A stretch of 64,000 nucleotides of DNA from Prochlorococcus sp. scB243_495K23 (GTDB lineage Bacteria > Cyanobacteriota > Cyanobacteriia > PCC-6307 > Cyanobiaceae). The notes under the pieces were generated by a model, which was not told where the DNA came from, searched no databases, and saw only the letters and a program-made list of their open reading frames with translations. The stretch is from the NCBI GenBank assembly GCA_000635495.1, contig JFLW01000086.1:103996-167995 (forward strand), written 5' to 3'. Below are positions 1-64,000 of the stretch, one piece after another. How positions within the stretch are numbered: the stretch's first letter is position 1; each line of letters starts with the position of its first letter. A program made the position numbers and the translations under genes.

Positions 1-273
1 AAATCAAGATAAATAATAGTTTTTGAATCAAAATTGTACAATTATTGTTAAGTATAAAAAATAACAATCGCGCGGTTCATTATGTCATTATTAGTTTCTC
101 AATAGGTTCAAAAAATTATTATTCAAATTAATTTTAAGAATAAAAATATCAATACATACAAAAGATCTATTCGTGCTAAAGAGAAAAGTACTTAAAAAAT
201 ATTTTTAGAAATATTGAATAAAACACTACCCAGAGGATCCACAATTGTTGTTTCTTTAGATTAATATCAATTA

Positions 274-456
274 ATGACAGAATTTTACTCAGCTGCCTCC
301 TCAGTAAGTCCTATAACAGCGATATTATGGTGCCTTTATCCAGTAGCTGTACTTGTAATTATTGAATTACTTCTGGGGGGTGGGTTTGATGATGACAATA
401 ATGACGATCAAGATGGTGGAATGCTAATACCTGCTTACTCTAGATCAGAAGTTTGA
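274..456 (+). CDS. small membrane protein, hypothetical (60 aa)
   Basis: ORF with one hydrophobic helix followed by an acidic DDDNNDD tail. Confidence 0.5.
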   Translation: MTEFYSAASSVSPITAILWCLYPVAVLVIIELLLGGGFDDDNNDDQDGGMLIPAYSRSEV

Positions 457-1066
457 ATTTTTGAATTTTTTGAATTAAAGACTCATAAGGAATTTAATTA
501 AATTGGCGAACAATATTGATACAACTCATATTTCTCTAATTACACTTACCATCCTTATGATTTCCTGTCTAACCTGGCTCGTCTTAAGAACCCTTAAGGA
601 AGGTAGAAAAGCTCTTACAGAAATAAATAAGGATAGATCGTGAAATACAATAAACATTCAAAATTATAGAGTTTGATTAGTTTTATAAAACTCTTAGATT
701 TATAAGTTTTACTAACTAAATCAATGTATTCCAAAAATTTAAAAACTTTTACTTCCAAAGGGTGGGGAAAGCATAAAAAACTTAAATAAATACTAGAATT
801 TGTTTGATTGCTAAGTCAAAAAATTACCAATCTGTTGAAATCCCATTTTTATGAAAAGACTTCTTTGTTATTACTTTAATAAATAAAAATGCATTTAAAT
901 TCTTTACTTTATATTTGTTCTATATCTTTATTCATTTATATAATGGCGCTGTTTTGGAGAGACTTGCCAAATCAAAAAAAATAAATAAATAATTAATATT
1001 AATTTTGTTGCTTATAAAAATAAATTGAGTTATTAATTTAATATTGGATTTAATTTTTTTATATAA

Positions 1067-1231
1067 ATGCTGAAAGAATCTTCAAATAGCAATAACAAAA
1101 ACATATTCTCAAAAACTAACGGTATTGCGAAAGAAAAGATGATTTGCAAAGACGGTTTCTGTTCATTACCAAATCAAGATGAGATTGCAAAACAAGATTC
1201 AAATGATATGAATTTATTTGATCCTATTTAG
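1067..1231 (+). CDS. small hypothetical protein MLKESSNSNNKNIFSKTNGIAKEKMICKDGFCSLPNQDE...
   Basis: 54-aa ORF read from the sequence, CKDGFC motif; not in the ORF track because it is short. Confidence 0.5.
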   Translation: MLKESSNSNNKNIFSKTNGIAKEKMICKDGFCSLPNQDEIAKQDSNDMNLFDPI

Positions 1232-1299
1232 TAAATAAAGAATACTTTGATAAATTAAAGATTAAATTGATAATGTTTGATCATTTGAATTTTTAATTT

Positions 1300-1635
1300 A
1301 TGTTTAATGACTTTTTAAACGCATATAAAGAGTTTTGGATTAAAGCTACAGACTTCAAAGGATTCACATCTCGATCTGACTGGTGGTTAGTTCAACTAGC
1401 AAATCTTATAATTTCTTTCCTAACTATCCCAATATTTTTAAAAACGTTTGGTTTCAATGTTTATGGCATAGTTTGTATCATTCCTCAAATAGCTATTGAT
1501 GTAAGAAGAATCAAAGATTTTGGAAAAGATTGGAAATGGATCTTTATTAATTTAATACCTATCTTAGGATGGATCTTGTGGTTCATCTGGCTAGGCTTTG
1601 GTAAGACTGGTAATGGGAAAAATAAACTTATATAG
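1300..1635 (+). CDS. DUF805-like membrane protein
   Basis: FKGFTSRSDWW... and VRRIKDFGKDWKW pattern typical of DUF805. Confidence 0.75.
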   Translation: MFNDFLNAYKEFWIKATDFKGFTSRSDWWLVQLANLIISFLTIPIFLKTFGFNVYGIVCIIPQIAIDVRRIKDFGKDWKWIFINLIPILGWILWFIWLGFGKTGNGKNKLI

Positions 1636-1646
1636 AAATTAACTCC

Positions 1647-1964
1647 TCAATTTTTTCTTTTTTTAAAATCTACAAATCTTACCTTTTTTCTTAACTCTAT
1701 TTGTTTTTCAAGAATTCTAAACACATGCATCTCGCATTCGGTTAATTTAAGAAACTGATCGAGTGTATCTTTATCTTCTTCATCAAAATTCTCGAAAACT
1801 TCTGAAATAGCAGTACTATTTCTAGAAATAAAATCCTCTGCTACATCACGTGGATTCTTGCCTGATTCGAAATCCTGAAAAGCTTCATAAGAATTAAGTT
1901 CTCTCGTTAACCATTTAAACCATGGTTCATTTTTATTATTTTTTTTATTTATGATTTTCTTCAT
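1647..1964 (-). CDS. hypothetical protein
   Basis: 105-aa ORF, acidic/basic mixed composition. Confidence 0.5.
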   Translation of the reverse strand: MKKIINKKNNKNEPWFKWLTRELNSYEAFQDFESGKNPRDVAEDFISRNSTAISEVFENFDEEDKDTLDQFLKLTECEMHVFRILEKQIELRKKVRFVDFKKRKN

Positions 1965-2170
1965 GAAAAAATTTTTACTAGTTTAATCATTATTAGTTAT
2001 TTATTCTTTGACAGCTGTACAAATACTTATTTTAAAAAACCTATTAAATATTAAACTTATTTTTTTACAAAATAACTAAAATAATTACCATAAAGCTTTT
2101 TAAAGAATAAGTATTTATTACTCATTTTTTTGTTTATGAGATAGCTAGAATTTAATTTTAGTAAAGTACA

Positions 2171-2389
2171 TTGTCAATTCCATTTTACGACTTTCCTTCA
2201 TCTCCAATTTTAATAATTGGTGCTCTTGGCATTGCAGTAGCGGTAGCAGTTTTTTTTGTCTCTTACCAAAAATATTTCAATTCTCCTTTAAACAAAGAGC
2301 TTGCGGATAAGAAAAAAGCCTTAATTAAGGAACAAAAAGAATTAAATGAAAGATTAGAAAAAATAGAACAAGATTTAAAAAATTTATAA
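2171..2389 (+). CDS. small membrane-anchored coiled-coil protein
   Basis: N-terminal hydrophobic segment then KKKALIKEQKELNERLEKIEQDLKNL. Confidence 0.5.
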   Translation: MSIPFYDFPSSPILIIGALGIAVAVAVFFVSYQKYFNSPLNKELADKKKALIKEQKELNERLEKIEQDLKNL

Positions 2390-2476
2390 AAAATTACTTT
2401 TAAATAGAGATGAGTTAATGATCTCGAATTCAAGACTTTAATTTTTTTAACAGGAATTTTGATCTATAAGGAGATA

Positions 2477-2632
2477 TGGATAAAGATCATCTTATTGAGT
2501 TAATTTCTAATAGTCTTCTTTACGAGAGTAAAAATTCTGACTCTAATAAGAATCTTAGTGACTTTAAAAATTACTTAGAAAGATTAAATCTAGATCAATT
2601 GAGAACTATGTCTAAAGAATTTATTCTTTAGT
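2477..2632 (+). CDS. small hypothetical protein MDKDHLIELISNSLLYESKN...
   Basis: 51-aa ORF read from the sequence with upstream AAGGAG. Confidence 0.4.
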
Positions 2633-2712
2633 ATGGTTTTAAAATATTTTTTTGTTTATTAAATGATCAATACTTTTTAAAAATTGTTAGCATCAAAAAA
2701 AATAAGAGAAAT

Positions 2713-3819
2713 ATGCTTAAAGTAAATAGAAGTGATTTTTTAATAAAACCATTTTTAAAAAGAAATAATATTAGAGCTTCTTATCAAATTATTTCTACCA
2801 TCTTCCCAATCTTTTCTATTTGGTTAATCGTCCACCAAATAATAAATCAACCTTTTTCATTATTTATTAAAGGATTTCTATTAATACCTTTTATACTTCT
2901 TCTGACTCTTTTCTCTTCTCGAACATTTTCATTAATGCATGATTGCGGTCATAATTCTCTTTTTACAAAACGGAAATTAAACCGCTTCTTTGGATTTTTA
3001 CTTGGCTTGGTTAATGGTATTCCCCAGAAGTCATGGTCGATTGATCATGCATTTCATCATAGAAATAATGGAAATTGGGAAATTTACAAAGGGCCGATAG
3101 ATGTTTTAAGTCTTGAAGATTATGAATCCCTTACCAAAAGAGAGCAAAGATTTTATAAAGTAAGTCGAAACTGGATGATGCTTTTCCCTGGCGGTTTTTT
3201 TTACTTAGTTTTAAAACCAAGATTAGGACTTGTTATTGTTATTTTTAATTTAATTAAAGATATATTGGAAGAAACTTTTATCAAAATAAAAAAAAGAGAA
3301 ATTTCTCAACTTTTAGCTATTAATTCAAGATTCAAACCACCTTTTTCTGATTATGGAAATAATTTCAGTGAACTTAGTGAATTAATAATCAATAACATAG
3401 TAGTAATACTAGGGTGGATTTTTATGTGTAAATGGTTGGGGTTAGTTTTTTTCTTATCATTCTATTCCATTGTTTTAACATTATCAGCAGCAACTTTAAT
3501 ATGTGTTTTTTTCGTGCAACATAACTATGAGAATACATATGCTAAAAATACAAAAAATTGGGATCTCATCGATGGGGCTATTTTAGGCAGTAGCAATTTA
3601 GATATCCCCAATTGGTTAAATTGGTTTTTAGCAGACATATCCTTCCACAGCATTCATCATATTTGTGAAAGAATACCAAATTACAACTTAAGAGCTTGTC
3701 ACAAAGCAAACATTCATTTGCTCCAACAATCAAAGTTCTTAAAATTAAGCGATTTTTCAAACTGCTTCAAATATATTATTTGGGATAATAAAAATGAAAA
3801 ATTAATTCCCATAAGTTAA
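2713..3819 (+). CDS. fatty acid desaturase family protein
   Basis: Histidine boxes HDCGH, HAFHH and HSIHH in a multi-TM protein. Confidence 0.85.
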   Translation: MLKVNRSDFLIKPFLKRNNIRASYQIISTIFPIFSIWLIVHQIINQPFSLFIKGFLLIPFILLLTLFSSRTFSLMHDCGHNSLFTKRKLNRFFGFLLGLVNGIPQKSWSIDHAFHHRNNGNWEIYKGPIDVLSLEDYESLTKREQRFYKVSRNWMMLFPGGFFYLVLKPRLGLVIVIFNLIKDILEETFIKIKKREISQLLAINSRFKPPFSDYGNNFSELSELIINNIVVILGWIFMCKWLGLVFFLSFYSIVLTLSAATLICVFFVQHNYENTYAKNTKNWDLIDGAILGSSNLDIPNWLNWFLADISFHSIHHICERIPNYNLRACHKANIHLLQQSKFLKLSDFSNCFKYIIWDNKNEKLIPIS

Positions 3820-4282
3820 TACCTAATTCAACCTTCTTCTCAATTTTCTTTTTAGAGGAATACTGCTATATGCATGAGTACCAATAGATGGAGGCAAGTC
3901 ATTCTTTAAAGGATGCATAAAAGCATTCGCCATACTCTCTAACATTTTCGAAAGCCAATTAATTACTGATTTCATTTGAAAATTTAAAAGTGTACTTTTT
4001 TATCTTCTAACTAAATTACTGAAAAGTAAATCAGTCTTTATGCTGATTTTTTTGGAAGATTACCTTATAAAATTAATTTACCTTATAAAATTAATATTTA
4101 ATAATCAAAATTATTCTTTTATTTTGTGTTTTATTAGAAGAATATTAATATCTTTTTAAAGGTAAAAAAGTTTCAAAATAAATTTAGTAAATAATACTTA
4201 TTTTTTCTAATTCACTTAATAAATTAAATTATTTGACATAATTTCGTGCTATATCTCTATTCCAAACAAATCTAACAATACT

Positions 4283-4441
4283 ATGAATGATTCATTTGTT
4301 TCTTCAAACCAGAATGCAGAAATAGATTCTATTAATTCATATTTCGAATGTATTACTGAATGCAGTATTGTGGATGGTCATCAAGAATGTATTACTCGTT
4401 GTTTAGAGATTCATTTAAAGGGAGGTGATCAAAATGAATAA
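4283..4441 (+). CDS. microprotein with twin CX3C motif (CITECSIVDGHQECITRC)
   Basis: 52-aa ORF read directly; C-x3-C-x8-C-x3-C. Confidence 0.5.
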   Translation: MNDSFVSSNQNAEIDSINSYFECITECSIVDGHQECITRCLEIHLKGGDQNE

Positions 4442-4586
4442 AAAAAATTCACCTCAAAGGAAAACAACTTTAAAATGGAACTCAAATGGAGAGCTTTCCG
4501 AAATTGATATGTTAAGAATTTTAGAAAAAATATCATCGCATGATCTTAATCAATGTGAATTAACATGCGATTCTGATCAAGGTTGA
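4434..4586 (+). CDS. small hypothetical protein MNKKNSPQRKTTLKWNSNGELSEIDMLRIL...
   Basis: 50-aa ORF overlapping the preceding ORF by 8 nt; GGAGGTGATC SD-like sequence just upstream. Confidence 0.5.
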   Translation: MNKKNSPQRKTTLKWNSNGELSEIDMLRILEKISSHDLNQCELTCDSDQG

Positions 4587-5081
4587 AATTTGTTATTTCC
4601 AGATCTTTTTAAATTAGTAATTAAGCAAAAAATTTGATACCAGTATTAAAAAATATTCCTAGTAAGCTAAATTTGTAATGATCTGAATACAGACTAGATT
4701 TAAAAATTTATTTCTCAATTTTTTACAATAACTTATAAGTTTTATTTTAAAAATTAGTTTTTAGAACTCCTACCTTTTTTTAAGAATGTTTTGCTAATTT
4801 CTTTTTTTGTTAGTTGAATCGGTTTTACTAAACCTGAATCCCCATGAGTTGGACAATAATAAGTCATAAGCATCCACTTTTTTTCTTGGTCCATAAGTGC
4901 TCTATATAAATAATGTTTAAGTTAATAAGACGAATTATGAAAAAATTGATGTTTTTTAATCTTTTTTTCTGTTTTACTTAATAATTTAAAAAAATTTTGA
5001 ATCTATTCTCACTTAATAGATATAAATACGCATGACTTTTAAGAAAAATCCTGCTATTTATTAATAAATTCAAAATTATTC

Positions 5082-5213
5082 ATGTCTCTAGAATCTATAT
5101 TGATGGTAGTTGCTCCAATCTGTCTTTTTACTGTAGGAGTGATTGTTTTACCTATCCTAGTAAAGCCACGTAAACAATCTGGTATACCTAAAAGGTATAT
5201 ACGCGGTCTTTAA
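5082..5213 (+). CDS. small membrane protein MSLESILMVVAPICLFTVGVIVLPILVKPRKQ...
   Basis: 43-aa ORF with one TM helix and basic C-terminus. Confidence 0.45.
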   Translation: MSLESILMVVAPICLFTVGVIVLPILVKPRKQSGIPKRYIRGL

Positions 5214-5455
5214 ATTAATTAAGCTTTAAATAAGAGCAAAAACAATCAGCATAAAAATAATTAAATAGTTAAACAAAAAGATTGCGAAAAAAAAATAAAA
5301 AAGTTTGGCACAAATAATTTTATTTAAAGATCAAGTTCAAATCGTTACAACTTTATCCAAAAAACATTATAAATTCTTTTCATTATGAGATCCTGTGATG
5401 GATAATAGAAAATATAAATTCACTTTTATTTAACAAAATTTTTAACAAAAAAAAT

Positions 5456-6622
5456 TTGAGTAATATAAAATTTTCAGGTCTTAAAGGCCAAGCGCTTGTA
5501 ATAGAGGATGAAGATATTCCAAGCATAAAAGAATTTCAGGATGTTATCCCAGATCACTACTTTAAGTGCAATACCAAAACTTCTTTGAGGTATCTTTTAC
5601 AATCGGTTTTAATCCAATCATTAGTAGTTGCGATAGGGTTATCTATTCCATTTACCCCAAAAATGATCCCAGTTTGGATTATTTACGCATTACTGTCAGG
5701 TACCACTGCTATGGGATTCTGGGTAATTGCCCATGAATGTGGACATGGAGCATTCTCTAAAAACAAAACATTGGAATCTATAACTGGTTATTTACTACAT
5801 TCATTACTTCTAGTGCCTTATTTTTCTTGGCAGCGTTCTCATGCAGTTCATCATCGATTCACAAACAACATAACCAATGGAGAAACTCACGTCCCTTTAG
5901 TCATTCAAGGGAATGGAGTTACAGAAAAAGTTGGCGGAGAAAAAGAATTACATTTTTCAAATTCCTTAGGTAAGAAAAAGTATGGAATTCTTCAACTTGC
6001 TTTACATCTAATATTTGGTTGGCCTGCTTATTTACTTACTGGAAGTACAGGAGGTGTTAAATATGGAACTTCAAATCATTTTTGGCCAATTAAACCATTT
6101 TCTAAAGCATTATGGCCATCAATATGGGCCAAGAAAGTTTGGATATCAGATATTGGTATAGGTTTGACATTATCGGGCATTTTTTATTTAGCTTTCAAGT
6201 ATGGATTATTTCCAGTAATTGCTATGTATTTTGGTCCTTTATTAGTGGTTAATTGTTGGCTAGTAGTTTATACATGGCTTCATCATACAGATTCAGATGT
6301 ACCTCATCTTTCAAATACGGAATTTTCCTTTATGAGAGGCGCATTTCTATCTATTGACAGGCCTTACGGTAGAATCCTTAATTTTCTTCACCATAATATA
6401 GGTTCTAGCCATGTCGTTCATCATGTATGTCCAACGATCCCTCATTATCATGCGAAAAAGGCAACTGTTTTAATTAAAAAAGCCTTTAAAAAAGCATATC
6501 TTTTTAATCCTGATCCAATACACAACGCTTTATGGAATATTGCTTGCAATTGCGTTGCTGTTAAGCCAGACATCAAGAGAGGAAGATATATATGGCGATC
6601 GTCATACAAAATGGTGGAGTAA
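5456..6622 (+). CDS. desA: fatty acid desaturase, delta-12 (DesA-like)
   Basis: HECGHGAFS, HAVHHRFT and HVVHHVCPTIPHYHA boxes. Confidence 0.85.
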   Translation: MSNIKFSGLKGQALVIEDEDIPSIKEFQDVIPDHYFKCNTKTSLRYLLQSVLIQSLVVAIGLSIPFTPKMIPVWIIYALLSGTTAMGFWVIAHECGHGAFSKNKTLESITGYLLHSLLLVPYFSWQRSHAVHHRFTNNITNGETHVPLVIQGNGVTEKVGGEKELHFSNSLGKKKYGILQLALHLIFGWPAYLLTGSTGGVKYGTSNHFWPIKPFSKALWPSIWAKKVWISDIGIGLTLSGIFYLAFKYGLFPVIAMYFGPLLVVNCWLVVYTWLHHTDSDVPHLSNTEFSFMRGAFLSIDRPYGRILNFLHHNIGSSHVVHHVCPTIPHYHAKKATVLIKKAFKKAYLFNPDPIHNALWNIACNCVAVKPDIKRGRYIWRSSYKMVE

Positions 6623-6952
6623 AAAATACATTAGGCATCAATTATTTATCACATTAATTTACGCAAATCTGAAAAGAATATAAAAGAATTAGCAATAGCA
6701 AATTTTTCATCTTAGAAAAATATCTAAATAAATTAATTCCTATGAGTGGTGACAATTTGCATGGTAAGCAGCCTATTAAATTTTATTCAGAAAAAATAAC
6801 ACTTACAAAAATTGAATTATTAGAAAGACAATTGTGTTTAGGCGAAAAAATTTCAGATTTAGATCAAAAGCATAAAGAATGGAGCAAAAAACTATCAGGC
6901 TGATCATTGAATGTTATGAATTTTATAACTGATTGATATTTGTATTTACTTA

Positions 6953-7570
6953 TTAATAAATTTTTCTGAAAATTATTGAAAAATTATTTGCAGGCATACC
7001 AATAATATCTTCTTGATAAAAACCATTTTTCTTACTCTCGTAACAAACTTCCTCAAGATTTTTAATACCCCAAAGATCATTTTGCATTTTCAATGAATTA
7101 TCGAAAAAATAATTACTCTCACTTGTATGCTTATTACAAATTTTGAATGGTCCATACAATATCAAAAATTGTCCATTTTTAAGTAATTTTCCTGACTCTC
7201 TAAAGAGTGCTACAGTACAAGACCACTGTGCTACATGAATCATATTTATAGAAACTATTCCTTGCAAAGAATGAGCTAATCTCAGTGGAATTTTCCAAGG
7301 AATTTTTTCTACATCAATCTCAAGAGGCTGAGGCATTTTCTTAGTTAAGTCTTCATATTCAATCCAAGAACTTATACTTTTTCTATGCAATAACTCCGGA
7401 TCACTTGTTTGCCAAATTATTTCAGGAAAGTGTTTTTGAAAAAACACTGCATGTTCACCGCTCCCACTCCCGATTTCCAATACTGAACCTTTTTTTATAA
7501 TTCTGGATAGTACATCACTAATGCATTCTCTATTTCTTTGAGTTGCCGGGAAAAAAAGTCTATTATCCAA
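6953..7570 (-). CDS. DUF938 family SAM-dependent methyltransferase-like protein
   Basis: FFPATQRNRECISDVLSRIIKKGSVLEIGSGSGEHAVFF motif I. Confidence 0.8.
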   Translation of the reverse strand: MDNRLFFPATQRNRECISDVLSRIIKKGSVLEIGSGSGEHAVFFQKHFPEIIWQTSDPELLHRKSISSWIEYEDLTKKMPQPLEIDVEKIPWKIPLRLAHSLQGIVSINMIHVAQWSCTVALFRESGKLLKNGQFLILYGPFKICNKHTSESNYFFDNSLKMQNDLWGIKNLEEVCYESKKNGFYQEDIIGMPANNFSIIFRKIY

Positions 7571-7869
7571 AATTAAAAAAATTGGGCATTTTATTATTTA
7601 GAACAATTCTAAAATCCTTAATTATTTAACCTTTCTCAATTTAGGAGTCTTGAAAAACATAATTTTAAGGCTAAAGAATAATATTGAAATTGTAAGAGCA
7701 GGCAAGATATAAAGTATTAATTCAGAATTTATAAGAGAGGGAATTCTTCCAAAAATTAAATGCATGTAAAAAGTCGTAAAAGACATAAATCACCTATATA
7801 TCTAATGTATTAATAGCAAAAACTTGAGTTCTAAAAACTACTTTTAGTAAAAAATAAAAATTTTCATAA

Positions 7870-7907
7870 AAAAGAGTCAGCCTGTATCCCTACTAGCTGA
7901 CTCTTTT
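7870..7907. terminator. strong hairpin, likely bidirectional terminator or ncRNA end
   Basis: Perfect 12-bp stem AAAAGAGTCAGC / GCTGACTCTTTT with 14-nt loop. Confidence 0.65.
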
Positions 7908-8148
7908 GATATATTAATTTAAATTACCTTTAAATGAGGATATACCTCTAAAAAAACAAGATAGAAATCTTATTTTTTTTTTTCAAATTCAAGAAATCAG
8001 TACCAAAAAAAAACACCGATAAGGTATATTTCGACACAAAAATGTAGCAGTTTTTTAGAATTTTTTGACAAAACAAGGGGAGAATACCTCATTTTCTTTA
8101 CATTACTAAATAAATATGTTATATTTGTTAACAAATTACTTTTAAAAA

Positions 8149-8256
8149 ATGACTCCAGAAGCAGAACGTTTTAATGGTTGGGCAGCAATGTTAGGTTTCG
8201 TTGCAGCAGTCGGTGCCTATGTAACAACAGGCCAGATCATTCCAGGTTGGTTCTAA
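8149..8256 (+). CDS. hli: high-light-inducible protein (short, 35 aa)
   Basis: MTPEAERFNGWAAMLGFVAAVGAYVTTGQIIPGWF, canonical HLIP helix. Confidence 0.9.
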   Translation: MTPEAERFNGWAAMLGFVAAVGAYVTTGQIIPGWF

Positions 8257-8396
8257 TGAAGAATAACGAACCAAAAATAATTGAAAAAGAAAAAATCGTT
8301 GCTGAAAAGCTTAACGGAAGATTTGCTATGTTAGGATTCGTCGCTCTAGTTGGAGCATACTTAACTACAGGTCAAATTATTCCTGGATTTATCTAA
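8256..8396 (+). CDS. hli: high-light-inducible protein (46 aa)
   Basis: MKNNEPKIIEKEKIVAEKLNGRFAMLGFVALVGAYLTTGQIIPGFI; start overlaps the previous stop (TAATG). The ORF-track start at 8178 is upstream of the likely true ATG. Confidence 0.9.
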   Translation: MKNNEPKIIEKEKIVAEKLNGRFAMLGFVALVGAYLTTGQIIPGFI

Positions 8397-8416
8397 ACTA
8401 ATTTTTTTATCATTTT

Positions 8417-8450
8417 AAAGCCTAATTTAAAATTAAATTAGGCTTTTTTT
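8417..8450 (+). terminator. intrinsic terminator of the hli pair
   Basis: AAAGCCTAATTTAA/TTAAATTAGGCTTTTTTT. Confidence 0.85.
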
Positions 8451-8631
8451 ATGGAATTTTTTGAAAAATCTCATAAATCTCTATTGGCGAGACACATCTC
8501 AAGGTCAGGAAAGATAATGATAATATTAATTAGCATTTTAAGAGAAATATTAAGTTGATTATTCTTCTTCTTTAAAACTTAAATTCAAATGTTAATTAAT
8601 GCTATCTTTATCGAGATAATTAGAGAATTTA

Positions 8632-8760
8632 ATGAGAGTAAAACTTGAACCGGAAACAGCATTCATTGGCAAAAAGTTTGCATATATATTTCTAGGAATA
8701 ATATTTTCCCTGAATGCCTTCACTTTTATTTGGTTTTTCTTATTTTCAAATTTAAAATAA
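8632..8760 (+). CDS. small membrane protein MRVKLEPETAFIGKKFAYIFLGIIFSLNAFTFIWFFLFSNLK
   Basis: 42-aa ORF read directly. Confidence 0.5.
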   Translation: MRVKLEPETAFIGKKFAYIFLGIIFSLNAFTFIWFFLFSNLK

Positions 8761-8832
8761 ATTTATGTTTCATCTAAAACAATTAAATAATATTGTTTAA
8801 ATAAAAAGTTTTTTAAAAACTGTTATTTAAGA

Positions 8833-9039
8833 CTAAAAAATTCCTGGAATTATCTGGCCTGTTGTGACATAAGCACCTAAAAGTGCAACAAAACCAACCA
8901 TGGCCCATCTACCATTTACTTTTTCTGCATTTTGAGGATACCCATCGTAAGATACAGTTTTATCAATATAAGGCCTAGTTTCCGAAGGAAACATATTTTG
9001 CCTTCCACCTGATTCTGTTGTAACTCCTGATTTTGTCAT
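8833..9039 (-). CDS. hli: high-light-inducible protein (68 aa)
   Basis: AEKVNGRWAMVGFVALLGAYVTTGQIIPGIF. Confidence 0.9.
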   Translation of the reverse strand: MTKSGVTTESGGRQNMFPSETRPYIDKTVSYDGYPQNAEKVNGRWAMVGFVALLGAYVTTGQIIPGIF

Positions 9040-9296
9040 TAAAGAAATAATAATTGTTAACTAAAGTAACACAAATATTAACTTATGTAAACCAAAATCT
9101 CCAATGAATTCCTCAAAGTATTTATGTTCTTGGTCAATATGTGACATTTCTGTTTAAAAATTCGAAAGTAAATTTTATTAATCAAATAATTTTCTAATTA
9201 TCAAACTCGCAATCATTTTTTTTTAAATAAGCATTTATACTCACAGTAAGTAATTTTACTTAGTAATATAGTTATAGCATTTAGGAAGTGCTTAGC

Positions 9297-9362
9297 TGGT
9301 TAAATCAAAAAACTGAATTAACCAAGTCGTCATGAGCTTGCTGGTGGGATACCTGCAGGCTC
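9297..9362. ncRNA. candidate structured RNA (two adjacent hairpins)
   Basis: TGGTTAA...TTAACCA followed by GC-rich GAGCTTGCTGG...CCTGCAGGCTC in an otherwise very AT-rich gap. Confidence 0.4.
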
Positions 9363-10051
9363 TTTCAATTTTAAAAGAAAGCAAATATACTAAGCATCTA
9401 GATCATTTTAGACTAACTTAATAAAATCTCGAAGTAATACAACTAGTGTCAAAGATTTATTTATTTGCTAAATAGAAAATAGACTAAACAAAATTTATGT
9501 CTTTAGATTTTATCCTCATACCATTTTGTATTTTGATTATCCTTCTTCTCTTAAATAGAGAAAATAGAATATACAAAAGAAATCAAAAAGCTAAATAACT
9601 TTGTGAATTTACCAAGGATTTAGAGAAAATATAACATGCTTATATTCACATATTCACATTAATTCCAAAGTAGTTTTTAAATTTTGAGATTTTATAAAAT
9701 TAGGCTAAATTTTTACTTAAAATTAATTTTTCCCAATAGGCTATTGAGCGATTTATTTGTTTCAATTTTTCTTTGCAATGATTACACTTACAATTATTCA
9801 AAGCAATTTTTGAATACATAAATTTAAAATATTTCTTTAAATTAACCAAATTCACAGATTAAATACAAGGCCTAAATATATAAATATCTGTAGATATCTT
9901 TTTTAATTGGACTTTTAAAAACTTGGTATGAAAAAACAATTTCTATAGATAAAAAATTTTGAGATAAATAATGCCAAAAGGAAAGTTTAATACACTTAAA
10001 AATTATCTTTTATTTAGAGAAGTAAATTTATGTTTAATGAGATCTAGAAAA

Positions 10052-11245
10052 TTAAGAGGCTTTTTTTAACAAATAAAGACCTCCTGAGAATGAAGTCAAA
10101 ACTGGTAGCCAAGCTGAAATAAAGGGTGTTAAAACTCCCTTCACACCAAGTGAACTTGATAAGAAAGAAAGTACATAATATAAGAGAATCAAAATTACAC
10201 TTAACCCAAATCCTTGGCTTTTTGAAGTTCTTAGATTTTGCTTAGCACCTAAACTGCTTCCAATCAATCCAAAGACTAAGCATGCGCAGGGTAAAGTAAA
10301 TTTTTCTTGTATTCTTACGGACATTTTTCTCGCTTCCCTTGCATCACCAGTTTCTTCATAAAGTTTTTTTGCTTTAAGAGCCTGATTTAAAGTCATTTTG
10401 TTAGCGTCATCAGGAATTTTAGAAACTTTTAAAGGACCATCTCCTAAAGGATACGAATACTTTTTAAAACCTATAGTTGTTGTTTTTCCACTTTCGTCTA
10501 ATGTAATCAACTTTCCATTAGTAAATATCCATGCTGATTCTTGCCCATCAAAGATTCCTTTTTCAGCTGATAAGATTTGTTTATACCCCAAAACCGAAAA
10601 ATCAATAACAGTAACATTTTTCATAACGTTATCTTCGACTATCCTGGAAAAAAATATTTGATTTAAGAAAGTATTATTATTAGTTGATTCATTGGTATTC
10701 GGATCAGTGTAGGAACCATATCCTTTAAAAAAAATATCATGTCCTTTTTCAATAGAAACGGACTTTCCTAAGCCATCTCTTAATAAAATCTCAGAATATT
10801 TATTCGTTAAAGGAACCAAACTATTATTAAAGTAAAATGTTAATCCAGTCATAAATATCGCAAGTATGATTGCTGGAATAACCAGTCTAGAAGTTTTAAC
10901 TCCCAAACTTCTTGCAGCCAAAATTTCAGAATTAGATGACATCTTTCCATAAGCTAATAAAGTTGAAAGAAGTACAGACATAGGGAATGAAAGGACCAAA
11001 AAACCTGGTAGTTTAAGGAACATGACTTTAACTGCAAGTGTTATGGGTAAACCAAATTCAACAATTTTCCTTATCAAGTCAAACATAACCCCAACCGAAA
11101 GGGAAACTACTGTAAAAGCAGAAACTGCAAATAACAAAGGAGGTAAGAGTTGACCAAATAACCACCTATCTATGATTGGAATATTATTTATTAGTTTTGA
11201 AAAAATTTTAATATTGTTTTTATACATTATCTTGATTGAAAACAC
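10052..11245 (-). CDS. LptF/LptG (YjgP/YjgQ) family LPS export permease
   Basis: DRWLFGQLLPPLLFAVSAFTVVSLSVGVMFDL..., LSFPMSVLLSTLLAYGKMSSNSEILAARSLGV. Confidence 0.85.
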   Translation of the reverse strand: MFSIKIMYKNNIKIFSKLINNIPIIDRWLFGQLLPPLLFAVSAFTVVSLSVGVMFDLIRKIVEFGLPITLAVKVMFLKLPGFLVLSFPMSVLLSTLLAYGKMSSNSEILAARSLGVKTSRLVIPAIILAIFMTGLTFYFNNSLVPLTNKYSEILLRDGLGKSVSIEKGHDIFFKGYGSYTDPNTNESTNNNTFLNQIFFSRIVEDNVMKNVTVIDFSVLGYKQILSAEKGIFDGQESAWIFTNGKLITLDESGKTTTIGFKKYSYPLGDGPLKVSKIPDDANKMTLNQALKAKKLYEETGDAREARKMSVRIQEKFTLPCACLVFGLIGSSLGAKQNLRTSKSQGFGLSVILILLYYVLSFLSSSLGVKGVLTPFISAWLPVLTSFSGGLYLLKKAS

Positions 11246-11941
11246 TTGAGACGATATTCATAAAATAGGTTGATGATTTATTATGCCAATAATCAATATT
11301 AAACAATTTAATATTAATAGTTTAAGAAAACAATTTTCATTTAACAAACCTTCTAATCAAAAATTTTAAATTTTCTCAATAGAAAGATTACAAAATTTCA
11401 TTCTCAGAAATCACCTAAAAGGATTATTTTACTTTGAAAAATTCGTATAATATTTTAATAATTTTTGATTTTAATACTCTACATTGTATGAAAAAAATAA
11501 ATTTATTTAGAGGGATATTCAGCTAGATAAATTTTGGAATCTAAAATTATAGTAATTTGAAATTAATAAAAATGTAGGGCTACTAATTAACTAATTGAAC
11601 CATCCTTTTTTTTTGGCTTTAACTTTTGGTGAAGTCTGAATCTTAGGCTCTTCGTCAACTCTACCTTTGATAATCATTAAGGGAACTATTGCCCATAGAG
11701 CTAAAAATAATATCCAGAATAGGTAAATGTTCATGCTATTAAAAATCAATATGATCATATTAAAATTAATTAAATATGATTCGTGAGTTTCTTTTTAAAG
11801 TTCTAATTTAAATGTATAATCGAATATTTATTTTAAGGAAAGCCAAATAAAATATCTAATAGATTTTATATAAATAATGAGATTGCTTAAAAAAATTTAA
11901 AAAAAGAAATTAGAAATTTTTATAAGGTAATTAAAATAATC

Positions 11942-11985
11942 GCACTCAACAAAACCACTGCTTTGCTTCAGGATGTGTGGAGTGC
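11942..11985. ncRNA. candidate hairpin RNA with loop CCACTGCTTTGCTTCAG
   Basis: GCACTC...GAGTGC stem; the loop is shared with the hairpin at 40728-40767 while the stem differs compensatorily. Confidence 0.4.
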
Positions 11986-12076
11986 ATATTTATAATGACA
12001 CGATAATTTTTTTTTCGTGAATCTTGTTAAATCAAACTTTTGCTTATCTAAAATAGAATTAAAAATTAATAGCAAA

Positions 12077-12232
12077 ATGAAAATATGTGATTTATGTCAT
12101 AAGCCAGATAAAATTCATTACAGAGTGAAATCCATAATTCATAGAGACTGGATTTTTTGTTGTAAAGAATGTTGGATTGTAATTTCTAAACATAATGATT
12201 ATTCCTACGGTGGCACAAGAAAGTCCAAATAA
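12077..12232 (+). CDS. small CxxC/CxxC zinc-ribbon-like protein
   Basis: MKICDLCHKPDKIHYRVKSIIHRDWIFCCKECW; internal ATG of ORF 12017-12232 is the more plausible start. Confidence 0.5.
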   Translation: MKICDLCHKPDKIHYRVKSIIHRDWIFCCKECWIVISKHNDYSYGGTRKSK

Positions 12233-12402
12233 TAAATTTCCCTAAAAAATAATATGGAAAAAACAATCAAATAATTAGAGACTTAGAAATCTATAAATTT
12301 CTTTAAATAAGAACTTGACAATTAATGATGATATTTAAAAATGATTTATGAAATTTACCAACAAAAATAACTTTCTTTTTTTTTCTTTGATTTATCTTTT
12401 TA

Positions 12403-12876
12403 ATGTACTTTTTTTGTAATAGAGTCTTGTCTTATTTTGCTAAACCAAACTTTGTAGTTTATGACGAATGGTTTGATAATGATTTTCAAAAAACTAAACT
12501 TAATATTAAAAATAAAAAAATAACAAATATTTCAAAAATTCATGAATTTTTTTATGAGCAATCGAATTACAAAGTTGGTGCCTCTGAAAATAACTTACAG
12601 ATAGACATTCATGAAAATAGGGATGAACTATTTAATAATTATTATTTTGAAAACGATTCTGAAATATATGATTCATTATCAAATAAAAAATTTCCATTCT
12701 TTGGAAAAATTACCAAAAACAAACTTAACTTTAATATAAAAAATAAAATAATTTATACTTTATCAATTTTTGGATTTGTAATTATCTTTGGATTACTAAT
12801 AGTTTTTATTTCGCAATCTAAAAAAAATAAATCGTCCATAACAAATGAATCAATTTTATTAGAAAAAAGATTTTGA
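12403..12876 (+). CDS. hypothetical protein with C-terminal TM; N-terminus related to ORF 40341-40541
   Basis: YFAKPNFVVYDEWFD vs YFAEPNYIEYDLWFD. Confidence 0.5.
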   Translation: MYFFCNRVLSYFAKPNFVVYDEWFDNDFQKTKLNIKNKKITNISKIHEFFYEQSNYKVGASENNLQIDIHENRDELFNNYYFENDSEIYDSLSNKKFPFFGKITKNKLNFNIKNKIIYTLSIFGFVIIFGLLIVFISQSKKNKSSITNESILLEKRF

Positions 12877-12880
12877 TTTT

Positions 12881-13357
12881 CTAAAAAAAGTCATTAATTT
12901 CTTTTTTTATAGATTTATATTCTAAATTAATTTCTTTAATAAATTTATCCACTTCTTTTTTATTATTCTTATATTCATTTATTTTTTGTTTGGTTTTCTC
13001 ATAGAAAATGGATTCAAATTTTCCTGGACTTACCTCCTCAATCCAATATCCTGCTAAACAATAAATTTGATTTGGAACAACAGTTATAATAAATAATTTT
13101 TTGGAATTTTTATATTGATCAATTATCTTATTAGCGAAATTACCTTTAGTTTTGTTAGTCCCAAATAGAGTAATATCTTTTGCTAAAGACTTAAAATTCT
13201 TCGATAGATTCTTACTTTTTTCTAATGTATTTCTAGAAATTATTTTTTCTAGAGAATAACAATAATCGAAAAAATTAGTATTTTCTTTTTTTGAAGGATA
13301 TATAGTTATTAGAGAACTAAAAAGTAAAAAAGAAGTTAAAATAAATTTTTTAAACAT
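12881..13357 (-). CDS. secreted hypothetical protein
   Basis: N-terminal signal-like MFKKFILTSFLLFSSLITIYPS. Confidence 0.5.
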   Translation of the reverse strand: MFKKFILTSFLLFSSLITIYPSKKENTNFFDYCYSLEKIISRNTLEKSKNLSKNFKSLAKDITLFGTNKTKGNFANKIIDQYKNSKKLFIITVVPNQIYCLAGYWIEEVSPGKFESIFYEKTKQKINEYKNNKKEVDKFIKEINLEYKSIKKEINDFF

Positions 13358-13554
13358 TTAATTTTAATTAAATTTATCATTTCATAAATATAAAAAGACA
13401 ATGCGTAAATTACTATTAATTACCTTAAAAAGATTCACATTAATTAAAAAGATTTCTATTAATTGAGCTAAACCTTTTTGAGAAGAATTTAAAAGTATTT
13501 CGGACTAGTAAAGTATCTATCAAACACATAAAATTTTTTTCGTATAATAAGATT

Positions 13555-13935
13555 ATGAAAAATTCTTTTTTTAAAAATAAAAGTTTCAAATCTTTTTTAG
13601 ATTTTTTTTCAAGATTATCAATTTCAGCAATATTTATCTCAGCAATACCAGGCAAAATAAATGATTTTGAAAGAACAGTTGAATATATTTCTTCAAAAGG
13701 TATTCCAGAACCAATTTCATCTATTCTTCTCGTGGGAGCAATTATATGTCTTATCTTGGGTTCTGGATTTTTTATATTTGGGGAAAATCAAAAAATCGGT
13801 TCGGTCTTTTTATTACTATTTATTATTCCAACAACAATAATTTTTCATTTATTCCCTTTTCATCAAAGAGCAGTATTTATGAATCTCGCGTTGATAGGTG
13901 GATTAATTATTACTGCAATAAGGGAACCAAAATAA
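13555..13935 (+). CDS. DoxX family membrane protein
   Basis: SRLSISAIFISAIPGKINDFERTVEYISSKGIP, GSGFFIFG, FHLFPFHQ. Confidence 0.8.
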   Translation: MKNSFFKNKSFKSFLDFFSRLSISAIFISAIPGKINDFERTVEYISSKGIPEPISSILLVGAIICLILGSGFFIFGENQKIGSVFLLLFIIPTTIIFHLFPFHQRAVFMNLALIGGLIITAIREPK

Positions 13936-13966
13936 ATTACTTAATTAAAGAAACCTAAATATTTTT

Positions 13967-14161
13967 TTATTTTTTCTCTCTTAATTCTGGGAAGCAATTT
14001 GCAATATGAATTAATTCATAAACCTCTTTGCTATCGTATTTTTTATGAGGGATTCCACTTCCCACCTCTATGCCTCTCTCTTTCATCTTCTTTAATATCA
14101 GTTCTTGTCTTTGCATACTTGACAAAGACTTAAATCTTTTAGTTCGTTCTTCTTTATTCAC
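13967..14161 (-). CDS. small hypothetical protein
   Basis: 64-aa basic ORF. Confidence 0.45.
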   Translation of the reverse strand: MNKEERTKRFKSLSSMQRQELILKKMKERGIEVGSGIPHKKYDSKEVYELIHIANCFPELREKK

Positions 14162-14415
14162 TAGATTTTAATTCAGTTAAACTTTATTGTTAAGGTTATA
14201 TCGATTAGCGATTCATTAAATAAGTAAGAAAGCCAGTAAATGTAAGTAATTTAAATCCAATAAAGAAAGGCAAATATTTTTTGACCTTTTTGCCAACCGG
14301 CATTAATTTGTTTAATGAATTGATCATGACTTACATTAAAATTCTAATTTTTACAAATATCCTAACGAATTTTTTTTAGAATTATTCCATTTGATTTGTA
14401 CATTTTTAATAGTAG

Positions 14416-14447
14416 ATCTAAAATAGAAGGGTTATGTCCCTTTTTTT
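14416..14447 (+). promoter_or_regulatory. GATC-TAAAAT-hairpin-U-tract leader ending at the start codon (diverged family member)
   Basis: GATCTAAAATAGAAGGGTTATGTCCCTTTTTTT immediately before ATG 14448. Confidence 0.45.
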
Positions 14448-14834
14448 ATGAATGATAAAGAAACAATAATTTCATTATTAAATGAGTTTGCCAATCCAAA
14501 AAAAATGGCCTCTTTTTTTCTTGACAATGCGACTCCAGATTTTTTATTCATAAGACCGAGTGGTAATCCTATAGATGCAAAAGAGTTCGAACAAATGATT
14601 ACTGATGAAATTATTCAAGAAAAGGCAGAAATAACTAAAATTCACCGATTCGAATTTTTAAGCGAAAATATAGTAATGTGCATTTTTACACTAGGTTCAA
14701 AATTTACTTATAAAGGAACACCTAATGATGACTTACCAACAGTTACGTCAATTTTTAAAAAAGTAAATAATTTTTGGAAAATTCACTGGATGCAAAGATC
14801 TACAGGAAATTCGGATTTATCTTTATGGGATTAG
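14448..14834 (+). CDS. DUF3804/SnoaL-like protein
   Basis: FLDNATPDFLFIRPSGNPIDAKEFEQM..., NTF2-like pattern. Confidence 0.65.
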   Translation: MNDKETIISLLNEFANPKKMASFFLDNATPDFLFIRPSGNPIDAKEFEQMITDEIIQEKAEITKIHRFEFLSENIVMCIFTLGSKFTYKGTPNDDLPTVTSIFKKVNNFWKIHWMQRSTGNSDLSLWD

Positions 14835-14914
14835 CAAAGTTAATAGCACTTTTAATGGTGCTACTACTTGTAGGAAGTTCTTTTGTTGGTTTAATTTTGT
14901 ATTTTATAAAATAA
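14825..14914 (+). CDS. 29-aa membrane microprotein MGLAKLIALLMVLLLVGSSFVGLILYFIK
   Basis: ORF overlapping the end of the preceding gene. Confidence 0.4.
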   Translation: MGLAKLIALLMVLLLVGSSFVGLILYFIK

Positions 14915-15310
14915 GTAGATCAAATAAATAATACCCAGTAATTATTTCTTTTTAGAAAATAATTGCTTCTTTTATGCTGAGTAATTTGATTTTCAGGTAA
15001 AAATAAAAACTTTAGACAGACTAACGCCTATATCTAAAGCCAATAAAGCAATTAGTAACTTACTCATTTTTTAGAACTCTCAACTATTTTTTTGTAAAGT
15101 TCCTCAGAAATAGGTTGCATAACCTTTTAAAAATCTAATTACAAATTAATAATTTTAAAATTAATTTCTCGTTACTAAATATACGAATATATGAATTTTT
15201 AAATAGGCAAAAAATATATTCAATATAAGTTCTTCTTATAAAGTATAAATAAATACTTAATCCAAAAACGTCAATAAATGTCCAAACTTTTTTAAAATAA
15301 ATTAAAAATC

Positions 15311-15412
15311 CTATTTTAAGTAAATAGATCCTCTATAAGTAAGCTTTATAATCTTTTCTTCTTGTTTTCTACAATAGACGAATGACTTTCCATTGAAATA
15401 CATGTTTACCAT
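15311..15412 (-). CDS. 33-aa DUF4278-like peptide MVNMYFNGKSFVYCRKQEEKIIKLTYRGSIYLK
   Basis: KLTYRGSIY resembles the DUF4278 KLTYRGVSY core; GGAG 9-10 nt upstream. Confidence 0.55.
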   Translation of the reverse strand: MVNMYFNGKSFVYCRKQEEKIIKLTYRGSIYLK

Positions 15413-15420
15413 GATGCAGC

Positions 15421-15500
15421 TCCTAAACTTGCTCAAGTCCCCGTCCTATGGCTTGAGTCGTACTGCGGTCTATCAGATGGTAGATCGGACGATTTTGTAG
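15421..15500 (-). ncRNA. candidate Downstream-peptide (glutamine aptamer) RNA in the 5' UTR of the DUF4278-like ORF
   Basis: Minus strand: GATCTACCATCTGATAGACCGCAGTACGACTCAAGCCATAGGACGGGGACTTGAGCAAG: two stems with CCGCAGTACGA joining region, directly upstream of the peptide ORF. Confidence 0.55.
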
Positions 15501-16021
15501 TATTCACTACAATCTATTTATAAAGTATTTATACTTAGATGTCAACAATTAATAGAAACTAAACTTAAATTTAAAAGTAGATTCGGCTCTCATAAACTCC
15601 CGAACAAGAATAAAGAACATATAACTACGAGTAACTCCCATAAAAACTGAAACAAATGCTAGAACTACACAAATGGGGCAATGTTGGAATCCCATTATTT
15701 ATTTTCCAATATAAATTTCAATTCAGCCTCTGCATTAAGAATATCTATTCTTCTCTTGAGCAGTTTAAAAAATTTAATTATTTTTTTCAAAATTAAACCC
15801 TCTTTAGGCATCAATAATAATATTATTTAAAAATGAATATATCAATGAGCAAAAATACTGAAGCCATTGATATAAAAAAAGTTTCGTAGCAAATTTATAC
15901 AATAAACAACACCAACATATGCTCAGATACTCTTGCTCAATTAGCTTATTCAGAGTCAAATATTAAATTGGTGATCTAATTACCTTGCAATGCTATTTTT
16001 CTTTTTCTAAAAAAATAGAGA

Positions 16022-16075
16022 GGACTAAAGTTCAATACTCCACGTGGATTTAGTCCGTTGCCTAAAGCCTGAGAG
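16022..16075. ncRNA. candidate structured ncRNA
   Basis: GGACTAAA...TTTAGTCC stem with internal TCCACGTGGA palindrome, GC-rich for this gap. Confidence 0.35.
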
Positions 16076-16203
16076 TGCAAATTTTTCTTAACTAATATGC
16101 AAGTATGCTTTATGAGGTAAATATCTTGATTGCGTAATAAATTTATTATGTATATTGCTATTACAAAATTGATGAGTTTATTTAAATTAGTTACTAAATC
16201 CTC

Positions 16204-16323
16204 GTGGAGAAAGCTTTAGTAAATTTCTTTTATTGGTTACTGATAAGATCAGCCGAATCTCATTATGGAGAATCATTTGTATCTGTAGAAATTCCATCTA
16301 ATTCAATCAAAAGTTTTTATTGA
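16204..16323 (+). CDS. microprotein VEKALVNFFYWLLIRSAESHYGESFVSVEIPSNSIKSFY (GTG start)
   Basis: Paralogous to 21009-21116 (YWxLxxSAESxYGxS). Confidence 0.5.
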   Translation: MEKALVNFFYWLLIRSAESHYGESFVSVEIPSNSIKSFY

Positions 16324-16468
16324 TTTTATAAAGTTTTAAATACTTAAATTCATAGCTTTCTGAAAATTTAATAACTAATTTGAGTTAAGTTGGTTAATTA
16401 TCTCTATTGCAAATAAAAGTAAGGTTGTTAATCTTGCACTTAAAGAAGAAACTTAATTTCTTAAACTG

Positions 16469-16678
16469 ATGCAATTTGATCATTTAAATTTCAATGAAGA
16501 CGATGGCCTCATGTCCATAGAAGATTTAAGGGCTTTACGTCTTCGAAAAAAGAAAATTGAAAGTGATAAGAAAGCTAGAAAGTATATCCTGGATATAAAT
16601 CAAAGATATAGAAAAATGAGTACCCGCAAAAGTAATAACTTTTTAAGGAAAATGAACCCTTTTAAAAAGGCCGCATAA
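16469..16678 (+). CDS. small basic protein, paralog of 46433-46675
   Basis: INQRYRKMSTRKSNNFLRK vs INQRYNKMKDRNRKNFLKK. Confidence 0.5.
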   Translation: MQFDHLNFNEDDGLMSIEDLRALRLRKKKIESDKKARKYILDINQRYRKMSTRKSNNFLRKMNPFKKAA

Positions 16679-16764
16679 ATTGTTAATCTTGATTTTGTTA
16701 ATTTGTTTAACTTTGCAACTTTCAGAGTAAGATTTTAATGGTTTTCTTTGGAAGAGTTTCACCA

Positions 16765-16792
16765 AGAGGGGTCAATTTTTGGCCCCTTCTTT
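16765..16792 (+). terminator. intrinsic terminator
   Basis: AGAGGGGTCAATTTTTGGCCCCTTCTTT. Confidence 0.65.
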
Positions 16793-16990
16793 GCGGAGAT
16801 ATTTTTTAATTTAAACTAGTTATAAAATTAAAGTAATACTTTCCTAGAAGGCGAAAGTGATATAAATCTTTTGTTTAAAGTTTTTATTACCACTTAATGA
16901 AAACTCTATATCTTCAACTAAATCCTATTATTAAAAAAACAAAAGTTTTAGTTTATGGACCATTTCCCATAATTTATTGAAATTTTTCAT

Positions 16991-17206
16991 TTGCGATTTT
17001 TAATGGCTTCACCTACAAGTTGGGAATTCTACAAAGAAATTGAAACTAAAACTCTATGGGTCAATATTTGTACCCAAAATTTAGAAGGATTAGCTATTTC
17101 GATCAATAAATGGTGGAAGACAAGATATCCAGCATACAAAATCAGAATAGTTTCTAAAAAAGAATTTGAGCTAGTAAAAATACAAGCTGAGAAAAAGGAG
17201 CAATAA
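16991..17206 (+). CDS. small hypothetical protein
   Basis: 71-aa ORF with W-rich core WEFYKEIETKTLWVN...WWKTRYPAYKI. Confidence 0.5.
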   Translation: MRFLMASPTSWEFYKEIETKTLWVNICTQNLEGLAISINKWWKTRYPAYKIRIVSKKEFELVKIQAEKKEQ

Positions 17207-17282
17207 AATTATTCTTTGGTAAATATTGATGCTGAATATTTAATTTTTGCAGCTATTATAAGACCAATAAATTAAAGAACAA

Positions 17283-17438
17283 ATGAACTCTGCATTTGCA
17301 AAAGTATCAAATTTGAAAGTTAACAGTGCTTCTAAAATAGCTATTACTCTCGCATCATCAACTTTCTTTTTGTATGCCTTGGGTCAAGCACCAATTTTTA
17401 AAAATATTCTTGCAGGTGCCTTCTCTTGCTCTGGCTAA
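17283..17438 (+). CDS. small membrane protein MNSAFAKVSNLKVNSASKIAITLASSTFFLYALGQAPIFKNILAGAFSCSG
   Basis: 51-aa ORF read directly. Confidence 0.45.
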   Translation: MNSAFAKVSNLKVNSASKIAITLASSTFFLYALGQAPIFKNILAGAFSCSG

Positions 17439-17485
17439 ATAAAATACTGTTTTTTTAGAGAAGCTAAAAAGCTTAAGTAGACTAT

Positions 17486-17531
17486 GATTGACAGTCGATC
17501 TAAACTTAGAGGGATAAATCCCTCTTTTTTA
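17486..17531 (+). promoter_or_regulatory. GATTGACAGTCGAT element (dyad + TAAACT + hairpin GAGGGA/TCCCTC + T6)
   Basis: Exact 14-mer GATTGACAGTCGAT; hairpin/U-tract ends at ATG 17532. Confidence 0.7.
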
Positions 17532-17591
17532 ATGTTTAATAGATTTATTGCTGAAAAGATAATGACTCTTCTTATTTCTCTTTGCGGCTGA
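17532..17591 (+). CDS. 19-aa microprotein MFNRFIAEKIMTLLISLCG
   Basis: First ORF after the element, coupled to the next ORF by TGATG. Confidence 0.3.
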   Translation: MFNRFIAEKIMTLLISLCG

Positions 17592-17707
17592 TGAATATTT
17601 CCCCGCACCTATTAATTGATACTGTGATATTAAGCACTGCCCTTACAATAACTTTGGTATTAAGAGCAAAAGGTAATGCTGCTAGAAAAGAAAAAGAAAA
17701 TAAATGA
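17591..17707 (+). CDS. 38-aa membrane microprotein MNISPHLLIDTVILSTALTITLVLRAKGNAARKEKENK
   Basis: Coupled ORF chain (ATGA overlaps). Confidence 0.4.
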   Translation: MNISPHLLIDTVILSTALTITLVLRAKGNAARKEKENK

Positions 17708-17844
17708 TTACTAAAGAAGAAGAAAAAGAATTTAAAAAACCTAAATTATATAGATTCTGGAACTTTCTTATTTATGGAAGTTCCATAGCTATTGGAGTTT
17801 TTTTAGTTTATTTATATTCCGCTTATGTCTTTATAAATAAATGA
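17704..17844 (+). CDS. 46-aa membrane microprotein
   Basis: MITKEEEKEFKKPKLYRFWNFLIYGSSIAIGVFLVYLYSAYVFINK; ATGA overlap. Confidence 0.45.
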   Translation: MITKEEEKEFKKPKLYRFWNFLIYGSSIAIGVFLVYLYSAYVFINK

Positions 17845-17936
17845 CTTACATCTACGGCATAGCGATTTCTTATGGGGTTGTAAGTCTTTTATTGCTTGGT
17901 GGGTTTGCATACTTTACTTTTAAAATGAGACGCTAA
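17841..17936 (+). CDS. 31-aa membrane microprotein MTYIYGIAISYGVVSLLLLGGFAYFTFKMRR
   Basis: ATGA overlap with the previous ORF. Confidence 0.4.
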   Translation: MTYIYGIAISYGVVSLLLLGGFAYFTFKMRR

Positions 17937-18185
17937 TTTTTATATCTTTTCCAATAAAGATTAATTAGATAAATTTTTTGATTTTTGTAGAGAATATCGA
18001 CAAAAAATTCCACATCAAAAGATTGTTGAGATTTTAAGAGAATATGCAGATAGATTAGATGAATGATAGATACTAGCAGACATAAGAAGGTATTAAAAGA
18101 ATAAAATTTCTAGCAAAATTTATACAAATTTTTATAAAGTTGGAATAAATTTTTTGAAGATATTTTCCTTTCAATTATTTATAAT

Positions 18186-18455
18186 TTGAGATTTTTTTTG
18201 ATCCTTAATCCGTACAATTTTGTTCCTCTTACCGCACACATAAAACTTGAAATTTACTATTCAAATGAATTAGAACATAGTTGTAGTAAAGGGGTAAGTC
18301 TTATGGCACTAAATGACACATTTACTATCCAAGAAATTAATTTGGATAAAAAAGACCTTTCATTTGATAATAAGCTCAAAAAAATTGAAGCTTATTGGAA
18401 TAATGAATGTACAGAACATCCGAGTAACAATCATTGCAAGATTTTTTGTGATTAA
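18186..18455 (+). CDS. small protein with C-terminal NECTEHPSNNHCKIFCD
   Basis: Real start probably the internal MALNDTF... ATG; C-terminal Cys motif shared with 18659-18805. Confidence 0.45.
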   Translation: MRFFLILNPYNFVPLTAHIKLEIYYSNELEHSCSKGVSLMALNDTFTIQEINLDKKDLSFDNKLKKIEAYWNNECTEHPSNNHCKIFCD

Positions 18456-18658
18456 AAACTTTAACTTTTAGGTATTCTTACGCTTGATTTTTACATAATA
18501 CCCGTACTAAAGAATAATCAGAAAGAAAGGAGGCCAAGCAAATGACTAATTTAGGTATAGAAATTTTATTTTGGACAATTTTAATTTCTTATCTGGGATT
18601 AAGGTTTTCTCAAACTTGGAATGGATTCAAAAAACAGTATTAATTAGGAGAATAGAAA

Positions 18659-18805
18659 ATGAAACTACAAACTCAGTTCACGGTTCCAAACAAAAAATTA
18701 AAAGATCTTGATTATGTTAAAAAAGTAGATTTTTTAGAAGAAATTTTAAATAAAGAATGTATAGATTATCCAAATCAAGAAGATTGCCTGGTTTGTTGCA
18801 ATTAA
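18659..18805 (+). CDS. small protein with C-terminal KECIDYPNQEDCLVCCN
   Basis: 48-aa ORF read directly; AGGAG upstream. Confidence 0.5.
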   Translation: MKLQTQFTVPNKKLKDLDYVKKVDFLEEILNKECIDYPNQEDCLVCCN

Positions 18806-18884
18806 AAAAAATTAAATAGCTGTTTTTTAAAAGTAAATAAATTTTTATTAGTATTTATAAATTTTCTAAAAGGGAGTTAGCACT

Positions 18885-19403
18885 ATGGAATTAAGATTCT
18901 ACCCAATAAATATTTTTAGAGAGACTCCAAAAGTCACATTCTTCGATGCAGGCATAAATAGTTCTAATGGTTCTGATGTTGTGATCCATTCTGGAGAAGC
19001 TATATCTCCTCCAGATGATTTAAAAGATGAGCAATATTACGTTCACAATCATCAAATTGACCACAATTTAGTTATCACTGGAGAAAGGACATTTGTTTTA
19101 ATAAATCCTTCCTGGGATGAACCTCATCATGTGATTTATTTAAATAGATCTATGGGAGCATTAGAAATTCCTGTAGGAACTTATCACAGATCTATCTCAG
19201 GGAAAGAAGGTAGTATTGTTTTAAACCAACCCAAAAGAGATAAATTTTTTGATCCTTCTAAAGAATTTACCCCTCAAAAGTTAGACAAAATTAATTTAAT
19301 TAAGGCAAGAAAAAGTCCGCCTGTTTATTGGATTTACGAAAATAACAAAATCAAAAGAGTCTATTTTAATCCTCTAGAAAGAAAAGTTAAAACTCTTGTT
19401 TGA
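18885..19403 (+). CDS. conserved hypothetical, cupin-like
   Basis: HNHQIDHNLVITGERTFVLI...VPVGTYHRSISG pattern. Confidence 0.5.
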   Translation: MELRFYPINIFRETPKVTFFDAGINSSNGSDVVIHSGEAISPPDDLKDEQYYVHNHQIDHNLVITGERTFVLINPSWDEPHHVIYLNRSMGALEIPVGTYHRSISGKEGSIVLNQPKRDKFFDPSKEFTPQKLDKINLIKARKSPPVYWIYENNKIKRVYFNPLERKVKTLV

Positions 19404-20259
19404 AATGAAAAAACATATATCCCCTAGTAATAATTTAAAAAACCTGAATTTAATTATTAATTCTGATACTTATAAATTGGCTCACGAAGATATTGGTTTA
19501 CTTAGCCGAGATGAAATGCGTGGAGTTAGAATGCTTCTTGAAATTACTAAACCAGATTTAATCCTTGAAGAAAATAAAATTCTTTCAACAATAATTATTT
19601 TTGGAGGCGCAAGCATTACAGAAGAATCAAATATAAAAAAGAGACTTAAAAATATAGAAGAGTTAATTAAAAAAAATCCTAAATCGATACTTTTAAAACG
19701 TAATTTAAATAGATTAGAAAATTTGCTTCTTATGAGTCATTACTATCAATCCGCAAGGGAGTTTTCTAAACTTGCTTCAATTAGTAATCAAAATAAAAAC
19801 TGTAATTCTCATGTGATTGTGACAGGTGGGGGACCAGGAATAATGGAAGCTGCTAATAGAGGTGCATTTGAAGCAAATTGTAAATCTATAGGGTTAAATA
19901 TCAGTCTGCCTAATGAACAAATCCCAAATGCTTTTATAACTCCAGGTCTTTGCTTTAAGTTTAATTATTTTGCATTAAGAAAGATCCATTTTGTCATGCG
20001 ATCAGTAGCTGCTGTATTTTTTCCTGGAGGTTTTGGAACACTAGATGAATTATTTGAACTATTGACACTTTGTCAAACAGGAATGAAAACTAAAATCCCA
20101 ATCATACTTTTTGGTAGAGATTATTGGAATAAGATAATTAACTTCGAATATCTAGCTGATCTTGGATTAATTTCAGATGAAAACTTAAATCTTTTCCAAT
20201 ATGCAGATACCGCACCAGAAGCATGGGAAATTATCAAATCATCAAAAATCTCAGCTTAA
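19396..20259 (+). CDS. LOG family protein (TIGR00730-like Rossmann fold)
   Basis: VTGGGPGIMEAANRGA and FFPGGFGTLDELFELLTL. Confidence 0.85.
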   Translation: MFEMKKHISPSNNLKNLNLIINSDTYKLAHEDIGLLSRDEMRGVRMLLEITKPDLILEENKILSTIIIFGGASITEESNIKKRLKNIEELIKKNPKSILLKRNLNRLENLLLMSHYYQSAREFSKLASISNQNKNCNSHVIVTGGGPGIMEAANRGAFEANCKSIGLNISLPNEQIPNAFITPGLCFKFNYFALRKIHFVMRSVAAVFFPGGFGTLDELFELLTLCQTGMKTKIPIILFGRDYWNKIINFEYLADLGLISDENLNLFQYADTAPEAWEIIKSSKISA

Positions 20260-20287
20260 AGGTAAGCTAATTATTTTTAAATAACTT

Positions 20288-20611
20288 TTAATTACTTAAT
20301 TTATAATTTGTTTTAACAGTTTTTATTATTGAATCTTGTGGTTCTTCACTTGGGAAACAATTAATAATCCTATATTTGCCTCCTTTTTTATCAGTCTCAA
20401 CAACTGTAAATTCAACGTATTTACCAATTTCATCTCTTAAATCCTTAACTTCAGTATTAATTATCTCTTCTTTATCATTTTCGATAATACGAGATTTACC
20501 TCCGCAACTTAACAAAGCGTTCCCCTTAGTGAGAAAAAAATCTTTGTCATTACTGCAAGAAGATAAGAAAGATAAAGAGACTATTATTAGTATAAAATTT
20601 TTCATAATCAA
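20288..20611 (-). CDS. small lipoprotein
   Basis: FILIIVSLSFLSSCSND lipobox. Confidence 0.6.
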   Translation of the reverse strand: MIMKNFILIIVSLSFLSSCSNDKDFFLTKGNALLSCGGKSRIIENDKEEIINTEVKDLRDEIGKYVEFTVVETDKKGGKYRIINCFPSEEPQDSIIKTVKTNYKLSN

Positions 20612-20664
20612 CTTTTTTGTACTTAACTACATTATCAATACGGAATAAATGATAGAAGAAATAA

Positions 20665-20784
20665 TTAGTTAAAAGTATTAGATATTTTATTTTTCATATT
20701 TTCAATTTTATTGATTAATTCATCTAACCATTCTGTATTATTTTGCTCTTGTCTTTTATGGCTTTGACTTTTTTGAGTACTCAT
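20665..20784 (-). CDS. microprotein of the NT(L/E)WL family
   Basis: MSTQKSQSHKRQEQNNTEWLDELINKIENMKNKISNTFN. Confidence 0.5.
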   Translation of the reverse strand: MSTQKSQSHKRQEQNNTEWLDELINKIENMKNKISNTFN

Positions 20785-21008
20785 AAATTTCTTATATTTA
20801 GATTATCCATTTAATATATCTTTTGAAATTACAGGAATCAATAAGCAATATTACCAAATCGGTTGATAAGACAAGCTTTAGTAGCATTTCATACAAACCT
20901 AACCAACACAAATTAACTAAGAAAATCTAAATCTCTTCAGTTAAGTATTTTCTACGATGTTTTTATTTTAAATTCTGATTTGAATAAGGAAAGGGTATAG
21001 ATATTCCT

Positions 21009-21116
21009 ATGGAAAAATCATTTCTAAATTTCATTTATTGGATCTTGGTAAAGTCAGCTGAAAGTTACTACGGAGATTCATTAAAAACAGAAGTACCACA
21101 TACACCTTATTTTTAA
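21009..21116 (+). CDS. 35-aa microprotein MEKSFLNFIYWILVKSAESYYGDSLKTEVPHTPYF
   Basis: Paralog of 16204-16323. Confidence 0.5.
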   Translation: MEKSFLNFIYWILVKSAESYYGDSLKTEVPHTPYF

Positions 21117-21183
21117 TTTTTGCGGACTTTAACTTTTAATATTAGATCTCTAGTTTGAGATCTATTAGTTTGGAATTAATTTA

Positions 21184-21342
21184 TCAAAAAACACAATATG
21201 GGTTACTTATAGATTCTCTACAAAATATTCTCTTAAGTTGAATTTCTTTTAGTGATTGTGAATAGATTTTAGCGGTAAGGATCGCTCCAAAATTAACTAA
21301 AATTATAATTAGAAGAAGTAGCTCAATTGCGAGGTTGGTCAT
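21184..21342 (-). CDS. 52-aa membrane microprotein
   Basis: MTNLAIELLLLIIILVNFGAILTAKIYSQSLKEIQLKRIFCRESISNPYCVF. Confidence 0.45.
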   Translation of the reverse strand: MTNLAIELLLLIIILVNFGAILTAKIYSQSLKEIQLKRIFCRESISNPYCVF

Positions 21343-21419
21343 AAGATTACCCTCCTTAAATCTATATAAAAACTCTATAAGGTCAAAATAGTTATTGAAT
21401 AGAGTTTAAATTCCTATTT

Positions 21420-21584
21420 TTAACCATCGAAATTCTCTGGTAATAATCTAGGTTCACAATTTTCGACGCATTCGTCTAGAGACTTTTTACTATTACTCTT
21501 AATTTCGCAACTACGAAGACAATCATAAAAGGCATACTTTGGATCTAATTCATTTTTGAATTGTTTATTTCTAAATGTATTCAT
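21420..21584 (-). CDS. microprotein with twin CX3C motif (CLRSC...CVENC)
   Basis: MNTFRNKQFKNELDPKYAFYDCLRSCEIKSNSKKSLDECVENCEPRLLPENFDG. Confidence 0.5.
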   Translation of the reverse strand: MNTFRNKQFKNELDPKYAFYDCLRSCEIKSNSKKSLDECVENCEPRLLPENFDG

Positions 21585-21586
21585 GA

Positions 21587-21694
21587 TCAAACTCCCTTTG
21601 ATTTTTTTTCAAGTTGATTAATTAATTTATCCAACCAAAGAGTGTTGTTGATCTTTTTTGTGTCTTTAAAGTATTTCGTTTTGAACGTACTCAT
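21587..21694 (-). CDS. microprotein of the NTLWL family
   Basis: MSTFKTKYFKDTKKINNTLWLDKLINQLEKKSKGV; directly upstream of the twin CX3C ORF. Confidence 0.5.
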   Translation of the reverse strand: MSTFKTKYFKDTKKINNTLWLDKLINQLEKKSKGV

Positions 21695-22079
21695 GTAATT
21701 ATCCCTCAATCAGTTGGTCCAACATAGAGGTGCTTATTGAAATTTCCTAGAGCAAAAATACTGATTGTGAATATAGTGAAATATTTAAAACTGATTAATT
21801 TATAGTTTATATTTTAGGTATTACAACTCTTGATTCTTGTATATAACTCATACTAAATAATTTCTAAAAAGAAGGTTAATTATGACTTACGGAAATCTAA
21901 TTAAAAATAAAATTCAACATGCATTTGGTGGTTTGTTTGATACGTTATCAATTAAGAGAAAACTAACTGATGCTCAAATGGAATGTATGCAATTCGGTAT
22001 TTGCGATTATGCTCCAAGACAAGTTGAGGATGTTCCCTTTTTTCATTATTAATTTGAATCCATTTTAAAGTAAGGGTAA

Positions 22080-22394
22080 TTAGCTCCTCCTCACCCAATC
22101 AGGAGATCCACTAAACCAATCAGCAAGATCATCATTTTTGGGATCAAAATGATTTTCAGTTTCTAAGCCATCAAGGCCTAGATTCTGGATAAGTCCATTT
22201 ATTCCATCTGATTTTTGCTTGCCATATCTCCTCAAGCTATTAGCTTTCTTAAGCCATGTCCATATAGTTGAATTATGTTTTGCAAGCTTTTCTACATAAA
22301 TTCTTTCTTCCAATGCTACAGGTTCATCTAATGAAATCCTCTTTACAATATCCTTAATTTTTAAACGAGTCTTGTTGGTTAGAAACATATTCAT
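22080..22394 (-). CDS. hypothetical protein
   Basis: 104-aa ORF, W-rich: STIWTWLKKANSLRRYG...DWFSGSPDWVRRS. Confidence 0.6.
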   Translation of the reverse strand: MNMFLTNKTRLKIKDIVKRISLDEPVALEERIYVEKLAKHNSTIWTWLKKANSLRRYGKQKSDGINGLIQNLGLDGLETENHFDPKNDDLADWFSGSPDWVRRS

Positions 22395-22706
22395 AAAAGA
22401 AGTTAATGATTTATAAAAGTTTTTTTTGTGAATGTCTTGTCAATCTTTATTTCAAGAAAAAGTATTTTTTAGAGGCTTTTCAAGGACAAATATATGTATT
22501 TAGCAACAGGTACACTTATTTGGTAAAAAATACTACTTAATTTGATTTATATAACTTATGTAAAAATGAGTTCCATATAAGTTTCTCTACTTAATTTAAG
22601 ATTTAATTTATAAAATCGAATAAGGAAATTTTACATTTACAATCAAGCTAAACTAAGAGGAACATAACCCTCTTTTTTCTGGCAAAAACTTTTTATTTAA
22701 TCACTA

Positions 22707-23426
22707 ATGAAAGGTCAATGGACAAAAGTTTATAGTGGTGATTTACCTCTTAGATCTTGGTGGGTAGATTCAGGTAGTGACTGTAAATATATATCTATAG
22801 TTTTACCAGAGGTGTTTGGAATAAATCACTGGATAAGAAGTTTTTCTGAAAAATTAGCTAAACAAAATGTAACTGTATTAGCCTTACCTCTTTACGGTAG
22901 AACAGCTCCAAAATTAGATTTATCATACAGCGAAGCAGACTTAAAATTAGGCAGGCATCATAAAAATTTAACCACTTCAAAAAATATTATTAAAGATATT
23001 TCTGCAGCTCTGAATTGGGTTAAAGAAAAATATCCAAAAAAGAAAATCTCAATTATTGGATTTTGTTTTGGGGGTCATGCAGCAGTTATAGCTTCTTCTT
23101 TAAAAGGAATAGATAGTACATTTTGTTTTTATGGAGCAGGGGTAATTGCGCCAAGAAAGGATACTAATTTTGCACCTATTGATTTACTAGAAAAAGTTTC
23201 TGGAAAATTAAACTTCATATGTGGTTCTTCAGATGATTTAATTCCCGTACAAGATAGATTAGAAATTAAAAAAAGATTTAAAAAAATAGATCCGTTAGAA
23301 GAAAGATTTATTTATATCGAAGTTAAAGAGGCTGATCATGGCTTTATGTGTGAGGAAAGAGAATCTTTCCACAAGGATGCATCATTAATTGGTTGGAATT
23401 TATTGATGAAAGAATTAAATTATTAA
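22707..23426 (+). CDS. dienelactone hydrolase-like alpha/beta hydrolase
   Basis: GFCFGGHAAVIA nucleophile elbow; EADHGFMCEERESF. Confidence 0.8.
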   Translation: MKGQWTKVYSGDLPLRSWWVDSGSDCKYISIVLPEVFGINHWIRSFSEKLAKQNVTVLALPLYGRTAPKLDLSYSEADLKLGRHHKNLTTSKNIIKDISAALNWVKEKYPKKKISIIGFCFGGHAAVIASSLKGIDSTFCFYGAGVIAPRKDTNFAPIDLLEKVSGKLNFICGSSDDLIPVQDRLEIKKRFKKIDPLEERFIYIEVKEADHGFMCEERESFHKDASLIGWNLLMKELNY

Positions 23427-23608
23427 AATTCTTGAGAATAATTTTGATTAGTGTCTGCACTAATAATTTATTAAAATTCAATACCTTCATGAAAAAACTT
23501 TTAAAAAATGGCTTCAGATTAAATAACTTCAAAAGTCAAATCAATTACTGCCAAAAATGAAAAAAATAAATACTATGAGTTTAAATAATTTTTTAGAAAT
23601 TCAAATTC

Positions 23609-24037
23609 ATGATGAAAAATTTATTCATAGCATTTGCTGTTGCATTAATGCTTATCAACCCTAGTATTTCTATAGCTTCAGAATCTCCCGTTGATGTACA
23701 AGAAGTCTTTGTAGGTTCTGAAACTATGGATGGAGATGCTCTTAAATACCCAAAAGGAAAAGCAGAAATAAGATTACAAAGAGTCGAGTTGGCTGAAGGA
23801 GGAATAGTTCCACTCCACTCTCATCCAATTCCATTATTAGGCAATGTTGAGCAAGGTACGATTGTTGTCAAAAGAGAGGGGATGGAAGATCTTACCTATA
23901 CAGCAGGGGATACTTTTATAGTTGGCCCAAAGACACCAAAACATACAATGGGTAATGCAAAAACTGATAACGCAATAGTTTGGTTCGCAGCAATTGGAGC
24001 AAAAGATGTTCCAATTTTAATTCCCGCTGAAGGATAA
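23609..24037 (+). CDS. secreted cupin-domain protein
   Basis: Signal peptide; VPLHSHPIPLLGNVEQGTIVV...GDTFIVGPKTPKHTMGN. Confidence 0.75.
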   Translation: MMKNLFIAFAVALMLINPSISIASESPVDVQEVFVGSETMDGDALKYPKGKAEIRLQRVELAEGGIVPLHSHPIPLLGNVEQGTIVVKREGMEDLTYTAGDTFIVGPKTPKHTMGNAKTDNAIVWFAAIGAKDVPILIPAEG

Positions 24038-24109
24038 ATTTTAATCTTAAATCAATTTTTTTTGATTTACATTCAAACTAAAATGAGGAGCAGTTAGCTC
24101 CTTTTTTTT

Positions 24110-24418
24110 ATGACTGCCCAAAATTTTATGAATGTTGTTCGATTTAAATTAAAGTCAGATTGTATAGATCAGTATTTTAAAGTAATAGATAAAACAAGTT
24201 TTGAGGGGATGACTCAAAGATATATCGCAAAAACTGGAGATTATGATTACTGTTTTGTTGGGATCTGGAAAAATGCAGAATCTATTGCAGCTCAAAGACC
24301 AGCTATGATTGCTCATCTTGATGAGGTTAGAGGATTTATGGAAGAGTTATCTCCTGAACTTGGAGTTACTGACCCTGTTTCAGGAAATATTGTTTCTAAA
24401 GTTGGGTATCACGATTGA
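24110..24418 (+). CDS. small ABM-like (dimeric alpha-beta barrel) protein, near-identical to 44451-44759
   Basis: 102 aa with five differences from the copy at 44451-44759. Confidence 0.6.
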   Translation: MTAQNFMNVVRFKLKSDCIDQYFKVIDKTSFEGMTQRYIAKTGDYDYCFVGIWKNAESIAAQRPAMIAHLDEVRGFMEELSPELGVTDPVSGNIVSKVGYHD

Positions 24419-24458
24419 CAGTCGATCTACAATAAGGGGGAAATAAGCTCCTTTTTTT
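24413..24458 (+). promoter_or_regulatory. GATTGACAGTCGAT element; its TGA is the stop of the upstream gene
   Basis: GATTGACAGTCGATCTACAATAAGGGGGAAATAAGCTCCTTTTTTT directly before ATG 24459. Confidence 0.75.
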
Positions 24459-24854
24459 ATGAAGTTAAAAAATATTTTAAAAACTACTGGAGCGCTTCAT
24501 ATCCTGTTGGGGTTGTTAATTATTTCTCTACTAATTTTTTCAGTGGAAACTATTGCAGGCAACGCTTCAAGTGAAACATTGCTTCTTGTTAGAGGTACTG
24601 CAGATGTTGTAGCTGCTAGTAATTTAGGAATAGGTTTTTTATTGATTATTTGTAGTTCCATTAAAGATAAAGCCTCCTTAAGAAAAGTTTTATCAGGTGA
24701 ATTAGCTTTGATTTTTTGTTTTTTGGCAGTAGCTCTATTTAATACTTTTAACGCTGGGACAATTGTTGATGGAGGACCCCCTCCTCCTTTCTGGATTGTT
24801 TTAATAGTGAATCCTCTTTTATGTATCTATGGATTAGTTAACAATAAAAATTGA
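24459..24854 (+). CDS. membrane protein, hypothetical
   Basis: 4 predicted hydrophobic segments. Confidence 0.6.
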   Translation: MKLKNILKTTGALHILLGLLIISLLIFSVETIAGNASSETLLLVRGTADVVAASNLGIGFLLIICSSIKDKASLRKVLSGELALIFCFLAVALFNTFNAGTIVDGGPPPPFWIVLIVNPLLCIYGLVNNKN

Positions 24855-24901
24855 AACGCTTACTAATTGCACCGCTATATTAAATACGATTGACAGTCGA
24901 T
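24851..24901 (+). repeat. composite junction copy 1: TTGAAACGCTTACTAATTGCACCGCTATATTAAATAC + GATTGACAGTCGAT
   Basis: Same composite as 28531-28581 and 43884-43934. Confidence 0.8.
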
Positions 24902-25005
24902 ATAGAAATTATAAAAATTAAATATTTCAGTAGATCGGAAGAAGAAAGCAAAAATATTACATGCTTTACTTACTTTTAACCTTGATATGTTTTAAATAAA
25001 TTTAA

Positions 25006-25422
25006 TTGATTATTTCTATGGAAAAATTTTCCCAAAATCTTCTTAGGCTTTCTCTTTCAATATTATTTTTAAGTTTTCCTATTGGTTTTTTATTCGCAGG
25101 TTTTGAATATTTAAATACCAAAAAGTTTTTATCATCAAAATATGATGAATTAAATGAAAAGATAGAAGACTATATTGAGGATATGGAAAAAACTTATCCT
25201 GAAACTATAAAATATTTTCCTTCAACTAAATTGGCAGATAAATCTCCTCTTGCAACATTACTTTTAACAAAATCAACTATGAAATTATTTCAAGTTTCCG
25301 AATATCTAAAATATAAAAATTCTATTTTGAATACTACTGACGAGATATCAAAGACCGTTGATGCATTTATAGAAGAATTAAGAATTGAATATCCCGAATT
25401 AAATAGAATACTTCCTAGATGA
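25006..25422 (+). CDS. membrane-anchored hypothetical protein
   Basis: N-terminal TM, coiled C-terminus; stop overlaps the next start (ATGA). Confidence 0.55.
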   Translation: MIISMEKFSQNLLRLSLSILFLSFPIGFLFAGFEYLNTKKFLSSKYDELNEKIEDYIEDMEKTYPETIKYFPSTKLADKSPLATLLLTKSTMKLFQVSEYLKYKNSILNTTDEISKTVDAFIEELRIEYPELNRILPR

Positions 25423-25988
25423 AACGCTTACTACTCCCACTACTAGCAGCCCTCGCTTTACCTACTGCTGTTAATGCTGGAATATCTGATGAATTACATA
25501 AGAAATGTTTAGAAGCACGAGATTATGCAGGTTGCGTGAATACTAATAAACAATTTTCTCGCAAAAAAGATAAAGAAATATCTGGGATAGGAATAAGGCT
25601 TTTTCTTAATAGTGATACTGCTGAATTAACTATTCAATCTGTAATAAATAACTCTCCCGCCGCTACAGCTGACATTCAACCAAATGATGTAATCATAAAA
25701 ATAGATGGCAAATCAACTAAAGGAATGGGTATAAATGAAGCTGTTTCTCTCATAAAAGGACCAAAAGATAAGCCAATTAAATTAGTTTTATCAAGAATTA
25801 ATGAGGCAGGTAAAAAGGAAAAAATAAATGTTCGATTAGTAAGAGATACTTTTAAAGTCTCAACAAAAGACTATTTATATGAAGGTGATTTAAGGAGGCA
25901 ATTAGAGTTTTTCTTTCCAGAAAATATAAAACAGATTTTTCCAGAAAATGATTCCTCGTCAAAGCTCAAAAAAGGAACTTCAATTTAA
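25419..25988 (+). CDS. secreted PDZ-domain protein with MKRLLLPLLAALALPTAVNA signal peptide
   Basis: PDZ-like GIGIRLFLNSDTAELTIQSVINNSPAATADIQPNDVIIKIDGKST...EAVSLIKG. Confidence 0.8.
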   Translation: MKRLLLPLLAALALPTAVNAGISDELHKKCLEARDYAGCVNTNKQFSRKKDKEISGIGIRLFLNSDTAELTIQSVINNSPAATADIQPNDVIIKIDGKSTKGMGINEAVSLIKGPKDKPIKLVLSRINEAGKKEKINVRLVRDTFKVSTKDYLYEGDLRRQLEFFFPENIKQIFPENDSSSKLKKGTSI

Positions 25989-25996
25989 ATTTCTGA

Positions 25997-26209
25997 ATGA
26001 AACGCATACTCCTAGTTGAGCTTTTATTAGTTTTAATTACCATAATTTATGTTTCTCTAAACCCAATTTCAAGAATTTATATTGCTGATTATTTAGAAAA
26101 GATATCCTTATTTTATTTAAAACAGTAAGTGAAGAAGATTTAAATAAGTGGTATGAGAAAAGAGATAAGTATGAATTACTTGAGAAATTAGGAGGAACTG
26201 CTTATTGAT
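25997..26209 (+). pseudogene. frameshifted paralog of 30861-31058
   Basis: MKRILLVELLLVLITIIYVSLNPISRIYIADYLEKISLF|(+1)LFKTVSEEDLNKWYEKRDKYELLEKLGGTAY*; 1-nt deletion in a T-run. Confidence 0.6.
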
Positions 26210-26252
26210 TGACAGTCGATATAAAATTTGAGAGATAAAACCCTCTCTTTTT
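26207..26252 (+). promoter_or_regulatory. GATTGACAGTCGAT element
   Basis: GATTGACAGTCGAT + hairpin GAGAG/CTCTC + T5, then GTG 26253. Confidence 0.7.
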
Positions 26253-27302
26253 GTGAAAAAATTATTATACATTTTTCTAGTATTGATGTCTTTTACCACT
26301 GGTAATTCATACTCATTGGAAAAGGTACCTGTTCCAGATTCTGTAGATAAAAAAACAAAATCTCCTTGGAATTTTTCTGAAGACTTTGAAAATCAAGAAG
26401 AAGGAAAATTAAAAGTTGCCAACCCTAACCCTTCATCCTCAAATTCTCCTTCTGGTGGGGGTACAGAAAAATCATTCAACCAAATATTTCGAATCTACGA
26501 TAAGGGAGCAGGTTTAAAACCATTTAGAATTAAAAAAGATCTTGATGGCAATAAGTATCTTGAAGTTACAGTGAAACATGGATGGAATAATGATCCTCTT
26601 AAAGAAGGTTCAGGAAAAGAAACAGAAAGAGCAATATTTGAGACAAAGCAAAGAAGCACTTTAAATAAAGAAATATGGATTGGTTTTAAAACAAGACTTC
26701 CTAAAGATTTTAAACATACAGATGGCAGAGTAACGTTTTTTGAATTTAAAAATCGACATGTATATATGAGAACGCATCCTCTTGTAAGAATAAGTTTTGA
26801 TGACACTGGAAAAACATTAAAAATAGCAGGTAATACTGCCGGTACTGGTTTCAATAGAAGGAATAAAGAAGATAATATTAAGCATCGCATTGATATAAAA
26901 TATAAAAAAAATGATTCAAATTGGTTTGTGCGTAATGAAAAAACTAGAGGTGAAAAAAAAATAAAAAATAATTTTAAACTCACACCGAACAAAACATTTA
27001 GTGTGACTCAATTAGGTGAATGGAGCACGTATAAAATTGGAATCTATAATACAAAGGATGATGATGGTTTTGTAAAAGTCTTCAAAGATAAGAAATTAAT
27101 ATTTGATTATAAAGGTATAACATCTGACTGGAAAGGAAAATACACTGGTACTAATGTAAGAATAGGTGTTTATAGACACTCGGGAAAACAAATTGGAATT
27201 GAATACCCCGATCAATCTATCCATTTTGATGATTTTATTGTCGTCTCAGATCAAAAAACTTTAGACCAATTGATCAGAAAGAATGAAAACCCCAATGATT
27301 GA
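26253..27302 (+). CDS. secreted polysaccharide lyase-like (heparin lyase I-like fold) protein
   Basis: Signal peptide; AIFETKQRSTLNKEIWIGFKTRLPKDFK...GEWSTYKIGIYNTKDDDGFVKVFKDKKLIFDYKG. Confidence 0.6.
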   Translation: MKKLLYIFLVLMSFTTGNSYSLEKVPVPDSVDKKTKSPWNFSEDFENQEEGKLKVANPNPSSSNSPSGGGTEKSFNQIFRIYDKGAGLKPFRIKKDLDGNKYLEVTVKHGWNNDPLKEGSGKETERAIFETKQRSTLNKEIWIGFKTRLPKDFKHTDGRVTFFEFKNRHVYMRTHPLVRISFDDTGKTLKIAGNTAGTGFNRRNKEDNIKHRIDIKYKKNDSNWFVRNEKTRGEKKIKNNFKLTPNKTFSVTQLGEWSTYKIGIYNTKDDDGFVKVFKDKKLIFDYKGITSDWKGKYTGTNVRIGVYRHSGKQIGIEYPDQSIHFDDFIVVSDQKTLDQLIRKNENPND

Positions 27303-27431
27303 TTAAATTAAATTGAAAGAACGGTAACTATATTCTTAACGATATTATGTAGATAATTTAACCAGAATTTAAAGTGAGGGACTCGCATTTTGAAGAAAAG
27401 AAAGAGAATATAAAGAAAAAAGGTAATTCCA

Positions 27432-27635
27432 ATGGAATCAACCAAAATACCAAAAATGATTATTAAAAAACAACTTAAAAAGGGAGTTATCAAGAAACAG
27501 CTTAAAAAGGTTGATAAAGCAATTGTTGAAATTGCAGAAATGAAATTTGAAAATTATGAAGAAAAAGAAGAAAAACTAGACGCGCTTGTTTTTTTAAAGA
27601 ATCAAATATTGACGGAAGCAGAGGAGTTACTATGA
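27432..27635 (+). CDS. small hypothetical protein
   Basis: 67-aa ORF, overlaps the next ATG. Confidence 0.4.
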   Translation: MESTKIPKMIIKKQLKKGVIKKQLKKVDKAIVEIAEMKFENYEEKEEKLDALVFLKNQILTEAEELL

Positions 27636-27796
27636 ACGGAAGACTAGACAAGGTTGCTATGACCAATAAACTAATGCAACTCAAGAGAGAACTGCACTAC
27701 AAATGTGCGATTGGTGAAAAGGGGAAATGGGAATGTATAGGAGCAAACGATTATCTCAACAGAGTGTTTGATGCATTAGATGAATTTTGGCAGTAA
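27632..27796 (+). CDS. small hypothetical protein MNGRLDKVAMTNKLMQLKRELHYKCAIGEKGKWECIGANDYLNRVFDALDEFWQ
   Basis: 54-aa ORF, ATGA overlap with the upstream ORF. Confidence 0.5.
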   Translation: MNGRLDKVAMTNKLMQLKRELHYKCAIGEKGKWECIGANDYLNRVFDALDEFWQ

Positions 27797-28017
27797 ATAC
27801 TAAACAAAAAAAAAGAATTGATATAGCGACTTGTTGGGCTACTAAAAGAATTTCTGTTATGGATAATCTAGAAAGATATGAAGACAGTTATGCAATAGCA
27901 GAAGAATTTAGAGAGTGGATACTGCATATAGGAGAAAAGAATGAAAATTTAAGAGATTCTTTTTTAAACTTACCAAAGGAATTAAAAGAATTATTAGACC
28001 AAAAAGTCAACGATTAA
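27787..28017 (+). CDS. small hypothetical protein
   Basis: 76-aa ORF overlapping the previous one. Confidence 0.4.
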   Translation: MAVNTKQKKRIDIATCWATKRISVMDNLERYEDSYAIAEEFREWILHIGEKNENLRDSFLNLPKELKELLDQKVND

Positions 28018-28512
28018 ATGAAACGCTTAGCTTTATTTATTGTTTTCCCACTTATATTTGGTTTCGGAAACGATAAAGCAAGATTATGCGAAGACCTTAA
28101 ATTTGCAATAAATAAATCAAAAAATGATTATCAGCAAAAAATATCATTTGCAAAACAAAGCAAAGAATTTGCTAATTATAAAATTGCCAAAATTTATGCA
28201 ATAGAGACAAAATGGGAGGATCTTTTTGATAGTCCTTATGAAATAGAAAGCTTATGTAATGAATATTTCTTAATAAAAGAATTTGATATTGATTTATCTA
28301 GTGAATGTTATTTGTTTGAAACTATCTTAAAAAGTGGAAATTATAGTGATGATGATTTTGATTTTATGCCAGAAGAAAGAAGACAAAATGCTCAAGCTCT
28401 TATAGAAGAATTTAAAGCCAAATATGATCAAATTAATAAACAAGCAAAAGAAGGTTATTTATCAGAACAAAAAGAAATACAGAAAATATATCTAAAGAAA
28501 AAATGCGATTAA
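28018..28512 (+). CDS. secreted hypothetical protein beginning MKRLALFIVFPLIFGFG
   Basis: ATGAAACGCTTA start directly after the TAA of the upstream ORF. Confidence 0.55.
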   Translation: MKRLALFIVFPLIFGFGNDKARLCEDLKFAINKSKNDYQQKISFAKQSKEFANYKIAKIYAIETKWEDLFDSPYEIESLCNEYFLIKEFDIDLSSECYLFETILKSGNYSDDDFDFMPEERRQNAQALIEEFKAKYDQINKQAKEGYLSEQKEIQKIYLKKKCD

Positions 28513-28530
28513 GTCACTTATGGTTTTTAA

Positions 28531-28581
28531 ATGAAACGCTTACTACTTGCACCGCTATATTAAATACTTTTGACAGTCGAT
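28531..28581 (+). repeat. composite junction copy 2 (10-aa ORF MKRLLLAPLY* then TTTGACAGTCGAT)
   Basis: ATGAAACGCTTACTACTTGCACCGCTATATTAAATACTTTTGACAGTCGAT. Confidence 0.8.
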
Positions 28582-28673
28582 CTAAAATAAGGGGCAATTA
28601 TCTCCTTTTAATAAGCTATCTTTAAAAAGATATTCGAAATTTTAAAAGCAAATAAAAAAATATTTCTATAAAA

Positions 28674-29351
28674 ATGGAATTACCAGAAGCAATTCTTTTT
28701 GATTTAGATGGGGTATTACTAGATACAGAACCATTACTAGCTAATGCCTGGTATGAAACCACAAAAGAATATAATTACTATTTATCAAACGATAAATTAC
28801 TAGAATTAAAAGGAAGAAGAAGAATAGATTGCGCAAAAAAAGTTTTCAAATGGATAAATGAAGAAATCACAATAGAAGAATTACTCATTACTCAAAAGTT
28901 AAAAGTAGATAAAGTACTTACTAAAGCAAAACCTTTTAAAGGAGCAATAGAATTAATCAAATTTTGTATAAATACAAAATTACCTATTGCACTAGTAACA
29001 AGTAGTAGTAGTGAAAGTTTTAAAATAAAAAGCTCTGCAAATCCCTGGTTAAATTTATTCAATACAAAGGTTCTTGGAGATGATAAATTCATTTCTGATG
29101 GCAAGCCTTCGCCTGATCCTTATTTGAGAGCATTAAAAATATTGGATGTAGATCCTAGGAAATCATGGGTTATAGAAGACTCATATGCAGGATCTATCTC
29201 AGGACTTAAAGCGGAATGTAATTTAATGTTTTTTTCAAAAGATATTGAAATACTAAATAAATTAATAAATGAATTTAACCAAGAAAAGATTCAAAAAATT
29301 AATGATTTATCAGAAATTATTTATTATTTAAAGTTATATAAAGGATTTTAA
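28674..29351 (+). CDS. HAD superfamily hydrolase
   Basis: FDLDGVLLDTEP, VTSSSSE, DGKPSPDPYLRAL, VIEDSYAG. Confidence 0.9.
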   Translation: MELPEAILFDLDGVLLDTEPLLANAWYETTKEYNYYLSNDKLLELKGRRRIDCAKKVFKWINEEITIEELLITQKLKVDKVLTKAKPFKGAIELIKFCINTKLPIALVTSSSSESFKIKSSANPWLNLFNTKVLGDDKFISDGKPSPDPYLRALKILDVDPRKSWVIEDSYAGSISGLKAECNLMFFSKDIEILNKLINEFNQEKIQKINDLSEIIYYLKLYKGF

Positions 29352-29461
29352 ATCAATCTAATAAATTTGCTAATTCTTCTAATATTTTTTCCTTAGGTAA
29401 TTCTTCCAAAAAGACAAATAAATGAAACACTTAATATTAACTCGACCAAAAGACTAAATTA

Positions 29462-29581
29462 ATGGAATTTTTAAAGGAGCTTTGGCAGAATCATTATGAC
29501 CCATACCATGTAATTCTTGGTATAGGTGGAGTAATAGTATTGTTGGTAATTTATAATCGATTACTCAATAAATATCATTAA
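29462..29581 (+). CDS. 39-aa membrane microprotein
   Basis: MEFLKELWQNHYDPYHVILGIGGVIVLLVIYNRLLNKYH. Confidence 0.45.
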   Translation: MEFLKELWQNHYDPYHVILGIGGVIVLLVIYNRLLNKYH

Positions 29582-29598
29582 TCACAAACCATCGTGGA

Positions 29599-29751
29599 TT
29601 AAGCAGCATCAGATATATTGTTATTCGTATCTTCAATCTTTTCAATCTCTTTAATCATTTCCTCTAGCCATAAAGTATTATCTTCTGATCTCTTTTTAAA
29701 ATAAGAAATCTTAGGTTGATTGATTTCTAATGTCTCATAATCTCCACTCAT
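29599..29751 (-). CDS. microprotein of the NTLWL family
   Basis: MSGDYETLEINQPKISYFKKRSEDNTLWLEEMIKEIEKIEDTNNNISDAA. Confidence 0.5.
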   Translation of the reverse strand: MSGDYETLEINQPKISYFKKRSEDNTLWLEEMIKEIEKIEDTNNNISDAA

Positions 29752-29908
29752 AAAATTTTCCTAAATTTATAACCACTTAAATTTTAGTTAGTTTATTTAT
29801 TAGTTTTACTAAGGGGAAAATAAGAAAAAATTAATTTATGGTTAATATGAACTAAGACAAGTTAAATATTATTTGTAAAAATATCGGAAACACTTAATTT
29901 ACCTAATG

Positions 29909-30142
29909 CTAACCACCAGTACAGAAACGAACCGCATCAGCTGTTGGCGAACCAGTCGCTTTCATTTCTTCAACACATTCATTAAAGAACTTTGATTCTT
30001 TTTTTAATGAGCAAAAGCTTAGTGCAATAGCTACTAAGGCAACAGCTGATACAACTGCTGATCCTAGTTGTATCACTCCGTAAGCAAGCATAGCTTTATT
30101 CTTTTTAAAATCTTTTTTTGTATCTTTCTTTTTATCAGACAT
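29909..30142 (-). CDS. small membrane protein, paralog of 39988-40227
   Basis: GVIQLGSAVVSAVALVAIALSF vs GVIQFSTIVTSITLVFLTVGF. Confidence 0.55.
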   Translation of the reverse strand: MSDKKKDTKKDFKKNKAMLAYGVIQLGSAVVSAVALVAIALSFCSLKKESKFFNECVEEMKATGSPTADAVRFCTGG

Positions 30143-30438
30143 TTTTTTTAAATTCCGAGCTTATTATATTCAATTAAATGACTAAACTCCACATAAAGAA
30201 AAGGTAAGTTATAAAGTTAAATGTTAAATGTATATTGTTATTCCAATAACCAAATTCTGAAGAGGAAAAGCTCAAACTAAAAAGTAGAAAAAGTGATGAG
30301 AAAATTAATTAAAAATTTATTTGAAATTAATTATTTTGTGATTGGTTTTTGAAAATAATTTAATTTCTTAAAAATAACGTTTTCTTAAATTATTTTTAAA
30401 TTTCATATGACATTAATATAGATAATTGAATAATCTTA

Positions 30439-30840
30439 ATGCATATTGATGATGCAGTGTTTTTAGAGGATTTATGCCCTAAGCTCAAATTAAGATTTTG
30501 GAGAAAGTCTATTCATACATTTACGAGCAAAAGATGCATATATTGCGGAAAACCTTCAGAATCTATTGATCATATATTGCCACGAAGTCAAGGAGGATTA
30601 AACATAACAGAAAATTGCGTTCCAGCTTGTCTTTCATGCAATGGAAACAAATCAGACGAGAATGTTTTTTCTTGGTACAGAAAGAAAAATTTTTATGACC
30701 CTCGAAGAGCAATGGCTATTAGAGCATGGTTAGAGGGAGATTTAAGATTATCTATAAGATTATTAGAATGGGCTAATAAAGAAATTAAGGAAAATAAAGA
30801 AAATTTTGAACAAGAAGAATTAAATCTAGATGCTGCTTAA
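30439..30840 (+). CDS. HNH endonuclease
   Basis: CIYCGKPSESIDHILPRSQGGLNITENCVPACLSCNGNKSDENVFSWY. Confidence 0.9.
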   Translation: MHIDDAVFLEDLCPKLKLRFWRKSIHTFTSKRCIYCGKPSESIDHILPRSQGGLNITENCVPACLSCNGNKSDENVFSWYRKKNFYDPRRAMAIRAWLEGDLRLSIRLLEWANKEIKENKENFEQEELNLDAA

Positions 30841-30860
30841 CTAGAAAATTTGAGGGAAAT

Positions 30861-31058
30861 TTGAGGGGACGCTTATTAAAAACAATACTTTTGTTAGGTT
30901 CAATTTTTGTTGTTTTTATTTGTTTTAATCCAATTTCAAGAATTTATATTGCTGATTACCTGGAGAAGATATCGTTATTTTTATTCAAAACAATAAGTGA
31001 AAAAGATTTAAATGATTGGTATGAAAAAGAGATAAATATGAATTACTTGATAAATTAA
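30861..31058 (+). CDS. small membrane protein, paralog of 25997-26209, itself apparently frameshifted near its C-terminus
   Basis: NPISRIYIADYLEKISLF shared. Confidence 0.5.
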   Translation: MRGRLLKTILLLGSIFVVFICFNPISRIYIADYLEKISLFLFKTISEKDLNDWYEKEINMNYLIN

Positions 31059-31288
31059 GCGGGCCTTCTTATTGATAGATAAACAAAAAATATAAACGGT
31101 TTTTTTAAACTAAAAAATATGCAATTAAATCTGAAAAAAGTTTTATTAATCAATCTATTTGTGCTTACTGCTTAAATGAAATTTAACAAGATTAGAAATT
31201 ACTTAACTAAACCTTATATAGAATTTATATTTTTCTTTAAAACAAAAATCATACAATTTTGCATATTGTAATTAGTAATACAAATTAA

Positions 31289-32341
31289 ATGAAAAAGTTA
31301 TTTTCTTTTGTAATGGGGGCAGCTGTTATAGGAACAGCACTTGCACCTTCAGCAAATGCATGGTGGTGGGGTAAAAAAGGTTCTGAAAAGGCTTCAATTA
31401 CTGTTTATACTGCTCTAGAAGATGACCAAATACCAAATTATCTAAAATCCTTTGAGAGAGATTACCCTAATATAGAAGTTAATATTGTTAGGGACTCAAC
31501 AGGTATAGTTACTGCGAAATTATTGGCTGAGGCTGAAAACCCACAGGCAGATGTGGTTTGGGGTTTAGCTGCTTCAAGTTTATTAGTAGCTAATGATAGA
31601 GGTTTGATTCAAGGTTATGCTCCAAAAGGCCTTTCGAATGTTAAACCAAGCTTTAGGGATCCTGCAAAAAAACCTTCATGGGTTGGAATTGATTCTTGGA
31701 TTTCTGCTTTTTGTGTTAATAAAATTGAGGCTCAAAAAAACGGGCTATCAATACCTAAATCTTGGGCAGATTTAACAAAACCAGAATACAAAGGTCACAT
31801 AGTTATGTCTAACCCTGCTTCCTCTGGAACAGGTTATTTGTCAGTAGCTTCAAGATTACAAAATTTACCTTCTGAAGAGGATGGTTGGAATTACCTTGAT
31901 GCACTTCATGCAAATATTGCTCAGTATATGCATTCTGGATCTAAGCCTTGTAAGGCTGCAGGTAAAGGAGAGTATCCAATAGGGATTTCATTTGGTTACA
32001 GAGCTGTAAAACAGGTAAATATGGGGCAACCAATTGAGGCTGTTTTTCCTAAGGAAGGTTCTGGATGGGATGTAGAAGCTAATGCCCTTATCAAAAAAGA
32101 CAAAATAAAACCTGCTGCTAAGACTTTTCTTGATTGGGCAATTTCTCCTGAAGTCTCAAGAGAATATGCAAAAAGTTTTGCAATAACAGCTGTTGAAACT
32201 GATGTTCCGCTTCCTAAAGGTTTCCCTTCTAATCCAGAGAAACAGCTCGCAAAAAATGACTTACAATGGGCTGCTGTAAATAGGGAGAGAATACTAGCAG
32301 AGTGGGCAAAACGCTATGATGGCAAATCTGCTCCTAAGTAA
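31289..32341 (+). CDS. ABC transporter substrate-binding protein, 2-aminoethylphosphonate type (PhnS2-like)
   Basis: Iron/AEP-type [50 protein letters not shown]; context with phosphonate genes. Confidence 0.75.
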
Positions 32342-32422
32342 AAATTAAAAGCATATAAATAAATTCCATGAATTAGCAATTCATGGAATTTATCATCTAG
32401 ATGAATAATTATTTTAAATTTA

Positions 32423-33529
32423 ATGATTAAAAAAGAAGGAAGTTTTAAATATTTAGAAATCAAAAATATCAGTAAAAACTTTGGGGAAACATTCGTTTTG
32501 AAAAATATTCACTTGGATGTTTTTAAGGGAGAATTTTTATGTTTATTAGGACCAAGTGGTTGTGGAAAAACAACTCTGCTAAGAATAATTTCTGGCTTAG
32601 AGAGACAAACAAATGGCGATATTGTTCAAGATGGGCTTTTAATTTCTAATTCTCCCACTGAGAAAAGAGACTTTGGAATTGTTTTTCAGTCATATGCATT
32701 ATTTCCAAACCTTAATGCAAAACAAAATATAGCTTATGGTCTTGAAAATAAAAAAATAAATAAAAAAGAAATTGAAAAAAGAACTAATAATTTACTTCGT
32801 TTGGTTGGATTAGAAAAATATTCTGACCAATTTCCATCTCAATTATCTGGAGGTCAACAACAAAGAGTGGCTTTGGCGAGAGCCATGGCATTATCTCCTG
32901 GTTTACTTTTATTAGATGAACCTCTTTCAGCCCTAGATGCTCAAGTTAGATCAAAATTAAGAAATGAAATTAAACTAATACAAAAGAAACTTAATTTAAC
33001 TACTATCATGGTTACCCATGATCAAACTGAAGCTTTATCTATGGCAGATAGAGTTGTAGTCATGGAAAGAGGTCATATTGCTCAAATTGGAACACCTTTT
33101 GAATTGTATGAAAATCCAATTACACCGTTTGTTGCTGATTTCATAGGGAAGATGAATTTGTTAAAAGGTAAATATGATAAGAAAAATTATGTTTTTTATT
33201 ATCTTAATAATAGATTTTTAATTTCACAGAATACAGAATATTCATTTTTAGAAAACTGCTTGCTTGGTATTAGACCTGAAGATATTGAAATTATTAAGTT
33301 CAGAAAAAATATAGAAAAGGAAGAAAATATTCTTAGAGTAAAAATAAAAGAAATTACTTATTTAGGAACAATTTTTAGATTAACAGTAGTTTTAGAATCT
33401 AAGCTAGAAGAAAATATTTTTGTAGACGTTATTTCTAATCAAGTGGTCTCTAATAATTTAAAAATTGGAGATTTTATAGATATTAAATTAAAAAAAGAAA
33501 AAATTAAATTATTTGAAAGTAATTTATAA
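32423..33529 (+). CDS. ABC transporter ATP-binding protein (phosphonate cluster)
   Basis: GPSGCGKTTLLR, LSGGQQQRVALARA, LLLDEPLSALD. Confidence 0.85.
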   Translation: MIKKEGSFKYLEIKNISKNFGETFVLKNIHLDVFKGEFLCLLGPSGCGKTTLLRIISGLERQTNGDIVQDGLLISNSPTEKRDFGIVFQSYALFPNLNAKQNIAYGLENKKINKKEIEKRTNNLLRLVGLEKYSDQFPSQLSGGQQQRVALARAMALSPGLLLLDEPLSALDAQVRSKLRNEIKLIQKKLNLTTIMVTHDQTEALSMADRVVVMERGHIAQIGTPFELYENPITPFVADFIGKMNLLKGKYDKKNYVFYYLNNRFLISQNTEYSFLENCLLGIRPEDIEIIKFRKNIEKEENILRVKIKEITYLGTIFRLTVVLESKLEENIFVDVISNQVVSNNLKIGDFIDIKLKKEKIKLFESNL

Positions 33530-33533
33530 GTCA

Positions 33534-35273
33534 ATGTATTTTAAAAAAAATTTTAACAAAAGTTTTAACATCTTATTATTAAGAATTTTAATTATTTTTG
33601 TATTTATATTAGTTAGCTTTTTTATCATAATTCCTTTACTTCCATTATTCTTAAAAAGCTTTAGTGATAACAAAAATAATTTTATAGGATTAGAAAATTT
33701 TATAAACTATATTCAAAATCCATCCTTAACGCAATCCTTTATAAATAGCTTAAAGGTGGCAATTACTACGACTTTTTTTTCTGTATTAATTGGATTTATT
33801 TATGCTTATGCTCTCACGAGGACAAGATTACCATTAAAAAAATTTTTCAATACTTTTAGCTTATTTTCTTTATATATTCCACCCCTGGCTGTTGCCATAG
33901 GTTTAATTTATATTTTTGGAAAACAAGGTTTAATTACTCAAGGATTTTTTGGGACTATTCCTGGATTTGATATAAATCTATATGGTTTTAATGGAATAAT
34001 TATAGGTGAAATTTTTTACTGCTTTCCTCAAGCTCTAATTATTCTTGTGTCAGCATTAAATCTTAGTGATCAAAGATTATATGAAGCAGCAGAATCTCTG
34101 AAAGCATCTCCACTTAGAAAATTCTTAACTATTACTTTACCCAATATCAAATATGGACTGATGAATTCATTTTTTATATGTTTTATTTTATCTTTTACGG
34201 ATTTTGGAGTCCCTAAAGTTGTTGGGGGGAACTTTAATGTACTTGCTACAGATATTTATAAACAAGTTGTTGGTCAACAAAACTTTGCCATGGGAGCAAC
34301 TATTAGCATCTATCTTTTAGTACCCTCAATTTTGGCTTTTCTAATTGATAAAAATTTCCGAAAGAATGAAGCATCTCTAATTTCGGGAAAATCTATACCG
34401 TTTAAACCAAGGAAGAATCTTATAGTTGATTCAATAATGTTTATTTTTTGCAGTTTAATTTTGATTTTAGTAATTGGGGTCTTTTCATCTATAGTATTAG
34501 CCTCGCTAATAAAAATATGGCCATACGATATTTCTCTATCATTACAAAACTTTAGATTTTCTAATGTAGCTGGAAATGGTTATGAACCTTATTTTAATAC
34601 TGTTTTCATGTCAATTTATACTGCAATATTTGGGACTATATTTGTATTTTTTACAGCTTATTTAGTAGAAAAATTTAAACCATTAAAAAAAATAAGAATG
34701 CTAATATACTTTTTTTCAACATTACCAATTGCAATTCCTGGCTTAGTACTTGGCTTATCCTATATTCTTTTTTTTAATAAACCTTCTTTCTCTGTACCCT
34801 TTTTAGATTTTCAAATATTTAATCCTTTCTCATTACTTTATGGAACAATGGGAATCCTTGTATTAGCTAATATCATACATTTTTTCACAGTGTGTTTTAT
34901 ATCAGCAACAACAACTTTAAAACAAATTGATAAGGAATTTGAAGAGGTATCAGAGTCTTTAAAAGTTCCTTTTTATAAAACCTTTTTAAGAATAACGATA
35001 CCATTATCACTCCCAACAATCTTAGAGATAGGAAGTTATTATTTTGTTAATTCAATGATAACTGTATCAGCTATTATTTTTCTCTACCCAGCAAAAATAC
35101 CAGTTTCATCTGTTTCAATTGTAAACATGGATGATGCAGGAGATACAGCATCAGCGGCTGCAATGTCTACTCTTATCGTTTTAACAAGTCTATTCGTAAG
35201 GTTAATTTATGAATTTACTTCTAGGAATATTTCGAAAAAATCTTCTGTTTGGATTAATCCATTAGAAACTTAA
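33534..35273 (+). CDS. ABC transporter permease, fused double-domain (phosphonate cluster)
   Basis: Two permease halves with EAAESLKASPLRKFLTITLPNI and EEVSESLKVPFYKTFLRITIPLSLP. Confidence 0.85.
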   Translation: MYFKKNFNKSFNILLLRILIIFVFILVSFFIIIPLLPLFLKSFSDNKNNFIGLENFINYIQNPSLTQSFINSLKVAITTTFFSVLIGFIYAYALTRTRLPLKKFFNTFSLFSLYIPPLAVAIGLIYIFGKQGLITQGFFGTIPGFDINLYGFNGIIIGEIFYCFPQALIILVSALNLSDQRLYEAAESLKASPLRKFLTITLPNIKYGLMNSFFICFILSFTDFGVPKVVGGNFNVLATDIYKQVVGQQNFAMGATISIYLLVPSILAFLIDKNFRKNEASLISGKSIPFKPRKNLIVDSIMFIFCSLILILVIGVFSSIVLASLIKIWPYDISLSLQNFRFSNVAGNGYEPYFNTVFMSIYTAIFGTIFVFFTAYLVEKFKPLKKIRMLIYFFSTLPIAIPGLVLGLSYILFFNKPSFSVPFLDFQIFNPFSLLYGTMGILVLANIIHFFTVCFISATTTLKQIDKEFEEVSESLKVPFYKTFLRITIPLSLPTILEIGSYYFVNSMITVSAIIFLYPAKIPVSSVSIVNMDDAGDTASAAAMSTLIVLTSLFVRLIYEFTSRNISKKSSVWINPLET

Positions 35274-35290
35274 ACACTACTTAAACTTAA

Positions 35291-36055
35291 ATGAATAAGA
35301 TCAATATTATGAAGAAAAAAAATATGAAAATAAAACTTGTTATTTTTGATATGGCTGGCACTACTGTGAAGGATAAAAATGAAGTTACTGGATGTTTTTT
35401 AGAGGCCGCCTCAAGAACAGGTTTAAATACTAATAAAAATGAAGTTGATCGATTACATGGCATTCCAAAAAAGAAGGTCTTTCAATTATTATGGGAAGAG
35501 AGAATTGGTAAAGGTAGTAATAAATTTGAAACTTATGTGAATAAATCTTTTGAAACTTTTAAGGATATCTTAGAAAGTCACTATTTATCTACTGATATTG
35601 AACCAACAGAAGGCTGTCTTGAGTTATTTAGATCCTTAAAAACAAAAAATATTTTTATTGGATTAAACACAGGTTTTTATAGAAAAGTAACAAACATAAT
35701 ACTTAAAAATCTTGGATGGGATTTAGGACTTAATGATAATTATGTGGGAGGCTCATCTTCAATTATTGATGTATCAGTAACCCCTTCAGAAATTTATAAT
35801 AACGAAGGCCGTCCTTCTCCATATATGATTCAAAAGGCAATGTATATTTTAGGAATTGATGATCCTAAATCAGTAGTTGTTATAGGTGATACCCCATCTG
35901 ATTTGAAATCAGGAGTAAGTGCAGGCTGTTTAAAATCTTTTGCAGTAACAAATGGAACTCATTCAAAAGAAGAGCTTGAGGCTTATAAAAATGATGGACT
36001 TTTTTCTTCCTTAAATGAATTTTCATCTTACTTAAATCAATTTATTGATGTCTAA
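35291..36055 (+). CDS. PhnX-like HAD hydrolase (phosphonatase-like)
   Basis: VIFDMAGTTVKDKNEVTGCFLEAASRTGL, GRPSPYMIQKAM, VVVIGDTPSDLKSGVSAGC. Confidence 0.8.
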   Translation: MNKINIMKKKNMKIKLVIFDMAGTTVKDKNEVTGCFLEAASRTGLNTNKNEVDRLHGIPKKKVFQLLWEERIGKGSNKFETYVNKSFETFKDILESHYLSTDIEPTEGCLELFRSLKTKNIFIGLNTGFYRKVTNIILKNLGWDLGLNDNYVGGSSSIIDVSVTPSEIYNNEGRPSPYMIQKAMYILGIDDPKSVVVIGDTPSDLKSGVSAGCLKSFAVTNGTHSKEELEAYKNDGLFSSLNEFSSYLNQFIDV

Positions 36056-37193
36056 AAATTGTAAAACTGATATAGCTATTATTGGAGCAGGTATTGTAGG
36101 TCTTGCTCATGCATTGTCAGCTGCAAAAAAAGGTTTTAGTGTAAAAGTTTTTGAGAGAGAAGAAAAATCTATTGGAGCTTCAATAAGAAACTTTGGAATG
36201 ATATGGCCAATTGGTCAACCTTTTGGAAAGCTATATAGTAGAGCTCTTAATTCTAGAAAAATATGGATTGAGACAGCCCAAAGCAGCGACTTTTTTTTAG
36301 ATCAAGTTGGTTCAATTATTTTGGCATATAAAGAAGATGAATATCAGGTTATGAAAGAATATTGTGATTTGTCTAAGTTTAAAAATTCAAGTGCAGAATT
36401 ACTTTCAATAAAGCAAATCTTTAATCTTAGCCCTTATGTTTTAAGTAAAGGATTAATTGGAGGATTGTGGAGTCCTACTGAAATGATTGTTGATCCTAGA
36501 GAGGCAATTAAAAAGATTACAATTTTATTAAAGAATAAATATGGAGTTGAATTTAATTTTGGTACAACAGTTTCAAGTGTTGAGCCAAATTTAGTAGTTA
36601 CAAGTGATGGTAATAAGATTAATACAAAAAAAAGTATAATTTGTTCAGGAGCCGATTTTGAATCATTATTTCCTCAAGAATATAAGAAATTTCATACAAC
36701 CAAAAGCAAGCTTCAAATGTTAAGAACAATTAGTCAACCTAAAAACTTTAAGTTAGGACCTGCACTTTGTTCAGGTTTTACATTAACGCATTATGATTCT
36801 TTTGCTGAATGTTCATCAATTAATTCTTTAAAAGATAGATATAAAAAAGAGTTCCCTTTTGCAATTGAAAACGGAATACATATTATGATTTCTCAAAATG
36901 GATTAGGTGAAATTATTTTGGGAGATTCTCATGAGTATGGATTAACTTTTGATCCTTTTAATAATGAAGAAATAAATAAATTTATTGTCGATCAAGTTAA
37001 AAGTTTTATAAGTCTTCCTTCAATTGAGATAGCCTCAAGATGGAACGGAATATATCCTAAGTTAATAGGAGGAACTGAGTTAATAAAAGAAGTTGATGAT
37101 TCAATCCTAATAGTCAATTGTTTGGGTGGTGCTGGAATGACCCAATCATTTGGACTCGCAGAAGAAATAGCTGAAGAATATTTAAATTTTTAG
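36045..37193 (+). CDS. FAD-dependent oxidoreductase (DAO family, TIGR03364/PbfD-like)
   Basis: DIAIIGAGIVGLAHALSAAKKGFSVKVFERE; adjacent to phosphonate genes. Confidence 0.75.
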   Translation: MMSKNCKTDIAIIGAGIVGLAHALSAAKKGFSVKVFEREEKSIGASIRNFGMIWPIGQPFGKLYSRALNSRKIWIETAQSSDFFLDQVGSIILAYKEDEYQVMKEYCDLSKFKNSSAELLSIKQIFNLSPYVLSKGLIGGLWSPTEMIVDPREAIKKITILLKNKYGVEFNFGTTVSSVEPNLVVTSDGNKINTKKSIICSGADFESLFPQEYKKFHTTKSKLQMLRTISQPKNFKLGPALCSGFTLTHYDSFAECSSINSLKDRYKKEFPFAIENGIHIMISQNGLGEIILGDSHEYGLTFDPFNNEEINKFIVDQVKSFISLPSIEIASRWNGIYPKLIGGTELIKEVDDSILIVNCLGGAGMTQSFGLAEEIAEEYLNF

Positions 37194-37768
37194 CTTAAAA
37201 AAATACTTTCAATTTTTGTAATAAAAAATTCCAATTCTAGGTTTTTAAAATTAGTATCTTTTGCCTTTTCATCTAATTCTCTAACCAATAAAATTTCATT
37301 AAAAAACTGATTTTTTTCAAAACTTTTTATTTCTTCCTTATTCATTTCACCTCCCTGAACCTTCAATGATGCTACTGAAGCTGATGAAAGTTTTGCAAAA
37401 TAAGAAGAATCTTTTGTAAATAGGTATCTTTTGGCATCAACATGCATTCTCACGCAATTAAAAATTTTATCTGAGAAAAAGTCCTTAATAAATTCTGCAC
37501 CTATTTTTTCATGATCATTATATTTAGAATAGATATTTTGATCAAGAAGTAAATGACCTACATCGTGAAAAAGGGATGCGATAATGATTTCATCTGATAA
37601 ACCGTTATTTACCGCATGAGTAGCGGATTGAAGCATATGATCTGAGACTGTTATTTCCTCACCTGCATATTGTTCTTTACCTTTCTGAGAAAATAAATAA
37701 TTAATCATTCTAAAGAATTCTTTTTTATCCTTTAAATTTATATTTTTCATCAAATTAAGATGTGCCAT
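37190..37768 (-). CDS. PhnZ-like HD-domain di-iron oxygenase
   Basis: QYAGEEITVSDHMLQSATHAV, ASLFHDVGHLLL, HEKIGAEFIKDFF, MHVDAKRYLF. Confidence 0.8.
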   Translation of the reverse strand: MAHLNLMKNINLKDKKEFFRMINYLFSQKGKEQYAGEEITVSDHMLQSATHAVNNGLSDEIIIASLFHDVGHLLLDQNIYSKYNDHEKIGAEFIKDFFSDKIFNCVRMHVDAKRYLFTKDSSYFAKLSSASVASLKVQGGEMNKEEIKSFEKNQFFNEILLVRELDEKAKDTNFKNLELEFFITKIESIFLS

Positions 37769-37824
37769 TTCCTTAAAATATATCTTATTAAAATAAAGGT
37801 TAATAATTTATATAATATGAAATA

Positions 37825-38379
37825 ATGAAATCAGATTCTGAATCCAGAAAAAATCATATTTTTTTTAAGAGAGAAATTTTTGAAACCACTAAAAACGTAA
37901 ATTTAAAAATCGAACATTTAAAGCTAAATAATTCCTCCATAGGGAGATATGGTTCTATTGACCATAATGGATCAACAATGGTGATAGCTAAGAATGAACA
38001 AGAAAAGATAATTGTTTTAAATCAATATAGATTTCCAGTTGAAGAATATATTTTAGAATTCCCATCAGGTACTATTAAAAATAATGAAAAGCCAATATCG
38101 ACTATCAGAAGAGAACTCATAGAAGAGACTGGCTATTCTTCAAAAAGTTTCAAATATTTTGGAGAAATCTTTGAGTCGCCATCTTATTCTAATGAAAGAA
38201 TACATTTGTTTTTAGCTAACAATATTTTTAAAGAGGCTAATTTATTAGATAAGGATGATGATGAGGAAATCGAAGTTTTATTTTTTAGTAAAGAGAAAAT
38301 CAGAGATTTAATTTACTCTGGAGTAATAAAAGATTCAGCTACGATAGCCTTTTTTTTTAAAGTTTATGATTTAATCTAA
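37825..38379 (+). CDS. NUDIX hydrolase (ADP-ribose pyrophosphatase-like)
   Basis: EFPSGTIKNNEKPISTIRRELIEETGYSS. Confidence 0.85.
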   Translation: MKSDSESRKNHIFFKREIFETTKNVNLKIEHLKLNNSSIGRYGSIDHNGSTMVIAKNEQEKIIVLNQYRFPVEEYILEFPSGTIKNNEKPISTIRRELIEETGYSSKSFKYFGEIFESPSYSNERIHLFLANNIFKEANLLDKDDDEEIEVLFFSKEKIRDLIYSGVIKDSATIAFFFKVYDLI

Positions 38380-38392
38380 ATACTAATTTATT

Positions 38393-39184
38393 TTAAAAAA
38401 ATAAATTTTTAAAAATATTTTTTATATCATTTACTGAATTCAGTATGAAATCTGCTCCTGCAATCTTTAGTTTGGATTCATATATTTCTCTCGCTTTTAA
38501 ACTGTTTTTTAAATGCAAATGTGGTGGAGCGACAGCAAGACTTATAAATTTCTGCTCTGGAATTATTTTTCTTGAATTAATAATTGTTTTAACATCTGCT
38601 ACCGTATCTCCAATATATGCTATGGGAGGAGCTGATCTTCCAAGCTCTTGATTAAGTAATTTTTTAGATAAATAAATGAAACCTTTAGGATCAGGTTTAT
38701 CTGGAGCTTCTCCCATCGCGACTAGCGGAGGATTCAGAAGTTTTAATTTATTCTTTAATATATATTCAGCTGATGCCCTTTCTGCTCCACTTACAAAACC
38801 CCACAAAATACTATTTTTAATTAGTTCGCTAAAAATATTTTTCTCGATAAGAATTTTTTCGTTTTTTATAAATCCTGTCCAAATTTCTGATTCTAGAGGT
38901 GATTTCAAACCAAAATATAACTTTTCAAAATGGCAAACTAATTCTTTCCTTGTTGGAGGTGTAATAGTTAATCTATTGCTTACTATGTGTCTTTTTATTA
39001 GTTCTAAACTTAAATCCCAGTCATTGTTCCAAATCCCTTCATTTTTTATTTCATCAATTTCGAAAATACTTGGTTCCCAAAAACAATAATGCTTTACTGT
39101 TTTTATAATTGACATTCTATAGCTATTCGAAACATCTCTAATAACTCCATCTATATCGAATAGAATTAGACCCTTAATTGACAT
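38393..39184 (-). CDS. HAD-type hydrolase (TIGR01548-like)
   Basis: LFDIDGVIRDVSNSYRMSIIKTV, GEAPDKPDPKGFIY, YIGDTVADVKTI. Confidence 0.8.
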   Translation of the reverse strand: MSIKGLILFDIDGVIRDVSNSYRMSIIKTVKHYCFWEPSIFEIDEIKNEGIWNNDWDLSLELIKRHIVSNRLTITPPTRKELVCHFEKLYFGLKSPLESEIWTGFIKNEKILIEKNIFSELIKNSILWGFVSGAERASAEYILKNKLKLLNPPLVAMGEAPDKPDPKGFIYLSKKLLNQELGRSAPPIAYIGDTVADVKTIINSRKIIPEQKFISLAVAPPHLHLKNSLKAREIYESKLKIAGADFILNSVNDIKNIFKNLFF

Positions 39185-39400
39185 TTTAAAAATATATAAG
39201 TTTTTTAAATTTACTTAAAATTACATCATATATTTTGATAATTAAACCATTTTTAAATTTAATTTTAAAAAATACAATAATAAAATTATAAACGTTTAAT
39301 TAAATCATAACTATCTGCAAAAATTTAAAATACTAAATTTCATTTTCAATACGGTGCAAAAAACTTTTTAAAAATTCTCAATTTATTAAGAGAAAAATAT

Positions 39401-39700
39401 CTAAATCATCCTTTGGCAAAAAGTATCAACAAGCTCCAATGGAACATCTAACAAAGAAGCTGTCAATTCCTCTCTACTTTCTGCCTGCTCATCAGTTCCA
39501 GAAGAATAAAAAGTATAATATCTCGCGCAAATCTCTTTATATCTTAGTAACTTTACATTTTCATTTAAAATATTTCTATTTTCTTTAAGAGTACTTGAAA
39601 TAGAATATGAATTGATAGCTACAATAGCCATAAAAATATTTAATGAATATTTTCTTAAAAAGTTTATTGTTTTTGTTTTATAAATATTTAATTTGTTCAT
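39401..39700 (-). CDS. small membrane protein related to 44992-45216
   Basis: FLRKYSLNIFMAIVAINSYSISSTLK vs FLKKYPMSILLAIIALNLLSIAGSLK. Confidence 0.5.
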   Translation of the reverse strand: MNKLNIYKTKTINFLRKYSLNIFMAIVAINSYSISSTLKENRNILNENVKLLRYKEICARYYTFYSSGTDEQAESREELTASLLDVPLELVDTFCQRMI

Positions 39701-39987
39701 ATGAAATCAGCTAAATAAGGCGTCAATATTTAGTCGATAAATTTAAAGTAAGTAACGAAAATTAAGAGGTAATTAATTTAAAAATAAATTTGTTTAAAGA
39801 AAGTCAAGACGCTTAAAAATTTAAAGAAGCTATTAATTTTCAGGTCAATATAAATTAATAGTTGAAAATATTAAGATTTCTCGATTCGAACGACTTATCA
39901 AAATGAGTAAATTTACTAACTGACAAATTAATTTTTTTGCTTATTATTAAAATTAACTTAAGAAAAATTTAAGTAAAAGTTAAGATT

Positions 39988-40227
39988 ATGGCAAAATCAA
40001 AAGCAAAGAGAAAAAAAGCTACTTTATCTCTAAAAACTCCAACTATTCTGGCAGATGGAGTTATCCAGTTCAGTACAATAGTAACTTCTATAACACTTGT
40101 TTTTTTAACAGTTGGATTTTATTCAGCTTCTAATCAAGCTAATAATTTAAATAAAAACTTAGAAAGAATTACTTCACAAAATTCAGTAAATATGAGTGCT
40201 GGAAATTATTGCGATTTAGCTCTTTGA
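39988..40227 (+). CDS. small membrane protein, paralog of 29909-30142
   Basis: see 29909-30142. Confidence 0.55.
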   Translation: MAKSKAKRKKATLSLKTPTILADGVIQFSTIVTSITLVFLTVGFYSASNQANNLNKNLERITSQNSVNMSAGNYCDLAL

Positions 40228-40340
40228 TAATTAAACTTTAGTGCTTAATGCCTTAAAAATTTATATCAAAAAATTTACTTTTGCTATGCCAGAATCAGAG
40301 AGATAAAACAATAAAGAAATGCATTAACTCTGCAAGGAAA

Positions 40341-40541
40341 TTAAAAAAAAGAAAAAATCATCATTTGTTTATATTTTGAGGAACCAATAACTAAATTTAA
40401 ACTTGATATCTTATGGAATTTTTTATGCGTAAAATTACAAAATTCATTTTCATCTGAATAGTTAATTAAATCAACTGCATTAATATTTGAATCAAACCAA
40501 AGGTCATATTCTATGTAATTTGGCTCTGCAAAATAAGTCAT
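40341..40541 (-). CDS. hypothetical protein related to the N-terminus of 12403-12876
   Basis: YFAEPNYIEYDLWFD. Confidence 0.45.
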   Translation of the reverse strand: MTYFAEPNYIEYDLWFDSNINAVDLINYSDENEFCNFTHKKFHKISSLNLVIGSSKYKQMMIFSFF

Positions 40542-40565
40542 ACCAAATTTATTTCAAAAAGAAAA

Positions 40566-40601
40566 AGCTTCTCTATTTCGTGTGAGGAGAATATAGAAGC
40601 T
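40566..40601. ncRNA. hairpin carrying Yfr1 motif (minus) / anti-Yfr1 sequence (plus)
   Basis: AGCTTCT...AGAAGCT stem; loop GTGTGAGGAG (+) = CTCCTCACAC (-). Confidence 0.4.
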
Positions 40602-40727
40602 AATTTCAGTTTAAAAGATTTAATGAACTCTTCTTTAAGAATTAAATAAGATACGAATAAGAAAAAATAAAATATTTTTTTAATTTAAAAAAATGATTAC
40701 TTTACTTTTTGCATACTATAAAAAATT

Positions 40728-40767
40728 GCATTCAATGCCACTGCTTTGCTTTAGAAGAATTGAATGC
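40728..40767. ncRNA. hairpin RNA with loop CCACTGCTTTGCTTTAG, sibling of 11942-11985
   Basis: GCATTCAAT/ATTGAATGC 9-bp stem. Confidence 0.4.
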
Positions 40768-40994
40768 ATAATTAGAATCACATTTTAAAGTTATAAGCAA
40801 GTTATGAATTGTTTAAAAGAAAAAAAACAAAAAGAAAGGAATTTTTGAAAGTTATATTTTTAATAAAAAGTAATTATCTAATTTGTGTTTTTGCTTCTAA
40901 ACCTATTAATTTCATAAGGACTTTTGCATTACTTGCAACTGCAGATTAGAGTAGTAAGCGTTTCATTTAAGCTTTCCTTATTTTGTAAAAATTT

Positions 40995-41879
40995 TTATTT
41001 ATATTGATATATTAATTCTGGGTTATAAGAATGAACAAATAACATTGGCTCTTCATTATCTACATCAGTAACTATGTGAAATTTATTATCATCATAATTT
41101 ACTGCTATTCCTCCAGCCCAATTCATGTAGGGGATTTTATATTGATTAATAATTGTATTTGAATCCCAATCATAAATATAGATTTCCCTATTTAAACCAC
41201 TCAATATCCAGATTTTTTTATTTAATACATCATAATCAAGCCCACTAATATCAAAACTATTTAATTGATTTTCATAGTTGGAGAACTTTTCAATTTTTCT
41301 AAAACTAAGTATTTTATTTAATTCACCGTTAATTTTTATTAGCATTGCTGGAAAATCTTGTTTTGCAACAATATATGTTTCCTCTTCTGGTAAAAAAGTT
41401 ATTGCCTCTAGTCCATGACTTTTATTTAAGGTCTGCAATTTAAAGAATTTTTTTATAAGTGAAAAATTCTTCATTTCACTTAATAAGTAGTTTTTATGTT
41501 TTCCGCTATCCAATTCAACAGTAACTACTTTAGGATATTGAGATTCTATTACAGCTACTAAAAGATTACGTTTTTTATTCAAGGTAATACCTTCACTTTC
41601 ATCGAGAGGAGAATTAATTGTTTTTTTTCGATTTATATCTCCTTTAAGATCTAAATTAAACAATTTGGAAGTGTCGTCACTAACCGTCCAAAGAGACTTT
41701 TTATCTACATCAAAAACTAAACCTGAAGGTTCATCAAATTCTAAGTCAACATTGGCTATTGCTCTTTGACTAATAAAATTAATATGAGGAGTATCTAATC
41801 TATCTTTGATTTGTATATTAGCATTAACAGCAGTAGGTAAAGCAAGGGCAGCTAGTAATGGGAGTAGTAAGCGTTTCAT
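40995..41879 (-). CDS. secreted SdiA-regulated/phytase-like beta-propeller protein with MKRLLLPLLAALALPTAVNA signal
   Basis: EPSGLVFDVDKKSLWTVSDDTSKLFNLDLKGD...DESEGITL...LEAITFLPEEETYIVAKQ. Confidence 0.7.
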   Translation of the reverse strand: MKRLLLPLLAALALPTAVNANIQIKDRLDTPHINFISQRAIANVDLEFDEPSGLVFDVDKKSLWTVSDDTSKLFNLDLKGDINRKKTINSPLDESEGITLNKKRNLLVAVIESQYPKVVTVELDSGKHKNYLLSEMKNFSLIKKFFKLQTLNKSHGLEAITFLPEEETYIVAKQDFPAMLIKINGELNKILSFRKIEKFSNYENQLNSFDISGLDYDVLNKKIWILSGLNREIYIYDWDSNTIINQYKIPYMNWAGGIAVNYDDNKFHIVTDVDNEEPMLFVHSYNPELIYQYK

Positions 41880-41883
41880 TTAT

Positions 41884-42288
41884 TTATTCAACAATAATTG
41901 AGCCTCCCATCCCAAAAGGTGCATGAGGAGAACAAACATAATAGTATTTCCCAGCTGATACACCCGTTGTGTTCCATGATAGTTTTCCATCTTGAGTTCC
42001 AGGGGTACCTGATAATGTCCCTGTGGTTACTTGATCACCGCCTCCACGAGAAAATTCAGTCTTTATATAAAACGGATGACTAAACGCATCTACATTAAAA
42101 ACAATAATATCTCCTTTATTAACAGTAACTGTAGGATCATTCCCAGTTACATATCCATTTTTATCTTTACCACTAAGAATATAGTTTTCTATACTTTCTG
42201 CTGAAACATCAATAAAGTAAGTCTCTGACTTTGCATTCGCTGGAAATGAAAAACCTAAAAGCAAAGGCAATAATAAAAGTGAACGCAT
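41884..42288 (-). CDS. secreted plastocyanin/azurin-like cupredoxin
   Basis: FNVDAFSHPFYIK ... YYYVCSPHAPFGMGGSIIVE (C-x2-H-x4-M copper site). Confidence 0.8.
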   Translation of the reverse strand: MRSLLLLPLLLGFSFPANAKSETYFIDVSAESIENYILSGKDKNGYVTGNDPTVTVNKGDIIVFNVDAFSHPFYIKTEFSRGGGDQVTTGTLSGTPGTQDGKLSWNTTGVSAGKYYYVCSPHAPFGMGGSIIVE

Positions 42289-42319
42289 AAGTACAAGGAA
42301 TTTATATAATAATATTAAA

Positions 42320-42364
42320 AAAAAAAGGAGCTAATTGCCCCTTATTGTAGATCGACTGTCAATC
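42320..42364 (-). promoter_or_regulatory. GATTGACAGTCGAT element
   Basis: Minus: GATTGACAGTCGATCTACAATAAGGGGCAATTAGCTCCTTTTTT. Confidence 0.75.
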
Positions 42365-42376
42365 ACCGTATCTAGT

Positions 42377-42469
42377 CTATTGGCCATAACAAATACATTT
42401 ACCCCCTTTCCAGTTTGAACATTTTTTCTTTTTGCATTTCTTTTTCTTTTTCTTTTTCTTATCAGCCAT
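42377..42469 (-). CDS. 30-aa Lys/Cys-rich microprotein MADKKKKKKKKCKKKKCSNWKGGKCICYGQ
   Basis: ORF read directly on the minus strand, ends just before the element at 42364. Confidence 0.45.
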   Translation of the reverse strand: MADKKKKKKKKCKKKKCSNWKGGKCICYGQ

Positions 42470-42510
42470 CCCAAAAACGTTTACTAGTATTTAAATCTTT
42501 TTTTAATTAT

Positions 42511-43440
42511 CTAATTTTTTATGTTATAAATCTTTTCAGCATTCAAGTAAGCAATCTTTTTAGCAACTTCTTCAGGTAATTGATTTAAAATATCACGATA
42601 AATCCTCACTATTTTTGAATATTTTTTCCAGCGGTGTTTTTTATGCGCATCAGTGGCAAATAACAATTTATCTTGATACTCGATTAAGATTTCTTTCCAT
42701 TCATCTTTTAATTGCTTTTTATCATTTAAAAATCCAGATCCAAATTTAGATTGTTTAATAGGATCAGAGATGTTTCCTTTATCTCTACTTTTTTTCGATA
42801 TTGTCATATATACATTGTCATGAGTTGAAAGGATTAATCTAATCTGTTTTGGACTCCCAAAACCCATATGAGGTATTATGAATTTTTGATTTGGGAAATC
42901 AAGGAAAAGTTTAGAAAATTTAGGCCAATCTCTTTCCCAATCATAAAACTCCCAATGTGTCATAACAGGAATATTCTTTGAAGAAAACTTCACTAAAAAG
43001 TCAGTAAACCCTTTTCCTGATGGGTCTAAATATGTTTCTCCTGATTCATGCTGTCTACCATGAGTCTTATCTGCATGAGTGAATAAGATTTCTCCTACAA
43101 AAGAATATTTATATTTATCAATATTTTTCAAAGTTCGCTTTGTGAAGGATTTACCAATGTCATTTTCATGCAAAAAATACTTTGGTGCACCAAGCACTAT
43201 TAAATCTTTGTTGTCTCTATGCAAATTGAGTAATGCTTTTTCATTTTCACCTAAGTATTTTCTACTTCTAGCAAAAAGAGCAATCTTATAAATTCCAGCA
43301 TCTCTCACTCTAGAAATGGATTTTTCAAATCCTGGTCTTTCATCTAATTGGGCCATTGCATCAAAAAGCGGACCCTCATAACCATAGACTTCAAAGGGGG
43401 ATAAAAGTGCAACTAGTAGTGTTAGTAGTAAGCGTTTCAA
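42511..43440 (-). CDS. secreted amidohydrolase-family protein; TTG start within junction TTGAAACGCTTACTAC
   Basis: FTHADKTHGRQ, PVMTHWEFYDW, IIPHMGF, LLFATDAHKKHRW; the ORF-track start at 43512 overlaps the upstream gene. Confidence 0.7.
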   Translation of the reverse strand: MKRLLLTLLVALLSPFEVYGYEGPLFDAMAQLDERPGFEKSISRVRDAGIYKIALFARSRKYLGENEKALLNLHRDNKDLIVLGAPKYFLHENDIGKSFTKRTLKNIDKYKYSFVGEILFTHADKTHGRQHESGETYLDPSGKGFTDFLVKFSSKNIPVMTHWEFYDWERDWPKFSKLFLDFPNQKFIIPHMGFGSPKQIRLILSTHDNVYMTISKKSRDKGNISDPIKQSKFGSGFLNDKKQLKDEWKEILIEYQDKLLFATDAHKKHRWKKYSKIVRIYRDILNQLPEEVAKKIAYLNAEKIYNIKN

Positions 43441-43450
43441 GTGGTCACAA

Positions 43451-43852
43451 TCATACTTCAAAAAAAATTTTTTCATTGATTTGATTTTCATACTGCAAAT
43501 CATCATCTCCAATTTCTATATCCATAAAGTTACATACAATTATGAATGATAAAGATTCTTCTTCTATTGATATCCCTTCATTTTCAAGCCACAAATTAAA
43601 CTCCTCATCTTTATCCCACAAAAAAGTAAATAAGATTTCTCTTCCTAAATAACCATCAGAACATTCAACCCACTCTAATTTCCATTCCATTGTTCCAGGA
43701 AACTGAGTGAAGCCTATAAATGGATCGGGATTTTTATGAATTTTAGTTGCTTCATCTATTTCCTTCTTGGAATATTTATCTTTATCAAAATAAATAGTTT
43801 GAGTAATGTACTCTAAATGAAAATTGTCATCATCTTTCTTTTTTTTAGCCAT
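43451..43852 (-). CDS. hypothetical protein MAKKKKDDDNFHLEY...
   Basis: 133-aa ORF directly downstream of an element copy. Confidence 0.55.
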   Translation of the reverse strand: MAKKKKDDDNFHLEYITQTIYFDKDKYSKKEIDEATKIHKNPDPFIGFTQFPGTMEWKLEWVECSDGYLGREILFTFLWDKDEEFNLWLENEGISIEEESLSFIIVCNFMDIEIGDDDLQYENQINEKIFFEV

Positions 43853-43897
43853 AAAAAAAGAGGGCTTTATCCCTCTATGTTAGATCGACTGTCAATC
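43853..43897 (-). promoter_or_regulatory. GATTGACAGTCGAT element
   Basis: Minus: GATTGACAGTCGATCTAACATAGAGGGATAAAGCCCTCTTTTTTT then ATG 43852. Confidence 0.75.
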
Positions 43898-43934
43898 ATA
43901 TTTAATACAGCGGTGCAAGTAGTAAGCGTTTCAT
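43884..43934 (-). repeat. composite junction copy 3 (10-aa ORF MKRLLLAPLY* + element)
   Basis: ATGAAACGCTTACTACTTGCACCGCTGTATTAAATATGATTGACAGTCGAT. Confidence 0.8.
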
Positions 43935-44010
43935 TCTTTTGTGCATGCTATTTCCCAAGTCTCTTTCAAGATAGGATTATATATTCATAATCTAAATCTC
44001 TAAAAAATAA

Positions 44011-44349
44011 TTACCCTGAGAATCCCATTTTCTGTTCTGCTGCCATTAATGAACCAACAAGCTTATGCTCAGCAACTTTTTCATCGTCAGTCATAACTGG
44101 CTTGATATCAAAATCTATATCAAACTTAACTTTCCAAGGAGCGAAGTGTTCTGTCATTTTTATACCTGCTGAAGCCTGGACAATAATATAAACATTATTT
44201 GAGTAAGAGGCATGATACCTCCCCAAAACTTTAAATCCTTCAAACTCATCATTCAAAGTTCCATCTTCAACAACCTTTAAAAAAAGATCGTAAGCTGCAC
44301 CCATAAGAGCAACATTTTTAAAAGTTGCAGTTACAAAATAAGTATTCAT
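44011..44349 (-). CDS. DUF3303-like protein
   Basis: 112-aa ORF; FKVLGRYHASYSNNVYIIVQA...HFAPWKVKFDIDFDIKPVMTDDE. Confidence 0.55.
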   Translation of the reverse strand: MNTYFVTATFKNVALMGAAYDLFLKVVEDGTLNDEFEGFKVLGRYHASYSNNVYIIVQASAGIKMTEHFAPWKVKFDIDFDIKPVMTDDEKVAEHKLVGSLMAAEQKMGFSG

Positions 44350-44376
44350 TTAATTAATAAATCTAAAATTATTTCT

Positions 44377-44447
44377 AGGATATATTATTTAAAATTGAGT
44401 TAAGGATCTTGAATTGAATACTTGGACTATGGAACTTTTAAAATCGA
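44377..44447 (+). repeat. 71-bp inverted repeat, left arm
   Basis: Reverse complement matches 45221-45291 at 67/71 positions. Confidence 0.9.
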
Positions 44448-44450
44448 CTA

Positions 44451-44759
44451 TTAATCATGATAACCAACTTTAGAAACAATATTTCCTGAAACAGGATCAG
44501 TAACTCCAAGTTCAGGAGACAACTCTTCCATAAATCCTCTAACCTCATCAAGGTGAGCAATCATGGCTGGTCTTTGAGCTGCAATAGCTTCTGCACTTTT
44601 CCAGATCCCAACAAAACAGTAATCATAATCCCCAGTTTTAGCGATATATCTTTGAGTCATTCCCTCAAAACTTGTTTTATCTATTACTTCGAAATACTTA
44701 TCTACACAATCAGATTTTAATTTAAATCGAACAACATTCATAAAATTTTGAGCAGTCAT
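44451..44759 (-). CDS. small ABM-like protein, near-identical to 24110-24418
   Basis: 102 aa, five substitutions. Confidence 0.6.
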   Translation of the reverse strand: MTAQNFMNVVRFKLKSDCVDKYFEVIDKTSFEGMTQRYIAKTGDYDYCFVGIWKSAEAIAAQRPAMIAHLDEVRGFMEELSPELGVTDPVSGNIVSKVGYHD

Positions 44760-44804
44760 AAAAAAAAAGGGTTTTATCCCTCTATGTTAGATCGACTGTC
44801 AATC
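44760..44804 (-). promoter_or_regulatory. GATTGACAGTCGAT element
   Basis: Minus: GATTGACAGTCGATCTAACATAGAGGGATAAAACCCTTTTTTTT then ATG 44759. Confidence 0.75.
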
Positions 44805-44991
44805 AATAAAAGCATAGGGTCGAGGGAATAAGCTACAGACTCAAATTCTGCTTAACGGTGTTTTTCTTGCTTTTTCTTATATGGTTCTATGTTTCGCTAT
44901 TTAGGTTCTATTAGCTTTTAAATAGGTCTTAACATAGCTTATTTATACTTTTTATTATCCTAAATAACTATTAAATAGGGGTTGACGAATT

Positions 44992-45216
44992 ATGCTTGAT
45001 TTCCTGAAAAAGTATCCAATGAGCATCTTATTAGCGATTATTGCTCTTAATTTGCTCTCTATTGCAGGTAGTTTAAAGACTTCAGCAAAACTTGATTACA
45101 AAAAATTAACTTGTTTAGAAGGAAGAGACTTAACAAAAAAACAGTTGCAGAAAAGAATGGGTACTGAAGATTACATATGGCAATGCAATAGGCTCATTAT
45201 AAAAGCAATGCCATAG
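44992..45216 (+). CDS. small membrane protein related to 39401-39700
   Basis: see 39401-39700. Confidence 0.5.
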   Translation: MLDFLKKYPMSILLAIIALNLLSIAGSLKTSAKLDYKKLTCLEGRDLTKKQLQKRMGTEDYIWQCNRLIIKAMP

Positions 45217-45220
45217 ACTT

Positions 45221-45291
45221 TCGGATTTAAAAGTTCCATAGTACAAGTATTCAATTCAAGATCTTTAACTCAATTTTAAATAATATATCCT
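45221..45291 (-). repeat. 71-bp inverted repeat, right arm
   Basis: see 44377-44447. Confidence 0.9.
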
Positions 45292-45333
45292 AACTCTTGC
45301 TTTGGGAGCAATATGTTGTCTCTTTGCCATTAT

Positions 45334-46323
45334 TTATTGATTATTTGCTATGCCTTGCATAGCAAGCTGGCTACATGAGTAGCCTAGATCTGCCAGTTTT
45401 AGCTGTTCGCATTTCTTGGTAAATCTTATCTCGTCTATGTAGAGAACCTGTACAGAATCTGCTTCATCATAACTCCATTCCATGTTCTGTTTGTGTCCTG
45501 TGTTTATCTGTGGCTCATATATTCCAAAGTTAGTAGAAGCCAGACTTGAAGATGGCATTGTGTTTTCCATGTTCACAATCTGTACACCATTTGCCCAGAT
45601 GTTCAAACTCTTGCGATTAGGCACATTAACAATCACATCAATCCATTTACCTTTGAAGTCTGCATAATTGCCCAACTTGATTGTGGGTGGATCCCAATAA
45701 CCTTTGTCTTCGTTTAGAAGCTCACAGATGTTCTTGCCTAATTTCTTCTTGCTGATCACAACACATCTCTTGTCGTGTCCAAATGATCTCAGTTGCACAT
45801 TAACATCGCCGTCTGCATTGATTCCCATTCTGTAGTGTGCGCCGTTGCCTTTGGAATGTACCTGATTGAATATCAGTGGCGTGTATGAATGCACATAGTC
45901 TTGAGGAATATATACAGAGAACGTATGCCATGTGCTACCCCAATCTCTATACCTTGTTCCTATGAACACCCTACGAGCACCTTCATAACAATTATTCCAA
46001 TCGTTCTTGCTTGAGAATGATCTCTTGTAAAGTCCGCAGTCTCCAGGATGCGATTCAAATTTAATAGAAGTTCCGTCCAGTCTAGCTACTTCATCAGTTA
46101 GCATCAAACAGTGATCCGGTCCATCACCTTTTCTCCAACAAGAGTCCCAGTGATTCATACGCATATTCTTACCTTCGAGAACTGTGTCAGGCAAAGCGAT
46201 GATCTTGCTGTTGCCTGAACCTGTGCCTGCTATCAGTTCTTGCCATGTTGTGTCTGCTTTCAAAGGTGAAGTAAGTGCTGACACATATAAGAAAGTCAGA
46301 ATGTTTATCAAGTGTTTCAACAT
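45334..46323 (-). CDS. secreted polysaccharide lyase-like protein, compositionally atypical
   Basis: Signal peptide; SFSSKNDWNNCYEGARRVFIGTRYRDWGSTWHTFSVYIPQDY...LIFNQVHSKG; noticeably higher GC than neighbours. Confidence 0.65.
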   Translation of the reverse strand: MLKHLINILTFLYVSALTSPLKADTTWQELIAGTGSGNSKIIALPDTVLEGKNMRMNHWDSCWRKGDGPDHCLMLTDEVARLDGTSIKFESHPGDCGLYKRSFSSKNDWNNCYEGARRVFIGTRYRDWGSTWHTFSVYIPQDYVHSYTPLIFNQVHSKGNGAHYRMGINADGDVNVQLRSFGHDKRCVVISKKKLGKNICELLNEDKGYWDPPTIKLGNYADFKGKWIDVIVNVPNRKSLNIWANGVQIVNMENTMPSSSLASTNFGIYEPQINTGHKQNMEWSYDEADSVQVLYIDEIRFTKKCEQLKLADLGYSCSQLAMQGIANNQ

Positions 46324-46432
46324 TAGGCTACCAACCCTTCTATTTAACACACTACAAAACATGGAGGAATTGTCATTTTCTATCAAATGCAATTACATCA
46401 ATAATGCAAATTAATTGAATAACTAACAAATA

Positions 46433-46675
46433 TTATGAAGCTTTTTTTAAAAAGTTCTTTCTGTTACGATCCTTCATCTTGTTATACCTTTGATTTATTT
46501 CTGATATGTGAGCTCTAGATTTTATTGCCTTTTCAATTTTTTCTGTCCGAATCTTTAGATCTCTAAGCTCCACAATTGTCAGAGGTTTTTTCTTTTCATT
46601 GGAACTGAAAAGATTGGAAAGTGATTTAAAAGGATTCTTCATGTCCCAAACTAACAACATTAAGGAACATGGCAA
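46433..46675 (-). CDS. small basic protein, paralog of 16469-16678
   Basis: INQRYNKMKDRNRKNFLKK. Confidence 0.5.
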   Translation of the reverse strand: MPCSLMLLVWDMKNPFKSLSNLFSSNEKKKPLTIVELRDLKIRTEKIEKAIKSRAHISEINQRYNKMKDRNRKNFLKKAS

Positions 46676-46848
46676 TAGAGAAAAATAGCCAAATGAAAGA
46701 AAGCAGTAGAAGCGTCAGAAACTACTCCAATCAATTTAACAATCTAGTCGAAAATTTAGTCCTCTTCCCGTACCTAATTGTTCCTCAAACCGCTCTATTA
46801 ATTTAATAACAATAGGAGGACAATAAAGGTGTAGATACAGGAGGTTTT

Positions 46849-47007
46849 ATGAAACTCATTACTCCTTTCACAATCCTAAATCAAAACTTCCATGAAATGG
46901 ATTTGATTAGAGATGGAATGGAAAATAGAAAGTTAGCAACTGAAAGATTGCATGATGATTATAGGAAAATGTACAAATATGCTTATTTAAATTATCCATT
47001 ACAGTAA
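46849..47007 (+). CDS. small hypothetical protein MKLITPFTILNQNFHEMDLIRDGMENRKLATERLHDDYRKMYKYAYLNYPLQ
   Basis: 52-aa ORF with AGGAGG upstream. Confidence 0.5.
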   Translation: MKLITPFTILNQNFHEMDLIRDGMENRKLATERLHDDYRKMYKYAYLNYPLQ

Positions 47008-47118
47008 ATCGACTGTTACTTGGATTATTTCCCTAATAATCATATCCTCTATACGAACAGCTTATTAACCATTTATGAGATTGCAAAGATATAAAAACTT
47101 AGGTTTGAAATATAAAAA

Positions 47119-47153
47119 ACCTATAAACTCACTAAATTAATGAGTTTATAGGT
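47119..47153. terminator. terminator hairpin
   Basis: Perfect 13-bp stem ACCTATAAACTCA/TGAGTTTATAGGT. Confidence 0.75.
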
Positions 47154-47172
47154 CTTATAAAGTCGCAATTTT

Positions 47173-48141
47173 TTAATTGTACTTATCAAAATAATTAAGC
47201 GATATATTTATTGCTTCATCCAATTTCTCTCTTGTCGTACCTTCACCCGACTCCTTTGTTAAACACCTTCTTTGAGCTTCTTTTTTATTGATTGATGTTC
47301 CATCTGCAAGTTTGAATGTTCGATCTGGATACTGTATTACTATATTCTCTGAGCATCCATTAACTGCTATTCCTTTTCCAATTGATCCGTTTAAGCTGAA
47401 GAAATGATTTACTTTCGGTATAGATACATATTCAATTTGATTTCCTGTTTCTTTAACAAGATTATAATAATATTCGCATGCGATGGGGTTATAATGGCTG
47501 TCCTCACCTTTAATTATTAAAGTTTTTATATTAGATTTGAATGGAAAAGAAACTTTGTTACATCCAGGTTCTGCAGCCACTGCTGCTTTAAATAAATCGC
47601 TGTTTGCCCTTTTGTCTTGAAGCTTCAATACTTGACTTGCACCATAACTAAAACCAGAGTAAAAAATTTTTGATTTATCAAATCTTTCATCCTTAGATAG
47701 TATCGAGATAAGTTTTTCACTAATCAAAATACCGTTTGGAAACTTTCCTTTATCTGAAGGTTTTAACTTTCTTTTATAAAAAGAATCAAGCAAAGCTATC
47801 GCATAACCTCTTTCTAAAGCTTTTTCTACTAACCTTCTCCCCCATTCGTCTGTTCTACCTCCCCATTTCTCGAACCTTAAACCATCTCTATTACTTCCAT
47901 GTTGGTGAATAATTAGGGATAATTTTTTATTCTTGTAATATTTTGGAAAATGAATTTGAGCTAAAACATCATTTCTATCTGGAAACTTCTTATCAGGCAC
48001 TTTAAATTTAATTACTTCTATATTTTTATTATTTACTTTAATTATTTCAGCCTCTGAAAAGTTCGCTCTATCTTCATTCGTAAGAACAGGTTGAGAATTT
48101 ATAGCGATAGCAGCTAGTAGTGAAAGTAGTAAGCGTTTCAT
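47173..48141 (-). CDS. secreted alpha/beta hydrolase (dienelactone hydrolase/LpqC-like) with MKRLLLSLLAA signal
   Basis: LIIHQHGSNRDGLRFE, FYSGFSYGASQVLK. Confidence 0.75.
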   Translation of the reverse strand: MKRLLLSLLAAIAINSQPVLTNEDRANFSEAEIIKVNNKNIEVIKFKVPDKKFPDRNDVLAQIHFPKYYKNKKLSLIIHQHGSNRDGLRFEKWGGRTDEWGRRLVEKALERGYAIALLDSFYKRKLKPSDKGKFPNGILISEKLISILSKDERFDKSKIFYSGFSYGASQVLKLQDKRANSDLFKAAVAAEPGCNKVSFPFKSNIKTLIIKGEDSHYNPIACEYYYNLVKETGNQIEYVSIPKVNHFFSLNGSIGKGIAVNGCSENIVIQYPDRTFKLADGTSINKKEAQRRCLTKESGEGTTREKLDEAINISLNYFDKYN

Positions 48142-48473
48142 TTATCTAATTTAGATATATTGTCCCAACTTGGCTTCTTACCTACTTTTTTAATTAATTC
48201 CTTTCTTTCCTCAGGAGTTAAAGGTTTATCATCAATAACCTTTTTAAAATTACTAGAACCTTCTGGATCAATTGCATTTTGCTTCTCACCAATCTGTCTA
48301 ATATATTTTCTTAGCTTTTTATCTGGCAAACCAGCAACTGCTATTAAGGCAGCAAAACTAAATAAGAAACCGCCTACAAACCACAAAAATCCGTTATAAC
48401 CTTTTTCTTCAGCAACATTTAAACAATATAAACCAGTTATAAAAAATACAACTAGTGAAATGATAAAAACCAT
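48138..48473 (-). CDS. small membrane protein
   Basis: Two hydrophobic segments; stop overlaps the next ATG (ATGA). Confidence 0.6.
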   Translation of the reverse strand: MVFIISLVVFFITGLYCLNVAEEKGYNGFLWFVGGFLFSFAALIAVAGLPDKKLRKYIRQIGEKQNAIDPEGSSNFKKVIDDKPLTPEERKELIKKVGKKPSWDNISKLDK

Positions 48474-48518
48474 AAAAAAAGGAGCTAATTGCCCCTTATT
48501 TTAGATCGACTGTCAATT
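48474..48518 (-). promoter_or_regulatory. GATTGACAGTCGAT-type element
   Basis: Minus: AATTGACAGTCGATCTAAAATAAGGGGCAATTAGCTCCTTTTTTT then ATG 48473. Confidence 0.75.
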
Positions 48519-48577
48519 ATTCAGTAACTAACGACCACCACCTATTAGTGAGAAGAAAGATGGCGGATTAATACAGG

Positions 48578-48681
48578 GGAGGAGCGACAGCCAACTATAA
48601 GGTGAAGAGCGATAGCCAATCATAAGGGGAAGAGCGACCCCACATTATAAGGGGAGAGCGATAGCCACCTATTAAGGGGAA
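48578..48681. repeat. degenerate ~25-bp tandem repeat (GGGGAAGAGCGAYAGCCAnnnATAA), about 4 units
   Basis: Visual alignment of successive units. Confidence 0.7.
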
Positions 48682-48718
48682 AGATTATAAATACAACAAG
48701 TTTTCTTAACACAACAAG

Positions 48719-48781
48719 CTTAGCTGGATATCCCTGAAAGATATCACCTCTAAGTACTACCACTAACTCTTTAACTAGACT
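48719..48781. repeat. ~62-bp direct repeat copy 1 containing GATATC-N7-GATATC hairpin
   Basis: TTAGCTGGATATCCCTGAAAGATATCACCTCTAAGTACTACCACTAACTCTTTAACTAGA. Confidence 0.75.
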
Positions 48782-48886
48782 TAAAAGTAATACAATAACA
48801 AGGTTAAAGAGCGATAGCACCCTATAGAGGGAGATCGAGCACACCCTAAAAAGGGGAAAGAGAATGGAATCTCTCTTTAAAGTACT

Positions 48887-48950
48887 GTTAGCTGGATATC
48901 ACTTTTTGATATCACTTCTAACTACTACCACTAACTACTTTAACTAGATA
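48887..48950. repeat. ~62-bp direct repeat copy 2
   Basis: TTAGCTGGATATCACTTTTTGATATCACTTCTAACTACTACCACTAACTACTTTAACTAGA. Confidence 0.75.
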
Positions 48951-48955
48951 TATAA

Positions 48956-49294
48956 GTGATATTAATTATCATAAGTAGTATTAGTAGACTAATAAAAGAC
49001 GCTCACCCTTGGCTTTCCTACGACGAAGTAGTCAAGGTTCTTCTCTATCATCATCAGGGTTCGATGTGGATTCATGACCTTCAGAGAGACAAGCTTGAGA
49101 GGTCGATGGAAGCGTTTACAAAGCTTCTTAAATCAAAGAGTATTAAAGCCCTTAAACCCTTTGTAGAGTACGTTCTAGGGGCGTACTACAACGGTGCAGA
49201 TGAGTATGGTAATCAGATAGAAGAATCAAGCAGAGAAGAGTCTTTTGAGCATAGATGGAATAAAGCAAGAGCTATCCTTTTGAAGAGCAAATAA
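48956..49294 (+). CDS. hypothetical protein, compositionally atypical
   Basis: 112-aa ORF; start uncertain. Confidence 0.45.
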   Translation: MILIIISSISRLIKDAHPWLSYDEVVKVLLYHHQGSMWIHDLQRDKLERSMEAFTKLLKSKSIKALKPFVEYVLGAYYNGADEYGNQIEESSREESFEHRWNKARAILLKSK

Positions 49295-49344
49295 ACTTGT
49301 CGTTTTCTATTGCTAAAGTCAAATTTCAGGTAAAGTACCTATCC

Positions 49345-51150
49345 TCAGCCAATTGTTTTGCCATCATTTCTGCTGATTGCAACAATAGCCGATCTGGGTA
49401 CTGAGCTCCCACCATCAGGAAAGTGACATTTGTCAGGATTATTTTCACCTGGATGCTGGACTCCTACAAACATAGTCTTTTTATCACTACTCCATGTGAT
49501 ACCAGTGATTTCACACTCTTTAGGACCTACTAAAAATCTGTCAATTTTACCTGTCCTAGGATTTGCGCATAACATTTGGTTATTACCCATTCCTTCAAAG
49601 GCTCCTTGATTAGTATATTTACCATCAGTTTGTATCCATAAGTTACCTTTTGAATCAAATGCGATTCCATCAGGTGAATTAAACATATTATCCTTCGTAA
49701 TATTTTCAGAGCCCTTCATTAAACCTTCACCAACAACAGGATTACCAGCCATTGCAAATAAATCCCATTTAAACCCGTCAGCGGCATGTTCATTATTGTC
49801 AGGAGTCCATCGAACTATTTGACCATATGGATTTTCGACTCTTGGGTTAACTGCATTAACAGGTTGATTAGGTTTAACACCTCTATTTTTATTATTAGTT
49901 AAGGCACAATACGCCTCCACTTTATTAGGATTTGCAGCCACCCATTCAGGTCGATCCATAGTTGTTGCACCAACTTGGGTTGCCGCCATCCTTGTGAAAA
50001 TACTAATATCTGAATCGCTCATTCCCGATTCTTTTAAATTAACCCATCTCCCGGTTCCATTCTCATTAAAAATCGCCACAAATAAATCACCTTCCGTTAA
50101 TAGATCATAATTTGATGCAGCTCCTTTTATGTACTTTCCTTTTGAAACGAATTTGTATAGATGCTCTCCTCTTTCATCATCTCCCATATAGGCAACAACT
50201 TGACCATTCTTGGAGACAACAACTTCACAGTTTTCATGTTTAAATCTACCCATTGCCGTCTGTTTCCTTGGCATTGATTGTGGCTTAGAGGGATCAATTT
50301 CAGTAATATAACCATGCCTATTAATTTCATTCGGATTTTTTACAACATCAAATCTATCCTGATTCATAACCCAGTTGTAACCCCAATCTTTAGTTTTAAC
50401 CCCATATCTTTTCAAATCTGCTGACAGATTTGCATTAGGGTCTGATGGAGATGAGAAATAACCGTGAAAATTCTCTTCACAAGCTAAATAAGTTCCCCAG
50501 GGAGTTCTGCCATTACCACAATTATTAAATGTACCTCTTGCTAATTTGCCTGTTTGATCCTCATCTGTTTTAAGTAATGGATGACCTGCAGCCGGTCCGT
50601 CTATAGCCACTTTCGTATCTGCAGTAATTTTTCTGTTATAAAGAGAATCTTTAACTATTTCCCACTTCCTACCTTTTTGTGCAACTTCAAAAATCGATAC
50701 TCCATGCGCAGCCATGCCTTTTCTAACATCATCAGGTGTTTCAGGAAGCCCACTAGCACGGTTACCATAAATTATTTTTCTATTACAGTATTCATTATTG
50801 ACTGCAAGTACTGACTTGCCATTAACCTCAAAAAGACTCATTCCATCATTGTTATCTCCAAATGATAGTTCTTGCGACTCCCCAGTTCCTCTTGTTTGCT
50901 GATCAAATTCAGGGGCTCCGCTCCATAATGGATCACCCCAAGCTGCAACCGTATGCCAACTAAAACCTTTTGGGACAGTAATTGTATCTTTACTATTGGC
51001 TGCTAAAGGTGTAAAACTAATGCCATTAAAGTCTGAACCAAATCCAATTGCTTTGCTTGGAATAGTGGCAGCAGCAAAAGCACCTATTCCTATAGCAAAT
51101 GAACCCTGAAGAAATTTTCTTCTTGAAACAACTTCGTTAAAATCAGACAC
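49345..51150 (-). CDS. phoX: PhoX-type alkaline phosphatase (DUF839), Tat-exported
   Basis: SRRKFLQGSFAIGIGAFAAATIPSKA Tat signal; GTFNNCGNGRTPWGTYLACEENFHGYF; GITWSSDKKTMFVGVQHPG. Confidence 0.9.
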   Translation of the reverse strand: MSDFNEVVSRRKFLQGSFAIGIGAFAAATIPSKAIGFGSDFNGISFTPLAANSKDTITVPKGFSWHTVAAWGDPLWSGAPEFDQQTRGTGESQELSFGDNNDGMSLFEVNGKSVLAVNNEYCNRKIIYGNRASGLPETPDDVRKGMAAHGVSIFEVAQKGRKWEIVKDSLYNRKITADTKVAIDGPAAGHPLLKTDEDQTGKLARGTFNNCGNGRTPWGTYLACEENFHGYFSSPSDPNANLSADLKRYGVKTKDWGYNWVMNQDRFDVVKNPNEINRHGYITEIDPSKPQSMPRKQTAMGRFKHENCEVVVSKNGQVVAYMGDDERGEHLYKFVSKGKYIKGAASNYDLLTEGDLFVAIFNENGTGRWVNLKESGMSDSDISIFTRMAATQVGATTMDRPEWVAANPNKVEAYCALTNNKNRGVKPNQPVNAVNPRVENPYGQIVRWTPDNNEHAADGFKWDLFAMAGNPVVGEGLMKGSENITKDNMFNSPDGIAFDSKGNLWIQTDGKYTNQGAFEGMGNNQMLCANPRTGKIDRFLVGPKECEITGITWSSDKKTMFVGVQHPGENNPDKCHFPDGGSSVPRSAIVAISRNDGKTIG

Positions 51151-51183
51151 AACATAAAAGTGATAACTAATTTAAAAATCTAT

Positions 51184-51208
51184 CTCTAAAGTTAAATTTA
51201 ATTTAAGG
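51184..51208 (-). promoter_or_regulatory. possible Pho box upstream of phoX
   Basis: Minus: CCTTAAATTAAATTTAACTTTAGAG, two 8-mers CTTAAATT / TTTAACTT with 11-bp period. Confidence 0.35.
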
Positions 51209-51305
51209 AGTTTCTAAAGTTTAAAATCAGCTCGAAAAGAGCATAAGAGTTTAGTTGCTTTCTAATAAAAAACTTGTTGACTCATACCCTTTTCAGTTGC
51301 TATAA

Positions 51306-51560
51306 ATGTTAGTACACTTGTACTATATAACTATGGAGGACTGGCAGGAATGGGATTATCTAGAGGACGAAATATTAGTAAGAAAACGACGGAAGATTTG
51401 TATTACTTGCAATCACTTCAGGTACAGCACGACAAGTTCTTGTGTCACCATCCTTACTTGTCCCTTTCATCAAAAGCTTATTCCTCAAGGTGATCATCTA
51501 ATTAAGGGATGCAGATACTGGAGGGAGAACAGCAGAATATTTGCTCCAGAAGCAGCTTAA
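51306..51560 (+). CDS. small Cys-rich (putative zinc-binding) protein
   Basis: CITCNHFRYSTTSSCVTILTCPFHQKLIPQGDHLIKGCRYW. Confidence 0.6.
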   Translation: MLVHLYYITMEDWQEWDYLEDEILVRKRRKICITCNHFRYSTTSSCVTILTCPFHQKLIPQGDHLIKGCRYWRENSRIFAPEAA

Positions 51561-51613
51561 AATAGCTGAATACTCTGTATAGAAGTATGCACTAGAAGCT
51601 CTATCTATTGCTA

Positions 51614-51876
51614 TGACTAGCTTCAGTATTTCTTGCTAGTCACTTTTTACAATTTTGCTAGTCATTTTGACTTGAAATGTATCACTATGAACCCTTTTTA
51701 TTATTGAAAATTTGATACATCTATCAGGGTTCAACGGGTCTGTTTAATATTTTATTTTTAAGTGTCTAGCGATCTGTTTCTTATTGAAATCATGCGATAT
51801 TCTTATAAAAGATATCTAGTCAGCCAGTCATAGGACAACTAACGAAGTGTCATAGTGACTAGCAAATGACTAGCAA
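51614..51876. repeat. cluster of TGACTAGCAA motifs in both orientations
   Basis: TGACTAGC 51614; TTGCTAGTCA 51633 and 51655; TGACTAGCAA 51856 and 51867. Confidence 0.65.
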
Positions 51877-51897
51877 ACACTATTTCTTAAGACCTAC

Positions 51898-51930
51898 TGA
51901 TATGACTGAAATTAATTACTGGCTAATGAA
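51898..51930 (+). repeat. direct repeat of the EVE-gene start (remnant)
   Basis: 31/33 identical to 53583-53615. Confidence 0.85.
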
Positions 51931-52070
51931 CTATGTACCAGTAGTCATAGTATTGGATTTCAAAAACTGTTAAAAAAATGTTCACGATATGTTCACGATT
52001 TTTAAGGTTCAAAAAGCATTAAAAAAGCATATTTAGAGCTGCTTTTTTTATTTATTAATTTACTAATGTA

Positions 52071-53363
52071 TTAAAACTTAAAAATGGTTTCAAAGGCATA
52101 AACTGTTTCATCATACAAAAGCCAATCATCGCCAGTTCCACCGTTTTTGATCGTTGTTCCATTACCATTATTGAGGTTTGAATCAACATAATAGATTCCT
52201 CCCTTTACACTTACTGCATCATTGACATCATGAGTGTAATAAAATTCGAAAGTATCACCTAAATTGTCTACAGTTCCATTGGTATTTAGAAAATTTATAT
52301 TTTTCCAACCACCACTTATTTTATTATTGTCATTAAATTCATAATCCATAGATAATGTGAAATAACTGAATTGATCAGCTGGTACTCCTATATCTGCGTC
52401 GATAACTTCTATTCCTACGTTTGTAGTAAGTTTGTCTTTAAGTGTCCAATATCCTCCAACTGTCCAAGTGCTTAATTGCAGGGTAGATACCCCATAATAA
52501 TCCATATAATATTGTGCAGTTTTATCATTAAGATCCCAAATCTCATCATATTTTGTATATATAATTCCACCTCCGAAATTCTCTGCATCATAACCTGCCA
52601 TTAATGTTCCCATATCAGCACTCTCTTTAGTCAAAATCCCAGTAGTAGTGCCAGTAACTGACAATAAATTTGCACCTATATTAAATCCATTATCATAGAC
52701 TCTAGCTATAGAAAAACCTGTGCCTTTAATTCCTGGCAAGGTCCAAAGATTATTTCCAGCTCCGTTACCTGAGAAATAAAAAGAATCAGAATATTTAGTC
52801 GTTGTTGTTGCTACTAGATCATCTTGCGCTAGTAATGGACCAACAGCAACATCCCATTCTAAGAATGGGAAAGAATAATACATCGAAGAAACTGACAATT
52901 GATCTGTATTAGCAACAACATTAGTACTATCTAGTAATAGTAATCCCGATGAATTACCAGCCTCAATTCCGATAAATAAATTATCTTCTCCGTTAAAGCT
53001 TGTATTTAAATCAAGATTATATGAATAGTGAGCATTAACTGCTTCTGAAGTCTCAGTATAAACAGGATCATGATTCTGAAGTCCCCCAATTACAAATGAA
53101 ACAGATCCATTCAAACTTGTTGTTTCAGAGAAAGAACCAGCTTCAAATTCATTAATTGGTGTTTTTATACTTTTAATAATATTTTTTGTTGTTGCAAATT
53201 CTTCATTAGCAAAAGTCTTGGCATTTAATTGTTTTTTAGAAGATGACTTGTTTCGAGCATAATTGTTCATCTCATCAAGATTTATCTCAGATGCAGCAGC
53301 CGTAATTGGTGCTAAAAAACCTAATAAAGCTTGGGTAGATAGTAAAACATTTAAAAGTTTCAT
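52071..53363 (-). CDS. outer-membrane porin (Som-like)
   Basis: Signal peptide, beta-rich C-terminus ending in Phe (ETIFKF), GSVSFVIGGL. Confidence 0.75.
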   Translation of the reverse strand: MKLLNVLLSTQALLGFLAPITAAASEINLDEMNNYARNKSSSKKQLNAKTFANEEFATTKNIIKSIKTPINEFEAGSFSETTSLNGSVSFVIGGLQNHDPVYTETSEAVNAHYSYNLDLNTSFNGEDNLFIGIEAGNSSGLLLLDSTNVVANTDQLSVSSMYYSFPFLEWDVAVGPLLAQDDLVATTTTKYSDSFYFSGNGAGNNLWTLPGIKGTGFSIARVYDNGFNIGANLLSVTGTTTGILTKESADMGTLMAGYDAENFGGGIIYTKYDEIWDLNDKTAQYYMDYYGVSTLQLSTWTVGGYWTLKDKLTTNVGIEVIDADIGVPADQFSYFTLSMDYEFNDNNKISGGWKNINFLNTNGTVDNLGDTFEFYYTHDVNDAVSVKGGIYYVDSNLNNGNGTTIKNGGTGDDWLLYDETVYAFETIFKF

Positions 53364-53369
53364 AAAATT

Positions 53370-53378
53370 TCCTCACAC
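53370..53378 (-). promoter_or_regulatory. predicted Yfr1 sRNA binding site overlapping the porin RBS
   Basis: mRNA GUGUGAGGA, complement of UCCUCACAC in the Yfr1 core ACUCCUCACAC, 6-15 nt before the ATG. Confidence 0.6.
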
Positions 53379-53586
53379 GAAATTTTTAATTCAAAATAAC
53401 ACATACAAACCAATTCTCATATTTTTAAGTTGATCCAAAAATACTTAAACTTATCCGTCTATAACACTCATGACCTATCACTTTCCTAAATAGGTAATTT
53501 GATGGATAATTAACCTAGAATTGAACGTTTTTAATATTCTGTTCACACACCGTTCACACATTGTAACTTTCTCATAACTTATTGAT

Positions 53587-54045
53587 ATGACTGATGTTAA
53601 TTACTGGCTAATGAAAAGTGAGCCTGATGCTTACAGCATAGATACTTTAAAAAATGACGGTGTAACTTTATGGGATGGAATAAGAAATTATCAGGCTCGA
53701 AATTTTATGAGAAAAATGAATAAAGGAGATAAAGTTTTTTTCTATCATTCAAATTGTAAACCCCCAGGTATTGTGGGACTTATGGAGGTTATAGATCTAA
53801 ATATTGTTGACCCTACTCAATTTGATCAAGATTCAAAATATTTTGATCCAAAATCTAAACCTGATAATCCTAGATGGGATTGCGTAAAAGTAAAATACAT
53901 TTCTAAATCAAATAAGATTTTAAGTTTACCTGAATTAAAGATTTTATTTAATGAGGATGAGTTATTAGTAGTAAAAAAAGGAAATAGGTTATCTATATTA
54001 CCTGTCAGAAATAATATTGCAAAAATACTATTAGAAAAAATATAA
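53587..54045 (+). CDS. EVE domain protein
   Basis: NYWLMKSEPDAYSIDTLKNDGVTLWDGIRNYQARNFMRKMNKGDKVFFYHSN. Confidence 0.95.
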   Translation: MTDVNYWLMKSEPDAYSIDTLKNDGVTLWDGIRNYQARNFMRKMNKGDKVFFYHSNCKPPGIVGLMEVIDLNIVDPTQFDQDSKYFDPKSKPDNPRWDCVKVKYISKSNKILSLPELKILFNEDELLVVKKGNRLSILPVRNNIAKILLEKI

Positions 54046-54051
54046 AGAATT

Positions 54052-54303
54052 TTAATCCTTAAAATTCATTGAAAACATATTGCCAATGTAAAGTCTCGTT
54101 AAATCTCTATTTTGAAATCCTTTTTGCATCAAAAATCCCGCAATAGCGGCTTGTAGTATCCTGTATTGATCCCAATTAGGATGATCCTCAACAAATTCTT
54201 TCATAGCCTTTTGAAGATTTTCTTGAAGTTCACATTTGAAACTTATTACTTCATCTTTATGATTTAATACTTTTGAATTTTTGTCGTAATTTAACTCTTG
54301 CAT
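54052..54303 (-). CDS. DUF2811-like protein
   Basis: LQKAMKEFVEDHPNWDQYRILQAAIAGFLMQKGFQNRDLTRLYIGNMF. Confidence 0.75.
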   Translation of the reverse strand: MQELNYDKNSKVLNHKDEVISFKCELQENLQKAMKEFVEDHPNWDQYRILQAAIAGFLMQKGFQNRDLTRLYIGNMFSMNFKD

Positions 54304-54615
54304 ATTGAAAACTTTTATTGGAATTTAAATCTACAAGATGTAGTTTTCTCCAAAATTACTTAATCGTCAACAAGCATTATTAAGAGACAGTCTCAAGTTA
54401 TAGAATAATGAGAATTCAGTTATAAATAGGGGATTCAGAGAAATCAATTTTATTAATTTAAATCTTACTTAAATATAAAGATTTATATAAAATCAGAAGT
54501 TTTCCACATGGTTAAGATCATCAGATATTTTTTTTTAAAAAAATGTGGAAAAGTTGTGAAAAATTTATTTTGGGAAGGGGAAATTTTTTCAAAAATTTCC
54601 AATTTTATTTATCTT

Positions 54616-54987
54616 TCAATCCATTGATTCCCACATGTTTTTTATTTCAGAAAATAAATTTTGTGCTATTGGTATAGGCCAATACATTTCGAAGGATCTA
54701 GTTTGGTCTTGACTTTCAAAAACGAACCTTAAACTCCATTCATTTTTTTTCCCTTCTAAGTGGATATACCAAGGTAATTGTTCTAATTCTAAAGTAATAG
54801 ATTCTTCATCCATTAGTTCATCTTTGATAACTAATAGTTGTTCATTAATTTTTAAGAGTAGAAGGTACAGTGAATTGAACTCACTTTTTTGTAACTCGAT
54901 TGACCAATTGTCTACACCAATTAAAAAGCAAAATTTGCCTTTTTTTAAATCTTTCAGTAATCTCCATCTTTTTTGGTCTTTTACCAA
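54616..54987 (-). CDS. DUF1818-like protein
   Basis: RWRLLKDLKKGKFCFLIGVDNWSIELQKSEFNSLYLLL...LEQLPWYIHLEGKKNEWSLRFVFESQ. Confidence 0.75.
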   Translation of the reverse strand: MVKDQKRWRLLKDLKKGKFCFLIGVDNWSIELQKSEFNSLYLLLLKINEQLLVIKDELMDEESITLELEQLPWYIHLEGKKNEWSLRFVFESQDQTRSFEMYWPIPIAQNLFSEIKNMWESMD

Positions 54988-54989
54988 AA

Positions 54990-55226
54990 TTAGCCTGGAA
55001 GTAAATCTGGTTGATCTTGCTCATCACTTAGTTCAATAATTGACCTTTGAACGGGTTTAATAGTTGATTCTTCTAATAAGCCATCAAAATCATCAAAACG
55101 TCTTTGTTTAGCTCTGAAAGCAATTTTCACTGTAGTTAAATATCTATTAGTTGATTTTCTTATCAAGCTCTCACCTCTCTTTGCAAGATCATTAGAATCA
55201 ATCCCTGCATTGTTAGATATGTTCAT
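54990..55226 (-). CDS. rpoZ: RNA polymerase omega subunit
   Basis: [22 protein letters not shown] cyanobacterial omega. Confidence 0.85.
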
Positions 55227-55325
55227 TAAAAAAATTTTTTTACTATTAAGATGTATTTTACAATTTATTCGACCATTTCAAAACATAAATTACAAAAAGA
55301 ACTTAATTGATTTAAATAATTTCAT

Positions 55326-56894
55326 ATGGAAGAAAGTTTATCTGGAACACTTGCTATCGATTTAGGGAACACTAATACTGTTGTTGCTTTTCAAGATCAA
55401 AAAGATATAAATTCTGTTTTAGTTGAAATACCGAATATTACATCATCTCCAGGAGTTGTTCCTTCAGCAGTTTGGTTTGAGGAACCTTCAAAGATTACAA
55501 AAATTGGTATAAGTGCTCTAAAAATGAGGGACAACTCAAATTCTGATTTATTTTTTCATTCGAACTTTAAAAGATTAATTGGAAATTCTATTGAAAAAAT
55601 TAACCAAAAAAATATTTTAAATCCTAATGAATGTGGCGAAAAATTTTTTCAAATTTTATGGGCAAACATTCCGCAAAAGTTTGAGATTAAAAGACTTGTT
55701 TTAACTGCTCCCATAGATACATATAGGGGATACAGAGAATGGTTAGTTAATCTTTGCGAGGAAATATCTGTAGATGAAATAGCCCTTGTTGATGAGCCTA
55801 CTGCGGCAAGTTTAGGAATAAATGTACCATTTGGCTCAAAAATAATGACATTAGATATTGGAGGAAGTACAGTCGATATGAATATAGTCAAAATAGAGGG
55901 AGGAGAGGGAAAATCTGGTCCAATCGCTGAACTATTAAAATTTAAAGGTAATGATGTAAGCTCAATTTCAAAACAAAAAATAAGGTGTGCTGAAATAATT
56001 GGGAAAACAGGTTCAAAAATTGGTGGGAAAGATATTGATCAATGGATAGTTGATTATTTTATTCCAGGTCATAACTATATTAATAATCTTTCCAAGGCAG
56101 AAAAAATAAAATGCAAACTCAGCTCGTCTGTAATCAAATATGAAACTAAATATCCAATAAAATTATTTACTGAAAAAAATAACGAAAGTGAATTTTATCT
56201 TAGTAAAGAAATATTTGAGAAAATACTCATTGAAAATAATTTTCTTAATCACCTTAACTCTTTACTAAAAGATTTATTAAATCAAGCAAGAGGTAAATTT
56301 TGCACAGTTGAAGACTTAAATGCAATAGTTTTGGTTGGTGGAGGAACTCAAATACCATTGATTAAAGAATGGATAACAAAAAAAATTCCAAAAATTCAAA
56401 TAAAATCGCCACCCCCTATTGAATCAATAGCTTTGGGAGCTTTAGCAATGACCCCGGGAGTAAAAATTAAAGATATTTTAAACAAAGGGTTATCTATAAG
56501 ATTATTTAATAAAAGAGAGCAAAAACACTTTTGGCATCCTATTTTTTGCAAAGGTCAAACATGGCCAACAGAAAAACCCTTTAAACTGATCCTTCAAGCC
56601 AGTAAAAACAATCAGAAAACATTCGAAATAGTAATTGGAGAGACACAAAAAGAAAGAGCATATGATGTTATTTTCGAAAATGGATTACCAAAGTTATCAG
56701 AGATTCAAAATGAAGAAGAAATTATAAAATGGGGCAAAAAACCACTCAAAATAGTTTTAAAAAATAAATCTAATATTGGAGAAGATACTTTAAAACTTTT
56801 TTTTAAAATTACGAAAAATGCCGATTTATTGGTTAAGTGTTTTGATGTTAAAGATGAATTTTTTGGAGAATATAATTTAGGGAATATCTATTGA
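55326..56894 (+). CDS. Hsp70/DnaK-family protein
   Basis: AIDLGNTNTVVAFQ, VDEPTAASLG, LDIGGSTVDM, VLVGGGTQIPLI. Confidence 0.85.
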   Translation: MEESLSGTLAIDLGNTNTVVAFQDQKDINSVLVEIPNITSSPGVVPSAVWFEEPSKITKIGISALKMRDNSNSDLFFHSNFKRLIGNSIEKINQKNILNPNECGEKFFQILWANIPQKFEIKRLVLTAPIDTYRGYREWLVNLCEEISVDEIALVDEPTAASLGINVPFGSKIMTLDIGGSTVDMNIVKIEGGEGKSGPIAELLKFKGNDVSSISKQKIRCAEIIGKTGSKIGGKDIDQWIVDYFIPGHNYINNLSKAEKIKCKLSSSVIKYETKYPIKLFTEKNNESEFYLSKEIFEKILIENNFLNHLNSLLKDLLNQARGKFCTVEDLNAIVLVGGGTQIPLIKEWITKKIPKIQIKSPPPIESIALGALAMTPGVKIKDILNKGLSIRLFNKREQKHFWHPIFCKGQTWPTEKPFKLILQASKNNQKTFEIVIGETQKERAYDVIFENGLPKLSEIQNEEEIIKWGKKPLKIVLKNKSNIGEDTLKLFFKITKNADLLVKCFDVKDEFFGEYNLGNIY

Positions 56895-56901
56895 AACATT
56901 G

Positions 56902-57438
56902 CTATTCAAGAAAAACTCCTTCCTCATTATCAACATTATTTAAACGTAAACTAATACTTTCTATTTTACTAGTTGGTACTTTTTTGCCACAAAAATCTGG
57001 CTGAATGGGTAATTCTCTATGACCTCTATCTACCATTACTAATAACATCACCCTTTGAGGTCTGCCCCATGAATATAAAGCATCCATTGCAGCTCTAATT
57101 GTTCTACCTGTGTAAATTACATCATCTATTAAAAGAATTTCTTTTTTCTCAATAGGAGTTGGAATATCAGCAGCTTGTATTAGGCGAGTTCCAACTCTAT
57201 TTTGGTCATCTCTATAAAAAGTTGGATCAATTGTTCCTTTTCTAACTCTTAAACCTGTTCTTGAGAATAATTCCTTTTCTATGACTTCGGTCAGAGGAAT
57301 TCCTCTTGTCGGTATACCAATCAATAGAAGGTTATCCAGTTTTTTTACTTTTTCGATAATTTCGCAAGTTAAACGCGAAATAGTTTTTCTAAGTTCAACT
57401 TCAGTAAGTATTACAATCTTTTTTGACTTCTTGGACAT
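56902..57438 (-). CDS. pyrR: bifunctional PyrR uracil phosphoribosyltransferase/regulator
   Basis: LIGIPTRGIPL, ILLIDDVIYTGRTIRAAMDAL. Confidence 0.9.
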   Translation of the reverse strand: MSKKSKKIVILTEVELRKTISRLTCEIIEKVKKLDNLLLIGIPTRGIPLTEVIEKELFSRTGLRVRKGTIDPTFYRDDQNRVGTRLIQAADIPTPIEKKEILLIDDVIYTGRTIRAAMDALYSWGRPQRVMLLVMVDRGHRELPIQPDFCGKKVPTSKIESISLRLNNVDNEEGVFLE

Positions 57439-57575
57439 GATTTATCAAGAAATAAAATTAATCTAATATTTTCATAAATTAGCAAAAGCTAACTATGTTA
57501 AATATAAATTGTTAAAGAGTAACGTTTGAAGCTAAATTTAAGGTTGGATCAGTTAACAATGAATTTGATCTAAAT

Positions 57576-59198
57576 ATGTCAAAGATTAGCAGCAAAAATA
57601 TAAAAAGTTTAAGTGTTCCTCAGAGCCCTGTAGTTCTTGCAATACTAGATGGTTGGGGATATCGAAAAGAAAAATCAGATAATGCTATAAAAAGTGCCCG
57701 TACACCAATCATGGACTCATTGTGGCATGCTTACCCCCACACGCTAATAAGTGCCAGTGGATCTGATGTAGGCCTACCAGATGGTCAAATGGGCAATTCA
57801 GAGGTGGGGCACCTTACCATTGGTTCGGGAAGAATAATACAACAAGAACTTGTAAGGATTTCGAATATTGTCAAAAATAATCAATTAGGCTTGGTCAATG
57901 AATTAAAAAAGATGGCTGCTTCATTAAAGAAAAATAATTCTACTTTGCATATCATGGGACTATGTTCTGATGGAGGAGTTCATAGTCATATTGATCATTT
58001 ATTAGGTTTAATAAAATGGGCATCTGATAATAAACTTAAAAAAGTTGCAATCCATATTATTACTGATGGTAGAGATACTCCTGCAAAAAGTGCTTTGAAA
58101 TATTTAAATCAAATAGAATCATGTATAAAAAAATATAACGTAGGCGAAATAGCTTCCATATGCGGAAGATACTGGATAATGGATAGAAATCTTTTATGGG
58201 ATAGAACAGAAAAAGCATATTCTAATTTGACTGATCCAGATATTCAAATAACAAATTTTTCTCCCAAGGATTACATAGAAAAAAGTTATGCCAAAAACAT
58301 AACCGATGAATTTATAGAGCCAATACGAATGTCTGAAAACTATCTTAAAGATGGAGATAGTTTAATTTGCTTTAATTTTCGTCCAGACAGAGCAAGACAA
58401 ATAGTCAAAGCCCTTTCACTCAATCAATTCTCAGACTTTGAAAGAAAAAATTATCCAAATCTAGAATTTGTTACTTTTACTCAATATGATCCCAACTTTC
58501 CCGTTAAAGTTGCATTTCCTCCTGAATCACTCAATAATTTTATAGGCCAAATAGTTTCAGAAAACGGACTTAAACAATACAGAACTGCGGAAACTGAAAA
58601 ATATCCTCACGTAACATACTTTTTCAATGGAGGAGTTGAAATACCCTTACCTGGAGAAGAGAGACATTTGATTCCATCTCCAAGAGTCGCAACCTATGAT
58701 ATGAAACCCGAAATGTCTGCTGAGGAATTAACTATTAGTTGCTCTAAAGCAATTAAAAGCGGGAATTATGCTTTTGTTGTAATCAATTTTGCCAATCCTG
58801 ATATGGTTGGTCATACAGGCAACATGGATGCAACAATTAAAGCTATAGAAAAAGTAGATAAATGTATAGGTCAAATAGTTAATGCTACTGGAGAAATGGG
58901 CGGAAGCATTGTTATTACAGCTGATCATGGTAACGCAGAGGTAATGAAAGGATCGGAAGGAGAACCATGGACAGCACACACAATAAATAAAGTTCCATTA
59001 ATTTTGATTGAAGGTGAAAAAAGAAAAATACCAAATATGGGAAACGAAATTAATTTAAGAGAAAACGCGGGGCTAGCAGATATTGCTCCCACTTTATTGC
59101 AATTATTAAATCTTCCAGTACCAAGAGAAATGACAGGCAAATCGCTTATTCAAGAAATTGAATTAAAGGGTTATAATAAGGTCGTTCAACACGTTTAG
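57576..59198 (+). CDS. gpmI: 2,3-bisphosphoglycerate-independent phosphoglycerate mutase
   Basis: [37 protein letters not shown]. Confidence 0.95.
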
Positions 59199-59220
59199 AG
59201 TAAATAAAAGTTTTTAAGCA

Positions 59221-59448
59221 ATGATTCAAATTATTAATTGGATTTGGGTATTTTCTGGAGTTCTTCTCATTCTCTTAGTTTTACTTCATAGTCCCAAAGG
59301 TGATGGAATGGGAGGAATAGCCGCTAGTGGAAGCTCTATGTTCAACAGCGCAAGTAGTGCAGAAGCCTCTCTAAACAAAATAACTTGGACTTTTTTAGTG
59401 ATATTTTTGTCTCTAGCAATTATTCTTAGCGCTGGTTGGATTTCATAA
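59221..59448 (+). CDS. secG: SecG preprotein translocase subunit
   Basis: LHSPKGDGMGGIAASGSSMFNSASSAEASLNKITW. Confidence 0.9.
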   Translation: MIQIINWIWVFSGVLLILLVLLHSPKGDGMGGIAASGSSMFNSASSAEASLNKITWTFLVIFLSLAIILSAGWIS

Positions 59449-59456
59449 AACTTAAA

Positions 59457-59483
59457 AAAGGGACCATTTTGAATGGTCCCTTT
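59457..59483. terminator. bidirectional terminator between secG and groEL
   Basis: AAAGGGACCATT TTG AATGGTCCCTTT. Confidence 0.9.
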
Positions 59484-59512
59484 CAAAAATTTATTGCAAA
59501 CTATTGTTTAGT

Positions 59513-61177
<1,665 letters not shown>

Positions 61178-61201
61178 TTAATAATTTTTGAAACAAACAT
61201 T

Positions 61202-61513
61202 TTAGCTTACTACAGCTAAAATATCCTTTTCTGAGAGCAAGACATATTCATCTCCTCCCAATTTAATGTCTGTGCCAGCATATTTGCTGTACAAAACTTT
61301 ATCGCCAATACTCACTTCTGGAGTTTGTCGAGAACCATCGTCATTAAGTTTGCCAGGGCCCACCTGAGCAACTTCTCCAACCTGTGGTTTTTCTTTAGCT
61401 GAATCAGGCAAAAGAATGCCCCCAGCAGTTTTTTCCTCAGATGCGGAAACTTTAATAAATATTCTATCTCCCAGTGGTTTTACTGTAGAGACTGTAAGTG
61501 AAACAGCTGCCAT
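61202..61513 (-). CDS. groS: co-chaperonin GroES
   Basis: [34 protein letters not shown]. Confidence 0.98.
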
Positions 61514-61630
61514 AGATTAATGGAGGATCATGATTGAGACGCTTTGCGCCATAAAAATGGAAAGAGAAATTCTCCATCCGTATCATCAACAACATAATCT
61601 GCAAAGCGGCAATTAAACCATACTTAAACT

Positions 61631-61646
61631 GTGCGGGTGGCCGAAC
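61631..61646 (-). promoter_or_regulatory. K-box heat-shock/light regulatory element upstream of groES
   Basis: Minus: GTTCGGCCACCCGCAC fits GTTCGG-NNAN-CCNNAC. Confidence 0.6.
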
Positions 61647-61728
61647 CCATTTAACGAATCTACCCATGAGGTGGTAGTATTTTCGGATTATGAGCTGTTT
61701 AAATCAGCTATTCATCACCAATCAATAA

Positions 61729-63192
<1,464 letters not shown>

Positions 63193-63232
63193 ATATTTAA
63201 ATATATATTTAACCTTCAATAATTTTAAATTA

Positions 63233-63637
63233 ATGGCAATTTCTCTAAAAGTTTTAGCTCCTAATAAAAATGTTTATCAAGGCGAAGCTGAAGAAGTAAT
63301 CCTTCCTAGTACTACAGGTCAAATTGGTGTACTACCAGGACATATCTCTTTAGTTACTGCCATAGATATTGGTGTTTTAAGGCTAAGAATGAATTCCCAG
63401 TGGAAATCAATAGCCCTTATGGGAGGCTTCGCTGAAATTGAATCAGATGAAGTTATAGTTCTAGTAAATAATGCTGAAATTGGTTCTGAAATTAATGTTC
63501 AAAATGCTGAACAAGATCTTAAAGAAGCAAAATTAGCAATTAGCAAATTTTCTGAAAATGAAAAAAATCCAGAGAAAATTAAAGCCTTGAAAGAAATTTC
63601 AAAGGCTGAGGCTAGGATTCAAGCTGCAAAGAACTAA
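63233..63637 (+). CDS. atpC: ATP synthase F1 epsilon subunit
   Basis: [36 protein letters not shown]. Confidence 0.95.
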
Positions 63638-63640
63638 TAT

Positions 63641-64000
63641 TTAAGCGGTTCCACAAAAAGTTACTTCGGGAAACTTTAATTTAGCTTCTTCTAATTTTTT
63701 TGTTTTACCTTCTTCTTGCCAATAATTTATCACTTCAGTAGCTTTATTCAATATCTCTACTCTTTCATTATCTGTAATCCAACCTTTATTCTCAAGTTCA
63801 CTTTTTAATTTTTCCCAAGCATCATCTCTTGGCCAAAAATAATAAGCCGTAAGGGGGCTTGGGCCTCCACCTACTATTTGATCCACCGCTAAAGCCACAT
63901 TATCAGGTAACCACAATACTTTAATTATGAACCTTCCTTCATCAGGTTTAGGGGTATAACCTGTAGGCACCCCATCTTCATCAATTGTGGCAGCTGCCAA
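63641..64000 (-). CDS. PSRP-3/Ycf65-like ribosomal protein (partial at window edge)
   Basis: [53 protein letters not shown]. Confidence 0.85.

Follow-up and report, generated by a model that had tools for sequence, protein, structure and literature searches.

A 10-nt match to the core of the sRNA Yfr1 lies in the loop of a hairpin of Prochlorococcus sp. scB243_495K23, and it raises the question of whether this hairpin belongs to a Yfr1-type RNA or resembles one by chance. The hairpin is found in the window, by which we mean the whole 64,000-nt stretch of DNA analysed here. The defining feature of Yfr1 is ACUCCUCACAC, perfectly conserved and unpaired between two stem-loops (PMC2190773). Yfr10, Yfr12 and Yfr18 share this motif, Yfr12 with two transitions; in the Prochlorococcus members it is extended to ACUCCUCACACAC, and each of the three adjoins a Yfr2-family gene (PMC2518516). 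Yfr10 exposes the motif in the loop of a stem, and once UCCU is exchanged, neither Yfr1 nor Yfr10 binds the ppa target that they share (PMC6778093). Because a loop-borne motif is a recognised arrangement, the idea of a Yfr1-type function for the hairpin deserved a real test.

A hairpin with a U-rich tail in the leader of a small gene

The hairpin is part of a cassette with the following features:

40341..40690, minus strand: cassette of leader, hairpin and ORF, ~350 bp, common to 47 Prochlorococcus genomes
40610..40690, minus strand: conserved upstream leader (...TTATTCGTATCTTATTTAATTCTTAAAGAAGAGTTCATTAAATCTTTTAA...), the presumed promoter region
40580..40589, minus strand: loop 10-mer CTCCTCACAC, the same as positions 2-11 of the Yfr1 core, which varies in relatives
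40556..40565, minus strand: terminator-like U-rich tail TTTTCTTTTT, immediately 3' of the stem
40341..40541, minus strand: 66-aa ORF, diverged from its paralogue, a ~60-aa protein of unknown function that occurs throughout the genus Prochlorococcus

From 40601 to 40566 the minus strand reads AGCTTCTATATT-CTCCTCACACG-AAATAGAGAAGCT (in full, AGCTTCTATATTCTCCTCACACGAAATAGAGAAGCT), followed by TTTTCTTTTT at 40565-40556. This is an imperfect hairpin with a 7-bp outer stem (AGCUUCU/AGAAGCU), a short inner helix and a loop of 10-12 nt that holds CUCCUCACAC; on the plus strand, 40580-40589 is GTGTGAGGAG. The hairpin, its 10-mer and the T-tract lie exactly where a first-pass annotation of this DNA had placed them, and the preference for the minus strand that it drew from the T-tract is supported by both the U-tail and the fold: an 81-nt minus-strand RNA has a fold z-score of -2.85, with 3 of 200 shuffles equally stable, versus an unremarkable -1.11 for the plus strand across the hairpin. 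As in intrinsic terminators, a stable stem is directly followed by a U-rich tract, with an energy of -8.5 kcal/mol and 7/8 U in the tail, both similar to those of the Yfr1, Yfr2, Yfr10 and Yfr18 terminators (-9.2 to -11.9 kcal/mol). A simple terminator scan made no call at the hairpin, whose loop exceeds the length permitted by that scan.

The ATG of the ORF lies 25 nt past the end of the hairpin, and relatives keep it at 24-25 nt. Searches of Pfam and NCBIfam gave no match for the 66-aa product. By its substitution pattern the ORF is a real gene under purifying selection, because dN lies below dS (dN/dS <1) against divergent relatives (dN 0.15 and dS 0.26 against MED4); against paralogues, dN is 0.25 and dS more than 1.2. 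One relative, L014, has an in-frame internal stop in the ORF. The earlier suggestion of a 5'-UTR element of this ORF thus holds in that the hairpin is located in the leader of a real, conserved gene. We considered, and rejected, the hairpin as a general trait of the small-ORF family, since paralogues at the other locus have unrelated upstream sequence. In MED4, the paralogue of the ORF lies immediately downstream of the yfr10-yfr2 pair, in convergent orientation (L217 1062-1294 and ~1371-1540; MED4 346661-347140), and an L026 copy is also near a Yfr10-like motif, a proximity that is possibly coincidental.

Over the 52 leader nucleotides closest to the hairpin, a stretch that stops 8 nt short of it, there are 0.31 changes per column. 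Some of the relatives were found via a pattern in the leader, which may flatter this value; the counts behind our verdict on the loop are independent of this pattern. Elsewhere, weak partial leader matches (L120-L123) were set aside for their coding or low-complexity appearance. The 4-8 nt just 5' of the hairpin (40602-40609 in the window) are hypervariable among relatives (GAAATT, TAGGT, TTGGT, TCGGT, GAGAT). Judged by eye, AAGCU and AGCUU form an alternative stem in many relatives, with these nucleotides as its loop. This antiterminator-like stem, which is not clean in the window copy, would be a competitor of the hairpin. Further upstream, an inverted repeat GCATTCAAT...ATTGAATGC followed by AATTTTTT (40728-40767, minus strand) is likely the terminator of the upstream gene 40995-41879.

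The block shared among relatives begins near 40690, and the flanks of the cassette differ between genomes in several cases. A recombination site at the cassette end was rejected, because the hairpin sits within the shared block. Two genomes, G023 (C113, C1) and G194 (C23, C20), each contain two cassette copies, one of them diverged, which suggests duplication or mobility of the cassette. We identify genome G015 as Prochlorococcus MED4, since its Yfr10 and Yfr18 are at the published coordinates; its cassette copy is at 1.349 Mb, ~12.5 kb from Yfr20, which the published sRNA table assigns to genomic island 5. The window itself also contains a Yfr20 sRNA (RF02367, 77.8 bits in Rfam; 9275-9361, plus strand) and a Glutamine-II riboswitch aptamer (RF01704, 58.4 bits; 15432-15494, minus strand).

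The match to the Yfr1 core is rare but incomplete

The 10-mer occurs once in the window, versus 0.03 copies expected by shuffling, and four times in the whole genome: in the true Yfr1, in the Yfr10/Yfr18-type sRNA, at one coding-sequence site and in the window hairpin. The coding-sequence copy (L004) falls inside an open reading frame that we take to be MazG-like, and so at least one of the four copies is a coincidence unrelated to RNA. The genome's own Yfr1 (L002, G000:C41:138190-138243) matches RF01116, and its own Yfr10/Yfr18-type sRNA (L001) matches RF02362, a model that also matches MED4 Yfr10; the latter sRNA carries the motif in a hairpin loop and is followed by a Yfr2-type RNA (Cyano-1 match).

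The first-pass annotation had described a match to the Yfr1 core, and ten nucleotides are indeed identical and single-stranded in the predicted fold. The known element, however, is the 11-mer ACUCCUCACAC, of which UCUCCUCACAC has 10/11: the window motif reads UCUCCUCACACG, without the leading A, and also without the trailing AC of ACUCCUCACACAC. Unlike in Yfr1, the motif sits in a hairpin loop and not between two stem-loops, and the locus is not at guaB-trxA. The hairpin resembles Yfr10, Yfr12 and Yfr18 in the placement of the motif in the loop of a stem, within what would be a short, leader-like RNA with a terminator-like element after it; it differs in lacking both the 11-mer and the 13-mer and in having no Yfr2-family neighbour, as these sRNAs have in HL strains, in a genome that already has a true member. 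No Cyano-1/Yfr2-type match and no exact Yfr2-type motif GTGTGTAGGAG were found within the window. In Rfam searches of the window, at the gathering threshold and with E up to 10, the hairpin matched neither RF01116 nor RF02362.

The loop drifts where the motifs of true sRNAs are invariant

We located the Yfr1, Yfr18-type and hairpin loci in the same 47 genomes by overall DNA similarity, not by the motif, and cross-checked each locus against exact 10-mer matches; many of these relatives were assembled from single cells, and their sequences may contain errors. The 10-mer was exact in 38/38 Yfr1 loci and 39/40 Yfr18-type loci, versus 31/49 cassette hairpins. By parsimony, the ten motif columns had undergone no change in Yfr18 (30 sequences, tree length 0.97) or in Yfr1 (30 sequences, tree length 0.37), and six in the hairpin (clean set of 34 sequences, tree length 0.47).

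Within the cassette, the loop accumulated 0.60 changes per column versus 0.71 for the outer stem (p=0.49), about four times the rate of the ORF (0.15). The 3' arm of the hairpin (0.29) and the tail from the stem to the ATG (0.21) are conserved, and the 5' arm, the loop and the 5' flank are variable, with the most variable non-coding part of the cassette just 5' of the stem (1.88). The first-pass annotation, which had proposed a Yfr1 mimic, had itself set the conservation of the loop against that of the stem, and this comparison came out against a Yfr1 reading. Loop variants comprise ATCCTCACAC, TTCCTCACAC, CTCCTCGCAC, CTCCTCACAT, CTCCTCAAAT and, in MED4, CGCCTCACAC, in which the UCCU core needed for Yfr1/Yfr10 pairing is broken. 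In the clean set of 34 sequences the inner 8 nt, UCCUCACA, underwent a single change, but 26/113 non-coding 8-nt windows are as conserved, so that this conservation is not exceptional. Since the letters of the loop drift while the true sRNAs stay frozen, these alignments indicate that the resemblance to the Yfr1 core is most likely due to chance.

As for the stem, the fold is retained in most of the 32 unique relatives, whereas a few (L013, L081, L113, L115) have a broken or weak stem; in the L014 lineage, a 2-nt insertion gave a longer stem of -13.6 kcal/mol. Two-sided compensatory substitutions were absent among 21 unique hairpins, and the evidence for selection on the stem, as read from the alignments, is therefore moderate.

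Alternative explanations

The hairpin could instead be a diverged Yfr10/Yfr18-like sRNA, or an sRNA-plus-read-through actuaton of the kind known in cyanobacteria (PMC5386190). In either case the 5' motif of Yfr2-family RNAs would be the pairing partner of the loop, and the pairing would sequester these RNAs or let Yfr2 control the small ORF. The presentation of the motif in a loop, as in Yfr10 (PMC6778093), favours this possibility, as does the sRNA size of an RNA that would consist of leader, hairpin and U-tail. The calculated duplex of the window loop with the Yfr2 motif, at -14.8 kcal/mol versus -15.8 for Yfr1, points the same way, and most loop variants still give -11.5 to -14.4 kcal/mol, where random 22-mers reach -10.9 at 1%. 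Nonetheless, we consider it improbable, given the unconserved, truncated motif, the missing RF02362 match and the absence of an exact Yfr2-type motif from the window. Moreover, the L117 variant loses Yfr2 pairing (-6.9 kcal/mol), MED4 lacks the very UCCU whose exchange abolishes ppa binding, and the published sRNA table has no sRNA at the MED4 cassette locus (1348987-1349117). The MED4 and L117 loops also make it quite doubtful that the loop is a Yfr2-binding site, where Yfr2-family RNAs would pair with UCCUCACA and control a mobile genomic-island gene at the level of termination or translation; just as doubtful is the third, leader-borne class of Yfr1-motif RNAs that it would define.

Transcription of the plus strand, proposed earlier as giving a decoy or sponge for Yfr1, and by extension Yfr10, via GUGUGAGGAG, is the least credible of all, despite the perfect 10-nt complementarity of that strand to the motif: its fold is no better than that of shuffles, it lacks a U-tract, the several hundred bases upstream contain no promoter-like site, and the complement of the motif drifts as freely as the loop. 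Less easily dismissed, if still unlikely, is a neutral, fast-evolving spacer from promoter to ORF that folds by chance, with hairpin and loop both functionless. The extreme variability 5' of the stem and the lack of compensatory pairs would agree with it, but the 3' arm and U-tail are conserved, the fold persists in most unique variants, and the L014 insertion produced a longer stem.

A probable terminator-like leader element

The explanation that we favour, as fairly probable, is that a small genomic-island gene carries a terminator-like stem-loop in its 5' leader and that the loop matches Yfr1 fortuitously; the hairpin would most likely act in cis. The conserved parts of the hairpin, its 3' arm and U-tail, speak for this explanation, as do the stem energy and U content, the purifying selection on the ORF and the drift of the loop. 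Counting against it are the absence of compensatory pairs, the few broken or weak stems, the missing call in the simple terminator scan and the potential of UCCUCACA to pair with the Yfr2 motif.

Transcription would probably start in the conserved block around 40610-40650, from a putative promoter, and the nascent leader would form the hairpin, with the U-rich tail next. Part of the transcription may stop at the U-tail, leaving a short leader RNA of ~60-80 nt, and read-through would yield the mRNA of the small ORF. Partial termination would be the simplest mechanism, given the conserved upstream block and a gap from U-tail to ATG that leaves little space for a promoter. Intrinsic terminators, attenuator-type leaders and actuatons likewise place a hairpin and U-tail in the 5' region of a gene, and here no separate promoter is obvious after the hairpin. 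Actuatons are short-RNA-plus-mRNA units of cyanobacteria (PMC5386190), in which a discrete sRNA and a read-through mRNA share one start site, and the architecture of the window, as read from its sequence, is compatible with such a unit.

Together, our results indicate that identity to an ultraconserved sRNA core over 10 nt, even in a hairpin loop, can be a coincidence, and that the true sRNAs of the same genomes provide a clean conservation control for judging such matches. If pairing with Yfr2 were nevertheless true, the Yfr1/Yfr2/Yfr10 network would reach the genes of mobile islands.
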